A stretch of 64,000 bases of DNA from Acidobacteriota bacterium (GTDB taxonomy: Bacteria > Acidobacteriota > Terriglobia > Acidiferrales > UBA7541), in NCBI GenBank assembly GCA_003223325.1, contig QHYS01000023.1, positions 10,500-74,499 on the forward strand. The letters run 5' to 3'. Position numbers and translations under genes: made by a program. Numbering within the stretch: position 1 is the stretch's first letter; the number at the start of each line of letters is the position of its first letter. The notes under the pieces are model-generated. The model worked only from the letters and a program-made list of their open reading frames with translations. It was not told where the DNA came from and did no database searches. Shown piece by piece: positions 1 through 64,000 of the stretch.

Positions 1-717
1 GCCGATGGATTGATCTTTGCTGGTCCGCCGGTACCAATCGATCAGCGTAGCCATCTGTTCGAGGCCCGACTTCACAACGTGAATATTGGAGACGTCGCCG
101 CGCACCACACTGGCCACAAAGATGTTGCCCAGCGTGGAATCTTCCCAGCCCGGCGTGAAGATCGGCAAGTTTTTCTGGCAAGCGGCATACACCCAGGAGT
201 CTTGGGGATCGATTTCGTAGAACTCGCGGATGTTGCAATTGCGGATGAGCTGATACATGTATTCGTAGGGGAAGTGACGGTGGCCTTCACGGTCGGCCTC
301 CTGCCAGTACTTCAGCACCTGGCGCTCGATGCGGCGCATGGCTTCTTCCTCGGGAATGCATGTGTCGGTCACGCGATTCAGGCCGCGCTCGCGCAGGGCC
401 AGCTCTTCATCATCGGTCAGATTGCGGTAACTGGGAACGCGGCGGTAATGATTGTGCGCGACGAGATTGAAAATATCTTCCTCGAGGTTGGCGCCCGTGG
501 TGCAAATTGCGTGCACTTTATCCTGTCGGATCATCTCCGCGAGCGACAATCCAAGTTCCGCGGTGCTCATCGCGCCGGCCATGGCCAGCAGCATTTTTCC
601 TCCCTGGTCCAAGTGGCGGCGATAGGCCTCGGCGGCATCGACTACGACGGCGGCATTGAAGTGCCGGAAGTGATGCTTGATGAACTCTGTCACGCTCATC
701 TGCGCGTGCACGCTCAT
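1..717 (-). CDS. Deoxyhypusine synthase-like protein (partial, C-terminus outside window)
   Basis: The minus strand reads as the N-terminal ~239 residues of the deoxyhypusine/homospermidine synthase family: an NAD-dependent Rossmann-type enzyme that moves an aminobutyl group from spermidine to an acceptor. The family-typical stretches GGKMLLAMAGAMSTAELG, CTTGANLEED and the later TPGWEDSTLGN are visible. The C-terminal part with the active-site lysine lies beyond base 1, so activity cannot be judged. Bacteria lack eIF5A, so the bacterial substrate is probably a polyamine or unknown. The first ATG is at 717, another in frame at 699. The best ribosome-binding site (GGGAGGTGA, 743-751) sits 26 nt before that ATG but only 7 nt before an in-frame CTG at 738, so a CTG start is possible. 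Confidence 0.85.
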   Translation of the reverse strand, partial: MSVHAQMSVTEFIKHHFRHFNAAVVVDAAEAYRRHLDQGGKMLLAMAGAMSTAELGLSLAEMIRQDKVHAICTTGANLEEDIFNLVAHNHYRRVPSYRNLTDDEELALRERGLNRVTDTCIPEEEAMRRIERQVLKYWQEADREGHRHFPYEYMYQLIRNCNIREFYEIDPQDSWVYAACQKNLPIFTPGWEDSTLGNIFVASVVRGDVSNIHVVKSGLEQMATLIDWYRRTSKDQSIG

Positions 718-843
718 CTTCGCGGTTTGTGTTTTCAGTCAGTCACCTCCCAGGCTAATTTTCTTGAATCCTAGACCACCCGTGAGCGCGTTGCAAGCAA
801 CTATCGCGTTTTTTCATCGCCTCAACCTCCGCGCCCGGAAAAT

Positions 844-1380
844 TCATTTCCAAAAGCGCGAATAAAAAAGAATCGCCCCGACAGATTTTGCGTCGTGCAG
901 CGATCCGCGGCGGATCATTTTTTCCAGAGCGGCCAGCGAAAATTTTCTCGCACTGATGCGCTCGTCGTCTTCCGGCCGCGCACGGCCGCGTCGCAAGCCC
1001 GTAGCGACGAAGACCCACATGCGCTCGGTGACAAATCCCGGAGAGGGGAAGAGTTCCAAAATTTGTTTCATCTGGCGCGCAGTGTAGCCCGTTTCCTCGA
1101 TGAGCTCGCGCCGCGCCGCCGCAGGCCGCGACTCGCCCGCTTCGAGGCGGCCGGCGACGAGCTCCCACAAAGAGGCGCCGAGTGCGTGCCGGTATTGCCG
1201 CACGAGCAGGATGCCACCGTCGGGAAATATGGGAAGAACGACGACGGAGCCGCGATGAACTACGATGTCGCGCGTCACTACAGTGCCGCCGGGCTCGCAG
1301 ATGCGATCCTGACGTACGCTGAACACTTTGCCTTCATAGAGCGTCTTGGTGTGAAGAACTCGTGCGCGACGATTGGGCAT
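844..1380 (-). CDS. NUDIX hydrolase, ADP-ribose pyrophosphatase-like
   Basis: The protein is 178 residues. It should hydrolyse a nucleoside diphosphate derivative, most likely ADP-ribose, in the cytoplasm. The complete Nudix box GX5EX7REUXEEXGU is present (GRLEAGES ... RRELIEETGY), preceded by an N-terminal beta domain typical of the ADPRase group (LVRQYRHALGASLWELVAG) and followed by the PGFVTERMWVFVA segment. Start: a TTG at 1389 extends the frame by three codons, but a GAGG at 1391-1394 lies about 10 nt before the ATG at 1380, which I prefer. It lies on the same strand as, and between, the PilZ gene and the deoxyhypusine-synthase-like gene. Exact substrate is inferred from family resemblance only. 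Confidence 0.9.
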   Translation of the reverse strand: MPNRRARVLHTKTLYEGKVFSVRQDRICEPGGTVVTRDIVVHRGSVVVLPIFPDGGILLVRQYRHALGASLWELVAGRLEAGESRPAAARRELIEETGYTARQMKQILELFPSPGFVTERMWVFVATGLRRGRARPEDDERISARKFSLAALEKMIRRGSLHDAKSVGAILFYSRFWK

Positions 1381-1483
1381 GATGGCCAAACCTCAGCGAG
1401 GCCGCTCACCCAAGTTAAAACGCCGTGAGACGCGGGCTCAAGGAAATCCCTGCCTCAGGCTCATCGCTCGGGGCGGCGATCTC

Positions 1484-1526
1484 CGGTCTTAGGACTCCTG
1501 TGGATTCCACCGGAGTCCTAAAACCG
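1484..1526. terminator. Large near-perfect hairpin between the NUDIX and PilZ genes
   Basis: A 43-bp palindrome: CGGT, a mismatch, TTAGGACTCC, a mismatch, GTGG, a three-base loop, then the complementary arms. It lies just beyond the stop of the minus-strand PilZ gene (1548) and upstream of the NUDIX start (1380). No T-run follows on either strand, so it may be a Rho-independent-like pause, an RNA-stabilising hairpin or a protein-binding dyad rather than a classical terminator. Confidence 0.45.
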
Positions 1527-1547
1527 AACCGGATCGGATTGCCGATT

Positions 1548-1961
1548 TTAAGGAGTGTAGGAAGGAAATGCCAGACGGTAAAGATCAGCTTCGCCCAGAG
1601 CGAATGCTCCGATCAGCCAGCCGCCGTCGTGGGGTCGCATCCAGGCAAGCTGAAACAGAAGTTGAGACGCTCCCGCGGGAAACAAAGTGCCGCCCGGCAC
1701 GGCGCGCAGAACAAGCGCGGAATCGGTCTGCGGACGGGTGCGAAGCCGCAGGCAGCAGCCGGAGCGGCTGATGTTGACGGTAGAACAAAGCTCGACGAAA
1801 AACCTGCCGTTGAAGGCCAGACCGCACACGGCAAAGGTAAGTTCGGTAGAGGATCGTGGTTCGCGGCGAGTGGATCGGAAGGGTTCTGCCCCGGCCGCAT
1901 GATCCGCTGCCTGATTAGCCGCCCGCGGCGGAAGGTTGGTTGCCCGTGCCGGACGAATCAC
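1548..1961 (-). CDS. PilZ domain protein
   Basis: A 137-residue protein with one PilZ domain, the small beta-barrel that binds cyclic di-GMP. The arginine motif RREPR (about residues 31-35) and the second motif NISRSG fit RxxxR and (D/N)xSxxG. The C-terminal RPHDGGWLIGAF strand completes the barrel. I chose the GTG at 1961 because GGAGG stands 6 nt before it; the ATG at 2030 has no such site. The gene is alone in its orientation, with about 450 bp of non-coding DNA upstream. The effector it acts on is unknown. Several plus-strand frames overlap here but look compositional only. Confidence 0.75.
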   Translation of the reverse strand: MIRPARATNLPPRAANQAADHAAGAEPFRSTRREPRSSTELTFAVCGLAFNGRFFVELCSTVNISRSGCCLRLRTRPQTDSALVLRAVPGGTLFPAGASQLLFQLAWMRPHDGGWLIGAFALGEADLYRLAFPSYTP

Positions 1962-2413
1962 CCCTGCCCTCCTGCCGTAACGTTCTTGATCGGTAAATAA
2001 TCTAGGGCAAACTGGAGGCCGAAGTTGCACGAAAATTGTGCAAGTGGCGATCTCATTACGCCAGAGGGAGTTAGGAAAACCGGGTACCGAGGTACATTCC
2101 GTACTAGAAATACTGTAGCTATGAATTTTCTATGTGATACCCGCACTTTTGACTACCTCACCTAGCCAACGTAACAGAATGTGGCCAAGTCGTTTTTATC
2201 AGTCGCAAGAGGGCTATTTTCCGCCATTGCGGTGGCAACCTGTGCATGTGCGCCCCGGGCCTCGAATGCCCCCTTCGCTGCCGCCTTCACACTCGATTCC
2301 CGGGGCCGGTGGGAATGTGAAAAGAGGGGAGTTGGCCAGTTTCGGCATGCACCGTATACTCGTGTTGCGTCGAATTGTTGCTCGGTGCACGCCAGAGTGA
2401 ATCGGGACTGCAC
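1962..2413. other. Divergent intergenic region with short dyads
   Basis: About 450 bp separates the PilZ gene (minus) from the LytTR regulator (plus). It contains TTGCAC-7nt-GTGCAA at 2025-2043, a 6-bp inverted repeat that could be an operator. I found no convincing gene; frames here are shadows. Confidence 0.4.
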
Positions 2414-3190
2414 ATGAACACCTATATGGACACTTTGATCGTGGATGACGAGAAGCCCGCGCGAGACGAGCTCGCTTTTCTGCTGAAGAGCTTTCCGGAA
2501 GTAAGCGTGGTCGGGCAGGGAAAGAATGGGCTCGAGGCAGTGGCCCTGATCAAGGAGCACAATCCCGACCTGGTTTTTCTGGATGTGCAGATGCCCGGCT
2601 TAGATGGATTCGGAGTGATTCAGAGATTGATGGATCGCAAACTGCGCCTGCCGCACATTGTTTTCGCGACCGCTTACGAATCTTACGCGGTCCAGGCGTT
2701 CGAGGTGAATGCGGTCGACTACATTCTAAAGCCGTTCGATAAGCAGCGGCTAGCGCGGGCCTTGCAACGGGCCCGCCGCGTTCTGGGCGCGGAGCATATT
2801 CCGACGGAGAGGTTGGAGACGCTGATGAATCAGCTGGGCACGCGCAGCGGCCAGCCGGTCAAGCTGTTGGTGAAATCGCAGGGACGGCTCCTGCTGGTGG
2901 ACGCGGCGGATATGGTGTGCGCCTCGATTGAAGACGGTACAATTACGATCTGCACACGCGATCTCGAAGGCACCTCGAATTACCGTACCATCGAAGAGTT
3001 GGCAGAGACGCTCGATGCCGAGCGCTTCTGGCGGCCGCACCGTTCGCATCTGGTGAATATCAACCATATTAAGGAAGTGCTCCCCTGGTTCAAATCGAGT
3101 TACATGCTGAAAATGGCGGATAAGCGGCAGTCGGAAGTTCCGGTGAGCCGCGCGCAGACCAAGCGCCTCCGCGAATTGCTGAAGATGTAA
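2414..3190 (+). CDS. LytTR-family response regulator
   Basis: The 258-residue protein has an N-terminal receiver domain (acidic pair D11/D12, phosphoacceptor D57 in LVFLDVQMPGLDG, lysine in LKPFD) and a C-terminal LytTR DNA-binding domain (about 155-255, FWRPHRSHLVNINHI). It is a cytoplasmic transcription regulator of the AgrA/LytR type. No histidine kinase is adjacent, so the partner is encoded elsewhere. The ATG at 2414 places the receiver at the usual distance from the start; the ribosome-binding site is weak. An in-frame TTG at 2375 would only add unmatched residues. The acyl-CoA dehydrogenase follows 33 nt downstream on the same strand. Confidence 0.93.
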   Translation: MNTYMDTLIVDDEKPARDELAFLLKSFPEVSVVGQGKNGLEAVALIKEHNPDLVFLDVQMPGLDGFGVIQRLMDRKLRLPHIVFATAYESYAVQAFEVNAVDYILKPFDKQRLARALQRARRVLGAEHIPTERLETLMNQLGTRSGQPVKLLVKSQGRLLLVDAADMVCASIEDGTITICTRDLEGTSNYRTIEELAETLDAERFWRPHRSHLVNINHIKEVLPWFKSSYMLKMADKRQSEVPVSRAQTKRLRELLKM

Positions 3191-3223
3191 CCGTCCCAAA
3201 CGGCTATTCCAGCAAACAAGCAC

Positions 3224-4426
3224 ATGGATTTCTCCCTCACCGACGATCAGCGCATGATCCGGGAAAATGTGCGCCGCTTCATGGAAACCGAAGTGCGCCC
3301 GCTGATTCGGTGCTACGACCGCGAGGAAAAATTCGCCGGCGCTGAAATCCGGCGCCTCGGAGAACTCGGCTGCTGCGGGATGCTGATCCCGGAGGAGTGG
3401 GGCGGCGCCGGCCTGGATACAATTTCCTACGTGCTGATGCTCGAAGAGGTAGCGCGTGTGGATGCGTCCATAGCCGTGGCCCTGAGCGTGACCAATTCCG
3501 TGGTGGCTTGGCCGCTCTGGCGTCACGGCAACGATGCGCAGCGGCAGAAATATCTGCCGCAGCTTGCGCGCGGCGAAATTCTCGGCGCCTTTTGCTTGAC
3601 CGAGTCCCAGGCTGGCTCCGACGCCGCCGCTATTGAAACGCGAGCAGTCCGCAGCGGCAAGACCTACCGGCTCAACGGCACCAAGAGCTGGGTGACCAAC
3701 GGTGGCGAAAGCGGCATCTATCTGATTGTTGCGAAGACCGAGCCGGCGGCTGGGGCGCGAGGAGTAACCGCGTTTCTTGTCGAACCGGGCTTCTCCGGCT
3801 TTCGGGTGGGCCGCTACGAAGATAAAATGGGCCTGCGTTCTTCGCGCTCGGCGGAAATTCTTTTTGCCGATTGCCAAGTGCCGGAGGAAAATCGCCTGGG
3901 TGAGGAAGGTCAGGGATTGAAGATCGCCCTCGAAGCGCTCGACGGCGGCCGCGTGGGCATTGCCGCGCAGGCCGTGGGTCTCGCGCAGGGCGCGCTCGAA
4001 GCCGCCGCAAGTTACGCCCAACAGCGGCGCGCCTTCGGCAAAACCATCGGCGAATTTCAGGCCATCCAGTTTATGCTCGCGGATATGCACACGGAGATCG
4101 AAGCGGCTCGGTTGCTCGTCTGGCAGGCGGCCCATATGCGAGACACCGCGCGCGACGCGGGGTCGAGCCGCCTCGGTGCTTTTGCTTCGCGCGCGAAACT
4201 TTTCGCCGCCGAGATGGCCAATCGCGTGGCCTATAAGGCCGTGCAAATTCACGGCAGCGTGGGTTACTCGCGCGAGAGCGACGTCGAGCGCATGTATCGC
4301 GACGCGCGCGTGCTCTCGATCTACGAAGGCACCAGCGAAATTCAACGCATGATCATTGCTCGGGACTTGCTGGCCGCAGGTCGCGCTCGTAGCAGTGAGC
4401 AATCCCACACCAGAGGGGCTCATTAG
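3224..4426 (+). CDS. Acyl-CoA dehydrogenase
   Basis: A full-length 400-residue FAD enzyme that oxidises an acyl-CoA to the 2-enoyl-CoA, passing electrons to ETF. The three domains are visible: N-terminal helices (FSLTDDQRMIRENVRRFME), middle beta domain with FCLTESQAGSD and the YRLNGTKSWVTNG flavin-contact segment, and the C-terminal helical domain with AFGKTIGEFQAIQF and VQIHGSVGYSRESDVERMYRDAR. The catalytic glutamate is probably in the IYEGTSEIQ segment, as in short-chain and butyryl-type enzymes. It lies 33 nt after the LytTR gene and abuts trpS, whose GTG start is one base beyond its stop. Chain-length preference cannot be read from the sequence. Confidence 0.95.
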   Translation: MDFSLTDDQRMIRENVRRFMETEVRPLIRCYDREEKFAGAEIRRLGELGCCGMLIPEEWGGAGLDTISYVLMLEEVARVDASIAVALSVTNSVVAWPLWRHGNDAQRQKYLPQLARGEILGAFCLTESQAGSDAAAIETRAVRSGKTYRLNGTKSWVTNGGESGIYLIVAKTEPAAGARGVTAFLVEPGFSGFRVGRYEDKMGLRSSRSAEILFADCQVPEENRLGEEGQGLKIALEALDGGRVGIAAQAVGLAQGALEAAASYAQQRRAFGKTIGEFQAIQFMLADMHTEIEAARLLVWQAAHMRDTARDAGSSRLGAFASRAKLFAAEMANRVAYKAVQIHGSVGYSRESDVERMYRDARVLSIYEGTSEIQRMIIARDLLAAGRARSSEQSHTRGAH

Positions 4427-4427
4427 G

Positions 4428-5732
4428 GTGCCGCCAGGGGCAGAGAACGCTCGGGAGAAACGCAAACGCGTCCTGAGCGGCATGCGTCCCACCGGGCGGC
4501 TGCACATCGGCCATTATTTCGGCGCGCTCCAGAATTGGAGAAGCCTGCAAGACGACCCCCACTACGAATGCTTTTACTTCATCGCCGATTGGCACGCCCT
4601 GACCACCGATTACGCCGATACTTCTTTCGTCGCGCAGAACACCATCGAAATTGCCACCGATTGGCTGGCAGCGGGACTTGATCCCGAAAAAAGCACGCTA
4701 TTCGTGCAGTCGGCAGTTCCCGAGCATGCCGAACTGAATCTGCTGCTCACCATGATTACTCCGCTCGGTTGGCTTGAGCGCGTGCCCACATACAAAGAAG
4801 CGCTCGAAAACATCACCAACAAAGATCTGCATACATACGGTTTCCTCGGCTATCCGGTGTTGCAGACGGCGGATATCGTCATGTACGGTGAACCCGACGT
4901 GGAGCTGGTCGTACCTGTGGGCGAAGACCAGAAATCTCACGTCGAGCTCGGCCGCGAAATCGTGCGGCGGTTTAACACGTACTATGGACTCGAGATGAAC
5001 CGCGAAGCTTTGTGTGAAGGGGAGAATGCTGCGAAGGTCGTCAATCGCTTGGGTTTTAGGATTCCAGAGCGTCGTGGCGAGCCACGCAATCAATTTCTGT
5101 CCGAGTACGAGGAAAACCTTCGTGTGGCAGCGCTTGAGATGGGAGTTGAGAATTTCATGAGCCAATTGGCGGATCTCGGAAGCTATTTTTCCTTTGAGAA
5201 GAAGCTACGGGAGCCGGAGACGATGCTTACGCATACGCCGCGGATTCCCGGGCTCGATGGGCGCAAAATGTCCAAGAGCTATGGCAACGCCATCATGCTC
5301 AGCGAATCCGACGAGGACATTCGCAAAAAAACCAAGGTGATGGTCACCGATCCGGCGCGCAAGCGCCGGCAGGATCCCGGCAATCCGGATGTTTGTCCCG
5401 TCTTCGATTGGCACAAACTGTTTTCGCCGAACGACGTTCAGGCATGGTCGGCGCACGGCTGCCGCACGGCAGGGATCGGCTGCATCGAGTGCAAGGCGGC
5501 GATGGCGGAGAATCTAATCAAGTGGATTCAGCCCGTGCGGCAGCGCCGACAGGATTATGAGCAGCAGCCGCAGCAAGTGCTGGAATATCTGGACACGGGC
5601 TCGAAGCGCGCACGCATGGTCGCGCAGCAGACCATGGACCGCGTCCGCGAAGCCGTCTTTCACTGGGATGGGAAGCGCGCCGAGATTCGCGCTGCAAGGC
5701 GGGAAGCGAAGAATGCTCCGGCGGGACGCTGA
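4428..5732 (+). CDS. trpS: Tryptophan--tRNA ligase, iron-sulfur type
   Basis: Class I aminoacyl-tRNA synthetase that charges tRNA-Trp. The signatures are LHIGHYFGAL (HIGH) near the N-terminus and GRKMSKSYGN (KMSKS). Near the C-terminus the cysteines follow C-x21-C-x6-C-x2-C (first in NPDVCPVFD, last three in GCRTAGIGCIEC), close to the [4Fe-4S] ligand pattern of the Thermotoga maritima enzyme. At 434 residues it is about 100 longer than the E. coli enzyme; roughly 70 residues between the FNTYYG segment and REPETMLT look like an insertion. I chose GTG 4428 because GAGGGG lies 9 nt upstream; a GTG at 4395 would overlap the dehydrogenase gene. Confidence 0.93.
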   Translation: MPPGAENAREKRKRVLSGMRPTGRLHIGHYFGALQNWRSLQDDPHYECFYFIADWHALTTDYADTSFVAQNTIEIATDWLAAGLDPEKSTLFVQSAVPEHAELNLLLTMITPLGWLERVPTYKEALENITNKDLHTYGFLGYPVLQTADIVMYGEPDVELVVPVGEDQKSHVELGREIVRRFNTYYGLEMNREALCEGENAAKVVNRLGFRIPERRGEPRNQFLSEYEENLRVAALEMGVENFMSQLADLGSYFSFEKKLREPETMLTHTPRIPGLDGRKMSKSYGNAIMLSESDEDIRKKTKVMVTDPARKRRQDPGNPDVCPVFDWHKLFSPNDVQAWSAHGCRTAGIGCIECKAAMAENLIKWIQPVRQRRQDYEQQPQQVLEYLDTGSKRARMVAQQTMDRVREAVFHWDGKRAEIRAARREAKNAPAGR

Positions 5733-5739
5733 TCTAGCG

Positions 5740-5757
5740 TTTACCCGAACGGGTAAA
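5740..5757. terminator. Short perfect hairpin after trpS
   Basis: TTTACCCG-AA-CGGGTAAA is a perfect inverted repeat 7 nt past the trpS stop. No T-run follows, so termination strength is uncertain. A dispersed repeat copy begins just beyond it. Confidence 0.4.
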
Positions 5758-5767
5758 ACCAAAACGT

Positions 5768-5822
5768 TGTCATTCCGAGGAGTCTGCCTTGGGCGCACCA
5801 CGAGGAATCTGCTTTTGCTTTG
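5768..5822. repeat. Dispersed TGTCATTCYGAG-type intergenic repeat, copy 1
   Basis: TGTCATTCCGAGGAGTCTGCC begins the copy and a GAGGAATCTGC follows, in the orientation opposite to the copy at 7651. Related segments occur in other intergenic gaps of the window. Confidence 0.5.
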
Positions 5823-5868
5823 AGAGCGCAGTTTGGCACATTGGCGATGACCTAGGCGGGGGATAACG

Positions 5869-6663
5869 GTGGCCACTCCCTACAAAATTCATCTCGATAC
5901 CTACGATGGCCCGCTCGACCTGCTGCTGGATTTGATCCGCAAGCAGGAGATGGACATTCACAATATTCCCATCGCCAAGATCACGGGCCAGTATCTGGAA
6001 TATTTGCACCAGCTCGAACAGCTCGATATCGATGTCTCCGCCGATTTCATCTACATGGCCGCGACGCTGATCCTGATCAAGTCCAAGATGCTTTTGCCGG
6101 CCGATCCGCTGACGGGTCCTGAAGAGCAGGCAGACCCGCGCTCCGAGTTGGTTCATCGCCTCGTGGAGCACGAACAATTCAAGAGCGCGGCGCAATTGCT
6201 TTATCAGAAGCAGCAACTCGAGGCGCACGTCTGGTCGAAGCCGGATCGTTCGCTGTACGAAGGCGAGGACCTGCAGGGAGAGTTGCTGGTCTCGCTGGTG
6301 GATCTGGTGCGCGTCTTCCAGCACGTGCTGGAGCGCCGCAAGGAAGTCGCGAAAATTGAGCTACAGCACGATCCCTTTACCGTGGAGCAGATGATGCAAG
6401 TGCTGCGCGCGCAATTGTTGGCCTCGGAAGAGGGTATAGAGCTGGTGACGGTTTTCGAGTCCTGCACGTCGCGCTCGGCCATGATCTGTGCACTGCTGGC
6501 TGTGCTGGAATTGGTGCGGCTGCAGGCCATCGTGCTGGCGCAGACGGAAATTTTTGGTGCGATTTCCGTGCGCAAGCATAAGATGTTTGATGTCGTCTTT
6601 GCCGGCGGCGCCTCGGAGGCCCCGGCAGATGGGTCGCGTAGTGTCGACGAGCAATATTCATGA
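5869..6663 (+). CDS. scpA: Segregation and condensation protein A
   Basis: A 264-residue kleisin that bridges SMC heads in the chromosome condensation complex. The N-terminus YKIHLDTYDGPLDLLLDLIRK and the following IPIAKITGQYLEYL are highly typical of ScpA. The C-terminal winged-helix part (IVLAQTEIFGAISV) is present, so the protein appears complete. It starts at GTG 5869, preceded by a GGCGGGGG stretch. scpB follows about 80 nt later, the usual operon arrangement. smc is not in the window. Confidence 0.95.
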   Translation: MATPYKIHLDTYDGPLDLLLDLIRKQEMDIHNIPIAKITGQYLEYLHQLEQLDIDVSADFIYMAATLILIKSKMLLPADPLTGPEEQADPRSELVHRLVEHEQFKSAAQLLYQKQQLEAHVWSKPDRSLYEGEDLQGELLVSLVDLVRVFQHVLERRKEVAKIELQHDPFTVEQMMQVLRAQLLASEEGIELVTVFESCTSRSAMICALLAVLELVRLQAIVLAQTEIFGAISVRKHKMFDVVFAGGASEAPADGSRSVDEQYS

Positions 6664-6740
6664 TCATGACGACTCTTTTGACGCGCCAAAGCTCCTGATC
6701 GACGATGGCTTTCGCGCCGGAGCCGGGGTTAGCAACACTC

Positions 6741-7442
6741 ATGACAATGACCTCAACCGAATTAAAGAGCGCGCTCGAAGCCATCATCTATGCAGCCGAC
6801 GAGCCGGCCACCCTCGAACAGCTCGCGAGCGTTTTGGGCGAAGAGAAACACATCGTGCGCGCGGTGCTCGATGAGCTGGTGGCGAGCTACGCGACCGACG
6901 AGCGTGGCGTGGAGATTCGCGCGGTTGCGGGCGGCTATCGCGTTTACACCAAGCCGCAACACCACGATCTGGTGCGCAGGTTCATCAAGAGCCTGCGACC
7001 GCCGCTGCGGCTGACCATGCCGGCGCTCGAGACGCTCGCGGTCATCGCTTACAAGCAGCCCGTGACGCAGCCGGAAATTCAGGAGATTCGCGGCGTAAAT
7101 TGCGCTGGCGTGATCGAAACTTTGCTGGAGAAGCGCCTGATCACCACGGCGGGTCGCAAACCGGTGATGGGCCGGCCGATTCTTTATCGCACGTCGAAGG
7201 ATTTTCTGATGCGCTTCGGGCTCGGCGATATCGACGAGTTGCCGAGCCTCAAAGAGTTCGAGGCGCTGGCCCGCGAAGCGCTGGGCACGGATGACGGCAT
7301 CGCCGTGGAGGCGGAGACGTCCGAAGCCGGCGAAGCGCCGCCACCAGCCGCGGCGCGCGATTCCGAATCGTGCGCCCCCAATGCGGATGCGGAAGTCGCC
7401 GGGAAGAATCCCGGCGAGCCTGCCGGCCGGGCGGCCAACTAG
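6741..7442 (+). CDS. scpB: Segregation and condensation protein B
   Basis: A 233-residue protein of two winged-helix domains that binds ScpA in the SMC complex. The start of the fold, ELKSALEAIIYAADEPATLE, and the second-domain segment LETLAVIAYKQPVTQPEI are diagnostic. The C-terminal 50 residues are Ala/Pro/Glu-rich and probably disordered. The frame is open from an ATG at 6705, but family members begin only a few residues before ELKSAL, so I prefer the ATG at 6741 (another at 6747). It is in operon with scpA. Confidence 0.93.
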   Translation: MTMTSTELKSALEAIIYAADEPATLEQLASVLGEEKHIVRAVLDELVASYATDERGVEIRAVAGGYRVYTKPQHHDLVRRFIKSLRPPLRLTMPALETLAVIAYKQPVTQPEIQEIRGVNCAGVIETLLEKRLITTAGRKPVMGRPILYRTSKDFLMRFGLGDIDELPSLKEFEALAREALGTDDGIAVEAETSEAGEAPPPAAARDSESCAPNADAEVAGKNPGEPAGRAAN

Positions 7443-7550
7443 CCCGGGTCCCCAACGCGCACCGTTGTTGCGCGCGTTGGGTGGGAAGCGGGCCGCGCCG
7501 GGTTCACAGTACGTTTCGGCGGCGCTCAAAAGTGCCCCGTTTGCAAGCGT

Positions 7551-7700
7551 TGTCATTTTGGGCGCAGTGGCCGCAAGCCTGGCTTTCGAACCGCTCTCGG
7601 TCCGCGCGGCCCCGAAGCGGAAATCCCTCCGCTTCGTCCGGGCCCACCCGGAGAGATTCTTGGTCGTCCCGCAAAGTTCGCGGGACTCCTCAGAGTGACA
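7551..7700. repeat. Dispersed repeat, copy 2, with inverted ends
   Basis: The gap between scpB and rluB starts a TGTCATTTTG and ends with CAGAGTGACA, forming an inverted pair about 150 bp apart. The right end (7651-7700) reads GAGAGATTCTTGG..., a GC-rich hairpin (CCCGCAAAGTTCGCGGG), then CTCAGAGTGACA. This could be one short non-autonomous element or two facing copies of the intergenic repeat. Confidence 0.5.
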
Positions 7701-7728
7701 GAAACCACGAGGTAGGCGGCAAAATCGC

Positions 7729-8532
7729 ATGCTCGAACGGCTGCAAAAAATTATCGCGCGCGCAGGTATCGCCTCGCGACGCCATGCTGAGGAATTGATC
7801 CGCAGCGGGCAGGTGCGCGTCAACGGCGTGGTCGTCAGCGAACTGGGTGCGAAGGCTGATCCCGAGCGCGATCGCGTCGAAGCTGCCGGGCGCATCGCCG
7901 AACGGCCCCCGGAGCCAAGCTATTTGGCGCTGCACAAGCCGGTTCACGTCGTTTCCACCATGTCCGATCCCGAGGGACGAGCGACCTTGCGGCACCTCCT
8001 GCGCGGCCTCGCTGGCGGAATCTTTCCCGTGGGACGACTTGACTATGCGGCTTCGGGATTGATGCTGCTCACGAGCGACGGCGAGCTTGCCGACCGCATC
8101 TTCCGAAATTCCGCGCGGCTGCCGCAGACTTATTGGCTGAAGGTGGCGGGCCGGTTGACCGACGACCAGACGCAAGAGGTTCGGCGCGAAGCGCGTGTGC
8201 GCTTGCGCCGGCTGCGCTCTCCGGGTGCCGCGGGTTCCGAGCCTGCAAATCCCTGGTATGAAGCGGAACTGACCGGCGCGCGGCGAGACTTGCTGCGGCG
8301 CGCTCTTTTCGCGCTGGGCCATCCCGTCGAAAAGATGAAGCGCGTGAAGCTGGGGCCGCTCAAGTTGGGCAATTTGGCAGAGGGCCACTATCGCCGTCTC
8401 GAGCCGCGCGAAGTTAAGCAATTGCGTAGATTCGTCGAACAGCCGAAAGGCGCTATGCCAGCGCGGCGAGAGAAACGCACGAACCGTAATGCGCTTCGTC
8501 AAGCCAAAAAGTCGAGGCGTTCGACGCGATGA
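7729..8532 (+). CDS. rluB: Pseudouridine synthase, RsuA/RluB family
   Basis: A 267-residue RNA-modifying enzyme. An N-terminal S4 RNA-binding domain (LQKIIARAGIASRRHAEELI, residues about 3-60) is followed by the catalytic domain with GRLDYAASGLMLLT, whose aspartate is the nucleophile. The end is a basic tail rich in Lys and Arg. By analogy it modifies 23S rRNA (RluB) rather than 16S, but the two are hard to tell apart by eye. Its last four bases overlap the start of the CoA-binding protein gene (ATGA), suggesting coupled translation. Its place after scpA-scpB is a common bacterial gene order. Confidence 0.88.
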   Translation: MLERLQKIIARAGIASRRHAEELIRSGQVRVNGVVVSELGAKADPERDRVEAAGRIAERPPEPSYLALHKPVHVVSTMSDPEGRATLRHLLRGLAGGIFPVGRLDYAASGLMLLTSDGELADRIFRNSARLPQTYWLKVAGRLTDDQTQEVRREARVRLRRLRSPGAAGSEPANPWYEAELTGARRDLLRRALFALGHPVEKMKRVKLGPLKLGNLAEGHYRRLEPREVKQLRRFVEQPKGAMPARREKRTNRNALRQAKKSRRSTR

Positions 8533-8957
8533 CCATTGCAAGCGAGGCGCTCCGGCCGTTCGATCAGCAGATCAAAGACCTTCTGCGCAGCGCGCACACG
8601 ATCGCGGTGCTAGGCCTGTCCTCGAGTCGTTTCCGGGCGAGCTACAGCGTATCGCAATACATGCAGTCCGCGGGTTATCGTATCATTCCGGTGAACCCAA
8701 ACGAGCAGCAAGTGCTGGGCGAAAAAGCGTACGCGCGGCTGGAGGATGTCCCGGAAAAAATTGATGTCGTTGACGTCTTTCGGAGATCGGAATTTGTGCC
8801 AGAAATTGTGGACTCCGCGATCCGCGTCGGCGCCCGCGCGATTTGGATGCAGGAAGGCGTCACCGATGAAGCCGCGGCGCAACGCGCGCGCGAGGCCGGA
8901 CTCTTCGTCGTAATGGACACCTGCATCCTGAAACAGCACCGCCGGCTAATGCGCTAG
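8529..8957 (+). CDS. CoA-binding domain protein (YccU-like)
   Basis: A 142-residue single-domain protein with the Rossmann fold of succinyl-CoA synthetase alpha subunits. Seen are TIAVLGLSSSRFRASYSVSQ, the nucleotide-loop region, GYRIIPVNPN and the C-terminal VVMDTCILKQHRRL. The family is widespread but its role is unsettled; CoA or acyl-CoA binding is inferred. It overlaps rluB by four bases, so it is translated from the same transcript. Confidence 0.88.
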   Translation: MTIASEALRPFDQQIKDLLRSAHTIAVLGLSSSRFRASYSVSQYMQSAGYRIIPVNPNEQQVLGEKAYARLEDVPEKIDVVDVFRRSEFVPEIVDSAIRVGARAIWMQEGVTDEAAAQRAREAGLFVVMDTCILKQHRRLMR

Positions 8958-9339
8958 CGCCCGAATCTTTTCTTCTTCGCGGAATCCGGCTCCCACTCAG
9001 AGCGAGCGGGCAAAGCGGAACGAAGATCAGCCCGCTTGGGCTTTTGCCGCTAGCTCGTAAGCGCCTTCCCAGCTAACTTCGACCTCCCTAGGTATTCTCA
9101 TCCAGGGACTTCTGAATGCCTGTAACCTCGGCAATGCTGACGGAATGACTGGGCTGGTCCGGAAGCACAACTGTGCGCGGTGCCCCAATTAGGGACTGCC
9201 AAGAATCTGTCTTCTTGCTCTGGTTGGTTGAAGGAAAACCCAAGAGGTTTCTTCGCGCGACTTTATCACCAAAGGGAAAGCGCCCTGCGGGCGGCGTTCT
9301 CAGAATGACACGTATCGTTGAGGATGGGGCGCCAAAAGC
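8958..9339. other. Convergent intergenic region with repeat copy 3
   Basis: About 380 bp between a plus-strand and a minus-strand gene. The part 9247-9312 matches the repeat at 19395-19471: GTTTCTTCGCGCGA, a run like CACAAAGGGAAAGC, then GGCGTTC and CAGAATGACAC. I see no gene in the rest. Confidence 0.55.
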
Positions 9340-10704
9340 TTACGGTCTTTCCGCCCCCGAAGTGCGGCGAGATTTGATTCCGCGAATTTGTTCCATGCGC
9401 GCGCGCAAGCGCTGCTCGAGGCCTTCGTCACCGGGTTGGTAATACCGGCGGCCAGCAAGGCTGGGCGGCAGGCATTCCATATCGGCTACTTTGTCGGGAA
9501 CGTCGTGGGCGTACTCGTAGCCGCGGCCGTAACCTTCGTGGCGCATCAGGCCGGTGACAGCGTTACGCAGATGCAGAGGCACAGGCTCGGATGCGGTGGT
9601 CTGCAAATCCTTTTGCGCCTCGCCGTAACCGGTATAAAGCGCATTCGACTTGGGAGCGAGCGCCAGATAGACGGCAGCTTGCGCCAGCGCCAGATTCCCT
9701 TCGGGCATGCCCACAAAATCCGCGGCTTGCATCGCAGCAACGGCAATTCCCAACGCGGCCGGATCGGCAAGGCCGATATCCTCGCTGGCCATGCGCACCA
9801 GGCGGCGTGCGACGTACAGCGGATCTTCGCCAGATTCGAGCATGCGCGCGAGCCAGTAGAGCGCTGCATCGGCATCGGAATTTCGCACCGATTTGTGCAG
9901 AACTGAGATCAGGTTGTAGTGCTCTTCGCCGGATTTATCGTAGAGCAGAAATTTGCGCTGCAGCGCGGCGGAAAGAAGCTCCTCGCTAAGCACGCGCGCG
10001 CCCTTGGTGCCGGGTTCCGCGGCGCGCACCAGGGCTTCAAGCGTGTTGTGCGCCGCGCGGGCGTCGCCATTGGCAAACGTGGCGATGCGTTCGAGGACGC
10101 CGTCAGGCGCCTCGATCTTTTCGGCGCCGTAACCGCGTTCCTTATCGGAGAGCGCGCGGCGCAGCAACCCGATGAGTTCTCGATTCGACAGAGCCAGCAA
10201 AGTGTAGACGCGAGTCCGCGAGAGCAGCGGCGCGATGACCTCAAACGAGGGATTCTCCGTGGTGGCGCCGATGAAGATGATGTTTCCCACCTCGACGTGC
10301 GGAAGAAAGGCGTCCTGCTGAGCCTTGTTGAATCGATGCACTTCGTCTACAAAGACAATTGTGCGGCGGCCCGTGCGGCGCGTATGCTCCGCAGCGGCCA
10401 TGACGTCTTTGATCTCGCGGATGCCGCTGAGCACAGCGCTGAAGGAGACAAATTCGGAATGCGTGCGGCGCGCGATGAGCCGCGCCAGCGTGGTCTTGCC
10501 GCAGCCGGGCGGGCCCCAAAGGATCATCGAGCCAAGATCGTCGGTTTCGATGGCCACCCGCAGTGGCTTACCGGGTCCGAGCAGCGCCTGCTGTCCGGCA
10601 AACTCCTCGAGCGAGCGTGGGCGCATGCGTTCGGCGAGCGGCGCGCTGGCCGCGGCGACGTTCGCTTCCACTTTGGCGAAAAGGCTCATGGCAGGCTTGC
10701 TCAT
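9340..10704 (-). CDS. rarA: Replication-associated recombination protein A (RarA/MgsA AAA+ ATPase)
   Basis: A complete 454-residue AAA+ ATPase related to clamp-loader and RuvB motors that acts at stalled replication forks. Walker A GPPGCGKTT (about 64-72), Walker B IVFVDEVHRF (about 115), sensor-1 IGATTENPSFE and the C-terminal tetramer domain with RNSDADAALYWLARML are visible. The start is ATG 10704, with GAGAA 5 nt upstream; an ATG five codons later is possible. A minus-strand rRNA methyltransferase gene lies about 125 bp upstream. Confidence 0.95.
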   Translation of the reverse strand: MSKPAMSLFAKVEANVAAASAPLAERMRPRSLEEFAGQQALLGPGKPLRVAIETDDLGSMILWGPPGCGKTTLARLIARRTHSEFVSFSAVLSGIREIKDVMAAAEHTRRTGRRTIVFVDEVHRFNKAQQDAFLPHVEVGNIIFIGATTENPSFEVIAPLLSRTRVYTLLALSNRELIGLLRRALSDKERGYGAEKIEAPDGVLERIATFANGDARAAHNTLEALVRAAEPGTKGARVLSEELLSAALQRKFLLYDKSGEEHYNLISVLHKSVRNSDADAALYWLARMLESGEDPLYVARRLVRMASEDIGLADPAALGIAVAAMQAADFVGMPEGNLALAQAAVYLALAPKSNALYTGYGEAQKDLQTTASEPVPLHLRNAVTGLMRHEGYGRGYEYAHDVPDKVADMECLPPSLAGRRYYQPGDEGLEQRLRARMEQIRGIKSRRTSGAERP

Positions 10705-10828
10705 CGGGTTCTCGTTATCTTAAGGATAACCGTTCCGTAGCGATCCCGCTCAATTGTGGCACAGGCAGTCATGCCGGTGCGCATTGGCTGGGGCTGGAAA
10801 CGCACAGCCAGGAATGGCTGTGCCCCTG

Positions 10829-11776
10829 TCAACCCAGGCCGCGCTGGCGGGCGGCCTCATATAAGAGGATGCTGCCAGCGACGCCTGCGTTCAGCGATTC
10901 GCGTGGCGAATCTTCCCGCTGCGTCTGCGTCGCGTCGGCATCCAGTGCTCGCGGCGTATGCGGAATTCGCACAATGGCGTCGGCCGAACGCACCAGGGCC
11001 GTGGGCAAGCCCGCGCCCTCATTGCCAACCAGCAGGGCAGCGGGCGCACGCCAATCGATTTCCCACGGATTGAACGGCCTGGTGGCGGCTCCGTCTAAAC
11101 CGCCATCGAAAACGTCCTCCGGGCAGGCAGCATAGATGCGCACTCCCGCAACCTTCAGTTGCGCGAGAAGCACGGGCGCGGAGATTCCGCGCACAATCGG
11201 CACGCGCAATGCAGAACCGGCCGAGGCACGCAGTGCCTTCGGCGCGTACGGGTTGGCGGTGCCGATGGCGCCCGCGGCGCATGCGGCGATTCCGGAGGCA
11301 CCAAAGGCCTCGGCGGTGCGCACCAAAGTCCCGACGTTTCCGGGGTCCTGCACGCCGGCCAGCAGCAATACCAAGGGAATTCCGGTAAGGAGATCGTCGA
11401 AGGTTCCCGCGCGCGGACGCACCAGCGCAGCGATGCCTTGCGGCGTTTCGGTTCCGCTGGCAGACGCAAACAGGCGATCGCTGGTGCGGAGCAGGCGCGC
11501 TCCGGCGGGAATCCAGGGCCCGAGCCGCGAGATGTGTTGCGCGCCCGTCTCGCTGAAAAGCACGGCGAGGACCTCGACGCCGGAACGCAAAGCTGTCTCC
11601 ACAAGACGCGCCCCTTCGACACCGGCGGTTTCTTCGAATTCAAAGCGATGCGGAAAGATTTCGCCAGAAAGACCGACGCGAAAACGCTTCAGCCAGCGAT
11701 TCTCGCGGCTCTCGATGGATTCGGAGACTCGTGGCGGCGCCGCGCGGCCGGGACGCATTTCGGCCCTGCGCATCAT
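10829..11776 (-). CDS. SpoU-type RNA 2'-O-methyltransferase
   Basis: A 315-residue SPOUT methyltransferase using S-adenosylmethionine to methylate RNA ribose. Motif 1 is visible in GVQDPGNVGTLVRTAEAFG, motif 2 in ALLVGNEGAGLP, motif 3 near ESLNAGVAGSILLYEAARQR. The N-terminal substrate-binding part (EETAGVEGARLVETALRSG) resembles TrmH/RlmB proteins. The open frame extends to 11821; I chose the ATG at 11776, with another at 11758. None has a strong ribosome-binding site. The methylated base is not predictable. Confidence 0.88.
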   Translation of the reverse strand: MMRRAEMRPGRAAPPRVSESIESRENRWLKRFRVGLSGEIFPHRFEFEETAGVEGARLVETALRSGVEVLAVLFSETGAQHISRLGPWIPAGARLLRTSDRLFASASGTETPQGIAALVRPRAGTFDDLLTGIPLVLLLAGVQDPGNVGTLVRTAEAFGASGIAACAAGAIGTANPYAPKALRASAGSALRVPIVRGISAPVLLAQLKVAGVRIYAACPEDVFDGGLDGAATRPFNPWEIDWRAPAALLVGNEGAGLPTALVRSADAIVRIPHTPRALDADATQTQREDSPRESLNAGVAGSILLYEAARQRGLG

Positions 11777-12090
11777 GGAGCGAGAGTAACAAACGCATAT
11801 GCACCGGTAAAGGCGCCACAACTATTTGACCCAGCCGAGTACGAAAAGAGTTACCTTCGGCTCTGGAGACGTGTGCGGATTTGGCGGAGGGGTAGCCAAC
11901 AATTGCGTCTGAGCCCGGGTTTTGTGCGCATAAGACGAGACCCGACGCGCTCACAAACATGGCGCCGTTGGTTTCATTGGTCTGTCGCCTGATGGGCAAG
12001 GTAGCGTGGCCCAGTTGGGAGGGCAATGTGACGGTGATAGTGCGCGAGTTAAGGCTAACTAACTACCAGCCACGAAGTCCGGAGGAGGAA

Positions 12091-12693
12091 TTACGAGAAC
12101 AGGCGCGAGCGAAGCCCTGTCCAGGCCAAATGGCCAGCGGGCGAATCGACCAGCCCTTTTAGGCCAAAAATCAGGGCAATGAGCAGGCAGTGGAGTTCAG
12201 CGCGAATAGCCTTCGGCGAAAACTCATTCCACAAGGCAATGCGCCGGAGTCCATCGAAGTGCGGGAACCACCGGGGCACTTCCCTCAGATAGCGCTCATA
12301 GGGCCCGCCATAGAGTTCCAGAAGCCAGCCCTCTTCGTAGCGGACGACCGCCGAATAGACAGCGAAGCACCAGAGCAAGATGAAAGGCGCCAGCCAGGGG
12401 AGCCGCGCGAAAAACGTCGCGCTGGCGCAGACGGCCGCGTTACCAATGTAAAGAGGATTGCGTACGAGTTGGTAAGGCCCGCCGGTGGTCAATTCCAGCG
12501 GCAGCTTCAGCCGATGGTGAATGTAGGACTGCGCCCAGATCCGCAGGGCCACGCCGGCGAATAGCAACGCGAGGCCAGCGCCCCAAGTCAGGGCGGTGTT
12601 GCTGACCTCGCCGCGCCTCCAGAAGAGCACCAAAAGCAACGGAAAGTGCGTGAGCACTCCGCGATGCCGGAAGACCCATTTCCCGGAGAGCAT
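12091..12693 (-). CDS. Isoprenylcysteine carboxyl methyltransferase family membrane protein
   Basis: A 200-residue integral membrane protein with about four or five hydrophobic segments (LTWGAGLALLFAGVALRIWA, APFILLWCFAVYSAVV, LHCLLIALIFGLKGLV). The family signature GPYQLVRNPLYIGN and the later YGGPYERYLREVPRWFP form the SAM-binding C-terminal part of ICMT/PEMT-like enzymes. Bacteria lack prenylated CaaX proteins, so the substrate is probably a lipid or small molecule. It stands alone on the minus strand. Start ATG 12693. Confidence 0.85.
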   Translation of the reverse strand: MLSGKWVFRHRGVLTHFPLLLVLFWRRGEVSNTALTWGAGLALLFAGVALRIWAQSYIHHRLKLPLELTTGGPYQLVRNPLYIGNAAVCASATFFARLPWLAPFILLWCFAVYSAVVRYEEGWLLELYGGPYERYLREVPRWFPHFDGLRRIALWNEFSPKAIRAELHCLLIALIFGLKGLVDSPAGHLAWTGLRSRLFS

Positions 12694-12808
12694 GGGCCCA
12701 GTTTAGATCAGCGGCAAGGAGCATACGAAAAGAAAAAGACGGAGATTTCGTTTCCATCAAGAATCGGGCTTGGGCATGTGAGATGCGCGAGGCGCAGAAC
12801 GGGAAAAC

Positions 12809-13177
12809 TTATTCTCTGTCGAGCAGGAGTTTCAGTTTAGGGATCAAGTCGGTGCCAACGCAGGATTTGCTTACAAAACCATGCGCGCCCAGCAGGCGAA
12901 CGGCGGTTTCGGCCTCAGGCGTGCACTCCTGCACGGTCAAGAAAAGAATTTTTGTGGAAGGGGCTATGCGGCGTATTTCGAAGGCGGTCTGGATGCCGTT
13001 CATCTCCGGCATATTGATATCGAGGAGCACCAGGTCGGGGTCTAGCGCCTTGACCTGATCGACGGCCTGTCGGCCGTGTTCCGCCTCGCCACAGACGGGC
13101 AGGGCGTGCGTCTTGAGGAGTTCGCGCACGGTGTTCCGCGCGATGGAATGGTCGTCGACAACTAGGATTCCAGCCGT
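12809..13177 (-). CDS. Single-domain response regulator with apparent ACG start
   Basis: A CheY-like receiver of 122 residues. With the start at 13177 the acidic pair D8/D9 (ILVVDDHSIARN), phosphoacceptor D53 (LVLLDINMPEMNG) and lysine (FVSKS) are all in place. The frame has no ATG, GTG or TTG between a stop and the ILVVDD strand. GGAGGTAA (13181-13188) stands 6 nt before an ACG at 13175-13177, exactly where a start is expected. The first conventional start is a GTG at 13129, which would remove the acidic pair. Either ACG is used weakly or an ATG has been lost. It is a paralogue of the receiver at 16177-16560. Confidence 0.75.
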   Translation of the reverse strand, partial: TAGILVVDDHSIARNTVRELLKTHALPVCGEAEHGRQAVDQVKALDPDLVLLDINMPEMNGIQTAFEIRRIAPSTKILFLTVQECTPEAETAVRLLGAHGFVSKSCVGTDLIPKLKLLLDRE

Positions 13178-13497
13178 AAGTTACCTCCAAAAAATGAGTG
13201 AATTACCCTGTTATCATAGCGCTGGCTATGGTGCTCCGAGCGACCATCTCAATTCTATACTGGGATACCTGTATGGTGTTCAAACTTGAACATCTTGCGT
13301 AGGTCTTAGAGGGTACGGCTGGCATGGCACAAGGATGAAGCGCGTTTCTGGGCCAGGATGGTCATCACTGCGGCGACGGAGTCCCTACGGCCTGGTCTAC
13401 GGCGTGCCAAAGTTACCGCCCAGATCAGTGATCGCCCGTGCGCAGAAGAGGCGCTGTGTTCCAGGGTAACTGTCCCACTGATAACAACCCGGGACCG
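13178..13497. other. Intergenic region, no gene seen
   Basis: About 320 bp that must hold the promoter of the minus-strand receiver gene. Apart from its ribosome-binding site I see no conserved element or credible coding frame. Confidence 0.4.
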
Positions 13498-14460
13498 TTA
13501 CCTGCGAATGCGGCCAAAGCCCCCGAACCTCGGGCCGAACCCCCAGACTCCTACGCCCCAGCCAATGTAGGGACCAAAATAGGGCCCCGGATAGCAGTCC
13601 CAGCCCCACGGGCCGCAGTATCCGTAATAATAAGGAGGCGGGTAGCCGGGCCGTGCACCGCGACGGCGAGGCGGATTGGCGTAGGCATCCTGGTCCTTAT
13701 AATCACTCTGAGTGACCGGCTGGAACGCCACTTGGCCTTTTTCAGTGGAGATGGCCAGCGGCGCCGCAAGGCGGAAGCTTAGCAACATTTCCGGAGAAAC
13801 CACGGTGGGCCGCCCGCGTGTATACAGAACGGCGGCCACGCCGGCTGTTGCTCCTAAGCCCGCGCCGATCGCAGCGCCTTGTCCGCCGCCAATAGCCGCT
13901 CCGATGATCGTGCCGAGGACGGTGGTGGTACCCACCGTGGCCACGTTACGTTCCGCAGAACCCGGCGGGGCAGGCGAGGGTGCGGCCTGCTGCATTTGTG
14001 TGCTTACGGGAAGCTGCTCTCCATCCACCAGCGAGAGTTCGGTAATCTCTAATCCCAGCCGGGAAACGCCTTTGCCTTCGCTGGCCTTTTGCGCCACGTC
14101 CACGCGGCCGATCACGCTTTGGCCTCGCCGCGCTACCACCCAGCCGTGCACAACGAGTGGCTGATCCAGAACTGCGCTAAAAGTGTCGCCGACATGATTC
14201 CGGTCGCTCGAGAGCCACTGGCTGAGACGCACCGGGATCATCGTGCCTGCCGGCAACGTCAGCGTCGTCGGCAGAGTTGAGATGGATTGCGCCGGTGCGG
14301 CATCGCCTGCCCGCTGCTGGTTCTGTTGCCGCGCCGGCAGGCTGGAGACCGCGGCCGGGGGTGAACTCTGATTATGCCCGGCCCAGGCCGGCGGAGCCAC
14401 CGCACCAAACGCCAGCAGGAAAACGCCAAACGCTCTCACGCGCATCACCTTTTCACCCAT
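13498..14460 (-). CDS. Exported protein with glycine-zipper segment and Gly/Tyr-rich tail
   Basis: A 320-residue protein of unknown function. A signal peptide is clear (AFGVFLLAFGAVAPPAWAG). Residues about 60-160 form a beta-rich domain starting TLPAGTMIPVRLSQWLSSDRN with GRVDVAQK, resembling TrbI/VirB10-like pilot domains. A glycine zipper follows (GTIIGAAIGGGQGAAIGAG), likely inserting in or lining the outer membrane. The last 60 residues are rich in Gly, Tyr, Pro and Trp. ATG 14460 has AGGAG 3 nt upstream; an ATG at 14445 is an alternative. Periplasm or outer membrane location is inferred. Confidence 0.8.
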   Translation of the reverse strand: MGEKVMRVRAFGVFLLAFGAVAPPAWAGHNQSSPPAAVSSLPARQQNQQRAGDAAPAQSISTLPTTLTLPAGTMIPVRLSQWLSSDRNHVGDTFSAVLDQPLVVHGWVVARRGQSVIGRVDVAQKASEGKGVSRLGLEITELSLVDGEQLPVSTQMQQAAPSPAPPGSAERNVATVGTTTVLGTIIGAAIGGGQGAAIGAGLGATAGVAAVLYTRGRPTVVSPEMLLSFRLAAPLAISTEKGQVAFQPVTQSDYKDQDAYANPPRRRGARPGYPPPYYYGYCGPWGWDCYPGPYFGPYIGWGVGVWGFGPRFGGFGRIRR

Positions 14461-14573
14461 AGGCTCCTCTCATACAGCGCTACCCTAACGATGATTGTTC
14501 GCCTGTTCGGAGTTGCCTGTAGGGAGTGGAGAGAGAAGAGAACTTCACCACTGTGGCGAGACTGGCCGGGTCG

Positions 14574-14837
14574 TCATTTTTCTCTGGCCACTTTGCGGTA
14601 GTAGCGACTAGGAATTGCGCCCGCCATCGCCGCCATCAGTATCGCGCCTACCAGGGCTTCGGCCGGCGGATGCTCCAGGACATCGAGCAGCAGATAAGCC
14701 ATGCCCAGATAGACCGCTTCCATCACCGCGAGGCGGCAAATGGTTGTGCGCCACGACTGCGCACGAGGCCGCAGAACCACAAGCAGCAGCACAATCACTG
14801 CGGCTGCAAACAGCAGCGGTATCCATTCTGGGGACAT
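14574..14837 (-). CDS. Small membrane protein, function unknown
   Basis: An 87-residue hydrophobic protein with about three membrane segments (WIPLLFAAAVIVLLLVVL, AVYLGMAYLLLDVL, ALVGAILMAAMAGAI). AGAGGT lies 2-3 nt before the ATG, and the composition is that of a real membrane protein. I do not recognise the family. It is co-oriented with the upstream-lying exported protein gene. Confidence 0.6.
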   Translation of the reverse strand: MSPEWIPLLFAAAVIVLLLVVLRPRAQSWRTTICRLAVMEAVYLGMAYLLLDVLEHPPAEALVGAILMAAMAGAIPSRYYRKVAREK

Positions 14838-14963
14838 GACCTCTTTCCTTGGTGGATCCTTTATCAGTTATCAGTTCTTGCGAGTCTTAGGTGCTGCACA
14901 CGCTCCACCACCATCGCACCTACGGTATTTTGCCTATTGAAGAGCCTAGCACGCGTTTAGTAT

Positions 14964-15871
14964 TTGACCGTGGGTTCGTATCACGGTCACGCACGAATCC
15001 GGCGAGAGCCCCACCAAAACGGGAAACGTGCTCGATTGAACAAAAGAAAAAGGGCCTCATTCAGACCCACGAGCGGCGCCCGCGAAGGAGGCGAACGTCC
15101 ACGCCTTCTCTTCGTCGACGACGAAGAAAATATTCGCCTGACGCTGCCGCTTCTGCTGGAACACCATGGATTCGATGTGACCACCGTGGCTGGGGTAGCC
15201 GATGCGCCGTCAGTTTTGACGTTCTGCTGGCGGACCTGAATATCCATCGCGAGGGCGACGGCTTTCTGGTCCTCACGGCCATGCGCCGCGCTCAGCCACG
15301 CTGCAGTAATTTCATCCTCACCGGCTATCCCGGCCTGGAGAATGCCATTCGCGCCATCCAGTATCAAGTGGACGACTACTTCACTAAGCCCGCGGACGTC
15401 GAGGAGCTTGTCTCCAAGATCAAGGCTCGGCTTACCGCCCCTGCCAGGAAGCCGGTCAGGCTCGCTGTTGTGCTCATGGAGCACGAATGCGAGATCACCG
15501 CGAAGATTCTCGAAGCCATCAAGCATGACGCCATTCTCCGGAAGGCGCCTATCGACGATCGAAGGCGCGTCGATCATCTGCCCTCGATCTTCCAGGTCGT
15601 TATTGCGCGCGTCATGAACGAAGGATGCCCGCTTACTCCGCGCGATTTGCAATTTGCCGCGCGTCACGGAAGGCGGCGCAAGAAAAACGGCTATACGCCC
15701 ACGATGCTCGTGCGCGAATTCCAGGTCATCGGAGAAACCCTCTACGATATGCTCGGCAGCGATATCCTGCCGCTCGGAGTCGTGGAACTCACTTCGGATC
15801 TGAAATTATTGATCCAGAGCTTGAACACATTCACGCTCGTATCTTTTGATGCCTACTCTCGCGCAAAATGA
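14964..15871 (+). pseudogene. Response regulator with RsbRD-like C-terminal domain, disrupted by a deletion
   Basis: The N-terminal receiver strand RLLFVDDEENIRLTLPLLLE and following residues to GVADA lie in one frame. The continuation FDVLLADLNIHREGDGF, with the phosphoacceptor aspartate, lies in another. From the first acidic residue to the phosphoacceptor there are about 37 residues instead of about 43, so roughly 17-20 bases are missing near 15200-15215. Residues after the receiver (ARHGRRRKKNGYTPTMLVREFQ and following) resemble the RsbRD N-terminal sensing domain found in acidobacterial regulators. As written the gene cannot make a full protein. A TTG near 15036 or the ATG at 14964 would be the start. 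Confidence 0.7.
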
Positions 15872-16031
15872 GCATCCGATCAAGAATGTTCATCCCGTCT
15901 TCGGCGAAGTCATCAAATGAGCTTTCGCCGTGGAAAAAAGTTCAATGCAAGCCAGGGCTCTCTCAGGAACCCGCGCTCCTTTGACAAAGTCTGAAGGAAC
16001 AGCCCTAACAGAAATAACCCGCAGCCGTACG

Positions 16032-16103
16032 ATGAGCGAAATTCCAGCTGCGATTCTCTGCATCGATGACGAAGAAAGGAAAAGTCGATCTCTGGCGGCC
16101 TAA
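16032..16103 (+). pseudogene. Remnant of a receiver-domain gene (N-terminus only)
   Basis: A 23-codon frame, MSEIPAAILCIDDEERKSRS and three more residues, then TAA. AAILCIDDEE is the first beta-strand and acidic pair of a response regulator; nothing that follows continues a receiver. It lies between two other receiver genes and looks like the stub of a deleted third. Confidence 0.5.
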
Positions 16104-16176
16104 CTAAAGGTGAGGGTGACAATTACTGATGGCTGTGGTGCACCTGTTGAGTAACCGCCTGAAAGCCTGAGACCCG

Positions 16177-16560
16177 CTAATGTGTGGTTACCAGCCTCTC
16201 AATGGTGGAGATGAGAACGCGCGCGGGAGACGACTTGGGAACCAGGGCTTCGACGCCCAGCAACTTCGCCGCCGTGAAGGCTTCCGGCGAATCGTTGACG
16301 GTGAAGAATACGATCTTCGCGTAAGGCGCCATCCGCCGGATGGCGTAAGCCGCCTGCACTCCATCCATTTCCGGCATCCCGATATCCAGAAGGACGATAT
16401 CGGGCTCGAGCGAGCGCACTTTTTCGAGGGCTTGCTTGCCGTTCTCCGCTTCCCCACAAACCACCGCCCTGTTCCTGCCCATGTCGTCAACAACGGCGCG
16501 TGCCGTTCTCCGCGCGGCCGGATGATCGTCTACAAGCAAGATTCGGGCGGGTATGTGCAA
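16177..16560 (-). CDS. Single-domain response regulator
   Basis: A 127-residue receiver with acidic pair D11/D12 (RILLVDDHPAARR), phosphoacceptor D59 (DIVLLDIGMPEMDGVQAA) and the C-terminal lysine (LVPKSS). No output domain follows. There is no ATG at the expected place; TTG at 16558-16560 gives the right length, with a weak GGGA upstream. It is similar along its length to the receiver at 12809-13177 (both continue IRR-AP--KI-F-TV after MPEM), so they are paralogues. A partner kinase is not adjacent. Confidence 0.8.
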   Translation of the reverse strand: MHIPARILLVDDHPAARRTARAVVDDMGRNRAVVCGEAENGKQALEKVRSLEPDIVLLDIGMPEMDGVQAAYAIRRMAPYAKIVFFTVNDSPEAFTAAKLLGVEALVPKSSPARVLISTIERLVTTH

Positions 16561-16930
16561 ATCTGAATCCCATAAGGGGCGGAAGGGGGCTACCCATAGG
16601 GCGGGGCGCCTGGGAAGGCGGGGCTTTTTCGTCCCACTCGTAAGAATGAGCGTGACGATCGGTCCATACAATAGGGAACATACCCTAGAGTCGCTAGCTG
16701 GCCTTACGACTGTGGATTCGGCCCGCCTATTTCCTCAGTCGCGTTGTGGACAACCACAAACCGACCATTCCACTCGGGTTTTTCTTTTTGGTAGGTCCTC
16801 TCGGGTGTACTCGCTCATCTCTTACAGGGCTGACGTGGGGCCGCGTAAGGCATGCCAGGTATTGCCGCGTTCGCCAATCCAAAGTTAACTGGCTTGAGGT
16901 GTGAACCAGCGCCACGGCGAGGATGAGCCC
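16561..16930. other. Intergenic region, nothing recognised
   Basis: About 370 bp upstream of the minus-strand receiver gene. It contains GCGCC-6nt-GGCG followed by TTTTT at about 16606-16632, a weak plus-strand terminator-like site. Coding frames here look random. Confidence 0.3.
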
Positions 16931-17161
16931 ATGGGTATCCGCGCAAACCATCCCCATTCTCGTGAAGCAAGGGCTCCCAACGAACACTACCTCAAGGGTG
17001 TTTCGCGTTTGGTTAATCCGCCAAGTGAAGACGCCGAAATAGTCTCGGGGGAAGAAGACCCTGGGGAGCGCGATTACCTGGGCCGCCTGCTTCGCGTCGC
17101 CGATGAAGCCCTCAGCCGGTTCAAGCGGCGAGTTTACGAGCGCACGCGTCGCGTCCACTGA
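16931..17161 (+). CDS. Small hypothetical protein, highly charged
   Basis: A 76-codon frame with GAGGA about 7 nt before its ATG. The product is hydrophilic, with an acidic middle (DAEIVSGEEDPGERD) and a basic helix-like end (EALSRFKRRVYERTRR). I recognise no family. An overlapping minus-strand frame is longer but has no recognisable features, so this is a low-confidence call. Confidence 0.35.
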   Translation: MGIRANHPHSREARAPNEHYLKGVSRLVNPPSEDAEIVSGEEDPGERDYLGRLLRVADEALSRFKRRVYERTRRVH

Positions 17162-17275
17162 AACACTGCCAGGCACGACTCGACCCACAGTTTCCGCCGA
17201 AACGCGCACCGCGCGCCACAGTGACTCTTCCTTTTTCCTTCAGGCTGCTAGAATGTTGTGGCAGGAGGAACTCAC

Positions 17276-17656
17276 ATGGCTACGCTGCCGTCCTGGGGCG
17301 AAAGTCACCAAGAGGATGAACCTTCGTCCGTGACAAAGTCCGCCGGCTCTCTCGAACCGACATTCCAGCGGACGGCAAGAATATGGTGGGCCTGGGTCTG
17401 GCGCTCCGTGCTTTTCGGCGGGGCCGCGGGCCTTTTCGGCAGCGTCATTTTGAGTCTTAGCGGCATCCTGGACCATCTTTCGGAAAGGGCCGGACAGTAC
17501 CTGAGCGCCGCAATTGGCATAGCGCTAGCCGTACCCGTGGGCATCTGGGTGTTCCAGATGGTCCTCGAAAAGGATTTCGGCGAATTTCGAATTCGCTTGG
17601 TCCCCAAGGCGCCGCCCTCCGCGTCTTCCTCACCATCTTTCGATCAATCGAGCTGA
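17276..17656 (+). CDS. Two-helix membrane protein, function unknown
   Basis: A 126-residue protein with a hydrophilic N-terminus, two strong membrane helices (VLFGGAAGLFGSVILSLSG and LSAAIGIALAVPVGIWVFQM) and a short tail. GGAGGA lies 8 nt before the ATG at 17276, clearly better than the upstream GTG-type starts. The tail after the second helix (VLEKDFGEFRIRLV) is cytoplasmic or periplasmic. No neighbour gives a functional hint. Confidence 0.7.
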   Translation: MATLPSWGESHQEDEPSSVTKSAGSLEPTFQRTARIWWAWVWRSVLFGGAAGLFGSVILSLSGILDHLSERAGQYLSAAIGIALAVPVGIWVFQMVLEKDFGEFRIRLVPKAPPSASSSPSFDQSS

Positions 17657-17810
17657 CGGCGCGTAGCAGCCGGTCGACTTCGGAAAGGGAGGCGCGGGGC
17701 ATGGCTGCGTTTTGCCGGCGGATCAGAATGCAAAGCGCGGCCCCTAACGCATACAGCGCGGCCAGGCGCTCGACGCTTTGCCCGGCAATGCGATTGTAGT
17801 TGGTGGTCAT
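17657..17810 (-). pseudogene. TMEM175-family (DUF1211) gene collapsed by an internal deletion
   Basis: From an ATG at 17810 the frame reads MTTNYNRIAGQSVERLAAL, the start of acidobacterial TMEM175-like channel proteins, which should continue with the SDGIFA-type first helix. Instead it runs directly into LYALGAALCIL, resembling a helix near the C-terminus of the same family. About 150-180 residues appear to be missing in frame. What follows (IRRQNAAMPRASLSEVDRLL) is not family-like. The intact protein would be a potassium-selective or related membrane channel; this remnant cannot be. Confidence 0.5.
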
Positions 17811-18126
17811 CTCTGTGTGGTGGGATTGTAGATTCAGGTATGAGCAAGTTGCAGCAGCGTGCTCCACGGCGCGCCCTGTTCGGGTCGAGGTGAGCCAAGC
17901 GTCCTCTAACTAGGCAAGGGCTTCGCCCTTGATATCCCTGCGGGATATGGAAGTCAGGAGTCCGAAGCCAGAATGGCAGACGCATAGGCGTTGAGCAAGC
18001 GGCTGACTTCTTCCAGTGAAGTTGTGAGGCTGCTCGTGTCGCCGTATCCAAGGTCGCCTTGGGGCCTGCCTCCCCAAGATCTCAACATAGCGTTTTCGCC
18101 CAGACAGCTCTTAAGGAGCCGCCCAT
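17811..18126. other. Intergenic region before the GloVer-repeat gene
   Basis: About 315 bp. A minus-strand frame at 17954-18190 ends in SLEEVSRLLNAYASAI, which resembles SLSEVDRLLRAVSS in the TMEM175 remnant, so a small duplication is possible. AAGGAG at the right edge is the ribosome-binding site of the next gene. Confidence 0.3.
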
Positions 18127-19308
18127 ATGAAGCGCGTTCTGTTTCTGCTGTTACTGTTATCTCTGGCCCCCACGGTCCATGCCCAATCATTCAAGATTGC
18201 TGAACTCTTTGGATTTTCGTGTCCCAATGGCCTTTGCCCCGACGGCAGCCAGCCCCACGTCCTGATCCAGAGTTCGGACGGCAATTTCTATGGCGTCGCA
18301 GAACCGACAATTTTTAAGCTCACCGCCACCGGCCAGGTGACTGTGCTATACACGTTTCAGCAAGACAAGAACACTGGCTTGTACGATCAAGGCCACCTCC
18401 CCGTTGCTCTGGTCGAAGGTAGCGATGGGCTTCTGTACGGCCTCAACTCGTATGGCGGCCCCAACCCCGACAGTTCAGGAAACCTTTTCCAGATCAGTAA
18501 GATGGGAACCGGCTTCCAGGTTCTGCAAACGTTCTGCACCAGTTGCACGGCGGGCTCGTTTCCAAACAACCTCACGGCGGGGAGCGATGGAATTATGTAC
18601 GGGACTACTGAAGCGGGTGGATTTATTTCGTCAACAGTCTGCCAAAATCTTGGCTGCGGCGTCGTATTCCGCGTGACGCCTCCCGGAACATGCACTGTTC
18701 TACATGCTTTAGATGGTACGAAAGAAGCAAACTATCCCCTCGGCGTGATTCTGGCGTCGGATGGAACCTTGTATGGAACGACGGGCAATTCCAATCCCGG
18801 GACGGTTTTCCGCGTCAGTCCAACCAATGGTCAGTTCAAGACCATTTACAGCTTCCCGAGCAGCGTATTTCCCGTAAACAGGCTCACTCAATACTCCAAC
18901 GGCACCCTCTACGGAGTGTCGCGCTCCTCCGTCGCTCGAAGCTTCAGCCTTTTCTCCAGCACGCTGACGGGCTCTGTTAAGAATCTGGCGGCGCTCCCGA
19001 TCCCCTTCGTCAGGGGGCAAGACGTCGGTCCACTATTGCAGGCGACCGATGGCAATTTGTGGACCACCGCCATCTATAACATTACGGGATATGTGAATAA
19101 TTTTGGTACGGTCTTCGCGGTAAGCAGCGGCGGCGCTGCGGTGCACCAGTTGCCGCTCAGCGGAACGAATGGCGCTAACCCTCTGGCTGGCGTGATCCAG
19201 GCCACCGACGGCACGCTTTACGGAACCGCGAGTGCCCAGGGCACGGATGCACATGGCAATCCGGCCTTTGGCACGGTCCTCACTATCGCCGGCCTTCCGG
19301 CCAAATGA
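18127..19308 (+). CDS. Secreted GloVer-repeat protein
   Basis: A 393-residue exported protein with signal peptide VLFLLLLLSLAPTVHA. It consists of repeats of about 45-55 residues with a core of the form (L/V)(I/V)-(G/A)-DG-LYG--...-G-(V/L)F-(I/V), e.g. LVEGSDGLLYGLNSYGG, LTAGSDGIMYGTTEAGG, ILASDGTLYGTTG, IQATDGTLYGTASAQG. This is the Gloeobacter/Verrucomicrobia (GloVer) tandem repeat, probably a beta-propeller. AAGGAG is 8-9 nt before the ATG. Function is unknown; extracellular. Confidence 0.85.
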   Translation: MKRVLFLLLLLSLAPTVHAQSFKIAELFGFSCPNGLCPDGSQPHVLIQSSDGNFYGVAEPTIFKLTATGQVTVLYTFQQDKNTGLYDQGHLPVALVEGSDGLLYGLNSYGGPNPDSSGNLFQISKMGTGFQVLQTFCTSCTAGSFPNNLTAGSDGIMYGTTEAGGFISSTVCQNLGCGVVFRVTPPGTCTVLHALDGTKEANYPLGVILASDGTLYGTTGNSNPGTVFRVSPTNGQFKTIYSFPSSVFPVNRLTQYSNGTLYGVSRSSVARSFSLFSSTLTGSVKNLAALPIPFVRGQDVGPLLQATDGNLWTTAIYNITGYVNNFGTVFAVSSGGAAVHQLPLSGTNGANPLAGVIQATDGTLYGTASAQGTDAHGNPAFGTVLTIAGLPAK

Positions 19309-19374
19309 CGGCAGCGTCTACTTGCCTTCTTCGCTGAGCGTCATACCACCAGGATGCCGACGCTCAGCGCGCTT

Positions 19375-19471
19375 TTTCTCGCAGGAAAGCAAAGGGAGTT
19401 TCTTCGCGCGATTTCACAAAGATGGGAAAGCACCCTCAGGCTCTTTCGCGCGTGGCGTTCAGAATGACACT
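19375..19471. repeat. Dispersed repeat, copy 4
   Basis: Closely resembles 9247-9312: GTTTCTTCGCGCGA, TTTCACAAAG-TGGGAAAGCACCCT, then GGCGTTCAGAATGACAC. It fills most of the gap between the GloVer gene and the two-component pair. Confidence 0.6.
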
Positions 19472-19526
19472 TGAGATCAGACGCGCGCGAGTGGAGGATG
19501 TAGAATGAACCCAGGGCGAGCCGGCC

Positions 19527-20357
19527 ATGCGCATTCTCCTGGTGGAAGACGATCCGCGAATCGCTAATTTCGTGGCCAAGGGGCTGCGCGAGCAGGCCTA
19601 TGCCGTGGACGTGGCCGCGACCGGCGAGGATGCGCTGTATCAGGCCTCCATCAACACCTACGATCTCGCCATTCTCGACGTGATGATTCCCGCGCCGGAT
19701 GGCTTCGAGGTTTGCCGGCGCTTGCGCAAGTCCGGCTTGCTCCTTCCCATCCTGATGCTCACCGCGCGCGATGCCACCGACGACCGCGTGCATGGCCTCG
19801 ATACCGGCGCAGACGACTATCTCACCAAGCCCTTCGAATTTCGGGAGCTGCTGGCGCGGCTGCGCGCGCTCTTGCGTCGTTCGGGCGAATTGCGGCCGCA
19901 TCGGATAGCGGTCGAGGATCTGGTGCTGGACACCGCGGCGCAGGCGGCGGCGCGCGGCGGAAGGCAGATTCCGCTGACGACGAAAGAGTACGCGCTGCTC
20001 GAATATCTGGCTCGCAATGCGGGCCGTGTGGTCGGGCGCGAAGAAATTTCCGAGCATGTGTGGGACGAGACCTTCGACCCATTCACCAATACCATCGAAG
20101 TGTACGTAAATCGATTGCGGCGCAAAATTGATGAGCGCGCGGCCAAGCCGCTGATTCACACGCGGCGCGGCGCCGGATACATGCTGGGCTCGCCGGAGAC
20201 TAACAGCGCAACGGCAGCTGGCGCTGCGCGAGATGAGGCAGAAGCTGGCGGCGCTGAGCGCGGCTCGGGCTGGCGCAGCGAATCGCGCAAAAGAACGGCA
20301 ACGACCTCCGCGAATCCGGCAGCGATTCGGCGCGGGGCAGGGAAGAAGCATGTTTGA
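19527..20357 (+). CDS. OmpR/PhoB-family response regulator
   Basis: A 276-residue DNA-binding regulator. The receiver has D8/D9, phosphoacceptor D51 (DLAILDVMIPAPDGFE) and the lysine in DDYLTKPFE. The winged-helix output domain is at about 125-225 (LTTKEYALLEYLARNAGRVV, VYVNRLRRKID, GYMLG). An unusual Ala/Arg/Glu-rich tail of about 45 residues follows. Its stop overlaps the start of the downstream histidine kinase by eight bases, so the two form a cognate pair with coupled translation. Confidence 0.93.
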   Translation: MRILLVEDDPRIANFVAKGLREQAYAVDVAATGEDALYQASINTYDLAILDVMIPAPDGFEVCRRLRKSGLLLPILMLTARDATDDRVHGLDTGADDYLTKPFEFRELLARLRALLRRSGELRPHRIAVEDLVLDTAAQAAARGGRQIPLTTKEYALLEYLARNAGRVVGREEISEHVWDETFDPFTNTIEVYVNRLRRKIDERAAKPLIHTRRGAGYMLGSPETNSATAAGAARDEAEAGGAERGSGWRSESRKRTATTSANPAAIRRGAGKKHV

Positions 20358-21909
20358 TTCGGTACGCGTTCGTCTGACGCTATGGTACACGGGCGTGCTC
20401 GCGCTCGTGTTGGTGTGCCTCTCCGCGGGGACGTATTGGCTGGTCGAGCGCACCGCCGAGCAGCGCACGTTTATTTCGCTGGCGGAAATTTCCCAGGGCT
20501 TCCTCACCACGCTGCAATCGGAATACAAAGACCAGCTCAAAGAAAGAACGGGACTCGAGGCTCTGCACGCTGCGGCGCAGGAATCCGTGGACGAGTTTCG
20601 GCTGCGTGATCATCGCTTTGCCGTGCTCGATTCCGCTGGCAACGTCCTGGCGGAAAACCAGGCGCTGCCTGCACCACGCGAACCGGCCGGAGCCGCTTCG
20701 CAGCGGGAAATCCCAGGCGCAGTTCTGCGCAATCTGGTCGCGGGTACCGCCGGAGCGCCGCGCCGGTTGCAAGACCTCACGTTGGGAGACGAGCATTTTC
20801 GCGCGCGCGTCCTGGAGGCCGAAGTGGGCGGCTCGTGGATCAACATCGTGACCCTGCAGTCGATCGAAGGCGAGCGCTTCCTGCTCGAGGACATTCGTGA
20901 AACGCTGCTCTGGGTGATTCCCATTACGCTTGCGATCGCGAGCGCTGGCGGCTATTTTCTGGCGCGCAAGAGCCTTGCTCCAGTGGTGGCCATGAGCGAA
21001 AAAGCTGCGCTCATGGGCGCGCAGAACCTGCACGAGCGCCTGCCGGTTCTGAACCCGCGCGATGAACTCGGCTATCTCGCGAGCACGTTCAACGGCCTGC
21101 TCGAACGGCTGAATCATTCCTTCGAGCAGCAGCGGCGATTCATGGCCGACGCGTCGCACGAGCTGCGTTCGCCCGTTTCCATTATTCGCGGCGAAGCGGA
21201 AGTGGCGCTTTCTCAGGTGCGTTCGCCGGAGGAATATCGAGAATCGCTGGCCATCGCACTCGATGAAGCGCGTCGGCTCTCGCAGATCGTGGACGATCTC
21301 TTCACGCTGGCCCGCGCCGATGCGGGCGAATATCCATTGCGTCCGCGCGATTTTTATCTCGAGGAACTCGCCGCCGATTGTGTTCACGCGGCGCGTAGCA
21401 TGGCTGCGGCGCACGGTATCACGCTCACCTACGAGCCCGATGGCGAGATGCCCATCCACGCTGACGAAGCGCTGGTTCGGCGACTCGCCATGAATCTGCT
21501 CGATAACGCCATCAAGTACACGCCCGAGGGTGGGAAGATCAACGTCGCCTGCCAGCGTCGAGGCGCAGATTACTCGCTGATGGTGCGGGATAGCGGACCC
21601 GGCATTCCCGTCGAGGCGCAGCAGAAGATTTTCGAGCGATTCTTTCGCCTCGATCCGGCCCGCACGCATTCGGGCCGCGAGAATTCCGGCGCGCCCGAGA
21701 CGGCTGCGTCCGCGACGGCGGGGGCCGGGCTGGGGCTGGCCATCGCCCGCTGGATTACCGAGGCGCATCACGGCCGGCTGACGCTTGTGCGGTCGGATGC
21801 TTCCGGCAGTGTCTTTGCGGCGTATCTACCCGCAAACGGCGCTGCAGGCGAGGAGCCGGAAGCTGCGCTTGCGAAGCACGAACGCACGGCTGAACGCACG
21901 GGGACCTAA
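20350..21909 (+). CDS. Sensor histidine kinase (HAMP, HisKA, HATPase)
   Basis: A 519-residue inner-membrane kinase. TM1 is at about 11-32, a periplasmic sensor region of about 150 residues follows, then TM2 at about 185-205, HAMP, HisKA with the phospho-histidine in MADASHELRSPVS (about 270) and an HATPase domain with N-box NLLDNAIKYTPEGG, DSGPGIP and GLGLAIARWI. The arrangement is that of CusS/heavy-metal-type kinases, but the signal is unknown. The frame is open upstream from 20233; I chose ATG 20350 because the hydrophobic N-terminus begins there and GGAAG precedes it. It phosphorylates the regulator just upstream. Confidence 0.93.
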   Translation: MFDSVRVRLTLWYTGVLALVLVCLSAGTYWLVERTAEQRTFISLAEISQGFLTTLQSEYKDQLKERTGLEALHAAAQESVDEFRLRDHRFAVLDSAGNVLAENQALPAPREPAGAASQREIPGAVLRNLVAGTAGAPRRLQDLTLGDEHFRARVLEAEVGGSWINIVTLQSIEGERFLLEDIRETLLWVIPITLAIASAGGYFLARKSLAPVVAMSEKAALMGAQNLHERLPVLNPRDELGYLASTFNGLLERLNHSFEQQRRFMADASHELRSPVSIIRGEAEVALSQVRSPEEYRESLAIALDEARRLSQIVDDLFTLARADAGEYPLRPRDFYLEELAADCVHAARSMAAAHGITLTYEPDGEMPIHADEALVRRLAMNLLDNAIKYTPEGGKINVACQRRGADYSLMVRDSGPGIPVEAQQKIFERFFRLDPARTHSGRENSGAPETAASATAGAGLGLAIARWITEAHHGRLTLVRSDASGSVFAAYLPANGAAGEEPEAALAKHERTAERTGT

Positions 21910-21958
21910 GTCCGTCCAATCTGTCGCTTGCGTTATATTCTTGGCCAATCGCCAAGAC

Positions 21959-22022
21959 TTGACTCGTGTCCCCTCGCTGTTAATCCTACGTTTATCTGGA
22001 ATTCTGCACTCTCGCCCCCAGA
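21959..22022 (+). promoter_or_regulatory. Putative promoter element shared with 24116-24179
   Basis: TTGACT, 16 nt, TAATCC, then CGTTTATCT and, 10-12 nt later, CTCGCC and CAGAT. The gap before the PepSY gene holds TTGCCC, 16 nt, TAATCG, CGTTTATCT, TCTCGCC and CAGAT with the same spacing. Both precede genes for exported proteins. Conservation of spacing and of the downstream block suggests a shared promoter with a binding site. Confidence 0.45.
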
Positions 22023-22051
22023 TCCCTCGAACTAGATCGAGAGGCTAGGCT

Positions 22052-22827
22052 CATGGCTTTCCTAACAAGCGTGGCGAGACGAATGCAAAACGTACTGGTG
22101 TTGGCCGTGGCCGGTGCCGCTCGAGCGCAGTGGCTCAACATCCCCCTTTCCGGAAACACCTCGGACGCAAGATGGCAAACCTAACCTATTGGCACCGACT
22201 CCAAGAGCGCCAGATGGGAAGCCGGAGCTCTCCGGCATCTGGCACGCCGATAGCTACCGTTACGTCGGTAATCTCGCCGGCGAAGGCATCGACGTTCCCA
22301 TGCGTCCATCGGCCGCAGCCCTTTACAAGCAGCGCCAGAACAGGTGGGGCGCAGATAACCCGCAGTTGCACTGCCTGCCGCATAGCGTGCCGGATGCCAT
22401 GCTGGTTTCGGACATCCCGTTCAAGATCATCCAGACGCTGCGGGAAACCGTGGTGCTCTACGAGGAATTCAATCAGCATCGGCAAATTTTCACTGACGGC
22501 CGCACGCTGCCGGAAGACCCCAATCCCTCGTGGTTCGGGTATTCGGTCGGGAAATGGGAAGGTGGCACATTTGTGGTAGAAGTGGCCGGCTTCAAAGAAG
22601 GTAGCTGGCTGGATAACGGTGGTCACCCGCATACGGAGGCGTTGCACATCACCGAACGCTACCGACGTCCCAATTTCGGAAGTTTGGATCTGGACGTTAC
22701 GGTGAATGATCCCGGCGCATATCTTAAGCCATGGAACGCTGCGACGATTCATTTCAAATTGCTTCCGGACACCGAGCTCATCGAACATCTGCGTGAAACG
22801 AAAGAGACGCGGAACACTTACAAATAA
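22052..22827 (+). pseudogene. Exported DUF-type protein (paralogue of 29417-30430) with a frameshift after the signal peptide
   Basis: From ATG 22052 the frame gives a signal peptide (NVLVLAVAGAARAQ) and WLNIPL, then runs into a stop. The mature sequence continues in another frame as PRTQDGKPNLLAPTPRAPDG and a ~200-residue domain (RQIFTDGRTLPEDPNPSWFG, SVGKWEGGTFVVEVAGF, HTEALHITERYRR). One base appears to be missing in the CCCCC tract near 22143. A GTG at 22114 could start a protein without a signal peptide. The same domain occurs at 29417-30430, and such genes often stand next to DUF6152 genes, as here. Function is unknown. A sequencing error in the homopolymer is a real possibility. Confidence 0.7.
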
Positions 22828-22908
22828 GCAGCGATAAGTAGTGGGAATCCAGGTCGACTCTCGCAGGGTGGTAAAGCGTCAATTTATCTGAATAGGAGAG
22901 GTTGAGCG

Positions 22909-23310
22909 ATGAAAACAACATTGGCGGTTTGCGTTGCTGCTATCGGGTTGCTTTGGAGTGCAGGGCCAGCGTTCGCACACCATGCGTTTACGGCGGAATT
23001 CGACGCCTCCAAACCGATCAAGATGACGGGCACGGTCACGAAATTCGAGTGGACCAATCCTCACGCCTGGTTTTACATCGATGTCAAAAACGACGCTGGT
23101 ACAGTGACGAATTGGGGATTCGAGATGAACAGTCCCAACACGCTCTTGAGGAATGGCTGGAGGCGGAACTCGCTGAAACCTGGCGACGTCAGCACCGTAG
23201 AAGCCTTTGGCGCCAGAGACGGGAGCCACATTGGAAACGCAAAAGCCGTCACTCTGGCCAGCACCGGTCAGAAATTGTTTGCGGCCCCAAATCAGGGACA
23301 GGGACAATAA
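22909..23310 (+). CDS. DUF6152 family exported protein
   Basis: A 133-residue protein with signal peptide TTLAVCVAAIGLLWSAGPAFA followed directly by HHAFTAEFD. The core is typical of DUF6152: KPIKMTGTVTKFEWTNPHAW, IDVKND, NWGFEMNSPNTLLRNGW, RRNSLKPGD. AGGAGAGG precedes the ATG. The family is frequent in Acidobacteria and Proteobacteria and periplasmic; no function is established. It follows the related exported gene at 22052-22827 and lies 3 bp before the methionine aminopeptidase gene. Confidence 0.9.
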   Translation: MKTTLAVCVAAIGLLWSAGPAFAHHAFTAEFDASKPIKMTGTVTKFEWTNPHAWFYIDVKNDAGTVTNWGFEMNSPNTLLRNGWRRNSLKPGDVSTVEAFGARDGSHIGNAKAVTLASTGQKLFAAPNQGQGQ

Positions 23311-23313
23311 GGC

Positions 23314-24057
23314 TTGCATGTCCATCAATCGCCCGAAGAACTCGAAGGGCTGCGCGCCGCAGGCCACATTGTGCGCCGCATGATCGAGGCAATCAAGCAA
23401 CGCGTTCGTCCCGGCGTCACCACCCGCGAGCTCGATCAGGCTGGCGCCCGCGTGATGCGCCGGCACGGCGCGCGACCCGCGCCGTCCCTGGTTTATGGCT
23501 TTCCCGGAGCCAGCGGTATCAGCGTGAGTGAGGAGGCCGTGCATGGCGTTCCGAGCGGCCGCGCGCTTTGCGACGGCGACCTGGTAAAGCTGGATGTGAC
23601 GGTGGAAAAAGATGGCGTCATGGCCGATGCCGCGGAGACTATCGCCGTGGGGCATGCGCCGCCGGAACTCTTGAGTTTGATTGCCTGCGCCGAACGCGCC
23701 TTCGCGAAAGCTGCGAGCGTTGCGCGCGCCGGAACTTGCGTGCGAGAGATCGGCCGCGCAGTGGAGCGGGAAGTCTGGTCGAGTCATTTCTCCGTGGTTC
23801 GCGAGCTGGGCGGCCACGGTATGGGCCGCACAATTCATGAAGAGCCGAGCGCGCCCAATTTCGACGATCCTGCCGCGCACCAGATTTTGACTGCGGGCCT
23901 CGTGATCATGATCGAGCCCATTATCGCCGTTGGTTCCGGCAGCGTCGTTTTGGGGCACGACGGCTGGACCCTGCGCACAGCGGACCGTCGCCACTCAGCG
24001 CATTACGAGCACACGCTGGTCGTCACCGATCGCGAGCCGATCCTGCTCACCGCGTAG
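23314..24057 (+). CDS. map: Methionine aminopeptidase, type I
   Basis: A 247-residue metallo-enzyme that removes N-terminal methionine. All five metal ligands are in place: Asp in VKLDVTVEKDG, Asp in MADAAET, His in GGHGMGRTIHEEP, Glu in IMIEPII and Glu in HYEHTLVV. The frame starts with TTG 23314 (an ATG overlapping at 23319 is in another frame), and the ribosome-binding site is poor; three bases separate it from the DUF6152 stop, so it may be read by re-initiation. It is not in the usual secY-infA context, so it is probably an accessory copy. Confidence 0.92.
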   Translation: MHVHQSPEELEGLRAAGHIVRRMIEAIKQRVRPGVTTRELDQAGARVMRRHGARPAPSLVYGFPGASGISVSEEAVHGVPSGRALCDGDLVKLDVTVEKDGVMADAAETIAVGHAPPELLSLIACAERAFAKAASVARAGTCVREIGRAVEREVWSSHFSVVRELGGHGMGRTIHEEPSAPNFDDPAAHQILTAGLVIMIEPIIAVGSGSVVLGHDGWTLRTADRRHSAHYEHTLVVTDREPILLTA

Positions 24058-24115
24058 AAGTAAACCTCGCATCATCTGTAGATTCCGGTAAATTGCGCGA
24101 CGAACCCGTAGGAAC

Positions 24116-24179
24116 TTGCCCGCTTCGTCGCGCCTATTAATCGTGCGTTTATCTCCGGCTCTGTATTCTCGCCTCAGAT
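24116..24179 (+). promoter_or_regulatory. Putative promoter element shared with 21959-22022
   Basis: TTGCCC, 16 nt, TAATCG, CGTTTATCT, then TCTCGCC and CAGAT, in the same order and almost the same spacing as upstream of the exported gene at 22052. It lies 90-150 nt before the PepSY gene. Confidence 0.45.
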
Positions 24180-24267
24180 GGAAGGCAAACTGGCTGACGC
24201 TCCGATGGGGCTGACTGCAGGAGCGGCCCTCAAACCGAGAGCGTCAGCCCAAAAAAGGAGAGAGTCC

Positions 24268-24651
24268 ATGAAACGAGCCAAGATTTTCGCTGCATTAATT
24301 TATGCGATGCTGGTGATGGGAACGATGACCTTTGTGCATTTCCCCGAATTGCAGGCGGACCAAGCGCAGGCTAAAATTGGGCCCGAACAGGCGCGCACAA
24401 CGGCGCTGCGGGCGGTCCCCGGGACGGTCCAGGCTGCCGAACTCGAAACCGAGCATGGCCGGCTGGTGTATTCGTACGAGATCGTGCGTCCGGGACATCG
24501 CGGCATCACAGAAGTAAACGTGAGCGCGATGGACGGCTCGATTGTGAATATGCATCGCGCTCACGCTGCGAAAGGCCGACGGACGGAGCAATGCCAAAAC
24601 ATCAGTTCCCGCAACTCATCGGAACCTACTGTAAGGGCAGGACTTTGTTAA
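24268..24651 (+). CDS. PepSY-domain protein
   Basis: A 127-residue exported or membrane-anchored protein. A hydrophobic N-terminal segment (IFAALIYAMLVMGTMTFV) is followed by a PepSY domain: IGPEQARTTALRAVPGTVQA, ELETEHGRLVYSYEI and EVNVSAMDGSIVNMHRAHA. PepSY domains occur in protease inhibitors and periplasmic regulators. AGGAGAG lies before ATG 24268; the frame is open further upstream but without family-like sequence. The last 25 residues (GRRTEQCQNISSRNSSEP) are unlike the family and may be a changed C-terminus. Confidence 0.8.
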   Translation: MKRAKIFAALIYAMLVMGTMTFVHFPELQADQAQAKIGPEQARTTALRAVPGTVQAAELETEHGRLVYSYEIVRPGHRGITEVNVSAMDGSIVNMHRAHAAKGRRTEQCQNISSRNSSEPTVRAGLC

Positions 24652-24822
24652 GCGACGAAAGCTCCGAGAGATGGCTCGCAAAAACTCGCTCGGGACGCCG
24701 ATCCTTGCCGGATCGGCGTTTTCGCCGCCCTCGGCTGCCGCTGGAGCCGTGAGGCCGTGAGGCGGCCATATTGCAGCGTGCGCAGAGCCGGGAGTATGCT
24801 GCGGGCGCACCAAGGGGGGCCG

Positions 24823-25101
24823 ATGCCAAAGTATCTGATCGAGCGTGAGATTCCGGGAGCCGGGCAGATGTCGCCGCAACAGCTTCAAGCCGTTGCTGAG
24901 AAATCGTGCTCAGTGCTGCGCAACCTGGGCCCGCAAATCCAATGGGTACACAGCTATGTTACCGACAACAAGATCTATTGCGTGTACATCGCGCCGAACG
25001 AGCAGATGGTGCGGGAGCACGCTCGTCAGGGCGGCTTCCCCGCCAATCGCGTGTCGCGGATCGATTCGGTGATCGATCCGACCACGTCGGAGAAAACTTA
25101 G
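24823..25101 (+). CDS. DUF4242 family protein
   Basis: A 92-residue ferredoxin-like alpha/beta protein. Residues PKYLIEREIPGAGQMSPQQL and QWVHSYVTDNKIYCVYIAPN are typical of DUF4242, a family with a nickel-binding member in Streptomyces. AAGGGGGG precedes ATG 24823. It is followed about 100 nt later by another small alpha/beta-barrel protein on the same strand. Role unknown. Confidence 0.85.
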   Translation: MPKYLIEREIPGAGQMSPQQLQAVAEKSCSVLRNLGPQIQWVHSYVTDNKIYCVYIAPNEQMVREHARQGGFPANRVSRIDSVIDPTTSEKT

Positions 25102-25199
25102 CAAACAAGCAATCTCCGCGCCCTCGTAATGCTTTAGCCGCCCCATAGAGTTGTGTCGGCCTGCGTCTGCACAATGGCATGATACCAAGGAGGAGGCAC

Positions 25200-25496
25200 A
25201 TGATCGTGGTGCGGGACGTCTTCCAGATCGAGCCCGAAAAGATGAAGCAAGCCAAAGACGAAATCAAGCAGCACCGGCAGCTCACCGCGCCGCTGGGTTA
25301 TCGCCTGGCACGCGTGATGACAGACCTGAGCGGCGACTTCTACACGCTTGTGTTTGAAAGCGAATTTGCCAGCCTGGCCGACTACGAAAAGGCACTCAAG
25401 AACATCTTGGCCGATAAAGGCTGGCAAGCGTCCTATGGGCGATTGCGCAAGATGATTCGTAGCGGTCGGCGCGAAATCTATACCGTCGTGGATTAA
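25200..25496 (+). CDS. NIPSNAP-like dimeric alpha-beta barrel protein
   Basis: A 98-residue protein. MIVVRDVFQIEPEKMKQAKD, a central RLARVMTDLSGDFYTLVFE strand pair and a final GRREIYTVV fit a ferredoxin-like dimeric barrel of the NIPSNAP or ABM type. AGGAGG lies 5 nt before the ATG. Such proteins are often small monooxygenases or binding proteins; I see no catalytic signature. Confidence 0.7.
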   Translation: MIVVRDVFQIEPEKMKQAKDEIKQHRQLTAPLGYRLARVMTDLSGDFYTLVFESEFASLADYEKALKNILADKGWQASYGRLRKMIRSGRREIYTVVD

Positions 25497-25512
25497 AGTA
25501 AAAAGTACCGGC

Positions 25513-25758
25513 GTGGTTTGGAGAAATCGCCGTGGTCGTAGACGTATCATGCGGACGGCGAGTGGGCCCTTCCCCATGGAGACCACCTATGAGTGGGAAT
25601 CCGTGGACGCGAGGAGTACGCGGAGGATGCTGCGGTATCGGAGGAATCCCGCGGGCTTTTCGCGGCTGGCAGCTCCATTCATGGAATTTGCCATGCGCCG
25701 GGCAAACCGCAAGGACTTGGCGCGATTGAAGGGCATTCTGGAAACGCCGGGGCGATAG
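25513..25758 (+). pseudogene. SRPBCC-family fragment (C-terminal half only)
   Basis: The frame contains MRTASGPFPMETTYEWESVD and GFSRLAAPFMEFAMRRANRK, which match the C-terminal half of SRPBCC (polyketide cyclase-like) proteins. About 70 N-terminal residues that should precede IMRTASGPFP are absent; the upstream sequence is not family-like. The helix-grip fold would be incomplete, so I call it a remnant. It lies 3 nt before the monooxygenase gene. Confidence 0.6.
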
Positions 25759-25761
25759 CGA

Positions 25762-26919
25762 ATGACGGGGAAAAAGCTGACCTTTGCGATTGTGGGCGCG
25801 GGCATCGGCGGGCTAACCGCCGCGTCCACGCTGCACCGCATCGGCATCGACGCGCAGGTCTACGAGCAGGCGGCGCGATTCGCGCGCGTGGGCGCGGGCA
25901 TTCAGATGATGCCCAATTCCATGAAGGTGCTGCGCAAGATCGGTGTCGAAGAACGCATGCGCCGCACGGCCTTCCAGCCTTATTCGCACCTCAACCGCGA
26001 ATGGGATACCGGCGAAATCATGCGCGAGCTGCCCATGCCGGAAAGCCTCTTCGGCGCGCCCTACCTCTGCATGCACCGCGCCGACCTGCACGACGCGCTC
26101 GTTTCGGTTCTGCCACCGGAGATTTTCCATCTGGACAAGAAACTTGCTGGGCTCGAGCACCGCGGCGCGGGCCGCGTGACACTTGTTTTTGCCGACGGCA
26201 CGCGCGCCGAGGCCGACGCCGTCATCGGCGCCGACGGCGTGCATTCATTGGTACGCGAGATCATCGTGGGACCCGATGAGCCGCTGCACAAGGGACGCAT
26301 CGCCTATCGCGCGGTCTTCTCCTCGGCGCTACTTAGCGGCTTCGATATCGGGCGTTCGCGGACGAAGTGGTGGGGAATCGACCGCCACATTGTGATCTAC
26401 TACGTCACCGCGGCGCGCAGCGAGCTTTATTTCGTCACCAGCGTGCCGGAGCCGGCTGGCTGGGTGACGCGGGAATCGTGGTCGGCCACCGGAGATGTGC
26501 GGGAATTGCGCAAGGCCTACGAAGGCTTTCATCCCGACGTGACGCGCGTGCTCGAAGCCTGCCCGGATTGCCACAAATGGGCCATCCTCGAACGCGAGCC
26601 GCTCCCGCGCTGGAGCAGCGGACGCGTGGTGTTGCTGGGCGACGCCTGCCATCCCATGACGCCGTATATGGCGCAGGGTGGGGCGACGGCCATCGAAGAC
26701 GCGGCGATTCTGGCGCGCTGCCTTGAAGAAGTGGAAGGCGACGATATCGAGGGCGCTTTCCGACGCTATGAAGCGCACCGCAAGCCGCGCACTTCACGCA
26801 TTCAGGCCATTTCCAGCGCCAATACATGGATGAAGGGCGGCAACGACGACACCACTTGGCTCTACGGCTACGACGCCTGGAATGTCCCGCTCACGCCGGC
26901 CGAACCCGTGACCGCATAA
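25762..26919 (+). CDS. FAD-dependent aromatic monooxygenase (NicC/salicylate hydroxylase-like)
   Basis: A complete 385-residue class A flavoprotein hydroxylase. The FAD motif GAGIGGLTAASTL is at about 11-23, the DG motif in VIGADGVHSLVREII, and the ribose-binding GDACHPMTPYMAQGGATAIED near residue 295. The C-terminus (SSANTW ... DTTWLYGYDAW) resembles 6-hydroxynicotinate 3-monooxygenase, so a hydroxylated aromatic or N-heterocyclic acid is a likely substrate. It needs NAD(P)H and oxygen and is cytoplasmic. The gene is not directly linked to the aromatic-acid locus at 35.5-39.4 kb. Confidence 0.88.
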   Translation: MTGKKLTFAIVGAGIGGLTAASTLHRIGIDAQVYEQAARFARVGAGIQMMPNSMKVLRKIGVEERMRRTAFQPYSHLNREWDTGEIMRELPMPESLFGAPYLCMHRADLHDALVSVLPPEIFHLDKKLAGLEHRGAGRVTLVFADGTRAEADAVIGADGVHSLVREIIVGPDEPLHKGRIAYRAVFSSALLSGFDIGRSRTKWWGIDRHIVIYYVTAARSELYFVTSVPEPAGWVTRESWSATGDVRELRKAYEGFHPDVTRVLEACPDCHKWAILEREPLPRWSSGRVVLLGDACHPMTPYMAQGGATAIEDAAILARCLEEVEGDDIEGAFRRYEAHRKPRTSRIQAISSANTWMKGGNDDTTWLYGYDAWNVPLTPAEPVTA

Positions 26920-27024
26920 GGCCAAGGCGCTTCGACGTATGCCGGCTTCCCGGCACACGCCTCTTGAACGCGAGCGCTCGCGCGGTATAACGCGGTAAAA
27001 GAAGTTACGTTTGCTGGCGTGGAA

Positions 27025-27702
27025 TCACGCGGCGATGAGTGGCAGTAGGAAATCCTGCAGCCGGGCGCTGTCGCTCAGAGACAGTCCGTCGAATTGAATC
27101 CCCATTTGGTCTTCGCTCACCGTCCGCATCACTGACCCGTAGCCCACGATTGGCGCTAGCGGAGCCAAAAACAAATTGATCTTCACCGACGATCCGCAGG
27201 GGAAGACACGCCGCGCGCGAACCAACGCGCCGTTGAGGCTCAGGTCGATGGTTGCGGCCTCAACCTCGTGGTCGCCGCTCTTGACTAGCGCCTTCACCTT
27301 CACCACCACGCGCCGGAAACGGCGGATCTCGTTTTCGATAGCTCCTTGCGTAACCCGCACCAGGCGCAGCAGGCGCGCCCGATCGATCGGCTTATAGACT
27401 ACGAAGCTGGCCCCGGCCGCAAATCCCTCCGTCAGAAAGCCTGCATATTTTGGGGTGGTGATCATGACGATGGGAGTTCTGTTGTTATATCCGGAGCCGC
27501 GAATTTTTCGCGTGAGGTCGATTCCGTCAGAGACAGGTGAACTGGAATCGACGAAAACAACGTCGAACTTCCGCGCACGAACGTAATCGGCTGCTTCCGG
27601 TCCCCGCGCCAGCGTCACCGAATCCAGCCCCTCGGATTTTAGGACCTCCTGGAGGATCTCGCCCATGGGCGGCTCGCCATCCACAATCAGGGCGGATTTC
27701 AT
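27025..27702 (-). CDS. REC-PilZ regulator
   Basis: A 225-residue protein with an N-terminal receiver (ALIVDGEPPMGEIL, phosphoacceptor Asp in VVFVDSSSPVSDG, lysine in VVYKPID) and a C-terminal PilZ domain (from IRRFRRVVVKVKALV, ATIDLSLNGALVRA, MGIQFDGLS). It would join phosphorylation to cyclic di-GMP binding. The acidic pair is reduced to one Asp (IVDGE). Its start overlaps the stop of the upstream PilZ gene (ATGA at 27699-27702), so both are made from one transcript. Confidence 0.88.
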   Translation of the reverse strand: MKSALIVDGEPPMGEILQEVLKSEGLDSVTLARGPEAADYVRARKFDVVFVDSSSPVSDGIDLTRKIRGSGYNNRTPIVMITTPKYAGFLTEGFAAGASFVVYKPIDRARLLRLVRVTQGAIENEIRRFRRVVVKVKALVKSGDHEVEAATIDLSLNGALVRARRVFPCGSSVKINLFLAPLAPIVGYGSVMRTVSEDQMGIQFDGLSLSDSARLQDFLLPLIAA

Positions 27703-28091
27703 CGGCTTGCTCCGCCGCCGATAAGCAGGCGAACGCTCGTGGCACTGACTTTAGCAACGGGGCCGCCGCGCTGCGGCGTCGTGGCCTCATAGTAATGAAA
27801 CTCCACCCCCACGCCGTACATGCCAGGCTCGCTACCCGCCTCCACGTGCACGACGTGCCCGGTGATGCGCCATTCCGGAACGCGCCAGCCGGTGATCATT
27901 TCCGGCATGCGCAGACGCACCTCCAAGACGGCGCCAATGCGCGGCGGGGCGTCCGTTTCCATGCGCACGCCGCGCGAGGAGACGTCCAGCGTCTCGGCGG
28001 CACACTCGGGTTCAGAGGATTTGGCTAACTGAAAATGCAGCGGAATGGCGATGCGGAAACGCGGTGCGGCGCGACGATCGCATGCTTGCAT
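27699..28091 (-). CDS. PilZ domain protein
   Basis: A 130-residue single-domain PilZ protein: RxxxR in RRAAPRFRIAIPLHF, then DVSSRGVRMETDAP, GHVVHVEAG and MYGVGVEFHYYE. Cyclic di-GMP binding is expected. ATG 28091 has GGGGGG about 9 nt upstream; the longer start at 28118 has none. It is the first gene of a two-gene unit with the REC-PilZ protein. Confidence 0.85.
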   Translation of the reverse strand: MQACDRRAAPRFRIAIPLHFQLAKSSEPECAAETLDVSSRGVRMETDAPPRIGAVLEVRLRMPEMITGWRVPEWRITGHVVHVEAGSEPGMYGVGVEFHYYEATTPQRGGPVAKVSATSVRLLIGGGASR

Positions 28092-28402
28092 GGACAAAAT
28101 CCCCCCCTGTATGGGCATCCGGAAGGGGTACAGCGTTCACCTGCCCGCGAGAACAGGTACTAATAGTACCATGACTGTCTGCAAGGGCTAACACAATTTT
28201 GTACGGTCGTAGTATCCAAGGCGTCATTAGCGATAGGACGGCCCGATTGGCACGATTTGAGGTGCCAGGCCACAGTGGTGCGCTAGCCAGCGGGCATTCG
28301 CTAGGGTCGATGTCATGCGGCAAAGGCGCCGATATCCTTGCCGCGTAAGATAAAAGTAAGTACTCTCGTATGTAAATTCTAGAGTTGAGAGAGGAAGAGC
28401 CG
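28092..28402. other. Divergent intergenic region with a perfect 15-bp palindrome
   Basis: GGTACTAATAGTACC at 28156-28170 is perfectly symmetrical and lies 65 bp upstream of the PilZ gene start (minus) and 233 bp upstream of the substrate-binding protein gene (plus). It is a good operator candidate. Nothing else is recognised. Confidence 0.45.
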
Positions 28403-29323
28403 ATGAGTACTGCAACCGAGGCGCTCAAGAAAGTTCGTGTTTCGATGATGAATGCCATTCACGATCTCCCCGTACTCGTGGCTCGGGATGAGGGCTTTTT
28501 CAGAGATGAGGGGCTGGATGTGGAGATTCTCAAGACGCCCGGCACGGCTCAGCGGCGAGCCGATCATCAGGCTCTGCGAGACAATATTTTTCAGCGCACC
28601 ATGGAGTCCCTCTACGATAAAGGCGCCTGCGATCAGTTTCGCATGTGCGAATGGGGAGTGATGAAGCGCGCGGTCGAATCCAATGTGACTCCCGGGCACC
28701 GCCCAGCCAAGATCGTGGCGTTGGGCTCCGCGATGTCCACCTTCGCCATTGTGTCCGATCATCGATTGGGCATTTACGAACCGGAGCAATTGAAGAACAA
28801 AGCCGTGGCCGTCAGCCCTTACAACGGCTCGCATTTCACCATGTTGAAGATGCTCGATGGATTCTTGAAGCGCGAACAGATCAAGTGGACGAACGCCGGA
28901 ACTCACGAGGAGCGGCTGGAGGCTTTGAGCAAAGGCCAGGTCGAGGCCGTCAGTTTGATGGAGCCCTGGATCAGCGTGGCCGAGAAGCGCGGGCACACCG
29001 TGCTCGTCGAGTCCCACTCGACAAGGAGCGAAGCCGCCGGGGATGAGCTGGATGGCCCAACGCTGCGAAGGATGTTCGATGCCGAGGCCCAGGCCGCTGA
29101 GGTGATCCGAAAGAATCCCGCGAAGTATGCACATTACCTGCTCGACGAGGCTGGTGGCGAACTCGAACCCGGCGATCTCAAGCTGTCGCGCATACTCAAT
29201 GCTCCGCCGCAGCCTTACACGCGGGAACGGTTCGACCACACTTACCAGTGGACGCTCGGATGGGGTTTGACGGAACCTGGCGCCACCTACGAGAACACAG
29301 TCGACAATCGCGCCTGGGCGTAG
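28403..29323 (+). CDS. NMT1/THI5-like substrate-binding protein without signal peptide
   Basis: A 306-residue periplasmic-binding-protein fold: HDLPVLVARDEGFFRDEGLD is the typical first lobe, with KNKAVAVSPYNGSHFTMLKM and VEAVSLMEPWISVAEKRG in the second. Nitrate/taurine/HMP-type ABC systems use this family. There is no signal peptide or lipobox after ATG 28403 (GAGGAAG 7 nt upstream), and no ABC ATPase or permease is adjacent. I see no CCCFC-type motif of THI5 pyrimidine synthases. A cytosolic binding or enzymatic role is thus possible but unproven. Confidence 0.75.
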   Translation: MSTATEALKKVRVSMMNAIHDLPVLVARDEGFFRDEGLDVEILKTPGTAQRRADHQALRDNIFQRTMESLYDKGACDQFRMCEWGVMKRAVESNVTPGHRPAKIVALGSAMSTFAIVSDHRLGIYEPEQLKNKAVAVSPYNGSHFTMLKMLDGFLKREQIKWTNAGTHEERLEALSKGQVEAVSLMEPWISVAEKRGHTVLVESHSTRSEAAGDELDGPTLRRMFDAEAQAAEVIRKNPAKYAHYLLDEAGGELEPGDLKLSRILNAPPQPYTRERFDHTYQWTLGWGLTEPGATYENTVDNRAWA

Positions 29324-29416
29324 AGCCGCTGGCGCGAAGAGAACGCAAATAGAATCAACCCTGAGAGGGCGCGGCTGTCACGCTCGCCGAACTCAAATCA
29401 TTTTGTATGGCCTGCT

Positions 29417-30430
29417 CTACGGACCGACCAAGTGCTCGAGGTCTTGGTTATTCTCGTTGCAAATCCATTCCTGAACATCTTCGCCCGGCGCCAAATCCGT
29501 GATGGTTTTTATCGTCCAAGGCTTCGCAAAGGTTCCCGGATCGTCAAAGGTGATTTCGCTCTCCAGGTGCCCGAGATCGAGCCGGCGGAGCCGCGTCGTG
29601 AGGTGAAGCATTTCCGTGTGCGGCGTAACCATCGAGGGTATGTCCGCAAGCCAGCTCTTGTCGTTAAAACCTATGGTATCCACTACGAGCGTGTCACCGT
29701 CCCACACGCCGACGGAATGTCCGGTCCACGTCGGGTCCATATCTTTCGGGTGGGCTCGCCCATCCAGAAAAATCTGGCGATAACCGGGGACATCCTGTTC
29801 CTGAATGATCACCACAAGTCCCGGCTTCTGAATCACCTGATTCACGCCGAAGCGGGCGAATAGCGTGGTGGAGTCGGGCAGACAACGTCCGCGAGGTATC
29901 TCTTTCGCGTTGTTGGCGGCGCGCTCTTTCATTAAAGCCGCTGCCCAGGGCAGCACGACGGGCGCTCCGCCATCGATGATCCTGGGATTCCACCAGACCC
30001 CTGAAAAGTCCGGCTTGCCCTCGGGCGTACGCGGCGTCGGCCCTTTCGGCGTGGTGTGTGTAGCGTTGAGGCCGGCGAAGTAGCCGCGATCTTCGCCCAG
30101 CGTATTCAACGATGCATCCACGACGTGGATATCCAGGCGTGCTCTTTGTCCCTCCCGGACCTCGACGGTTTGCGCGCGGAACCTCAGCCCGAGCTGAGGA
30201 ATAGAAACTTCGTAGCTGCCTGCCGGCAGCCGCTCGAATGCATAGGCGCCCGCCGCCGAACTCCTGGCCTTGAACGTGGCGCCGCTTTTCAGGTCTTTGG
30301 CTTGAAGTCCTGCACCGGAAACCACGGCACCGTCCTGGTCCGTAACTATGCCTGCAATAAGCCCTCCTTTGTCTTGTGCCCGCGCCATGAGGGCAATCAG
30401 CAAGCAAGTGACCAGTGATAGCAGTCGCAT
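29417..30430 (-). CDS. Exported protein with carboxypeptidase-regulatory-like domain
   Basis: A 337-residue protein. Signal peptide LLSLVTCLLIALMARAQ; residues about 20-100 form a CarboxypepD-reg-like beta-sandwich (IAGIVTDQDGAVVSGAGL, YAFERLPAGSYEVSI). The remainder is the domain also found in 22052-22827: PRTPEGKPDFSGVW, RQIFLDGRAHPKDMDPTWTG, SVGVWDGDTLVVDTIGFN, HTEMLHLTTRLRR. AGAGAAG precedes ATG 30430. Function unknown; periplasmic or surface by inference. It is complete, unlike its paralogue. Confidence 0.8.
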   Translation of the reverse strand: MRLLSLVTCLLIALMARAQDKGGLIAGIVTDQDGAVVSGAGLQAKDLKSGATFKARSSAAGAYAFERLPAGSYEVSIPQLGLRFRAQTVEVREGQRARLDIHVVDASLNTLGEDRGYFAGLNATHTTPKGPTPRTPEGKPDFSGVWWNPRIIDGGAPVVLPWAAALMKERAANNAKEIPRGRCLPDSTTLFARFGVNQVIQKPGLVVIIQEQDVPGYRQIFLDGRAHPKDMDPTWTGHSVGVWDGDTLVVDTIGFNDKSWLADIPSMVTPHTEMLHLTTRLRRLDLGHLESEITFDDPGTFAKPWTIKTITDLAPGEDVQEWICNENNQDLEHLVGP

Positions 30431-30776
30431 CGCCGCTTCTCTATGGTGATGAGTCGCCTTGCGCAGTGCGGCGTCTCCTGTCCCAGTCCTCTTCTCGCAG
30501 CTTAAAAGTTTCATGATATGGGCGAGCACCTGCCGGCAGGGAAGTGGCTACCGCTGCGAGTCTACACCGACGCGCACCGCAGTCAACGGCGAACAATCCT
30601 ATCGCACAGGGCGATCACTTCCTCAGCATCATCGTGCCCGTGATCATGGCGTCAACTGCCCCTCGGCATAACCGGCCTTGTGTTTGCGTTTCGCTTGAGA
30701 TAACTTCTTAACCCGCCCGAAGGTTGCCCCCAAAGCGGAGAACAGTTTCGAGTCTCGCAACGTAGAGGAGACGCAC
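30431..30776. other. Divergent intergenic region
   Basis: About 345 bp between two divergent genes for exported proteins. It contains the perfect 12-bp palindrome CCTGCCGGCAGG (30529-30540). No gene is recognised. Confidence 0.4.
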
Positions 30777-32009
30777 ATGGCAACGGTATTCAAATGTGGT
30801 CGGATCGTGCTGCCAGCAACCTGTCTCGCCCTTCTATTCGCCATTGGAGCTGCCGTCTGGCCGCAGTCGCAAACATTCAGCTTCACGGTGGCCGGACAAT
30901 CGATGATTCGCTCCGATTTCCGTGTTCACACGCCCAATGAGGTCACGACGATATCGCCTTTACTCAAGGGCGACGTGATCTTTACGAACTTCGAAGCGAC
31001 GGTCGTGGAGAAAGGTCAGTCGCTCCAGGACGGGAGGTTCCTCTCCCCACCCGAAGCGCTCGACGCGCTGAAGGCCTTAGGCTTCAATCTGCTAGCTCTG
31101 TCCGATAATCATTCGTTTGATCTGAAGGTTTCGGGCATTCAGAACACGCTTCGCGAAGTGAAAAGCCGCAACATCGTTCATGCTGGGATCGGGAACAACC
31201 TGGAAGAAGCGACCGCGCCGGGTTATCTCAAGACGCAGAAAGGCACGGTGGCCCTCGTAGCGATGGCATCAGGCCTGATTGCGGAGGGAGGATCGGCCAC
31301 AACAACTCGGCCCGGCGTGAATGAGTTGCGCATCGAAGCCGGGGGCAAGCCGAACGAATCCACGACTCTGCTCCCTGCCGAGCCCGGGAACGAGCCGAAC
31401 ACCGAGGACAAACAGCGCATTCTTGGGAGCATCCGGGAGGCCCGCCAACATGCAGACTTCGTTGTCGTCTATGAACACAACCACGTCTTCCTGAATCGGC
31501 CCTTTGGGGCACTCTTCGGCGAAGAGCTGCCGGAGCGGTTAGCTCCAGCGGATTGGCTCAAGAAGTGGACGCACGAAGAAATTGATGCCGGCGCGGATAT
31601 CATCGTGATGCACGGCGCGCCGCTCATCCACGGCGTGGAGATCTATCGTAACCGGCCGATCTTTTACGATCTGGGCAACTTCATCTTTAATGTGCCGCCG
31701 ACAAATGTACAGCTTGACGAACCCATCAACTGGGAAAGCGTGGTTGCGCATGTCGAGTTCCAGGGGAAAAATCTGCAATCGGTTGCGTTCCAGCCCATCG
31801 CGATGAATAAGATTGGCCAGGGCGAGCCCGACCTGCATGACGAGCACACCAATAACCTCTTCCTCCAGACTCGCGGCTTGCCAAAGCCCGCGACCGGTGA
31901 TCAAGCACGTTATATCCTTGAGCGGCTGGCGGACGCTTCACGGCCTTTCGGCACAAAACTCGAGGTGAAGGGCGATACCGCGGAGATCAATCTGAGGGGT
32001 CGCAGTTAA
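30777..32009 (+). CDS. CapA family protein (poly-gamma-glutamate synthesis type)
   Basis: A 410-residue exported protein with signal peptide LPATCLALLFAIGAAVWPQS. The CapA metallophosphatase-like fold is visible: VAGQSMIRSDFR, GDVIFTNFEATVVE, LGFNLLALSDNHSFDL, HADFVVVYEHNH, ADIIVMHGAP and IFYDLGNFIFN. In Bacillus CapA acts in poly-gamma-glutamate export or anchoring, but most homologues lack capBC, as here, and their role is unknown. GAGGAG precedes the ATG. Confidence 0.88.
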   Translation: MATVFKCGRIVLPATCLALLFAIGAAVWPQSQTFSFTVAGQSMIRSDFRVHTPNEVTTISPLLKGDVIFTNFEATVVEKGQSLQDGRFLSPPEALDALKALGFNLLALSDNHSFDLKVSGIQNTLREVKSRNIVHAGIGNNLEEATAPGYLKTQKGTVALVAMASGLIAEGGSATTTRPGVNELRIEAGGKPNESTTLLPAEPGNEPNTEDKQRILGSIREARQHADFVVVYEHNHVFLNRPFGALFGEELPERLAPADWLKKWTHEEIDAGADIIVMHGAPLIHGVEIYRNRPIFYDLGNFIFNVPPTNVQLDEPINWESVVAHVEFQGKNLQSVAFQPIAMNKIGQGEPDLHDEHTNNLFLQTRGLPKPATGDQARYILERLADASRPFGTKLEVKGDTAEINLRGRS

Positions 32010-32055
32010 GTCGGACTTGGCATGCCTGGCATTGGCATTTTTGCCTGTGTAGTTG

Positions 32056-32106
32056 CTGTCATCCCGAGCGAGTCCGTCTCCGGGCGAGTCGGAATCTCTC
32101 CTGAGC
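32056..32106. repeat. Dispersed repeat, copy 5
   Basis: TGTCATCCCGAGCG at the left and CGGAATCTCTCCTGAG at the right, between the CapA and VOC genes. Similar ends occur at 32781-32835. Confidence 0.45.
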
Positions 32107-32229
32107 TTGCGGGTAATTTTGCGTGCGGCTCCCTAAACACCAGTAAATCTCCAGCTTCAGCGAAATCATTGGACTAAAGGCCACGAATGAGGAACGCTTA
32201 CAGCCAAGAGAACTCTCGGGAGGCATTCC

Positions 32230-32772
32230 ATGACTCGATTGGGTTTTTACCTGCGTGCAGGAGCGTTTTTTCTCGTCGGGGTTGCGGTCGGCACGCTCCT
32301 CATGCAGCGGACTGCCGCGCAAGAGAAGAGCGCGAATAATGGGCTCAAGCTGCTCGTGGTGGGAATTGCGGTCAAGGATTATCCAGAATCGCAAAATTTC
32401 TACGAGAAGATGATGGGCTTCAAGACCGCTTTCAAGTTCAGCCCAGACGGCAAGCGGACTACGACCTATTACCAGATAGGTCGTGACTCCTTCCTGGAAA
32501 TGCAGTCGGCCAGCCCCGAGATGCCTGAGGGTTTGTCCCACGTCCACCTGTTGACGGATAACCTGAACGGCACCGTGGCGCGGCTTCAGCGGGCCGGCAT
32601 GCCATCGTCGGCGCGCACCGCGACAACGCCCGGCACGGTCACGGAAATTGGCATGGTTCAGCCAGCGAATGTAAGGAGCGCGAACGTCTTCGATCCCAAC
32701 GGCATTCGCATCGAACTAAACGAATGGCTTCCCGATTCACTCACAAAGAAAGCCGCAGAATCCTGGAAGTGA
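32230..32772 (+). CDS. Exported VOC (glyoxalase-fold) protein
   Basis: A 180-residue protein with an N-terminal membrane or signal segment (YLRAGAFFLVGVAVGTLLM) and one VOC half-barrel pair: LLVVGIAVKDYPESQNFYEK, GRDSFLEMQSA, LSHVHLLTDNLNGTVARLQR, SANVFDPNGIRIELNEW. Metal ligands would be His in SHVHLL and Glu in IELNEW. GGGAGG precedes the ATG. Substrate unknown; periplasmic location is inferred. Confidence 0.85.
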   Translation: MTRLGFYLRAGAFFLVGVAVGTLLMQRTAAQEKSANNGLKLLVVGIAVKDYPESQNFYEKMMGFKTAFKFSPDGKRTTTYYQIGRDSFLEMQSASPEMPEGLSHVHLLTDNLNGTVARLQRAGMPSSARTATTPGTVTEIGMVQPANVRSANVFDPNGIRIELNEWLPDSLTKKAAESWK

Positions 32773-32780
32773 CCAGCATG

Positions 32781-32835
32781 GTCATCCCGAACCAATCCGA
32801 CTGGGGCGGATGAGTGAGGGATCTCTCCTGAGGTC
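32781..32835. repeat. Dispersed repeat, copy 6
   Basis: GTCATCCCGAACCAATCC at the left and GGGATCTCTCCTGAGGTC at the right, in the gap between the VOC gene and the convergent double-PilZ gene. Confidence 0.45.
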
Positions 32836-32841
32836 TTGCAC

Positions 32842-33696
32842 TTAGGGAAGATCAGGCCGTGGGGTCTTCTCCCTTTCGGGTTCGGATATCGGCACGCGCC
32901 AGATGTCGTTATTTCCTTCTACACAGCAAATTCCGATCTGGTTGGCTTGCAGCGTGCCCAATTGGCCGATCCAAACCACGCGGAAGCGCGCCTTCCGCCA
33001 GCCGCGCTTCACCTGGACGATTTCACCGGGCCCCGTCAGATAACCTACGCCGTCCAACCGCGCGCCGCTCTTCCCGACATCGATCGTGTGCGCACTCTGC
33101 ACGAACGGATTGCCGTTGCGATCTATTCCCCGCACCCAAACTTGAATCGTTTGGGCCATGCGAGCTTTGCGCGGATTGGTTCTCCAGAATCCCGGGGCGG
33201 AGCGCTTAAACGCGAGGCCCGCCTTGGTTTTGCCCCCCGCTTCTTGCTGGACAAAGGCTACGCGGCATTCTTGCTCCTCGCGGGTGTTCTTGTTAACAAC
33301 AAAGAGTGCGTCCCCCACCTCCACTCTCGCCGACAGGGTGACGAGCCCACCGCTGCCATTCACCTGGAGCGTCTGAGTGTCTTCGTGGAACGCCCCCCGA
33401 TTTTTGGACCAACCGTAAACCACCACGGCCATTCGCAAAGACGCGCGCTTGCTGGATCGTTGCTCCTGCCTTGATTTGCTTTTTTGTGCCGGGTTTGCCC
33501 GGGGCTCCGGATCGAGAGGAGGCCATTGCTCACTTGCTTCTAGAGGCATCTCTCGCTGCACGCCATGGAGCGAGCACTCAAAATCCCAGGGTGTCCGAAG
33601 AATCTGCTCGAGCGTTTCCTCGCGGTTTTGAAGGATTACCCAGGAATCTTCGTCCCGATGGGGACATCGCAGCCGAACGGCATAATTCTTCGTCAC
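32842..33696 (-). CDS. Double PilZ-like protein
   Basis: A 284-residue protein. After about 90 residues that include a possible Cys/His-rich N-terminus (RLRCPHRDEDSW, CSLHGVQRE) come two PilZ-like barrels: the first from KRASLRMAVVVYGW with VNGSGGLVTL, the second from MAQTIQVWVRGIDRNGNPF with DVGKSGARL and RVVWIGQLG. The second lacks a clear RxxxR, so only the first is likely to bind cyclic di-GMP. GTG 33696 has GAGG 7 nt upstream. It lies 20 bp downstream of the Ser/Thr kinase gene, in operon. Confidence 0.75.
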   Translation of the reverse strand: MTKNYAVRLRCPHRDEDSWVILQNREETLEQILRTPWDFECSLHGVQREMPLEASEQWPPLDPEPRANPAQKSKSRQEQRSSKRASLRMAVVVYGWSKNRGAFHEDTQTLQVNGSGGLVTLSARVEVGDALFVVNKNTREEQECRVAFVQQEAGGKTKAGLAFKRSAPGFWRTNPRKARMAQTIQVWVRGIDRNGNPFVQSAHTIDVGKSGARLDGVGYLTGPGEIVQVKRGWRKARFRVVWIGQLGTLQANQIGICCVEGNNDIWRVPISEPEREKTPRPDLP

Positions 33697-33716
33697 GATA
33701 CGTCCTCGCGCCTCCG

Positions 33717-35357
33717 TCAAAAGAGACCCTGCGGCTCCACTAATCGCCGGCCGGCCGCCTTGGCAGAGAAATCTTTGGTCCCGTGCTCGGTCCTGGGATC
33801 GGTTGAACCGGTTGGCCAAGTGACTTCGAGCCCGGTCCCTCGCAAGAGCAAAATCTTCGAGTGTTTGACGACACGAATGGCGAGTAAATTACTCTCTCCC
33901 TGGTGCAGTTCCGCCAACCCTTGCTTTTCCGCCCGCAAGGAGTTGTCGGCCTTGTAGAGGGCCACGCTCAGATGGTGTTGCCCCGGGAAAAGTGTGCACT
34001 CCGCGCGGAACGGTTCTTCTGTTGCCTCGGCCACGGAAGCCAGAGGCGTACTGAAGATCAATTGATGGTCGGCAAACACGGCCAGTGTCCCATCGCTGGA
34101 TTGAGCGGAGATCTCGATGGTCATGGGTATGCCGGCGGTCTTGGCGGAGGAAGCCCGCTGGTCTGGCAATTCAGCAGCACGGTTTGATGGAGGCGCGGCT
34201 TCTGGGCTTGCCTCTGCGACGGTAGGATGCGTTTCAAGAGCCTCTAACCGTCTTTTCATCGCCCACGCAGACTTCGATCGAGCTGGCTGGCGATGAACTG
34301 GCAACGGCGCCCGTGCTGTCATTTCCGAAGACGGCGACGAAATATCTTGTGCCTCGCGCCAGAAGGGCAGATCGGCAGGCAGCGTAGGAGCTGGGTACAT
34401 CGCAACCGGTGCCGGCGGCAGCCGAAGGTTATTTCTATAGTAGCCTACTGCGATCGGCGAGAACAGAGCGAGGAGCAGCAAACCCGCTGCCCCTGCGTAG
34501 CCCAGGGCCGTTCTTATGGGTCGATTTCTGGTTGGTCCGCGGCGCGGCAAAACCAGTGGCTCGCGGGCCACAGCTTCGAGCTGCGTCGACAATATCTCCC
34601 CGTTCGCATACCGATCCTCGGGATTCCTGGCGAGACACCGCGTAACAATCCCGTCGAATGCGCGCGGAAGCAGGGGATTGACCTTGGTCGGCGGCGCGAT
34701 CTTAGCCTTCAGAATCTGTGCGCAGACCGCTTGCACCGAATCGCTTTGGAAGGGCCGTTGCCCTGTAGCCAACTGGTAGAGGATGATTCCGAGCGAGAAG
34801 AGATCCGATCTGCCATCGGTTGGCTTACCTTCAATCTGTTCTGGCGAGAGGTATGCCGGAGTCCCACGGAGACCCCCGTTTTGTGAGATTTGGGCGGAAA
34901 AGCGCGCGATGCCAAAATCGGTCAGCATGACGCGCCCGTCCTGGTTGATCATGATGTTTGCCGGCTTAACGTCGCCATGGATGATGCCCTGTTCGTGGGC
35001 ATAAGCAAGGGCGCGCGCTAGAGCTGCCCCCCAGCCGCAGGCTTGCTGGGGCTCGGTTTTTCGGGCCGCCATGTGTTGTTCCAGAGTCTCGCCGACGACG
35101 TATTCCATCACTAGGTAGGGTGCGCCAGTGATTTCGTCGATGCCGACGTCGTGCAGTTTCACGATGCGGGGATGGGAAAGTTGGCCCACGATGCGGGCCT
35201 CGGCCATGAAGCGCTCTCGCCACGCCGGGTCGTTTAGGCCAGACTGAAGGGTTTTGATGGCCACGATGCGGCCGATCAGCGTGTCTCGCGCTTTGAAAAC
35301 CGTGCTACTGGCCCCCCGGCCTATGGCTTCCAAAATCTCGTAGCGTCCTAGCTGCAT
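33717..35357 (-). CDS. Transmembrane Ser/Thr protein kinase (PknB type)
   Basis: A 546-residue Hanks-type kinase. Glycine loop IGRGASSTVF, Lys35 (IVAIKTL), catalytic loop HGDVKPANIM (HRD replaced by HGD), DFGIAR and the APE-equivalent SPEQ are visible in residues 8-265. A membrane helix (AGAAGLLLLALFSPIAVGYY) at about 285-305 precedes a proline-rich linker and a C-terminal beta-rich extracytoplasmic part (MTIEISAQSSDGTLAVFADH). ATG 35357 begins MQLGRYEILE, the canonical start; the open frame extends 43 codons upstream. It is followed by the double-PilZ gene. Confidence 0.92.
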   Translation of the reverse strand: MQLGRYEILEAIGRGASSTVFKARDTLIGRIVAIKTLQSGLNDPAWRERFMAEARIVGQLSHPRIVKLHDVGIDEITGAPYLVMEYVVGETLEQHMAARKTEPQQACGWGAALARALAYAHEQGIIHGDVKPANIMINQDGRVMLTDFGIARFSAQISQNGGLRGTPAYLSPEQIEGKPTDGRSDLFSLGIILYQLATGQRPFQSDSVQAVCAQILKAKIAPPTKVNPLLPRAFDGIVTRCLARNPEDRYANGEILSTQLEAVAREPLVLPRRGPTRNRPIRTALGYAGAAGLLLLALFSPIAVGYYRNNLRLPPAPVAMYPAPTLPADLPFWREAQDISSPSSEMTARAPLPVHRQPARSKSAWAMKRRLEALETHPTVAEASPEAAPPSNRAAELPDQRASSAKTAGIPMTIEISAQSSDGTLAVFADHQLIFSTPLASVAEATEEPFRAECTLFPGQHHLSVALYKADNSLRAEKQGLAELHQGESNLLAIRVVKHSKILLLRGTGLEVTWPTGSTDPRTEHGTKDFSAKAAGRRLVEPQGLF

Positions 35358-35549
35358 GCCAGATTTCCCCTTGCCTCCGGCCTGATTTTTGGAGAAGTTC
35401 GACGATAAAGCCTGCCATTGTTGCTGGGAATGGTCCTCTGGTTTGAATCGCAGGTACACTCGTACCGTCTCGAAGCTGCTGAACAATCGATGCTTAGCAG
35501 CTAGGATCTCACATACTCTGTGGTCGTGGCAAAATTCGAGAAGGGCGGC

Positions 35550-36881
35550 TCACCGCCCTACCACGGCGGCCTTGTCCCCTGCGACTGCACTCGTCATTTT
35601 GTTGCGCCCGATCAGCAGCATGGTCAGAGCTGCTGCCGCAGCCAGCGCCACCAGTGGCAACAGCGCCAGCGAAAATCTGCCGGTCACATCCTTGGTAAAT
35701 CCCATCAGGTATATCGTCCCGAACCCAGCAAGGTTGCTGACGGCATTTATCTGCGCCAGTCCGGCCGCCGCTGTGCTCGCCGACAGCCACTCGGTCGACA
35801 CCGCCCACGCCGGTCCCTTGCCCGCATAAATGCCGATGACGGCTAGGCACAGGATCACGAGGGTCGCGAATAACGACTCGAACAGGAACGCTGCCCCAAG
35901 GCTGAATGACGTCAGTATGAGCGGCAACGCGGCGTGCCAAATCCGCTCGCCACGCTGGTCTGATCGCTTCCCCCACCAAACCATGATCACCGAAGCCAGG
36001 GCAAAAGGGATGGAATTGAGCAGCCCGGTCTGCAGGTTGGTGAGGCCGTAGGATTGGATAATCTGCGGCTGCCACAGCTGGAGCCCACTGCTCACGGCCG
36101 TGCTCCCCGCCAGAACCATACTGAGCGCGAGAACATGCTTGTTCCACAATAACTGCCAAAGACTCAGACGCCCTACCGGCCGCTCTCCCGGCGTCTCGGC
36201 GTCAAGCTGGCTCATCAGCCAGCTTTGCTCATTGGTGTCGAGCCATTTCGCATCGCTGGGCCGGTCGCTCAGCACGACCAGGCACGCCAACCCCAAGACA
36301 ACCGCAGGAGCGGCCTCCAGGATGAACATCCACTGCCATCCGCGGAGCCCGAGCCATCCGATTTCAAGCAAAGCCGCCGAGATCGGCGATCCCAGGAAAC
36401 TCGAGACCGGGATGGCCACCGTAAACATTCCGATGATTCGCGCCCGGTACTTGGCCGGAAACCAATAACTCAGGTAGAGAATCACTCCCGGGAAGAACCC
36501 AGCCTCCGCCGCGCCCAGTAGCAGGCGCATGGCGTAGAACGAGTGGGGACCCTTGACTAGGGCCATTCCTCCGGCAAGAAATCCCCAGGTGATCATGATT
36601 CGCGCGATCCAGCGCCGCGCGCCGACCTTTTCGAGGAGCAGGTTGCTGGGCACCTCGCAAAAGAAATACGATACGAAAAAAAGTCCGCCCCCAAGCCCAA
36701 ATACCGTCGCCGAGAGGCGCAGGTCGCTGACCATCTGCAGTGCCGCGAATCCCAGATTGACTCGGTCCACAAAGGAAATGAAATAACAGGTCATCAAGAA
36801 GGGCAAAATGCGCAGGGCAACCAGCCGCATCGTCCGCGCTTCCAGTGTCTTTCTCTCAGATGGATCGCTCGTGGGAGTCAC
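35550..36881 (-). CDS. MFS transporter, anion:cation symporter family (phthalate permease-like)
   Basis: A 443-residue protein with 12 predicted membrane helices. The N-terminal half has FISFVDRVNLGFAALQM and the loop GARRWIARIMITWG; GAAEAGFFPGVILYLSYWFP is typical of the ACS family that imports phthalate, hydroxyaromatic acids, sugar acids and tartrate. GTG 36881 is the start. The gene is divergent from the amidohydrolase-UbiD operon, so an aromatic carboxylate is the likely cargo. Confidence 0.88.
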   Translation of the reverse strand: MTPTSDPSERKTLEARTMRLVALRILPFLMTCYFISFVDRVNLGFAALQMVSDLRLSATVFGLGGGLFFVSYFFCEVPSNLLLEKVGARRWIARIMITWGFLAGGMALVKGPHSFYAMRLLLGAAEAGFFPGVILYLSYWFPAKYRARIIGMFTVAIPVSSFLGSPISAALLEIGWLGLRGWQWMFILEAAPAVVLGLACLVVLSDRPSDAKWLDTNEQSWLMSQLDAETPGERPVGRLSLWQLLWNKHVLALSMVLAGSTAVSSGLQLWQPQIIQSYGLTNLQTGLLNSIPFALASVIMVWWGKRSDQRGERIWHAALPLILTSFSLGAAFLFESLFATLVILCLAVIGIYAGKGPAWAVSTEWLSASTAAAGLAQINAVSNLAGFGTIYLMGFTKDVTGRFSLALLPLVALAAAAALTMLLIGRNKMTSAVAGDKAAVVGR

Positions 36882-36980
36882 GCTAGGGGCTCATGGTGCG
36901 CTTCGGCCGGTCGCATCGGCCCTTCCTATCTGATTGACCGGCGGCTCGCCATTCGCTAGAGCATTGACGGCGCTCGCGTC

Positions 36981-37016
36981 CGGATTCTACATTCTTTTGC
37001 CGGATTCTACTTTCTT
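36981..37016. promoter_or_regulatory. Tandem direct repeat, possible operator of the aromatic-acid locus
   Basis: CGGATTCTACATTCTT (36981-36996) and CGGATTCTACTTTCTT (37001-37016) repeat with a 20-bp period, two turns of the helix. They lie between the divergent MFS gene and the amidohydrolase gene, 58 bp upstream of the latter. A regulator binding two direct half-sites is the simplest reading. Confidence 0.5.
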
Positions 37017-37074
37017 CTGAATGTTTCTTAACAATTCCATTCAGTCGCCACGCCATTCATCGCTAGGAGGATAA

Positions 37075-37944
37075 GTGGACTCTTGCCCGGCGCCCGATGC
37101 CAACACGAAAGTTCCGCGATTCCGCATGCCTCTATTGGCCTGCGACGCACATTGTCATGTGTTCGGTCCTGCCGCGAAATTTCCTTACGCTCCCAACCGC
37201 GCCTATACGCCCCCCGATGCCCCCAAGGAGCGCCTGACGGCCCTGCACAAAATTCTCGGCATGGAGCGATGCGTGATTGTTCAGGCGAGCTGTCATGGCA
37301 CGGACAACCGCGCGATGCTCGATGCCATTGCCACTAGCGGCGGTCGTTGTCGCGGGATCGCCATTGTTGATGAGACGTTCACCGAGCGAGATTACGCTGG
37401 TTTGCAGGAAGGTGGGATCCGGGGCGTGCGCTTCAATTTCGTCAAGCACCTGGGCGGCATGCCCGATATGAATGCCTTTCGCCGTGTTCTCGAGCGCATT
37501 CAGCCGCTCGGATGGCATCTGGTCGTGCACCTGGACGCCGGCGATATCGCCGAGCTTTCCGGAATTTTCCGCAAGCTTTCGCTCCCATTTATCATCGACC
37601 ACATGGGGCGCGTCAAAGCCAGTGCGGGCCTCGAACAAGAGCCGTTTCGCGCGCTCCTCGAGCTGATGAAGCTCGAGAACTGCTGGGTCAAGGTTTGTGG
37701 CTCCGAGCGCGTCTCGGCAACGGGTCCCCCTTTCCTGGACGCGATCCCCTTTGCCCAGGCGCTGGTCAACGCCGCTCCCGGTCGCGTGCTGTGGGGCACC
37801 GACTGGCCTCACCCAAACGTCGGCCGCCACATGCCCAACGACGGAGATCTGGTCGATCTCCTGCCACTGATCGCACCCAGCGAGGAACTCCGGGAAAAGC
37901 TTTTGGTCAAAAACCCGGCGACCCTGTACGATTTTAACCGCTGA
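37075..37944 (+). CDS. Amidohydrolase 2, 2-pyrone-4,6-dicarboxylate lactonase-like
   Basis: A 289-residue TIM-barrel hydrolase of the amidohydrolase superfamily. DAHCHVFGP carries the HxH, later ligands are in WHLVVHLDAGD and FIIDHMGRV, and the final Asp is in LWGTDWPHPN. The pattern and length fit LigI (PDC lactonase) and sulfomuconolactonase, which act late in aromatic ring degradation. AGGAGG precedes GTG 37075. UbiD follows 40 nt later. Substrate is inferred from family and context. Confidence 0.88.
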   Translation: MDSCPAPDANTKVPRFRMPLLACDAHCHVFGPAAKFPYAPNRAYTPPDAPKERLTALHKILGMERCVIVQASCHGTDNRAMLDAIATSGGRCRGIAIVDETFTERDYAGLQEGGIRGVRFNFVKHLGGMPDMNAFRRVLERIQPLGWHLVVHLDAGDIAELSGIFRKLSLPFIIDHMGRVKASAGLEQEPFRALLELMKLENCWVKVCGSERVSATGPPFLDAIPFAQALVNAAPGRVLWGTDWPHPNVGRHMPNDGDLVDLLPLIAPSEELREKLLVKNPATLYDFNR

Positions 37945-37984
37945 TGCCGTCTTCTTGTGGTCGCAAGCGAGGAGGGAAGAACGT

Positions 37985-39424
37985 ATGTCCTATCAGGATC
38001 TTCGGCAATATCTACAGGTTTTGGAAAAGAAAGGACTCCTTTGCCACATCACCGCCGAAGTTGACAAGGATTGGGAAATCAGCGCGGTTTGCCGGCATAC
38101 GTTTCGCACGATCCCCGAGCAACGCCGTCCCGCGCTGATGTTCGACAGAGTCAAGGGCAGCGCCATGCCGTTCGTGGTCGGAATCCTCGGGGGTTCGCGG
38201 CGGATTTACGCCACGGCCTTAGAAACCGACCTCCATGGCGTCTGGGAAAAGTGGGAGCGCGGCAAGAACCTGGTGCCACCTCGGCTCGTGAAAGGCGGGC
38301 CCTGTCAGGACGTTGTTCACATGGGAGACGAAGCCAATATCGAAACGCTGCCTGCCGCGGTCTGGACGGTGGGGCAGGACCCCGGCCCCTACCACACCTC
38401 TCCGTTTGTCATCTCCCGCGATCCCGAAACTCGCATCCCCAACGTGGGCGTTTATCGCGTGCAAGTGAAAGGGCCCCGCAAAACGGGACTCATGATTTAT
38501 CCACCGCGCAACATGAACCAGCACATCCGAAAAAATGAATTGCGGGGTTGCGCCACCGAGGCGGCCATCGTCTTCGGTACAGATCCTGTAATCGGCCTGA
38601 CCGCCGTGAGTCCCTTTCCCTACGGCGTGGACGAATTGGCGGCAGCAGGAGGTATCCGCGGGGAGCCCGTCGATGTAGTCCGCTGCCTTACCGTGGATCT
38701 TGAGGTTCCCGCCACGGCGGAAATCGTGGTGGAAGGCAAGGTTCCATTTCAGGCCCGGGAACAAGAAGGACCCTTTGGCGAATATGCCGGCTACATGGGA
38801 GAAGGCGGAATCCATCCGGTGTTCGAGGTCAACTGCATCACGCACCGGCGCAACCCGATCTATCAGGCTTTTATGAGCCAGATGCCTCCCAGCGAGTCCA
38901 GCTGCATCAAGAGCTTTGGGCGCGAGATGGAAGTTCGACGCCACCTGAAGAATAATCTCGGCCTGCCCGTACACGATGTCTGCATCACCGAAAGCAGCGG
39001 CGCCACGGCCATCCTGTTGATCTCCATGCGCAAGCACAATCGCTTTCAGCCGCTTAAGGCCATGATGGGTGCGTGGTCACTGGCGATCGGTGTCGGTAAG
39101 ATCACGATCGTGGTTGACGAAGACATCGACATCCGCGATCCCTTTCAGGTCGAGTGGGCGCTCAGCTTTCGCATGCAGCCGGCTGAAGATATCCACATCG
39201 TGAGAAACACAGACCCCATGGCGCTCGATCCTTCACAACCTCTGAAAGACGGAAAAAAGCTGCCTCCCACCGAACAGGTGAGTTCCAAGATCGGTATCGA
39301 CGCGACCCGTAAATTCCCATATCCCGCTCCCGCTGCGCCGCCCCAGGAGCATTTGGATAGAGTCGCTGCGAATTGGGCACACTACGGCATTCGCGAAGTT
39401 CCTCAGCCCCGAACAGAAACTTGA
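37985..39424 (+). CDS. UbiD family decarboxylase
   Basis: A 479-residue prenylated-FMN-dependent decarboxylase. The catalytic Glu-Arg-Glu set is probably in VYRVQV and QEGPFGEYAGYMG; metal and phosphate contacts lie in NVGVYRVQVKG and GCATEAAIVFG. It should (de)carboxylate an aromatic or unsaturated acid. The prenyl transferase UbiX is not in the window. GGAGGG precedes ATG 37985 by about 9 nt. With the amidohydrolase and the divergent MFS gene it forms a small aromatic-acid catabolic unit. Confidence 0.9.
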   Translation: MSYQDLRQYLQVLEKKGLLCHITAEVDKDWEISAVCRHTFRTIPEQRRPALMFDRVKGSAMPFVVGILGGSRRIYATALETDLHGVWEKWERGKNLVPPRLVKGGPCQDVVHMGDEANIETLPAAVWTVGQDPGPYHTSPFVISRDPETRIPNVGVYRVQVKGPRKTGLMIYPPRNMNQHIRKNELRGCATEAAIVFGTDPVIGLTAVSPFPYGVDELAAAGGIRGEPVDVVRCLTVDLEVPATAEIVVEGKVPFQAREQEGPFGEYAGYMGEGGIHPVFEVNCITHRRNPIYQAFMSQMPPSESSCIKSFGREMEVRRHLKNNLGLPVHDVCITESSGATAILLISMRKHNRFQPLKAMMGAWSLAIGVGKITIVVDEDIDIRDPFQVEWALSFRMQPAEDIHIVRNTDPMALDPSQPLKDGKKLPPTEQVSSKIGIDATRKFPYPAPAAPPQEHLDRVAANWAHYGIREVPQPRTET

Positions 39425-39736
39425 AGACTAATGAACCTAGAGATGCAGCGGCAAGCGGGCGAGCGCTTTGGCTTTGGCCTCGGACGCTCGCCGCGGAGTG
39501 CTCCGCGCGTGCCCTGAAATCCCGTTGCCGATAATACCGTTCTGGGGAGTTGGCAAGACGTGAGTCGTGTAATTGCTACTGGTTAGCAACACCCGCCGGC
39601 ATGACCACGCAACAGGCCGCGAGAAGTCCCCAGCGGCCCGCAAAATCAGCGCTGTAATGGATCCAACTGGAAGGAAACGGAAGTGATCGGTAAGGTTTCT
39701 CGGCTACAAGAGAGAATGCGAGGCGAGGCCGCAGAA
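39425..39736. other. Convergent intergenic region with hairpins
   Basis: About 310 bp between two convergent genes. CGCGGAG-TG-CTCCGCG (39492-39507) is a perfect hairpin and GGCGAGC...GCTCGCC surrounds part of it; either may end transcription from both sides. I see no gene. Confidence 0.45.
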
Positions 39737-41602
39737 TTAGGGTATTACGGCGGTCGCTTGGTTCGAGTAGACGCTCTCCATGATGTTGGAATCGAGCGCG
39801 GTCACAACGTAATAATATGTTTGCCCGGACGAGACGGAACTATCCGTGAAAGTGGTGCCTGCGTCGAGCGAAGAATTGAGTTTCGTATACGGCCCGCCCG
39901 CAACCGAGCTGCGGTACACGTTGTAGCCTGAGACGACGGACGCACTCGCTGTCCACGTCAGGGCCGCAGAGTGTGTCACAACGCCTGTGCCTGAAAGCGG
40001 AATCGTTAATGTGGAATTCAAAGCAGTGCTAGAGATCGTCACGCTTCCGGTCGCGCTGCCAGAAGCCGCGGGGGCAAATATTAGATCCATTGTTGTAGAA
40101 CCTCCCGGACTGAGAATGAGTCCGGTCGAGATGCCATTCTCAGTGAAGCCCGTCCCAGAGGTCGTGACATTGGAGATGGAGACATTGGAGCCGCCAGTGT
40201 TCGTCAGCGTCACGGATTGCGCGCTGCTGCTGCCGAGGTCGACGTTCCCGAAACTCACGCTCGAAGTGCTGGAGCTTAGCTGACCAGGCGTCGTGACCGT
40301 GAGTGTAGCAGCGTTGCTGGTCACGCTGCCGGCCGAGTTGCGGACCACAGCCGTAAACTGCGCGCCATTGTCGGAAGCCGCTTCAGCCGGAGTGGTATAA
40401 CTCGAGGAAGTCGCCCCGCTGATGGCTCCGCCGTTCTTCTGCCATTGATAATTCAGGGGAGCAGTCCCGGAAGCGCTGACCGAGAACTTCGCTGTTTGCC
40501 CGGCAGTAATCGTTTGGCTCGCCGGTTGGCTGGTGATGGAAGGCGCGATGGGATCCGGATTGACGGTGAGTGTGGCAGAGTTACTCGTGACGTTCCCAGC
40601 GGAGTTGCTGACTACGACGGCAAATTGCGCTCCACTATCGGAAGCAATCTCAGCTGGAGTCGGGTAGTTCGGCGAAGTTGCACCGCCAATAGCGATTCCA
40701 TTCTTCTCCCACTGATACCTGAGCGGGGAGGTTCCGTTGGCAACGACCGAGAAGGTCGCCGACTGGCCGACAAATGTCGTCTGGCCTGCGGGCTGCGTAG
40801 TGATCGACGGCGCGACAGGTGCGGCACTGACGGTCAGTATACCAGCGTTGCTGATGATGTTCCCGGCGGCGTTACTGACCACGACGGTAAATTGCGCTCC
40901 ATTATCGGAGGCAATCTCAGCTGGAGTCGTATAGTTGGACGAAGTCGCGCCGATGATGGCCGTGCCATTCTTGCGCCACTGATAGATCAAAGGAGCAGTA
41001 CCGGAAGCAGTCACCGAGAAGGTCACCGTTTGTCCGATAAGCACCGACTGGCTGACGGGCTGGTTCGTAATTGCCGGCGCGACTGCCACACCCGTTCCAG
41101 CCATCTGGATCGTGAGCGGCGAGCTCAACTGCGCGCTCAGAATCGAGGCGCTTCCCGAGACAGTCCCCGTGGCCATGGGTGCGAAGCCGGCTGTAAACGT
41201 AAAGGTGTTGCCTGGCGATAAACTTAGCGGAAGGGATGCTCCCCCGATGCTAAAGCCCGCGCCAGTCGCGGTCACCTGGGAGATAGTGACCGCTAAGCTG
41301 CCGGAATTCGTTACGCTCAGGCTCTGATTGCTGGTGGACCCGACCGCAACGCTCCCAAAAGTCATGGCCGCCGGGCTCACGCTGAGTGCCCCAGAAGGCG
41401 TTTTATTGGAATTCGTTGTTGTGGAATTGCTTTTAGCACTGGTTATACCGGTGCATCCTGTCAGCATCGAGGCTCCCGACGCAACAGTCAGAGAAAGGAA
41501 TATTAAGAATGATTTGTGCCTGACCGATTTGGTGAGGTCTCGGAGAGACCAGCCGCGCGATTTAGTGCGCGGGCAAACATTTCGCAAGTCGCTTTCGATC
41601 AC
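39737..41602 (-). CDS. Surface lipoprotein with Ig-like, choice-of-anchor D and FN3 repeats
   Basis: A 621-residue secreted protein. The signal segment ends in MLTGC (Cys50), a probable lipobox. Then come a Hydin/SPD-2-like anchor domain (about 72-175, AMTFGSVAVGSTSNQ), three Ig-like domains of about 88 residues (each with QP-Q and the core YQW-KNG--I-GAT), a second anchor domain (about 445-535, VSFGNVDLGSSSAQS) and a C-terminal fibronectin-III domain (YNVYRSSVAGGPYTKLN). GGAG lies 5 nt before GTG 41602. Adhesion is inferred. The three Ig units are similar at DNA level too. Confidence 0.85.
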   Translation of the reverse strand: MIESDLRNVCPRTKSRGWSLRDLTKSVRHKSFLIFLSLTVASGASMLTGCTGITSAKSNSTTTNSNKTPSGALSVSPAAMTFGSVAVGSTSNQSLSVTNSGSLAVTISQVTATGAGFSIGGASLPLSLSPGNTFTFTAGFAPMATGTVSGSASILSAQLSSPLTIQMAGTGVAVAPAITNQPVSQSVLIGQTVTFSVTASGTAPLIYQWRKNGTAIIGATSSNYTTPAEIASDNGAQFTVVVSNAAGNIISNAGILTVSAAPVAPSITTQPAGQTTFVGQSATFSVVANGTSPLRYQWEKNGIAIGGATSPNYPTPAEIASDSGAQFAVVVSNSAGNVTSNSATLTVNPDPIAPSITSQPASQTITAGQTAKFSVSASGTAPLNYQWQKNGGAISGATSSSYTTPAEAASDNGAQFTAVVRNSAGSVTSNAATLTVTTPGQLSSSTSSVSFGNVDLGSSSAQSVTLTNTGGSNVSISNVTTSGTGFTENGISTGLILSPGGSTTMDLIFAPAASGSATGSVTISSTALNSTLTIPLSGTGVVTHSAALTWTASASVVSGYNVYRSSVAGGPYTKLNSSLDAGTTFTDSSVSSGQTYYYVVTALDSNIMESVYSNQATAVIP

Positions 41603-41757
41603 AAGTGCTCCGTAGGGGCCTGATGCAGTGAGCTCGGAGGGGGGGCCGCCGCAGAGGAGATTAGGCGGGCGTCTAAGGGGGCTCTACTGGTGGCGGGTCT
41701 AGATTGCGTACACCTGTCACGACACGATAAGTACAGGGTCGCCGGCGTAGCAGCGGA

Positions 41758-41994
41758 CTACATCAGCGTCTTCACGGGTCCATAGGTACAGGTCCGTTGA
41801 GTAACATCGTAAAGGGCGTTGTCATTGCGCGGCGCCATTGCTATAAGGATCGCCCGCCCGAAGGAAGCGTAGAGTTCCTGCACCGAGCGATCGCCCTTCA
41901 TGTGCAAGGCCACCCGCACATTTCCCGCGCCGTCCTTGAGGAGGAAGCCTTGGGCCTCGACGCTTTTAACCGTAGCAGATTGAGATGCTGCCAT
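41758..41994 (-). CDS. Small hypothetical protein, perhaps a fragment
   Basis: A 78-residue frame. Its start, VKSVEAQGFLLKDGAGNVRV, resembles the repeat-like opening of acidobacterial proteins of the form VEA--F-LKD-NG--RA. The second half does not continue that pattern. It may be the damaged end of such a gene. No ribosome-binding site is evident. Confidence 0.3.
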   Translation of the reverse strand: MAASQSATVKSVEAQGFLLKDGAGNVRVALHMKGDRSVQELYASFGRAILIAMAPRNDNALYDVTQRTCTYGPVKTLM

Positions 41995-42045
41995 GCGGAA
42001 GTGCTGGATTGCGCAGCGAATCGATCCTAAACCAGAGTAGCGAAA

Positions 42046-43056
42046 TCAGGGAATAAAATAGCCGCCCTTGGCCAGAATGGCATAATCGCGTCCCTTCTTC
42101 CCAAACGACGATGCCAGCCGGACCTCCAGTTTGTGTGGTTTGCCCTCGGCTCCATTGGCTGATGTGTAGTAACCCAGAGTGTAACGGGTCTTGATGCGCT
42201 CGATCAGTGCGCGGAAGACGGAATCGAGCGACGCCATGTTCTGCACGTCGAAGATCTCCCCGCCGGTCTCTTCCGTCACTTTGTGAATGTCCACTAGGCC
42301 CTTGATCAGCCCCCCGGCGAAGCGCACCGCCGGCGGGTTGTTCCCGGGCACCTTCAAATTGTAGAGCGTCGCGTCTGCTGCGATCATTTCTGTGACGATA
42401 TCCCGTGTGCCTTCTCCGCCGGCATCCGTGCCGACGTCGTCGCTGATCAGAATGACCACCCGCCGGCCCTGCGGCGCCGTCGCCAGGAAATACTTGGCGG
42501 CGTCGAAGATGCCGTCATTGATATTTGTGGCGCCGCCCGTCCGGAGTGTGCCGATCTGCTCGGCAATCTTGGCCTTGTCTTTGGTAAAGGGAGTGCTCAA
42601 TTGGGCTTCTGTAGAAAACGTAAACAGCGCCACTTCGTCTTCGCTCTTGAGAGCTGCCAGAGCCGACGTCGCGGCATCGCGCAAGGGGCCCAGGAACGGT
42701 CCGATCGAATCACTCAGATCGAGCACCAGCGCCACATTGAGAGGAAATTCGTCGCGGCTAAAAACAGCCAGTTTTTGAACGGCGCCATCTTCGCGAACCT
42801 CGAAGTCATCTTTTCTCAGATCGCCCATGATCTGCCCGGCTTTGTTTTTCACCGTTGAGTCAATCATGACCAGATTTACATCGACGCGAATGGCATCTTG
42901 GCCTTGGTCCTGCGCTCCAGCGCAAGCGGTTGGAACCCCAGCTAAGGCGCTTGGAAAAAGACCAGGAATTGGCAGAACGCACCCGAGCACTGCGATAAAC
43001 AAGACAACAAGCCTTCGTAAACCTCGTGTGCGTCGCAGTGATCGAGCCATTTCCAT
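42046..43056 (-). CDS. VWFA-related (acidobacterial type) protein
   Basis: A 336-residue exported protein with a von Willebrand A domain. An N-terminal hydrophobic segment (LRRLVVLFIAVLGCVLPIPG) is followed by the fixed opening IRVDVNLVMIDSTVKNKAGQ, DLRKDDFEVREDG, then the MIDAS motif DLSDSIG. The family (TIGR03436) is almost restricted to Acidobacteria. The frame is open to an ATG at 43206; I chose 43056 because the signal segment begins there. Divergent from the beta-propeller gene. Confidence 0.85.
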   Translation of the reverse strand: MEMARSLRRTRGLRRLVVLFIAVLGCVLPIPGLFPSALAGVPTACAGAQDQGQDAIRVDVNLVMIDSTVKNKAGQIMGDLRKDDFEVREDGAVQKLAVFSRDEFPLNVALVLDLSDSIGPFLGPLRDAATSALAALKSEDEVALFTFSTEAQLSTPFTKDKAKIAEQIGTLRTGGATNINDGIFDAAKYFLATAPQGRRVVILISDDVGTDAGGEGTRDIVTEMIAADATLYNLKVPGNNPPAVRFAGGLIKGLVDIHKVTEETGGEIFDVQNMASLDSVFRALIERIKTRYTLGYYTSANGAEGKPHKLEVRLASSFGKKGRDYAILAKGGYFIP

Positions 43057-43245
43057 GGTGGTTTCTGCTCTGGCCAACGACAACATCCTCTGCCTCAGAA
43101 GGTTTTTCCGTCCGACTGGGAGGTTATTCTGGAAGCGCACCGCGGATATAGCAAGAGGGCTAGCGCCCGCAGAAGGGCGTGGAATGTCGTCCTGGTTTTG
43201 TTTCATAATCTTACGGTACGATTGCTCATTGAGGCGATTGACAAT

Positions 43246-44499
43246 ATGCGCGCTCGTTCACGTCGTATTACTGCTTGCTTGTTATTTTGCCTCGCCGTTT
43301 CGCTGCCTGCCATCGTTCACGCACAGTCCTCCGCACAGGTGCCCGCGCTGCTGCGTATCGAGCCGTTGCCGTCTCCCGCCGGGGCAAACAGCTCTGAGCC
43401 CCAACTCACCTCGCAGGGCGGCCACGTCATTTTGAGCTGGCTCGAAGTCAGCGGAGAGCGCGCGATCCTGAAATTCGCTGAGCGCACAGCGTCGGGCTGG
43501 TCCAATGCGCAGACCGTTGCCTCCGGGACTCACTTCTTTGTCAACTCCTTCGATGTCCCGTCGGTGCACGCGCTCTCGGATGGAGCGCTCGCGGCGCATT
43601 GGGAGGAAAGACTGGGAGCGGATGAGGATTCCGACGCCTCGAAGGTGATGCTGTCATGGTCCAAAGACCAGGGTCACACGTGGTCTCGCCCGGTGACTCC
43701 GCACCACGACGGCACCAACACCGAGCACGGATTTGCGTCGCTATTCGAGGCTCCCGAGGCCGGCCTCGGTCTGGTGTGGATCGACGCCCGCGCCACAAAT
43801 CCTGACACCGAGTCCGGAGACATGAGTCTCCGCGCGTCGGTGTATGATGCTGCCGGCAAGCAGCTTCACGAAATGGTGGTGAATTCGCGCGTGTGCGAGT
43901 GCTGTTCGACTTCCGCGGCGGAAACAGCCGAAGGCGTGATTGTGGCCTTCCGAAACCGCAGTGCCACAGAAGTGCGGGATATTTATGTGACGCGCTTTGC
44001 CCATGGCCGCTGGAGTGCGCCGGCCATCGTCCATGCCGACGGCTGGACGATCGATGCCTGCCCGATCAACGGCCCCTCGATCAGCGCCCGAGGGCGCGAC
44101 GTCGCCGTCGCCTGGTTCATGGCCAAGAACGACCAGGGCCGCGCGTTTGTCGCCTTTTCGCATGACGCCGGCCGCACCTTCGGTGCGCCCGTTCGCGTCG
44201 ATGACGCCGGTTCGCTCGGCCGCCTCGGTGTCCAATTACTCGATGACGCATCAGCCGCGGTCATTTGGATCGAAAAGTCGAGCCAGCACTCCCAATTGCG
44301 GGTGCGCATCATTAAACCGGCGGGAACGCGGTCCAACCCCGTGACCATCGCCGATACCGAGGGTAGCCGGTATCCGCGCGTCGTGCGCGATCGCGACGAG
44401 CTTCTGTTTTCCTGGACGGACACCGACAAGGGCTCGTCCCAGGTGCGCACCTCCCGCGCCCGCCTCGTCTCCCAGGCTGTTGCTGGCATCGCGCGCTAG
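43246..44499 (+). CDS. Exported sialidase-like beta-propeller protein
   Basis: A 417-residue secreted protein with signal peptide ACLLFCLAVSLPAIVHA. BNR/Asp-box-like turns are visible (SKDQGHTWSRP, SHDAGRTFGAPV), placed about 170 residues apart, and repeated strand pairs of the form V-L-W-D-----I-V-R. This fits a sialidase-superfamily propeller; the sialidase arginine triad is not evident. GAGGCG precedes ATG 43246. Substrate unknown. Confidence 0.8.
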   Translation: MRARSRRITACLLFCLAVSLPAIVHAQSSAQVPALLRIEPLPSPAGANSSEPQLTSQGGHVILSWLEVSGERAILKFAERTASGWSNAQTVASGTHFFVNSFDVPSVHALSDGALAAHWEERLGADEDSDASKVMLSWSKDQGHTWSRPVTPHHDGTNTEHGFASLFEAPEAGLGLVWIDARATNPDTESGDMSLRASVYDAAGKQLHEMVVNSRVCECCSTSAAETAEGVIVAFRNRSATEVRDIYVTRFAHGRWSAPAIVHADGWTIDACPINGPSISARGRDVAVAWFMAKNDQGRAFVAFSHDAGRTFGAPVRVDDAGSLGRLGVQLLDDASAAVIWIEKSSQHSQLRVRIIKPAGTRSNPVTIADTEGSRYPRVVRDRDELLFSWTDTDKGSSQVRTSRARLVSQAVAGIAR

Positions 44500-44699
44500 C
44501 AACGCCCGCAGAGCATCGCGGGCGTGCGCAGCAGGGAACTGCGCAAACCGCCGCAACTGTTTATTTTGAGCCAGTGGCAAGAGAGCCAAAATAGCGCTTG
44601 CCCATCAAGCTTCATCTCAATCTCGTGCGCTTATCGTCCCGCCAAACGCCAATGAAAGGTCCCGCCAGCTCATGCCGGACCCTCACCGTCGGGCGCCAG

Positions 44700-45839
44700 A
44701 TGCGAATGAAGATGCGAATCATGATGATGGCTTGCGTGCCTCTCGTCGCGTTCCTGTGTGTCCACGTTCATGCGCAAACGCTGACCGCGCGCCTCGACGC
44801 CCTGCTGGACGACTGGAAACAAAAGGACGCGCCGGGAATGGCCGCCGTGCTCATCCGCAACGGGCGGATCGAGTACCGCAGGGTTTTCGGGCTCGCTGAT
44901 CTCCATGCCCGCACCCCCATCACGCCTAACACGCAATTCCTTCTGGCCTCCATTACAAAACAGTTCACGGCCATGGCCATCATGATCCTTAGCGAACGGC
45001 ATAAGTTGCAATTCGACGATACCCTCGCCAAGTTTTGCCCGGAGTTTCCCGACTATGCCAAGACCATCACCATCCGCCACTTGCTGAACCACACTGCGGG
45101 CCTCACCCAATACCAGGAGCTTCTGGTCGGTAAGCCCGACGAGAACTACTTTCGGTCCTCGAAGAGTCCGCCCGCGGCCCACGAATTTACCGCCTCGGAA
45201 GCACTTCAAGTCCTCAGCCGCCAGCAGAAACTACGCTTTCCCCCAGGCGAAAAGTTTGAATATAGCGATTCGGCTTACGTCGTGCTCGGCCAGATTATCG
45301 AGCGCGTTACCGGCGAGCGTTACGCCGAGTTTCTGAAGGAGACGATCTTCGATCCCCTCGAAATGCGCGGCACGTTCGTCGTTGACGAGCGCAAGCAAAA
45401 GGTGCCCCGCCTCGCGTTAGGGTACGCGAGACGCAACGGCCTTTGGCAAGACATTACCTACAGCCCTGAAAACTCCATCTATGGTGAGGACGGCATCTAT
45501 AGCACGGTCAATGACCTCTACAAGTGGGACCAGGCCCTGTACACCGAACGTCTGGTCAGCCGCTCCACACTCGAGATGGCCTTTACTCCCGGCCGCACCA
45601 ACGATGGCAAAGAAATTACCACGGACATATTGCCGCGCCCGAACTCTTACGGATTTGGTTGGTTCATCAGCTCGTTACACGGCGAAAAAGATGTGGAGCA
45701 CAGTGGAGGCTGGTCGGGCTATGCCACGCACATTCTGCGCGTGCCCAGCCGCCGGGTCACGATAATTGTCCTTACGAACTCATCGAATGGCGACGTGCCC
45801 GAGATCGCCCAGCAAATGGTCGAAATCGCCCCACGTTGA
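44700..45839 (+). CDS. Serine hydrolase, class C beta-lactamase/DD-peptidase fold
   Basis: A 379-residue exported enzyme. Signal segment MMMACVPLVAFLCVHVHAQ. Catalytic SxxK in LLASITKQF, YSD in EKFEYSDSAYVVLG, and HSGGWSG near the C-terminus in place of KTG. The PF00144 family includes esterases, D-aminopeptidases and PBP4*-like proteins; real beta-lactamase activity is unlikely to be its role. The frame is open from 44598 but the signal peptide starts at the ATG cluster 44700-44712. Confidence 0.9.
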   Translation: MRMKMRIMMMACVPLVAFLCVHVHAQTLTARLDALLDDWKQKDAPGMAAVLIRNGRIEYRRVFGLADLHARTPITPNTQFLLASITKQFTAMAIMILSERHKLQFDDTLAKFCPEFPDYAKTITIRHLLNHTAGLTQYQELLVGKPDENYFRSSKSPPAAHEFTASEALQVLSRQQKLRFPPGEKFEYSDSAYVVLGQIIERVTGERYAEFLKETIFDPLEMRGTFVVDERKQKVPRLALGYARRNGLWQDITYSPENSIYGEDGIYSTVNDLYKWDQALYTERLVSRSTLEMAFTPGRTNDGKEITTDILPRPNSYGFGWFISSLHGEKDVEHSGGWSGYATHILRVPSRRVTIIVLTNSSNGDVPEIAQQMVEIAPR

Positions 45840-45875
45840 CGGCCCTTCACTTCGTGTCCTCTGTGCCTCCGCGAC

Positions 45876-45911
45876 CACGACAGGCCGGCCGCTGCCGGTC
45901 GGCCTGTCGTG
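45876..45911. terminator. Strong 12-bp hairpin after the serine hydrolase gene
   Basis: CACGACAGGCCG and CGGCCTGTCGTG pair perfectly around a 12-nt GC-rich loop, 37 bp after the stop. No T-run follows, so it is terminator-like only. Confidence 0.5.
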
Positions 45912-46024
45912 AAATACCCGCGTGTTACCTGATTGTGTAGCTGTACGGGAAGGCCGTCAGCTCTGGAGATTGGCGGCGCCTATTTAAAGTCCCGCCAAAG
46001 TGCCTCTGGCAGTAGAATTTTAGA

Positions 46025-46573
46025 ATGCAGGCGGACATCGACTTCACTTCCGGACACTTGGGTTTGCCGATCACGGCCGGGATCTCGCTGCTGTTTTTCG
46101 TTTGGGCCTTTGCGGCACCGGGCCTCGCGCGCCTTGTGCCGAATGGGAGCAGGCGCCGGCTCGAGGCGAACCGTAGGAACGCTGTGCTCGCGTTTGCCAC
46201 GTCGCACATGGTGCATCTCGGATTTATTCTGGCTTTCACGGCAACGATGACTGGGGCGCAATTCATTCAAACCCACATGTGGGTGGTCGCCATTGTAGGA
46301 GGGGCAGGCTTCGTTTTGATCTACACCCTGGCCTGGAAGGCCTTTCGCAAGAAGAGCACCATGGCGGGGGACTCTCGCTTCGAGGTTTTTGCTTACTATT
46401 ATGTTTGGTCTATCTTCGCACTGGGCTATGTGGCGGGCGCGTTCAGGGCGCGATTTTATGTTGCCCTAGCTTTTGTTGTGTTTGCTGCGCTGCTGCTGCG
46501 ATCACCGGAAGACGGCAGTCACGAAAGCTCGCCGGCGTATAACCTGACTAGAGTCTGGCCTGCCTTGGGCTGA
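46025..46573 (+). CDS. Integral membrane protein, function unknown
   Basis: A 182-residue protein with five hydrophobic segments (ITAGISLLFFVWAFAAPGLA, VHLGFILAFTATMTGA, MWVVAIVGGAGFVLIYTLA, YYVWSIFALGYVAGAF, FYVALAFVVFAALLL). I recognise no family. Several His residues lie in the second helix region (TSHMVHLG). No good ribosome-binding site is seen before the ATG. Confidence 0.65.
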   Translation: MQADIDFTSGHLGLPITAGISLLFFVWAFAAPGLARLVPNGSRRRLEANRRNAVLAFATSHMVHLGFILAFTATMTGAQFIQTHMWVVAIVGGAGFVLIYTLAWKAFRKKSTMAGDSRFEVFAYYYVWSIFALGYVAGAFRARFYVALAFVVFAALLLRSPEDGSHESSPAYNLTRVWPALG

Positions 46574-46583
46574 GCGCCATCCG

Positions 46584-46600
46584 GACCCGCAAGGCGGGTC
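46584..46600. terminator. Short hairpin between the membrane protein and NHL genes
   Basis: GACCCGC-AAG-GCGGGTC, a perfect 7-bp stem 11 nt after the stop of the membrane protein gene. No T-run. Confidence 0.35.
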
Positions 46601-46696
46601 TCCAGCGCGTGCAGCGCGCGCCGCTCTTGCGCGTGTTGGGGTGGAAGACGTGCTAGAATGCGCGCAATCGGGCTCGATTCATTCCGGAGGCGAAAG

Positions 46697-47840
46697 ATGA
46701 AAAAGCGCACTGGCATCGCGTGGAACACCATATTTGTGCTCGCCGGCGGAGTCCTTTGTATCGGACTGCTCGCCAGCGGACTGAGCTTATTTTTTGGCGG
46801 ATCGCTCGCGCACGCGCAAAAGGCGCGGGGCGCATCATCGCAAAGCCGTGTGGGCGGCGAGGATGAGACCGGCCCCTACGATGTAGCTACCGGCTGGCCG
46901 CAGCCGCTCGGTCACCCAGGATGGATCTGGGGCTCGCAGGGCGGCGTGTTCGCCGAGACTCCCGATCGCATTTACATCGCCAACCGCGGCGAGCTTCCCA
47001 TTCCCGAAAAAGCGCCGGAAGGCTACACCGGAGGCTACGGCGCCTTCGGACAACCGGCTACGCAAGGCAAGCCGCGAATGCAGCACTGCATTCTTGTAGT
47101 GGACGGCAACGGCAAGCTGCTAGAGGACTGGACGCAATGGGATCATCTCTTCGAGGGCAAAACACGTCTGGGTAGTGGACGACATGGTGCAGCAAGTCTT
47201 TGAGTTCACGCATGATGGCAAGCAGCTTGTGCTGACACTCGGTGAGCGCCTGAAGCAAGGGGAAGATGACAAGCACTTCGGCCGGCCGACGGACATTGCC
47301 TGGCTACCCGACGGCACTTTCTTTATCACCGACGGTTATGTCAATACGCGTGTGGAGAAGTTCGATAAGAATGGCAAATACTTGATGACTTGGGGCACGA
47401 AAGGGAAGGGGCCGGGACAGTTCGACCTGCCGCACTCGATCGATATTGATGCGCAGCGCCGCGTCTACGTCGCCGATCGTTCCAATAGCCGCATCCAGAT
47501 CTTCGACCAAAACGGCAAATATCTGAGCGAGTGGGACAATATCCGCCAGCCCTATCACATCATGATTACCGCCGACCAGCACCTGTGGGTGGCCGACGGC
47601 GTCACCAACAAATTCCTCAAATATGATCTGAATGGCCACCTGCTGTATTCGTGGGGCACGTACGGCTCGTTCCCGGGCGCGTTCTGGGGCGTGCATCAAT
47701 TTTCGGTCGATTCTGCAGGTAATCTCTACGCGGCGGAAACCTTCGGCGGGCGCACGCAGAAGTTCACGCCGAAGCCGGGCACCGATGCGGCGACTTTGAT
47801 CGGGCAGCCGGTGAAGATTACGCAGATTTCTTCGCGGTAA
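46697..47840 (+). pseudogene. Exported NHL-repeat protein disrupted by an internal deletion
   Basis: From ATG 46697 (GGAGG 6 nt upstream) the frame gives a signal anchor (TIFVLAGGVLCIGLLASGLS) and family sequence to LLEDWTQWDHLFEG. The rest, beginning KHVWVVDDMVQQVFEFTHDG and with NHL blades to VKITQISSR, lies in a different frame. Homologues have about 13-16 residues (ending in YDPE) between the two parts, so some 40 bases with a frame change are missing near 47160. The second half alone (47175-47840, 221 codons) would be an incomplete propeller without a signal peptide. Confidence 0.7.
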
Positions 47841-47850
47841 CGAGGAAATC

Positions 47851-47893
47851 GAGGAGAGATTCTTCGGGTGAACCGCCCGCTCGGGAATGACAA
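47851..47893. repeat. Dispersed repeat, copy 7
   Basis: GAGGAGAGATTCTTCGGG at the left and CTCGGGAATGACA at the right, between convergent genes. Confidence 0.5.
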
Positions 47894-47909
47894 CGCGCAG
47901 TCGCGCTAA

Positions 47910-49016
47910 TCAGGGATTGTCGCGCGGGCTTGACGGGGAGGCGGCGGGAGTAGCCCGCGTATTTTGCAATCTCTGCTGGACCTGGTCCCGCTGCTGACGG
48001 ACCTGCGGGGCGAATCGGCCATTCGGCGCCAGCTTCAGGTAGTTGTTCAAGTCGTCGAGCAAAGCGGGAGCATTCCCCAATTGGATGTGAACGTCGGCCA
48101 TGAGCAGAGCCAGCAGAGCATTATCAGGCTCCAGCTTCACGGCGGCTTGAGCATATTGTTCGGCCTCATTGGCGCGCTTGAGACCAAGCAGAGCCTGGGC
48201 CAGCTCCGATTGCGCATGCCAGGACTTGGGATCCAGCTCCACCGCTTTGCGCGCCAGCGGTTCCGCGTCGGCGAAGCGTCTCGCGCTCGAGAAGAGCGCC
48301 GCTAACAAGAAGAGTGCGTCGGGGTAATGTTCCTCGCTGAGATCCATGGATTTGCGCAGGGCCTTTTCGGATTGGGCAGCGTCTTTGTTCCTCATATAGG
48401 CCAAGCCCATCTGCGCATAAGCCTCGTAATAGTCCGGGTAGACTTGGATCGCGCGCTGGAATTGCTTGATGCTTGCTGGATAATCGGACTTTTGGTAGAG
48501 GAGGCTCATGGCCTTGCTCATGGCGTCACGCGCTTTCTGGGGAATAGAAAGCTGGCGCACGGAGACGGTGGGGCCGCCCTCAGCCCCGGCTCCTGGTCCC
48601 ATTCTTCTGAGCCCAACCATTATTCCGAGGATGGGGCCGTCGATCTCGAGATGTTCGCGGTCGTCGTCGTAGCCCGGCTCCTCAAAGACGAGCTCATAGC
48701 TTCCGGGCCGGATGTTATTGAACTGAAAATTCCCGTTGCCGCTGGTGAACGCGGTGGCCAAGACACCTCCGGTAAGCCCCTGCAGGTCCACGCGAACGCC
48801 ATCGATTCGGACATGAGATTGGGCATCCGCGACCACGCCGCTGATACTGAACGAGCGGGCACGGGTGGTTGTGCCCAGACTGCTGTCCATGTCTGGAAAT
48901 GAGGACGGAGATGGGACCGAACGTCTCTGCGCCTCAAGAGGCGGGCAAAAGATAAAGACGGCAACAAGGAGAGGTTTGCTAAGAGAAAAGAGCAGCCCTG
49001 AAACTCGGCGCATCAT
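47910..49016 (-). CDS. Exported TPR protein with carboxypeptidase-regulatory-like domain
   Basis: A 368-residue protein. Signal peptide LLVAVFIFCPPLEAQ; a CarboxypepD-reg-like domain at about 55-125 (SISGVVADAQSHVRIDGVRV, FNNIRPGSYELVF); then about five TPR units from residue 160 (SDYPASIKQFQRAIQVYPDY, YEAYAQMGLAYM, LDPKSWHAQSELAQALLGLK). It is a protein-interaction scaffold outside the cytoplasm. The end is proline/serine-rich. ATG 49016 or the next ATG is the start. Confidence 0.85.
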   Translation of the reverse strand: MMRRVSGLLFSLSKPLLVAVFIFCPPLEAQRRSVPSPSSFPDMDSSLGTTTRARSFSISGVVADAQSHVRIDGVRVDLQGLTGGVLATAFTSGNGNFQFNNIRPGSYELVFEEPGYDDDREHLEIDGPILGIMVGLRRMGPGAGAEGGPTVSVRQLSIPQKARDAMSKAMSLLYQKSDYPASIKQFQRAIQVYPDYYEAYAQMGLAYMRNKDAAQSEKALRKSMDLSEEHYPDALFLLAALFSSARRFADAEPLARKAVELDPKSWHAQSELAQALLGLKRANEAEQYAQAAVKLEPDNALLALLMADVHIQLGNAPALLDDLNNYLKLAPNGRFAPQVRQQRDQVQQRLQNTRATPAASPSSPRDNP

Positions 49017-49348
49017 TCACCCGTCGGACTGGCTAGCAAGGAGTTTACTCTCGGTAGAGTCTTCGATCAATTGGAGAAGCCTCCGAGGTTTGTAAAAAAG
49101 TACGTAGCCGCCGCAGGGCCCGCGGCGGTGTTGCTTCGCCGTAATCGTTTGATTTTTGTGCACCACAGCGCAGCGTTCGGCCGTTTGGCAGTGCCGCGGT
49201 CGCCGCGGTCTTGCTGGGAATCGCGCGGCTGTGATACTTTGCTAAACTACAGAGAAGCAGGCGCTTCGGACGGGGTCGCCAATCCAACGTACGCAGAATC
49301 GGCGCGTGTCGGGACCCCGAGTCCGAGACTGCAGAGGCATACATAACC
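49017..49348. other. Divergent intergenic region, nothing recognised
   Basis: About 330 bp between the TPR gene and tsaC. It contains CCGCCG...CGGCGG around 49110-49130 but no recognisable gene or RNA. Confidence 0.4.
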
Positions 49349-50017
49349 TTGCCGGCTGAGCTGCTGAAAGTTTCAGCGGGAGCCCCGGATAGCACCGCCA
49401 TTCATTATGCCGCCGAGTTCATCAAACGCGGCCGCGTGGTAGCTGTGCCTACAGACACATTCTACGGCCTGGCCGCCGATCCTTTCAATTTGGCGGCCGT
49501 TGAGGAAATTTATCGCGTGAAAGGACGGCCGGAAAACCGCGCCCTTCCGATCCTGGTGAGTTCGATCGAGCAAGCGGCCATCCTGACTCGCGATCTGCCG
49601 CTCAATTTCCTGAGACTGGCGAACAAACTCTGGCCCGGCGCATTGACCATCGTGGTGGAGGCGTCGCACAGCCTTCCGCTCAAAGTCACGGCAAACAAAG
49701 GCCGCGTGGCATTGCGCTGGCCGAACTCGCGCGTGGCCTGCGCCGTCATCGAGCAAGTGGGCTCGCCGATTACGGGGACCAGCGCCAATATCTCCGGCTT
49801 TCCCTCTTGCTCGAATGCGCAGGAACTCATCAAACAACTTGGGGAGCGCTTACCTCTGATCCTGGATGGTGGGGATACGGGCGCCACGGTTTCGTCAACC
49901 ATCGTGAGTTTGGACGGCGACGACTGGACCGTTGTTCGCGAAGGCCAAATATCCGAGGAAGAGATCGCGAAGGCGCTTGCGGATTCCGATTCCGAGGCGG
50001 CGCTCGAGGGTATCTAG
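49349..50017 (+). CDS. tsaC: L-threonylcarbamoyladenylate synthase
   Basis: A 222-residue YrdC/Sua5-type enzyme that makes threonylcarbamoyl-AMP from Thr, bicarbonate and ATP for t6A37 modification of tRNA. Typical segments: VVAVPTDTFYGLAADPFN, KGRPENRALPILVSS, KLWPGALTIVVE, VALRWPNS, SPITGTSANISG and ILDGGDTGATVSSTIV. It has no Sua5 C-terminal domain. The start is TTG 49349. The DUF2007 gene follows after 3 bp. Confidence 0.93.
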   Translation: MPAELLKVSAGAPDSTAIHYAAEFIKRGRVVAVPTDTFYGLAADPFNLAAVEEIYRVKGRPENRALPILVSSIEQAAILTRDLPLNFLRLANKLWPGALTIVVEASHSLPLKVTANKGRVALRWPNSRVACAVIEQVGSPITGTSANISGFPSCSNAQELIKQLGERLPLILDGGDTGATVSSTIVSLDGDDWTVVREGQISEEEIAKALADSDSEAALEGI

Positions 50018-50020
50018 CGC

Positions 50021-50488
50021 ATGGCAGCCGCAGGCTTCGGCTCAAAGCAAGAACGCAATCGGCTGGCGCAATTCTATGCGGTGCTGTCGGACGGCGAATT
50101 GCAGCAACTCGCTCGCGAGGGCGGATCGCTCACCGCAGAGGCCAGGACAGCGCTTGCTGTGGAGATGTCGCGTCGCAAAATGCCGATCGAATCATCGGCG
50201 GAAACCGAAGATTCGATCGCACGGGGCGGGCGCGCGGAGCTGAGGGACCTGCTGACCATTCGGCAATTCCGCGATTTGCCGGAAGCACTGCTGGCCAAAA
50301 GCGTCCTCGAATCGGCCGGCATCGAATGCTTTTTGGGCGATGACAACCTCATCCGCATGGATTGGCTGTGGTCTAACCTGCTTGGCGGAATCAAGCTGCG
50401 CGTGCGGCAAGAGGACGCCCTGGTGGCGTCGCGTTTGCTTGAAGGTGGCGGAGCGTCCCAATCCAACTCGGAAAACCCCGTCAAATAA
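50021..50488 (+). CDS. DUF2007-domain protein
   Basis: A 155-residue protein. The N-terminal half is helical and charged (FYAVLSDGELQQLAREGG). The C-terminal half is the DUF2007 putative signal-transducing domain: TIRQFRDLPEALLAKSVLES, GIECFLGDDN, KLRVRQEDALVASRLL. GAGGG about 10 nt before the ATG lies inside the tsaC gene, so translation is linked. Role unknown. Confidence 0.85.
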   Translation: MAAAGFGSKQERNRLAQFYAVLSDGELQQLAREGGSLTAEARTALAVEMSRRKMPIESSAETEDSIARGGRAELRDLLTIRQFRDLPEALLAKSVLESAGIECFLGDDNLIRMDWLWSNLLGGIKLRVRQEDALVASRLLEGGGASQSNSENPVK

Positions 50489-50675
50489 TCTTCGCTCCGG
50501 CTCGTCGCAACTACAGTCTGGGTACTACCCGTTGTTACCTAGACCTTTCCCGCCGTTAACCTGTGTCATCGCTACAGCGTTATAAGCAATGAAGAGAACA
50601 AACCGAGGAGCCCGAGCGACGCGAGGCGCGCGGTGGCTCGGAAACCGGTTTTGCCCGGCGCACAAGGAGAGAAAT

Positions 50676-51371
50676 ATGATCGGAGCGATGATTTTTGCCA
50701 AAGCGATGCCACTCTTGCAGGCCGTGTCGCCTGAGCTGCAACAAGCCATTCAAGAGGAAGTGCAGCAGGAGCTCAGGCGGGGACGATTCCGGTACGCTGG
50801 CCCACCCTGGAATGGTCCGGGTATAGTCGGCGCGCTCATCCCCATCGCATTTTTCGCCATGATTGTGCTCATTATTTTTGTGATCGCGCGGCGCAGGCAA
50901 GCAGCGCTGCAGGCGCGCGCCGAGTTTCAGAAGCAGATCCTCGACAAATTCAGCTCAGGGAAAGGCGAGGTGCAGGATACCGCGCGCTGGATGCGGGCGC
51001 TGGCGCCAACGCCACTGTCGGCAGAATCACAAAACGAACTGCCGGACCCACGGATTCTGTGGCTGCGCGCCCAGTTGTCCCAGAGGCGGGCCGCAGCCGA
51101 ACGCGTGCAGAAGATTGTGCAGTGGGTGGAGGTAGCGTGTGTCACGGCGGCTTGCCTGGGCCTGGGCATTTGGCTGGCGTGGAGTTGGAACGGAATCGGC
51201 GGTGAAATCGCCGATGGTTTGGGTTGGGCCCTATTTGATGCCTGGCCGGCGTTGTGGAGCAATCTCTACGCGTACGGCCCGGTGAACGCGCCAATTCTGT
51301 TCTCCTCGGCGCTGGCGGCGATTTCTCTGCTGGCGATTGCTGTTGCGTATCCTTTGCTGGTGCGGAAATAA
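50676..51371 (+). CDS. Membrane protein, function unknown
   Basis: A 231-residue protein. N-terminal amphipathic part (LLQAVSPELQQAIQEEVQQE), TM1 ALIPIAFFAMIVLIIFVIA, a charged cytoplasmic loop of about 100 residues (QALQARAEFQKQILDKFSSG), then TM2 VACVTAACLGLGIWLAW and TM3 SSALAAISLLAIAVAYPLLV. AAGGAGAG precedes ATG 50676. The layout resembles acidobacterial membrane proteins linked to signalling, but I cannot name a family. Confidence 0.7.
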   Translation: MIGAMIFAKAMPLLQAVSPELQQAIQEEVQQELRRGRFRYAGPPWNGPGIVGALIPIAFFAMIVLIIFVIARRRQAALQARAEFQKQILDKFSSGKGEVQDTARWMRALAPTPLSAESQNELPDPRILWLRAQLSQRRAAAERVQKIVQWVEVACVTAACLGLGIWLAWSWNGIGGEIADGLGWALFDAWPALWSNLYAYGPVNAPILFSSALAAISLLAIAVAYPLLVRK

Positions 51372-51456
51372 AGAGAGACGCTTCGGGTGTACAGCGTAAC
51401 CCGCGGCCGCACCACTCAAGGACAGGCATCCTAGGCCGCGATGCGACGGCGCGACT

Positions 51457-51795
51457 TCAAGTCTTCGGTGCGGGGGAGGGAGGCACGAAGGAGCCGCAGC
51501 GGCCCTGCATGCCGGCGCGGAATTTGTCGCGTTCCTCCGGCGTCATTTGCGCCCATCGCTCCATCATGCGGCCGCGCCAATGCATGCCTCGGCGCCAGGG
51601 GCCGAGGAATCCGCCCAGGAGCAACCTGCCAAGCACTAGCAGGCCCAAGGCTTGCCAAAAGCTGATCAGGTGCAGCCCAAACACCGCAGGCATGAGCCAA
51701 TTCCACAATTGCATGACCACGAAGCTCAGCACCAGGGCCGCTACGATCGCAAACAAAATGAATCTTGCTGCTCGTGCAACTCGATTTCCTCTCAT
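51457..51795 (-). CDS. Small membrane protein linked to an ECF sigma factor
   Basis: A 112-residue protein with two membrane helices (FILFAIVAALVLSFVVMQLW and SFWQALGLLVLGRLLLGGFLG) and a basic tail MTPEERDKFRAGMQGRCG. It starts 9 nt after the stop of the sigma factor gene, on the same strand. Such pairs are common in Acidobacteria; an anti-sigma or sensing role is inferred from position only. Confidence 0.8.
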   Translation of the reverse strand: MRGNRVARAARFILFAIVAALVLSFVVMQLWNWLMPAVFGLHLISFWQALGLLVLGRLLLGGFLGPWRRGMHWRGRMMERWAQMTPEERDKFRAGMQGRCGSFVPPSPAPKT

Positions 51796-51804
51796 TTTTG
51801 GGCC

Positions 51805-52506
51805 TCACTCTCCTAGAAATTCGTCACGAATCGCCTGCAGCCTGTGGCGCAGGTAAACGACGGCATGGTGCTTGCGCAGCACCATGGCGTTTACGCTCAC
51901 GCGAGCCTCGGCGGCCAGTTCCTTGAAGCTGCGGCCTTCGAGCTCGTGCCCGACGAAGGCGCCGCGCTGCTCCGGAGGCAATTCGTCGAGCGCGTCCTCA
52001 ATTTCGTCGAGGAGCACGCTGCCCGTGTAGGCCGCTTCCGGCCCGGCATCGGGCGACGGCAGCAGGTCCTCGAGGCGCGCCATCGCACCGTCTGCTTCTG
52101 TTCGCGCCTCAGGCAGCGGTTCCGGCTTTTTCTTGCGGAAGAAGTCGGTGATGCGGTTGCGCGCTACGCGAAACAGCCAAGCGCCCGCCTCTTCCACGGG
52201 ATCGAAAAGCCGATAGGCGGCGACGAGCTCGTAGAAGACTTCTTGCAGAATGTCTTCCGCTTCGCCTGGGTCCGGCACGCGCCGGCGAATGAAATTGGCT
52301 AGCCGGGCCCGATAGCGGGAGGAGGCTTCGAGGATGCGCCGGTCGTCTTCGCGTACGTCTCTGTGCGCGACGGCTGCGGCGGCGATGCCGCTGCCCACCA
52401 CGCCGCGCACAAAAGCGGCCTGCGCTGAGGACCCTGGACCGCTGCGGTTCGCAAAAGATAAGGAAGCTACTTTCACGTTGTTTCTCGCGCTCGAAGCTTG
52501 CCTCAC
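51805..52506 (-). CDS. ECF-type RNA polymerase sigma factor
   Basis: A 233-residue protein. Sigma region 2 reads RARLANFIRRRVPDPGEAED, ILQEVFYELVAAYRLFDP, GAWLFRVARNRITDFFRKKK; region 4 reads ALDELPPEQRGAFVGHELEG, SFKELAAEARVSVNAM, LRKHHAVVYLRHRLQ. About 45 extra residues precede region 2, so the real start may lie downstream of GTG 52506. It would direct polymerase to a small regulon and is co-transcribed with the membrane protein that follows. Confidence 0.9.
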   Translation of the reverse strand: MRQASSARNNVKVASLSFANRSGPGSSAQAAFVRGVVGSGIAAAAVAHRDVREDDRRILEASSRYRARLANFIRRRVPDPGEAEDILQEVFYELVAAYRLFDPVEEAGAWLFRVARNRITDFFRKKKPEPLPEARTEADGAMARLEDLLPSPDAGPEAAYTGSVLLDEIEDALDELPPEQRGAFVGHELEGRSFKELAAEARVSVNAMVLRKHHAVVYLRHRLQAIRDEFLGE

Positions 52507-52766
52507 CGTAGCCGCTACAAACGCTCCTAAAAGTGTAGACGAACGAGCGGCGCAAATATTTCCGCATTGTGATCAGATTCTTCGCGCGGTAATTTCGATA
52601 TTAGCAAATTGCGGGGCACCGAAGTTTGATTGCGGTGTCTAACCTGCCAGAGCACGCCGCGGCGAACTCGTATAGACATTTGTCAGGCGGCGAAAGTCAC
52701 CGGCGGATGAGCTCTTCGGCACGAGGACGAATCGAACCGGCTTTGGCCGGGGATGAAGGCACGATC

Positions 52767-53493
52767 ATGTTTAGCGAGCTCGTAGAATCGATTACGCGTC
52801 CGAGCGATAAGAGAAAAAGATGGGCGCTGGTGGTCTCGGCCACGGCGCAACCAGTCTGCCTTCTGATTCTCATAGTGATTCCGCTCATTTATACGCAGGC
52901 ATTGCCGAAGGCGATCCTCAATACAGTGTTGGTCGCTCTCCAGGGAACTTCTTCGCAGCCCCCCGCGCAGGCGCCGCTTCCGAAGCCAGGCCCTCGCTCG
53001 GTGCGGCTGTTCGCTCATAGCGTGCTGATCGGGCCGGGGCACATTCCTCCTCACGTCAATGTCATCGAAGAGCCCCCCTTGCCGCCCGAGGCCCCGGCGG
53101 GTCCAGGACCAATCAACAGCAATTCGGATTTTGATCTCCTGAAGGTCGTGCCCAATTCGGCGGAGACGGTGCCCCGGCCGGCAGCTCCGCCGAGAGCGCT
53201 CGAGCGCGTGCCCGTGATAAGCACGATCGAAGCGGCAAAGCTGATCTCGCCGAATTCAGCCCCTCTATCCGCCACTTGCGATTCAGGCCCGCATACAAGG
53301 CAATGTAGTCCTGCACGCCATCATCGGCAGAGAAGGCGCGGTCAGCGAACTCCAGGTTCTATCGGGTCATCCACTGCTGGTGAACTCCGCGCTCGATGCC
53401 GTTCGGCAATGGCGCTATAGCGCGACGCTGTTGAAGGGGCAGGCTGTGGAGGTGGAGACAACGATCACGGTCAGCTTTGTCTTAGGGCAGTAG
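52767..53493 (+). pseudogene. TonB-like energy transducer, frameshifted
   Basis: From ATG 52767 the frame gives one membrane helix (VCLLILIVIPLIYT), a proline-rich spacer and VPVISTIEAAKLIS. The TonB C-terminal domain (LYPPLAIQARIQGNVVLHAI, VSELQVLSGHPLLV, ALDAVRQWRYSAT) is complete but in another frame, ending with TAG 53491-53493. Removing one C from TCGCCGAATT near 53250 restores the family sequence AKLISRIQPLYPP. So one extra base breaks the gene. A sequencing error is as likely as a real mutation. Intact, it would couple the proton gradient to outer-membrane receptors. Confidence 0.75.
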
Positions 53494-53716
53494 TTACCTC
53501 GGCTGGGAGTGCGGCGGCGCCGTTGGTGGTAAAGTCGCGGCGCGATCTTGTACCCCCAAGCAGCCAAAGTGCATCTGCATGCTTGGGTGATTGCCTCCCC
53601 AACGCTCGCGACGTTTTTTACCGCGCGAATGCTCGCGCTCGAGAGGCGCGCGCTGAGGACTCGGGGTTGCGGGTAAATACAACGGGTAGCCGAGCAGGTA
53701 TGCAAGGAGGACTCGG

Positions 53717-54190
53717 ATGGGCGAAGTCGTTTACGTTTCGCGGAGCCGGATCGAACGAAAGCAGGGGCCGCTGCGTCTGGCCCAGATTCCTGGCGAGGCG
53801 CAGCCGGTGGCCTTCAGCGTGCACGGCGCGATCGCCGAGCACTATAAGGTTGACCCCGCCAAGCTGCAGGGCTCGCACGCTTCCACCATTGATTACGCAA
53901 TCGCCGCCACGGCCGGTTGAATGGTGGGAACCTTCGGGGGCGCGCTGGAGGCGCGTCAAATCGATGCCAGCAATGGCAAGCTCGTGGGCGAAGTGACCGG
54001 CGAAGTCGAGACCGAGGAGGGCGTACTGGTGATCCGGCGCATTCACGTTGTGATGAAGCTGGCGGCGCCAGAAAGCTCACGCGCGACGATTGAACGCGTA
54101 CACGGAATGTACGCTATGCGCTGCCCGCTCTACCGCACGTTGCACAAGGCGATTCAGCTCAGCTCTTCGGTGGAACTGGTAGGCCGCTAA
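53717..54190 (+). CDS. OsmC-family peroxidase, candidate selenoprotein (TGA = Sec68)
   Basis: Reading through one in-frame TGA (53918-53920), this is a complete 157-residue OsmC/Ohr-fold protein that should reduce organic hydroperoxides. The first part ends HASTIDYAIAATAG; the second begins MVGTFGGALEARQI. Relatives have Cys between these segments: the first catalytic cysteine. The second conserved cysteine is retained (YAMRCPLYRTL). There is no other stop or frameshift, and AAGGAGG stands 6 nt before the ATG. A hairpin beginning 18 nt past the TGA fits a bacterial SECIS. Sec-containing OsmC-like proteins are known from selenoproteome surveys. A plain Cys-to-stop mutation is the alternative. 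Confidence 0.7.
53939..53957 (+). promoter_or_regulatory. Candidate bacterial SECIS element
   Basis: A 7-bp stem (GGCGCGC with GCGCGTC, one G-U pair) closes a 5-nt loop TGGAG at 53946-53950. The loop begins 25 nt after the TGA and has G in its second position; bacterial SECIS loops usually lie about 16-37 nt downstream with a G among the first two loop bases. It lies within the OsmC coding sequence, as bacterial SECIS elements do. Confidence 0.55.
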
Positions 54191-54256
54191 GCGACCCCGC
54201 AGTCACTGGTTGGTGACGACTTGTGTGCAGTCTCACTGGGACGACGTGGACTGCAA

Positions 54257-54688
54257 ATGACGGCGGGCTTAGCATGCAGTATGCAAATCCTCTGGCCCGA
54301 GATTCGGCACTATTCTCGCCACATTGCGGTCGTTCCCGTCCTTCTCGGAATTGTGGTGACGATTGTAACGCGCCGCACTTTCTGGCTGGAGATGGGCGCG
54401 GTTTGGTTCCTTGGCGTGATCGCCGTGGAGACAGCCACCGAGACGTTTATTTCGGTGCGGCGTAGATTGCCACCACGGCGCCGGCGCGGAGCACTCGTCG
54501 AGTTCCTGCAAACCGGGGGATACTCGCTGGCCGCCGCCAGCATGGCCGCTTACTTTGCACACGTGTTCTGGACCCCCTATCGCCCGAGCTGGCTGATGGG
54601 TCTCGTTTTCGTCGGTATTGTCATGTGCTTCACCTCCGGATTGGTTTACAAGGGGCGGTCGCGAAAGAGCAGACCGAAACACAACTAG
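54257..54688 (+). CDS. Membrane protein, function unknown
   Basis: A 143-residue protein with about four hydrophobic segments (HIAVVPVLLGIVVTIVT, FWLEMGAVWFLGVIAVETA, GGYSLAAASMAAYFAHVFW, WLMGLVFVGIVMCFTSGLV) separated by a basic loop (SVRRRLPPRRRRGAL). No family recognised. The start is uncertain (ATG 54257 or 54281; GTG 54221 also possible). Confidence 0.6.
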   Translation: MTAGLACSMQILWPEIRHYSRHIAVVPVLLGIVVTIVTRRTFWLEMGAVWFLGVIAVETATETFISVRRRLPPRRRRGALVEFLQTGGYSLAAASMAAYFAHVFWTPYRPSWLMGLVFVGIVMCFTSGLVYKGRSRKSRPKHN

Positions 54689-54742
54689 CGCCTTCGACTA
54701 CACCGGCAGACGGCCGCATTGAGGCGCGTTTATACGCACCGA

Positions 54743-55279
54743 TTATTCGTGCGTGGGAGATTCGAGCGGCTCTTTATCTGAAGTAGCTTCGTAGCTGATA
54801 GCCTGATCAGAGAGCGCCAGGCGAAGAGCCTCGACGTGTGGGGCGCATTGCCGGAGTTGCTTGACGTGGTCGATGGCCTCCTCCAATTTCCAGCCTAAGC
54901 ACGTATGCAGATAGCCGATGGCCACGGTAGGCGCGCGGCCGATGCCCGCCGTGCAATGCAGATATACGGTATGGCCTTCGGCGAGTAATTGGCTCAGGGT
55001 CTGGATGCAATTGCAGAGCTTGGCGCGAAGTTCGAGCTGTTCCTCGATCATCGGAGCGCGGCGAAGCACGATCGGGCAGGTCCGGTAGTGCGCTTCAAGG
55101 GGCGGCCAATCCAAATTGACCGCGCGCATGTCGTCGTCGGTATGGATATTGAGTACGGCGGTGGCGCCTGTTTCCCGCCGGAGGCGCTCGATATCGTTAA
55201 CGGTTCGAGGATGGGATCCGATAAAGAGCCGCGGAAGGATCTGCGCGTAGGTCAGTTTCTCGCCGGGGAATCGACACAT
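54743..55279 (-). CDS. Dual-specificity (tyrosine) phosphatase family protein
   Basis: A 178-residue cysteine phosphatase. The P-loop HCTAGIGRAP (Cys109) fits HCxxGxxR, with the general-acid candidate in NIHTDDDM and the opening ILPRLFIGSHPRTVNDIERL. It would dephosphorylate phosphoproteins or other phosphoesters in the cytoplasm. The neighbouring Ser/Thr kinase is far away (33.7-35.4 kb), so no partner is suggested. It lies 68 bp downstream of anmK on the same strand. Confidence 0.9.
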   Translation of the reverse strand: MCRFPGEKLTYAQILPRLFIGSHPRTVNDIERLRRETGATAVLNIHTDDDMRAVNLDWPPLEAHYRTCPIVLRRAPMIEEQLELRAKLCNCIQTLSQLLAEGHTVYLHCTAGIGRAPTVAIGYLHTCLGWKLEEAIDHVKQLRQCAPHVEALRLALSDQAISYEATSDKEPLESPTHE

Positions 55280-55347
55280 ATTGCTTGCAAATGCAGGTTA
55301 CCACGGATTCTGGCGGCCCGCTGGTCGCTTCGCCCATGCCGTAAGCG

Positions 55348-56544
55348 CTAGCGGGGCGGGGGGTAGCAGACTTTGCCGAGGATGGCGGCGCGGCGGGCGC
55401 CCGTGGCGCTGGGCAAATTCGAGGGGCGGCCGTGCACGGTTTCGTCGGCCAGCAGGGCGAAAATGAAGGCTTCCTTGGCATCGCCCGGCAGACCCAGGGC
55501 TTCGGTCGTCACGACTTCGATGCCGCCGAGAGCGGTGGAGAGCTGCGCCAGCACCAAGGGATTGCGCGCGCCGCCGCCCGAGACGATCAGCTGCGCGAGC
55601 GGCGTGCGAGACAAAACCCAGCGATTCAGGGCATCGGCGATGGAGAGCGCGGTCAGCACAGTGGCGGTGCGGACCAGATCTCCGGGACGAGCGCGGTGGC
55701 GCCGGCCCCAAGCCAGAATTTTCTCGACGTAAGTCTTCCCGTATTGTTCGCGTCCGGCGCTTTTGGGCGGAGGTTGCCGGAAATAGGGTTCGGCGAGCAG
55801 TGTATTGAGCAACGCCGGCAGCAGATGGCCGCGCGAGGCCATCTGCGCTTCGGCGTCGAAGCTGCGCCGGTTTGACGTGGCGTGGCGCACGAGCGCGTCG
55901 ATGACCATGTTCCCCGGGCCGGTATCGAAGGCGATGACCGAGCTCGGCGATGCGCCTTTGGGAATAACCGTAATGTTGGCGATTCCGCCGATATTCAGGA
56001 CGGCGCGCCCCCGGCGGGCATCGCGATAGAGCAGATAATCGATCCAGGGCACGAGCGGCGCACCTTGGCCGCCGACGGCCATATCGGCGGGACGAAAATC
56101 GCCGACCGTGGTTACGCCGGTGATGGCGGCGATCAAGGCCGGTTCGCCGATTTGCAAAGTGGAGGCGACCTTGTCGCCAAAAAAACGGCTGGGCCGACCC
56201 TGGTGAAAAATTGTCTGGCCGTGCGATCCGATGACGCTGAGCCGGCGCGGGCGGATGCGAAATTTCTCGCAGGCGCGCAGCACGGCGTCACCGAATAGGC
56301 GCCCGAGGCGGAAATTCAACTGGCTGATTTCACCCGGCCAGACGCGCGCGCCCTCGGCAATGCGCAGCACCTCAGCGCGCACTGCGGCAGGGAAAGGTAA
56401 AGTGACGAAATTCTTGAGACAGGCGTGTGCGGCGTTGTCTCTGATGGAGGAGGCGATGCGCACCAGCGCGACGTCGATGCCGTCGAGGGAAGTGCCAGAC
56501 ATCAGGCCGAGCGCGAGCCGCGAGCCGCCGGGCGCTTGCCTCAT
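55348..56544 (-). CDS. anmK: Anhydro-N-acetylmuramic acid kinase
   Basis: A 398-residue kinase that opens and phosphorylates 1,6-anhydro-MurNAc during cell-wall recycling. LGLMSGTSLDGIDVALV at the N-terminus, SVIGSHGQTIFHQG, LNIGGIANITVI, AFDTGPGNMVIDALV and LIVSGGGARNPLV are all typical. Its ATG overlaps the mutS stop (ATGA at 56541-56544), so it is translated with mutS. The frame is open further upstream inside mutS but that extension is shadow. Confidence 0.95.
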   Translation of the reverse strand: MRQAPGGSRLALGLMSGTSLDGIDVALVRIASSIRDNAAHACLKNFVTLPFPAAVRAEVLRIAEGARVWPGEISQLNFRLGRLFGDAVLRACEKFRIRPRRLSVIGSHGQTIFHQGRPSRFFGDKVASTLQIGEPALIAAITGVTTVGDFRPADMAVGGQGAPLVPWIDYLLYRDARRGRAVLNIGGIANITVIPKGASPSSVIAFDTGPGNMVIDALVRHATSNRRSFDAEAQMASRGHLLPALLNTLLAEPYFRQPPPKSAGREQYGKTYVEKILAWGRRHRARPGDLVRTATVLTALSIADALNRWVLSRTPLAQLIVSGGGARNPLVLAQLSTALGGIEVVTTEALGLPGDAKEAFIFALLADETVHGRPSNLPSATGARRAAILGKVCYPPPR

Positions 56545-59219
56545 GAGATTTGCTTTTTCAGTTGGGCCAGCAGATTCAGAGCGTCGATCGGACGTAAATG
56601 GTCGAGATCGGCGGCGCGCAGCGCCTCGAGCACTTCGCGGGCAATAGGTGTAAACAGCGCTTGCTGCTCGCCGACACCGTTTGAGGGCGGCAGCCCGGGC
56701 GTGAGTTTTTCGCTCAACTGCCGCTCGCTCTGTTCGTGCCGCCGGAGGACTTCGCGGGCGCGCGCGATGACCGCCGGCGGAAGCCCCGCCAGGCGCGCGA
56801 CTTCGATGCCGTAGCTCTTGTCCGCGCTGCCCTCTTCCACGCGCCGCAGGAAGACGATCTCGTTGGGCATCTCCTCGACCGAGACGTGCACGTTCTTCAC
56901 GCCCGAAAGCAAATCGGCGAGTTCGGTCAATTCGTGATAATGCGTGGCGAAGAGAGTCCGCGCGCGGGTGTGCGACTGCAGGTATTCGACCACGGCCCAA
57001 GCAATGGAAAGGCCGTCGAACGTGGCCGTGCCGCGGCCGACTTCGTCGAGCAAAACGAGGCTATGCGGTGTGGCCAGATGCAAGATGGCGGCGACTTCGC
57101 TCATTTCGACTAAGAACGTCGACCGGCCGCGCGCCAGATTGTCGGACGCGCCGATGCGCGTGAAGACGCGATCGGTGATGGGCAGACGCGCCTGCTCGGC
57201 GGGCACAAACGAGCCCATCTGCGCCAACAAGACAATTAGCGCGGCTTGACGCAGGTAGGTGGACTTGCCGCCCATATTCGGGCCGGTGATCAGGAGAATC
57301 TGGTGTGAGGCGGAGTTGAGGAAGAGCGCGTTGGGCACAAACCGCTCGCCCTGCTGTTCGAGCAGGTGCTCGATGACCGGATGTCGGCCGGCAAGAATGA
57401 GCAACTCGCCGTTATCGGTGAATTCGGGCCGGACGTAGCGCCGCGTGGCGGCTACCACGGCGAAGGCGCCCAGCACGTCCAGCTGCGCGATGGCGGCCGC
57501 GGTGCGGCGCAATCGCGGCGACTGCTGGGCCACCCAGGCGCGGACCTCGGCGAACAGCCGCCGTTCGATCTCCCCAATTCGCTCGTCGGCGGCGAGGACT
57601 TTGCTCTCGTATTCTTTTAGTTCGGGTGTGGTGAAGCGCTCGGCATTGACGAGCGTCTGCTTTCGCTCGAAATCGGGAGGGACCAGATGCAGGTTGGGCT
57701 TGGAGATCTCAATATAAAAGCCGAAGACCTGGTTATAGCGAATCTTCAGTGAGCCGATTCCGGTACGCTTGCGCTCGCGCTCTTCCGTAGCTGCGATCAC
57801 CTGGCGGCTGCTTTTGCTGAGATCGCGCAGGCCGTCGAGTTCGGCATCGAATCCGCGGCGGATGACGCCGGGATCGGATGCAAGTGCGGGAGGATCTTCG
57901 GCGATAGCTTCGTCGAGGCGCAGCTGGACGTCGGCTAGCTCGTCCATTTCGGCGTGCAGGGCCGCCAGGCGCGCGGCCGTGCAATTCACCAGATAGCGGC
58001 GGAGCAGGGGAATGCGCGCGATCGATTGGCGCAGCGCGACGAGGTCGCGCGGGCCGGCGAGGCCGAGTGTGGCGCGGCTGGCGAGACGCTCGAGATCCTG
58101 TATGCCGCGCAAATTCTGGCGAATCTCTTCGCGCAGCATGGTCTGCGATTTCAGTTCGGCGACGGAGTCGAGGCGGGCTTCGATCTCTGGCCGGGAAAGC
58201 TCCGGGCGCAGAATCCAGGCGCGGAGCAAGCGCGCGCCCATGACGGTGACAGTCTGGTCGATGGCGCCGAATAGCGATGCATCCGGGTGCCGGCCGCGCG
58301 AGTCTTCCTCCGCATTTAGGGGTGCGAGTAACTCGAGATTGCGCACCGTGACCGGGTCAAGCCCCAGCGAATCCTGCTGCTCGTAATAGCGGACGGTATC
58401 GAGGTGAGTCAAGGCGGTGGCGGAACCGCCATCCGGCTTGGCGGAAGTCTCGCGAAGGTAATATAGGAGCGCTCCGGCAGCGCAAATGGCCTGAGGATGC
58501 GCGGCCAAGCCGAAGCCTTCGAGACCGGCAACGCCGAATTGTTCGCTGAGCAGGCGCTGGCCGTAGCCGGGGCGAAAGATCCATTCTTCCAGGCGGGTTT
58601 CGGCGCCTTCCTGCGCGGGATTTGCCGAGCCCTCGGGCCGCCGGGGGCCGGGGAGCGCGAAAAGGCCCGCCTGCCGAGGCAAAAGGAGTTCGCGCGGGCG
58701 CAGCAACTCCAATTCGTCACGTAGTTTCTGCTCCGCATCAGGCCCGGCAAACTCGGTGGCCCGAAATTCGCCGGTGGAAAGATCGAGATAGGCCAAGCCG
58801 ATAGGCACGCCTGCATTGCCGCGAGCCACCGCGGCCAAAAAGCTATTTTCCTTGGGTTCCAGGACATTCAGGTCGGTGGCGGTGCCGGGGGTGATGACGC
58901 GCACCACTTCCCGCCGCACCAGGCGCTTGCCGGGGCCGGGCTGCTCCATCTGATCACAGATGGCGATCTTGTAACCGGCGCGCAACAGCCGGGCGACGTA
59001 AGTTTCGGCGGCATGAAAGGGGACGCCGCACATGGGAATGGGCTCGCCGCGCTCGCGATTGCGAGAGGTGAGAGTAATTTGCAGTTCCTTCGAGGCCACC
59101 AGGGCGTCTTCGTAGAAGAGTTCGTAGAAATCGCCCAGACGAAACAAGAGCAGCGCGTGGGGATAGCGCTTCTTGATCGCTTGATACTGCCGCATCAGCG
59201 GCGTCGAGGCTTCCATCAT
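56541..59219 (-). CDS. mutS: DNA mismatch repair protein MutS
   Basis: A full-length 892-residue MutS. Domain I has the mismatch-reading Phe-X-Glu in RLGDFYELFYE; the clamp/lever domain is in the middle; the ATPase has Walker A GPNMGGKSTYLRQ, Walker B LVLLDEVGRGTATFDG and the H-loop FATHYHELTELA. The C-terminal helix-turn-helix and tail for MutL/beta interaction are present. It recognises mismatches and starts repair with MutL, which is not in the window. It is the first gene of the mutS-anmK unit. Confidence 0.97.
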   Translation of the reverse strand: MMEASTPLMRQYQAIKKRYPHALLLFRLGDFYELFYEDALVASKELQITLTSRNRERGEPIPMCGVPFHAAETYVARLLRAGYKIAICDQMEQPGPGKRLVRREVVRVITPGTATDLNVLEPKENSFLAAVARGNAGVPIGLAYLDLSTGEFRATEFAGPDAEQKLRDELELLRPRELLLPRQAGLFALPGPRRPEGSANPAQEGAETRLEEWIFRPGYGQRLLSEQFGVAGLEGFGLAAHPQAICAAGALLYYLRETSAKPDGGSATALTHLDTVRYYEQQDSLGLDPVTVRNLELLAPLNAEEDSRGRHPDASLFGAIDQTVTVMGARLLRAWILRPELSRPEIEARLDSVAELKSQTMLREEIRQNLRGIQDLERLASRATLGLAGPRDLVALRQSIARIPLLRRYLVNCTAARLAALHAEMDELADVQLRLDEAIAEDPPALASDPGVIRRGFDAELDGLRDLSKSSRQVIAATEERERKRTGIGSLKIRYNQVFGFYIEISKPNLHLVPPDFERKQTLVNAERFTTPELKEYESKVLAADERIGEIERRLFAEVRAWVAQQSPRLRRTAAAIAQLDVLGAFAVVAATRRYVRPEFTDNGELLILAGRHPVIEHLLEQQGERFVPNALFLNSASHQILLITGPNMGGKSTYLRQAALIVLLAQMGSFVPAEQARLPITDRVFTRIGASDNLARGRSTFLVEMSEVAAILHLATPHSLVLLDEVGRGTATFDGLSIAWAVVEYLQSHTRARTLFATHYHELTELADLLSGVKNVHVSVEEMPNEIVFLRRVEEGSADKSYGIEVARLAGLPPAVIARAREVLRRHEQSERQLSEKLTPGLPPSNGVGEQQALFTPIAREVLEALRAADLDHLRPIDALNLLAQLKKQIS

Positions 59220-59253
59220 GCGGGGCCCACGAGGCGGACTATACTAGCCGACG

Positions 59254-59525
59254 ATGCGCTCGGCGAGCAAAACAGGTTTGAGGAAATCCGGCCGCGGTCC
59301 TCGCAAAAGAGCAAAGACGGAGATCGAGATTAAGGTGCGCGTCCCCGACGTGCCCGGGCTCCAGGGGCAGTTCGGTCCACGTACAAGCTGCCCGGAATGA
59401 ACGGTCTCAAGCTGGTCCTGGACGAAACGCCGATCGGCCTTTTTGTGGAGCTCGAAGGAGGACGCGGAGAGATCAACCGCGCGGCCCGACTGTCCCGACT
59501 GTTGGGTTTCAGTGCCTCGGACTAA
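59254..59525 (+). pseudogene. CYTH-domain (triphosphate tunnel) gene collapsed by a deletion
   Basis: From ATG 59254 one frame gives TEIEIKVRVPDVPGL, the first strand of a CYTH domain (class IV adenylate cyclase/thiamine triphosphatase). The end of the same family, GLKLVLDETPIGLFVELEGG and AARLSRLLGFSASD, lies in another frame and stops at TAA 59523-59525. The middle of the tunnel (about 70-90 residues) is missing. Neither part can form the fold. It is divergent from mutS with only 34 bp between. Confidence 0.6.
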
Positions 59526-59928
59526 TCAATAAGAGCTACGCCGCGCTCTTTATGGAGGAGCGCGGCCTGTATCGTCCGGGGTCCCACAATGAACCCATCC
59601 CGTCTTGTGGCCTGCCGGATATGCTCTTTCCCCGCTCGCAATGACTTCAGCCCAGCCTTTTGCGAAACAATTCCGATGAAAATTTCGTAATTTCGGCACT
59701 CTTTTCTTGACAAAGTGTGCGACTGCATTTACTAGATCATTGAGGACAAAACTCTTTGCAATGAGCTATTCGTTGGACCAGGAGCCCTTGCCAAGGCGTC
59801 GCGCCCCAGACGCGGCGAACGTTTTGCGGGCCAGCGGTAAGGCGCCAAGGCCCTCTCGTATGGCAGGCAGTCGTCCTTGGGGTAGGAGCACGAACGCTGA
59901 CTAGGGAATACCGGCCCCTTCGGGCTGA
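59526..59928 (+). ncRNA. Possible structured leader upstream of the metal-transport genes
   Basis: About 400 bp without a recognisable gene, ending in a small GCCC-CTTC-GGGC hairpin (59915-59926) just before a strong terminator. The terminator is about 100 nt upstream of the MgtE-type gene and no gene precedes it on this strand for 350 nt apart from the CYTH remnant. That suggests a metal-sensing riboswitch or attenuator. I could not match a known class (M-box, yybP-ykoY). Confidence 0.3.
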
Positions 59929-59971
59929 CCCGTGGTCGGGCGCTCCCCCCGGCCACGGGTTTTTTGTTTTT
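59929..59971 (+). terminator. Strong intrinsic terminator before the MgtE-type gene
   Basis: CCCGTGGTCGGG (59929-59940) pairs over 12 bp, one G-U, with CCCGGCCACGGG (59948-59959) around a 7-nt loop, followed by TTTTTTGTTTTT. It is the clearest Rho-independent terminator of the window and faces the plus strand. Confidence 0.85.
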
Positions 59972-60070
59972 GGGCCGCACCGATGATTTTTTCGGAGGGG
60001 CCTTGCCTACACCAAAGCCGTGAAGGGCAGGGCATCGTCTAAGGCGTAGAGGGAAGCGAGGTGATGGGGC

Positions 60071-61241
60071 ATGCTTCACGCGACGGAAGTGCTGGGCGGG
60101 GAGGCCTACGACGCCCAAGGTAACTTCGTCGGGCGGGTGTCGGAGTTATTTATCGAGCCCGCCGACCAGCCCAATCGAGTGGCGCGTTACCTGCTGGGCC
60201 GGGGCAAATACCTGCCGCTATTGGCGCGGCACGACCAGATTTCCTCGGTGGCTCCGGGGGTAATCAAGCTCAACGTCGAGGAAAAGGAATTGGAGCATTT
60301 CCATCCCAACGAGGCGTGGCTGGCGGTGCGCAAGGATTTGCTGGATCAGCAGATCATCGATACCCGCGGCCGCAAGGTGGTGCGCGTGAACGACGTCGAT
60401 CTGGCCGAGCAGCGCACCAACGGCACGGTCGAGTTGCGGGTCACCGACGTGGATATAGGCCTCACAGGAGCGACGCGCCGGCTGCTGCAAGGCTTGGCTT
60501 CGCCGATGCTGATTCGGCGTATCCAGGAGAGACTGCCCGCGCGAACCATACGCTGGGAGTTCGTGAACTTGATCGAGCCGGATCCGCTGCGGCGGGTAAA
60601 GCTGCGCATCACCCACGACAAGCTCGAGAGGATGCACCCGGCGGACCTGGCCGATATTATGGAAGAACTCTCCCCCGCCGAACGCCAGGCCATCATCGCT
60701 TCGCTCGACGAAGAGTCTGCTGCCGAGGCGCTGGCCGAACTGGATTCCCGCCTCACTTCCCAGATCGTCGAGAAAATGGCGCCGGGAAAAGCCGCGGACA
60801 TCATCGAGGAGATGGAACCGGACAAGGCCGCCGATGTTCTCGCCGCGCTTCCACCGGAAACCTCTCAGGATGTGCTCGAAGAATTGCAGGGGGAAGAGGC
60901 GCGCGAGGTGGAAGCGCTGCTGAGCTTCGATGCGCACTCGGCGGGTGGAATGATGACCACCGACTTCGTCTATGTGGGCGAGACGGCGACGCGAGGCGAA
61001 GTCCTGGAGTGGGTGCGCGGCCGGGAGGTCAACGTGGAACAACTAGATTCGATTTTCATGATCGACGGCGACGCCAAGTTGTCGGGAGTGGTTCCGGTCT
61101 CCGAACGCGAAGGAGAAGGAGATTTTCGCGCTCTTCGATAAATACAACCTTCGCAGCCTGGCCGTGGTGGACACTTCGGGACGGCCGATTGGAGCGATAA
61201 CCGTGGACGACGTGATTACGCGCCTGCGGGTCTTGTTGTAA
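60071..61241 (+). pseudogene. Soluble MgtE-type Mg2+ sensor (PRC-like, MgtE N, CBS pair), deleted within CBS region
   Basis: GAGGTG precedes ATG 60071. Residues 1-150 contain two PRC-barrel-like parts (GGEAYDAQGNFVGRVSELFI, IDTRGRKVVRVNDVDL); about 185-290 is the MgtE N-domain of helical repeats (MHPADLADIMEELSPAERQA, EEMEPDKAADVLAALPPETS); then CBS 1 (AGGMMTTDFVYVGETATRGE). The end of CBS 2 (EKEIFALFDKYNLRSLAVVD to TAA 61239) is in another frame: about 20-30 residues and the frame are lost near 61100-61110. No MgtE membrane domain follows; the Nramp-like gene starts 38 bp later. Confidence 0.75.
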
Positions 61242-61279
61242 CGGGGACCTCTGACGCGATAAGGATACATAATCCGCAA

Positions 61280-62605
61280 ATGAATTGGAGGTCGATCAGC
61301 ACGCGCACCGAGCAATGGCAGCGCCGGGCCACGCACGTACGGAGCCGCAGCCGCCATCTGTGGCGCCGTCTGGCGCTGCTGGGAGCGGTGTTGGGTCCCG
61401 GCCTGATCACGTCGAACGTGGACAACGACGCCGGCGGCATATCCACGTATTCGCTAGCCGGCGCGCAGTTCGGGTATGCGCTGTTGTGGTCGCTGGTGCC
61501 GATGACCATTGCGCTCTATGTGACCGAAGATATGTGCGCGCGCATGGCGGTGGTTACCGGCAAAGGGCTTTCCGACCTGATCCGGGAGGAGTTTGGCTTT
61601 CGCCCGACATTTTTTGTGATGGTCGCCGGATTCCTCGTGGACTTGGGGAACGTAGTGGCGGAGTTCGCCGGCGTGGCTTCGGCGGTGGAAATATTCGGGA
61701 TCACCCGGTATATCGCCGTACCGATCGCCGGGCTGATCGTTTGGGTGCTCGTGCTGCGCGGAACTTATCGGCAGGTGGAGAAAGTCTTCTTGGCGCTCTG
61801 CTCGTTTTATCTCGCGTACATGTTTTCCGCTTTTCTGGCACGGCCGGACTGGCTCGATGCGGCTCGGCACACGGTGATTCCCACGGTGCAGTTCAATGGC
61901 AGCTATTTGCTGATGGTCACGGCGCTCGTGGGCACGACCATCGCGCCCTGGCAATTTTTTTACTTGCAGGCGGGATTTGTGGAGAAGCGCATCGGCGCCC
62001 GGCAATATCCGCAGGCCCGCGCCGACGTCATTGCAGGAAGCGTAAGCTGCATGGTCATCGTGTTCTTCATCATCGTCTGCACCGGGGCCACGTTGTACGC
62101 TTCCGGCCAGCGCAACATCACGGATGCCGCGGGCGCCGCGCGCGCGCTGGTTCCTCTGGCGGGCCGCTGGGCTTCGCTGCTTTTTGCTTTCGGCCTGCTG
62201 AACGCGTCGCTATTTGCCGCTTCCATCCTGCCGCTTTCGACCGCGCATGTGATTTGCGAAGGCTTGGGCTTCGAGGCGGGCATCGACCGCAAATTCAAAG
62301 AAGCGCCCATTTTTTACTGGCTCTATACGATCCTGATCGTGGTCGGCGGGGGCTTGATTTTGATTCCGAGGGCGCCGCTCTGGCGGATCCTGGTCCTATC
62401 GCAGGTGGCCAACGGCGTTTGGCTGCCCATCGTGCTGATTTTTATGATCCTGCTCATCAATCGGCGGGAGTTAATGGGAGAACACGTGAATAGCCGCACG
62501 TTCAACGACGTCGCCTGGGTCACCAGCGTAGCCATGATCGGCTTGACACTGGTGCTGATCTACTTCGGCCTCTTTCATCCTTCGGCGGCAACCGGGGGAT
62601 TGTGA
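61280..62605 (+). CDS. Nramp-family divalent metal transporter with altered metal site
   Basis: A 441-residue membrane protein with 11 helices. Helix 1 reads GLITSNVDNDAGGI where canonical Nramp has the DPGN motif; helix 6 reads GTTIAPWQFFYLQA where canonical proteins have A--MPH. Thus the soft methionine ligand for Mn2+/Fe2+ is Ala and the following His is Trp. The Nramp-related Mg2+ transporters also lack this methionine, so Mg2+ or another hard ion is a reasonable inference. The MgtE-type sensor gene directly upstream supports it. Confidence 0.85.
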   Translation: MNWRSISTRTEQWQRRATHVRSRSRHLWRRLALLGAVLGPGLITSNVDNDAGGISTYSLAGAQFGYALLWSLVPMTIALYVTEDMCARMAVVTGKGLSDLIREEFGFRPTFFVMVAGFLVDLGNVVAEFAGVASAVEIFGITRYIAVPIAGLIVWVLVLRGTYRQVEKVFLALCSFYLAYMFSAFLARPDWLDAARHTVIPTVQFNGSYLLMVTALVGTTIAPWQFFYLQAGFVEKRIGARQYPQARADVIAGSVSCMVIVFFIIVCTGATLYASGQRNITDAAGAARALVPLAGRWASLLFAFGLLNASLFAASILPLSTAHVICEGLGFEAGIDRKFKEAPIFYWLYTILIVVGGGLILIPRAPLWRILVLSQVANGVWLPIVLIFMILLINRRELMGEHVNSRTFNDVAWVTSVAMIGLTLVLIYFGLFHPSAATGGL

Positions 62606-62625
62606 GGATCCTGCCCGGATTATTT

Positions 62626-62850
62626 CTAGGGGTCCTCTGGAAGGGTAAAGAAAAACGTTACTCCTTGATTCGGACGGCCCTCCGCCCAAATCCGGCCGCC
62701 ATCTGCCAGGAACGGAATCACCACGGGTAATTGCTCGGAGGGGTCTCCGTCATAGTTGAGACACTTCATGCCTGCGTGGTCTACCGGGCTGCTTGTTTCC
62801 GCTAATGGGGAAAGGTAACTACGAATCGACAACTTACGCCGTAGGACCAA
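62626..62850 (-). pseudogene. Histidine kinase remnant (last 25 residues)
   Basis: The frame ends GGRIWAEGRPNQGVTFFFTL and four more residues, which is the G2-box end of an HATPase domain. The 50 codons before it are not kinase-like. Only the extreme C-terminus of a kinase is left, between two plus-strand genes. Confidence 0.55.
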
Positions 62851-63010
62851 CCGGGCAAAAGCGCGCCGAGGCCCGGCAGGAAACGCGATTGCCGGTGAGG
62901 TTGCGCGGGGTGGGGCAGTGTGCTAGCTTTGCGATGTAAAGGAGCCGGCGCCTTGCTCCTTGCATTGCGCACTTGGCCGGAGACTCCTCGACAAACATCG
63001 GAATAAGAGA

Positions 63011-63847
63011 GTGCAGCCACCCAAGTCACTTGAACCGGCCAGCCGCGAAGAGGCGCGCCTGCTCGAAGGCCTGGACGCGCAGCGGCTGCCGCGGCATATT
63101 GCCGTCATCATGGATGGCAACGGGCGCTGGGCGCAACGCAGGCATTTCCCGCGCGTGGCCGGCCACCGCGCCGGAGTGGAATCGGCGCGCATCATCATTG
63201 AAACCTGCGCCCGCTTGTGTATTCCGGCCCTCACGCTCTATGCGTTTTCCATGGAGAACTGGCGCCGGCCCAAGGCCGAGATCGATTTCCTGATGCGGCT
63301 CTTGCGGCAGTATCTGCGCAAAGAACTACCGGTAATTCATCGCAATAACATCCGGTTGCAAATCATCGGCCGCACCGAGCAGCTGCCCGAGGAGGTTCAG
63401 ACGGATGTGGCGAAAGGTGCGACGCTGACGGCGCAGAACTCGGGGATGATTTTGACGGTGGCTCTGAACTACGGCGGCCGAACCGAATTGGTCGACGCCT
63501 TCAATGCCATTTTGGATCGCTTCCGCAAAAAAGCCGTCAATGGCAATGGCGCCTTGGCTAATTTTCGCGTAGACGAGGAGACCATCGGCGAGAACCTCTA
63601 TACCGCCGGCCTGCCCGATCCCGATCTGCTCATCCGCACCAGCGGGGAGCTACGCATCAGCAATTTCCTGCTGTGGCAGATCGCCTACGCGGAGATTTAC
63701 GTCACCGAGACGCTTTGGCCCGATTTTCGGCGTGCGGAGCTTTACGCGGCGCTGGCAGACTATCAGAAGCGCGAACGGCGCTATGGCGGTTTGGCTGCGG
63801 AGCGCCCGGAAGTTCCGGCGCTGCAGCCTAATGAACTTCCCCAATAA
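63011..63847 (+). CDS. uppS: Isoprenyl transferase (undecaprenyl diphosphate synthase)
   Basis: A 278-residue cis-prenyltransferase that makes the C55 carrier lipid for cell-wall synthesis. HIAVIMDGNGRWAQRR, TLYAFSMENWRRPKAEID, LNYGGRTELVDA and LLIRTSGELRISNFLLWQ are the conserved regions. GTG 63011 has GGAATAAG upstream; a TTG at 62960 would extend it. The cdsA start overlaps its end by 17 bp, the usual uppS-cdsA order. Confidence 0.95.
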   Translation: MQPPKSLEPASREEARLLEGLDAQRLPRHIAVIMDGNGRWAQRRHFPRVAGHRAGVESARIIIETCARLCIPALTLYAFSMENWRRPKAEIDFLMRLLRQYLRKELPVIHRNNIRLQIIGRTEQLPEEVQTDVAKGATLTAQNSGMILTVALNYGGRTELVDAFNAILDRFRKKAVNGNGALANFRVDEETIGENLYTAGLPDPDLLIRTSGELRISNFLLWQIAYAEIYVTETLWPDFRRAELYAALADYQKRERRYGGLAAERPEVPALQPNELPQ

Positions 63848-64000
63848 GCAGATCTGGGCTCGGGCGAATGCGAGCGCGGGTACGGCAACTCGCGTTTTGA
63901 CGGCGGCCGTATTGATACCCGCCGTCGTCGCATTGGTTTGGTGGGGTTCGACGTGGCTGGTGGCGGCGCTGGGCGGTTTGGTGGCGCTGCTAGCCCTCCG
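63831..64000 (+). CDS. cdsA: Phosphatidate cytidylyltransferase (partial)
   Basis: The first 56 codons are present before the window ends. KQIWARANASAGTATRVLTA and the helix VLIPAVVALVWWGSTWLVA match the N-terminus of CdsA, the membrane enzyme making CDP-diacylglycerol from phosphatidate and CTP. The catalytic C-terminus is outside. Overlap with uppS supports the call. Confidence 0.8.
   Translation, partial: MNFPNKQIWARANASAGTATRVLTAAVLIPAVVALVWWGSTWLVAALGGLVALLAL

Follow-up and report, generated by a model that had tools for sequence, protein, structure and literature searches.

Selenoproteins of the OsmC-like family were first reported from the Sargasso Sea as three sequences with a UxxT motif (PMC1088965), were encountered again as five sequences in the GOS metagenomes (PMC2398784), and are named as a family in reviews (PMC9312934, PMC13188914). 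They are an already known class, a point that was absent from the initial annotation of the DNA analyzed here, a stretch of 64,000 nucleotides from an acidobacterial genome (hereafter, the window). The gene that we describe resembles those of the Sargasso Sea and GOS family in its OsmC domain (PF02566), in the position of selenocysteine (Sec) within the OsmC redox motif, and in the bacterial SECIS-like hairpin behind the UGA. Whereas the proteins of that family carry UxxT, are marine and are outnumbered by their Cys homologs, those of the window clade carry UxxGT, are mostly acidobacterial and almost all contain Sec, a separation that is drawn solely from the published descriptions. The NCBIfam model NF041052 (OsmC_like_Se), an OsmC-related (seleno)protein named as Sec- or Cys-containing, has no listed match in the window protein, and when the clade members were scanned one by one, the best score among the members shown was 21.0 bits against a cut-off of 95. 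Because these scores are far below the cut-off and the motif is UxxGT, the window clade is a distinct, new subfamily within a known kind of selenoprotein. Our literature search found no paper joining OsmC, selenoproteins and Acidobacteria. The present analysis adds a well-supported, soil-centered selenoprotein subfamily that the curated NCBIfam models miss, and because these models fail to recognize it, its genes are likely annotated as two shortened ORFs.

The initial annotation described one reading frame that follows a good ribosome-binding site and is broken only by a TGA at codon 68. This is indeed what the sequence holds: the frame opens with ATG at 53717 and closes with TAA at 54188-54190, and codon 68 is its sole interruption. 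The features of the locus, as we interpret them, are as follows.

53704..53710, + strand: ribosome-binding site AAGGAGG, read in the sequence, 6 nt upstream of the start codon
53717..54190, + strand: OsmC-family selenoprotein gene, 157 residues, Sec at 68, TAA end (Pfam OsmC match, predicted fold)
53918..53920, + strand: TGA read as selenocysteine, the first catalytic Cys of OsmC (conservation in relatives, 1ukk alignment)
53939..53957, + strand: bacterial SECIS-like hairpin (pairing beyond protein constraint, compensatory changes, broken in Cys homologs)
54122..54124, + strand: TGC, second (resolving) Cys136 in the motif MRCPLYR (invariant in the alignment, 1ukk match)

Upstream, at 52626-53493, lies a TonB-like gene with its C-terminal domain in another frame from about 53260, a frameshift that is either natural or an assembly error. 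No conserved operon partner of the OsmC gene was found, its neighbors being common to only a few relatives.

The read-through protein matches the Pfam OsmC profile (PF02566) with 40.1 bits against a cut-off of 27.5, over residues 52-149 that span the TGA, and its AlphaFold2 model has a mean pLDDT of 94.5. The best Foldseek matches of this predicted model are OsmC and Ohr proteins, with an E-value of 3e-8 to the OsmC-like 1lql and TM scores of up to 0.85, to 2onf. The profile score, together with the predicted fold, places the protein in the OsmC/Ohr superfamily. A direct phmmer search of the protein against the PDB gave no match, but a family profile search did, and in its alignment codon 68 falls on the AGC cysteine of Thermus thermophilus OsmC (1ukk), whereas Cys136 falls on the second cysteine of 1ukk, in the motif CPVSRAL. 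The assignment of the TGA to the first catalytic cysteine thus stands, as does the retention of the second one (MRCP, codon 136, 54122-54124), which is invariant in the family alignment; the pair of catalytic residues typical of OsmC/Ohr proteins would accordingly be present as Sec68 and Cys136. The fold and both catalytic positions are common to the window protein and the OsmC/Ohr peroxiredoxins 1ukk, 1nye and 1usp, but the latter use Cys where the window protein would use Sec, and identity to solved OsmC structures in the fold search is low, at 8-18%.

We consider it nearly certain that the internal TGA encodes selenocysteine and that the gene is a selenoprotein of the OsmC/Ohr thiol-peroxidase superfamily. 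This reading, already proposed in the initial annotation, is supported by the conservation of the TGA, the hairpin, the machinery genes and purifying selection behind the TGA. In an independent genome collection, 31 of 32 relatives have TGA at the catalytic column, and these relatives belong to Acidobacteriota, Actinomycetota, Gemmatimonadota, Chloroflexota and Bacillota. Among 396 genomes sampled across the phylum, all 32 matches (E <= 1e-20) hold exactly one TGA; among 89 genomes of the family, six matches are stop-free, all of them in genus g5 and with TGC at the Sec site, and every other match has one TGA. An in-frame UGA thus occupies a conserved redox position at which homologs have Cys. 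Compared with its nearest relative, the window gene has a dN/dS of 0.086 before the TGA and 0.054 after it; in other pairs, some of which have saturated dS, the values on either side are about 0.06-0.25. Since dN/dS does not rise past the TGA, the part behind it must be translated. In all, about 70 related genes, from soil bacteria and other phyla, preserve both the TGA codon and the RNA signal, and relatives with a degenerate downstream region, which would have spoken for decay, are not what we find: they retain the TGA and the hairpin, and selection continues past the stop.

These observations bear directly on the possibility that a TGC or TGT became TGA in an ordinary Cys-containing OsmC gene, through a random nonsense mutation or an assembly error. 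The TonB-like ORF near 53260 does look frameshifted, and the draft assembly is fragmented into 377 contigs, but the same TGA recurs in dozens of separately assembled genomes, dN/dS behind it is low, and the hairpin is conserved. Given the conservation of the TGA across five phyla and the purifying selection beyond it, we reject this explanation, judged improbable from the outset, and assign it a negligible probability. The sole exception among the relatives, an acidobacterial copy (L062:1907-2146), has TCA (Ser) in place of TGA, a frame broken downstream, and has lost the C-terminal half of the family; it is probably a decaying copy or a sequence error.

The hairpin is as initially described: a 7-bp stem, GGCGCGC/GCGCGUC (arms 53939-53945 and 53951-53957), starts 18 nt after the TGA, and its loop UGGAG (53946-53950) starts 25 nt after it. 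Such a position just behind the UGA, with a G in the small apical loop, is what has been described for bacterial SECIS-like hairpins (PMC1088965). The window hairpin folded by itself stands out only slightly (z = -2.1, matched by 8 of 200 shuffles), and the evidence for it is strong by comparison across sequences, not from single-sequence folding. Among 70 distinct Sec sequences, 405 of the 420 cells formed by the six inner pairs are paired, and 63 sequences have all six intact. Synonymous recoding of the same proteins yields 277 +/- 9 paired cells, with a maximum of 302 in 500 trials, and independent shuffling of codon columns among sequences yields 396, with a maximum of 400; both are below the observed 405. 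Pairing therefore far exceeds what the protein requires, and compensatory changes occur. At one stem pair, G-C is replaced by A-U eight times and by A-C never (Fisher test, 1e-9, not corrected for ancestry); the eight cases, although not independent events, are distributed over at least two distinct regions of the tree. The 3'-side change in these cases replaces Ala with Val (GALEAR to GALEVR), such that the RNA pair is kept and the protein is altered. At another pair, C-G is replaced by U-A twice, the 5'-side change again being Ala to Val (GALEAR to GVLEAR). The subfamily shows protein residues changing so that the RNA signal stays preserved. Conversely, the six distinct Cys sequences keep GALEAR, and one or two pairs are broken in each (29 of 36 cells paired). 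In L059, L087, L092 and L142, all distantly related Sec sequences, this particular stem is poor.

With regard to the machinery for Sec insertion, the genome encodes SelA (454 bits), SelB (348.5) and SelD (368), but the tRNA-Sec could be followed only up to a contig break. Searches of the assembly found no complete tRNA-Sec gene (selC), and absence of the gene was entertained while there was no match at all; it was abandoned when the 5' third came to light on contig C156. The very end of this contig carries the first 30 nt of the tRNA-Sec of the genus with 100% identity, and the neighboring ~6 kb show synteny with the DNA that precedes the intact selC in G003, a genome of the same genus. All three same-genus genomes have an intact tRNA-Sec with the anticodon TCA. 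Across the phylum sample, tRNA-Sec was detected in 28 of the 30 other genomes that carry the TGA gene, compared to 209 of 365 that lack it (Fisher test, 5e-5); G174, G310, G009 and G021, in which the TGA gene occurs without a detected tRNA-Sec, are all draft assemblies.

Alternatively, a suppressor tRNA or a recoded genome might assign the UGA to a different amino acid (Cys or Trp), an idea to which the existence of a Cys clade at the same column and the lack of an intact tRNA-Sec in the window's assembly lend some weight. It is nevertheless very unlikely: selA, selB and selD are present along with the start of a canonical selC, the same-genus counterparts of which carry the anticodon TCA, and the conserved hairpin is needed by SelB, not by a suppressor tRNA.

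Several minor observations concern tRNA-Sec genes. The last 24-45 nt of tRNA-Sec recur in the genome itself (G000), with different flanks, at the following positions.

C299:5833-5879: repeat of the tRNA-Sec 3' end
C81:10602-10630: repeat of the tRNA-Sec 3' end
C50:206-233: repeat of the tRNA-Sec 3' end
C370:4771-4794: repeat of the tRNA-Sec 3' end
C206:9400-9423: repeat of the tRNA-Sec 3' end
C135:27893-27916: repeat of the tRNA-Sec 3' end

The sequences flanking the C206 and C370 repeats correspond to those on the 3' side of selC in G003 and G001. It looks as though mobile elements integrated repeatedly into the selC 3' end, which may explain the contig break. In addition, G004, G008 and G012 each have two tRNA-Sec matches above the cut-off.

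Under the Sec reading, with the machinery genes and the hairpin in place, SelB loaded with Sec-tRNA-Sec would bind this hairpin downstream of UGA codon 68 and insert selenocysteine at that codon. By analogy with the OsmC/Ohr mechanism, the Sec68 selenol may attack organic or lipid hydroperoxides, yielding a selenenic acid and then a Sec68-Cys136 selenenylsulfide, which, as in Ohr, might be reduced by a dithiol, for example dihydrolipoamide; the fold matches include PDB structures of Ohr together with this compound. We infer from this analogy a probable peroxidase activity, presumably more reactive thanks to Sec, but given the 8-18% identity, the substrate and the reductant are guesses. SECIS-driven insertion is generally incomplete, and the locus could therefore make two products, a truncated 67-residue peptide with a role of its own and a selenium-dependent full-length form. 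This possibility appears very improbable, if slightly less so than that of another amino acid: the TGA precedes most of the OsmC domain and Cys136 with it, so that the short peptide would be unable to adopt the OsmC fold.

Most members of the clade are acidobacterial and nearly all encode Sec, but one lineage has Cys in its place. When 78 proteins were placed in a maximum-likelihood tree, the six with Cys grouped together as a single clade (100/100), in one half of the tree and nested among Sec proteins. This nesting suggests a Sec-to-Cys reversal, no more than a suggestion given the midpoint rooting and the long branch that leads to the Cys clade. No tRNA-Sec was detected in three of the four g5 genomes checked (G019, G029 and G034); the fourth, G007, has tRNA-Sec and both a Sec copy and a Cys copy. 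An evolutionary scenario for which we see roughly even chances is that of an undescribed OsmC subfamily, ancestrally and almost exclusively Sec-containing and present in five or more phyla; one acidobacterial genus would have reverted from Sec to Cys, with loss of the SECIS hairpin and, in most of the members checked, of tRNA-Sec as well. The Sec-to-Cys direction has been called rare and, in prokaryotes, is documented mainly for FdhA and SelD (PMC13188914). With Sec genes and Cys genes, in genomes that have tRNA-Sec or lack it, the subfamily offers a clean comparative set in which to test why Sec persists or disappears. In the same tree, an actinobacterial copy (L054, from an Acidimicrobiia MAG) is nested with acidobacterial ones, beside L048 (Acidobacteria), reflecting either gene transfer or a mis-binned contig.
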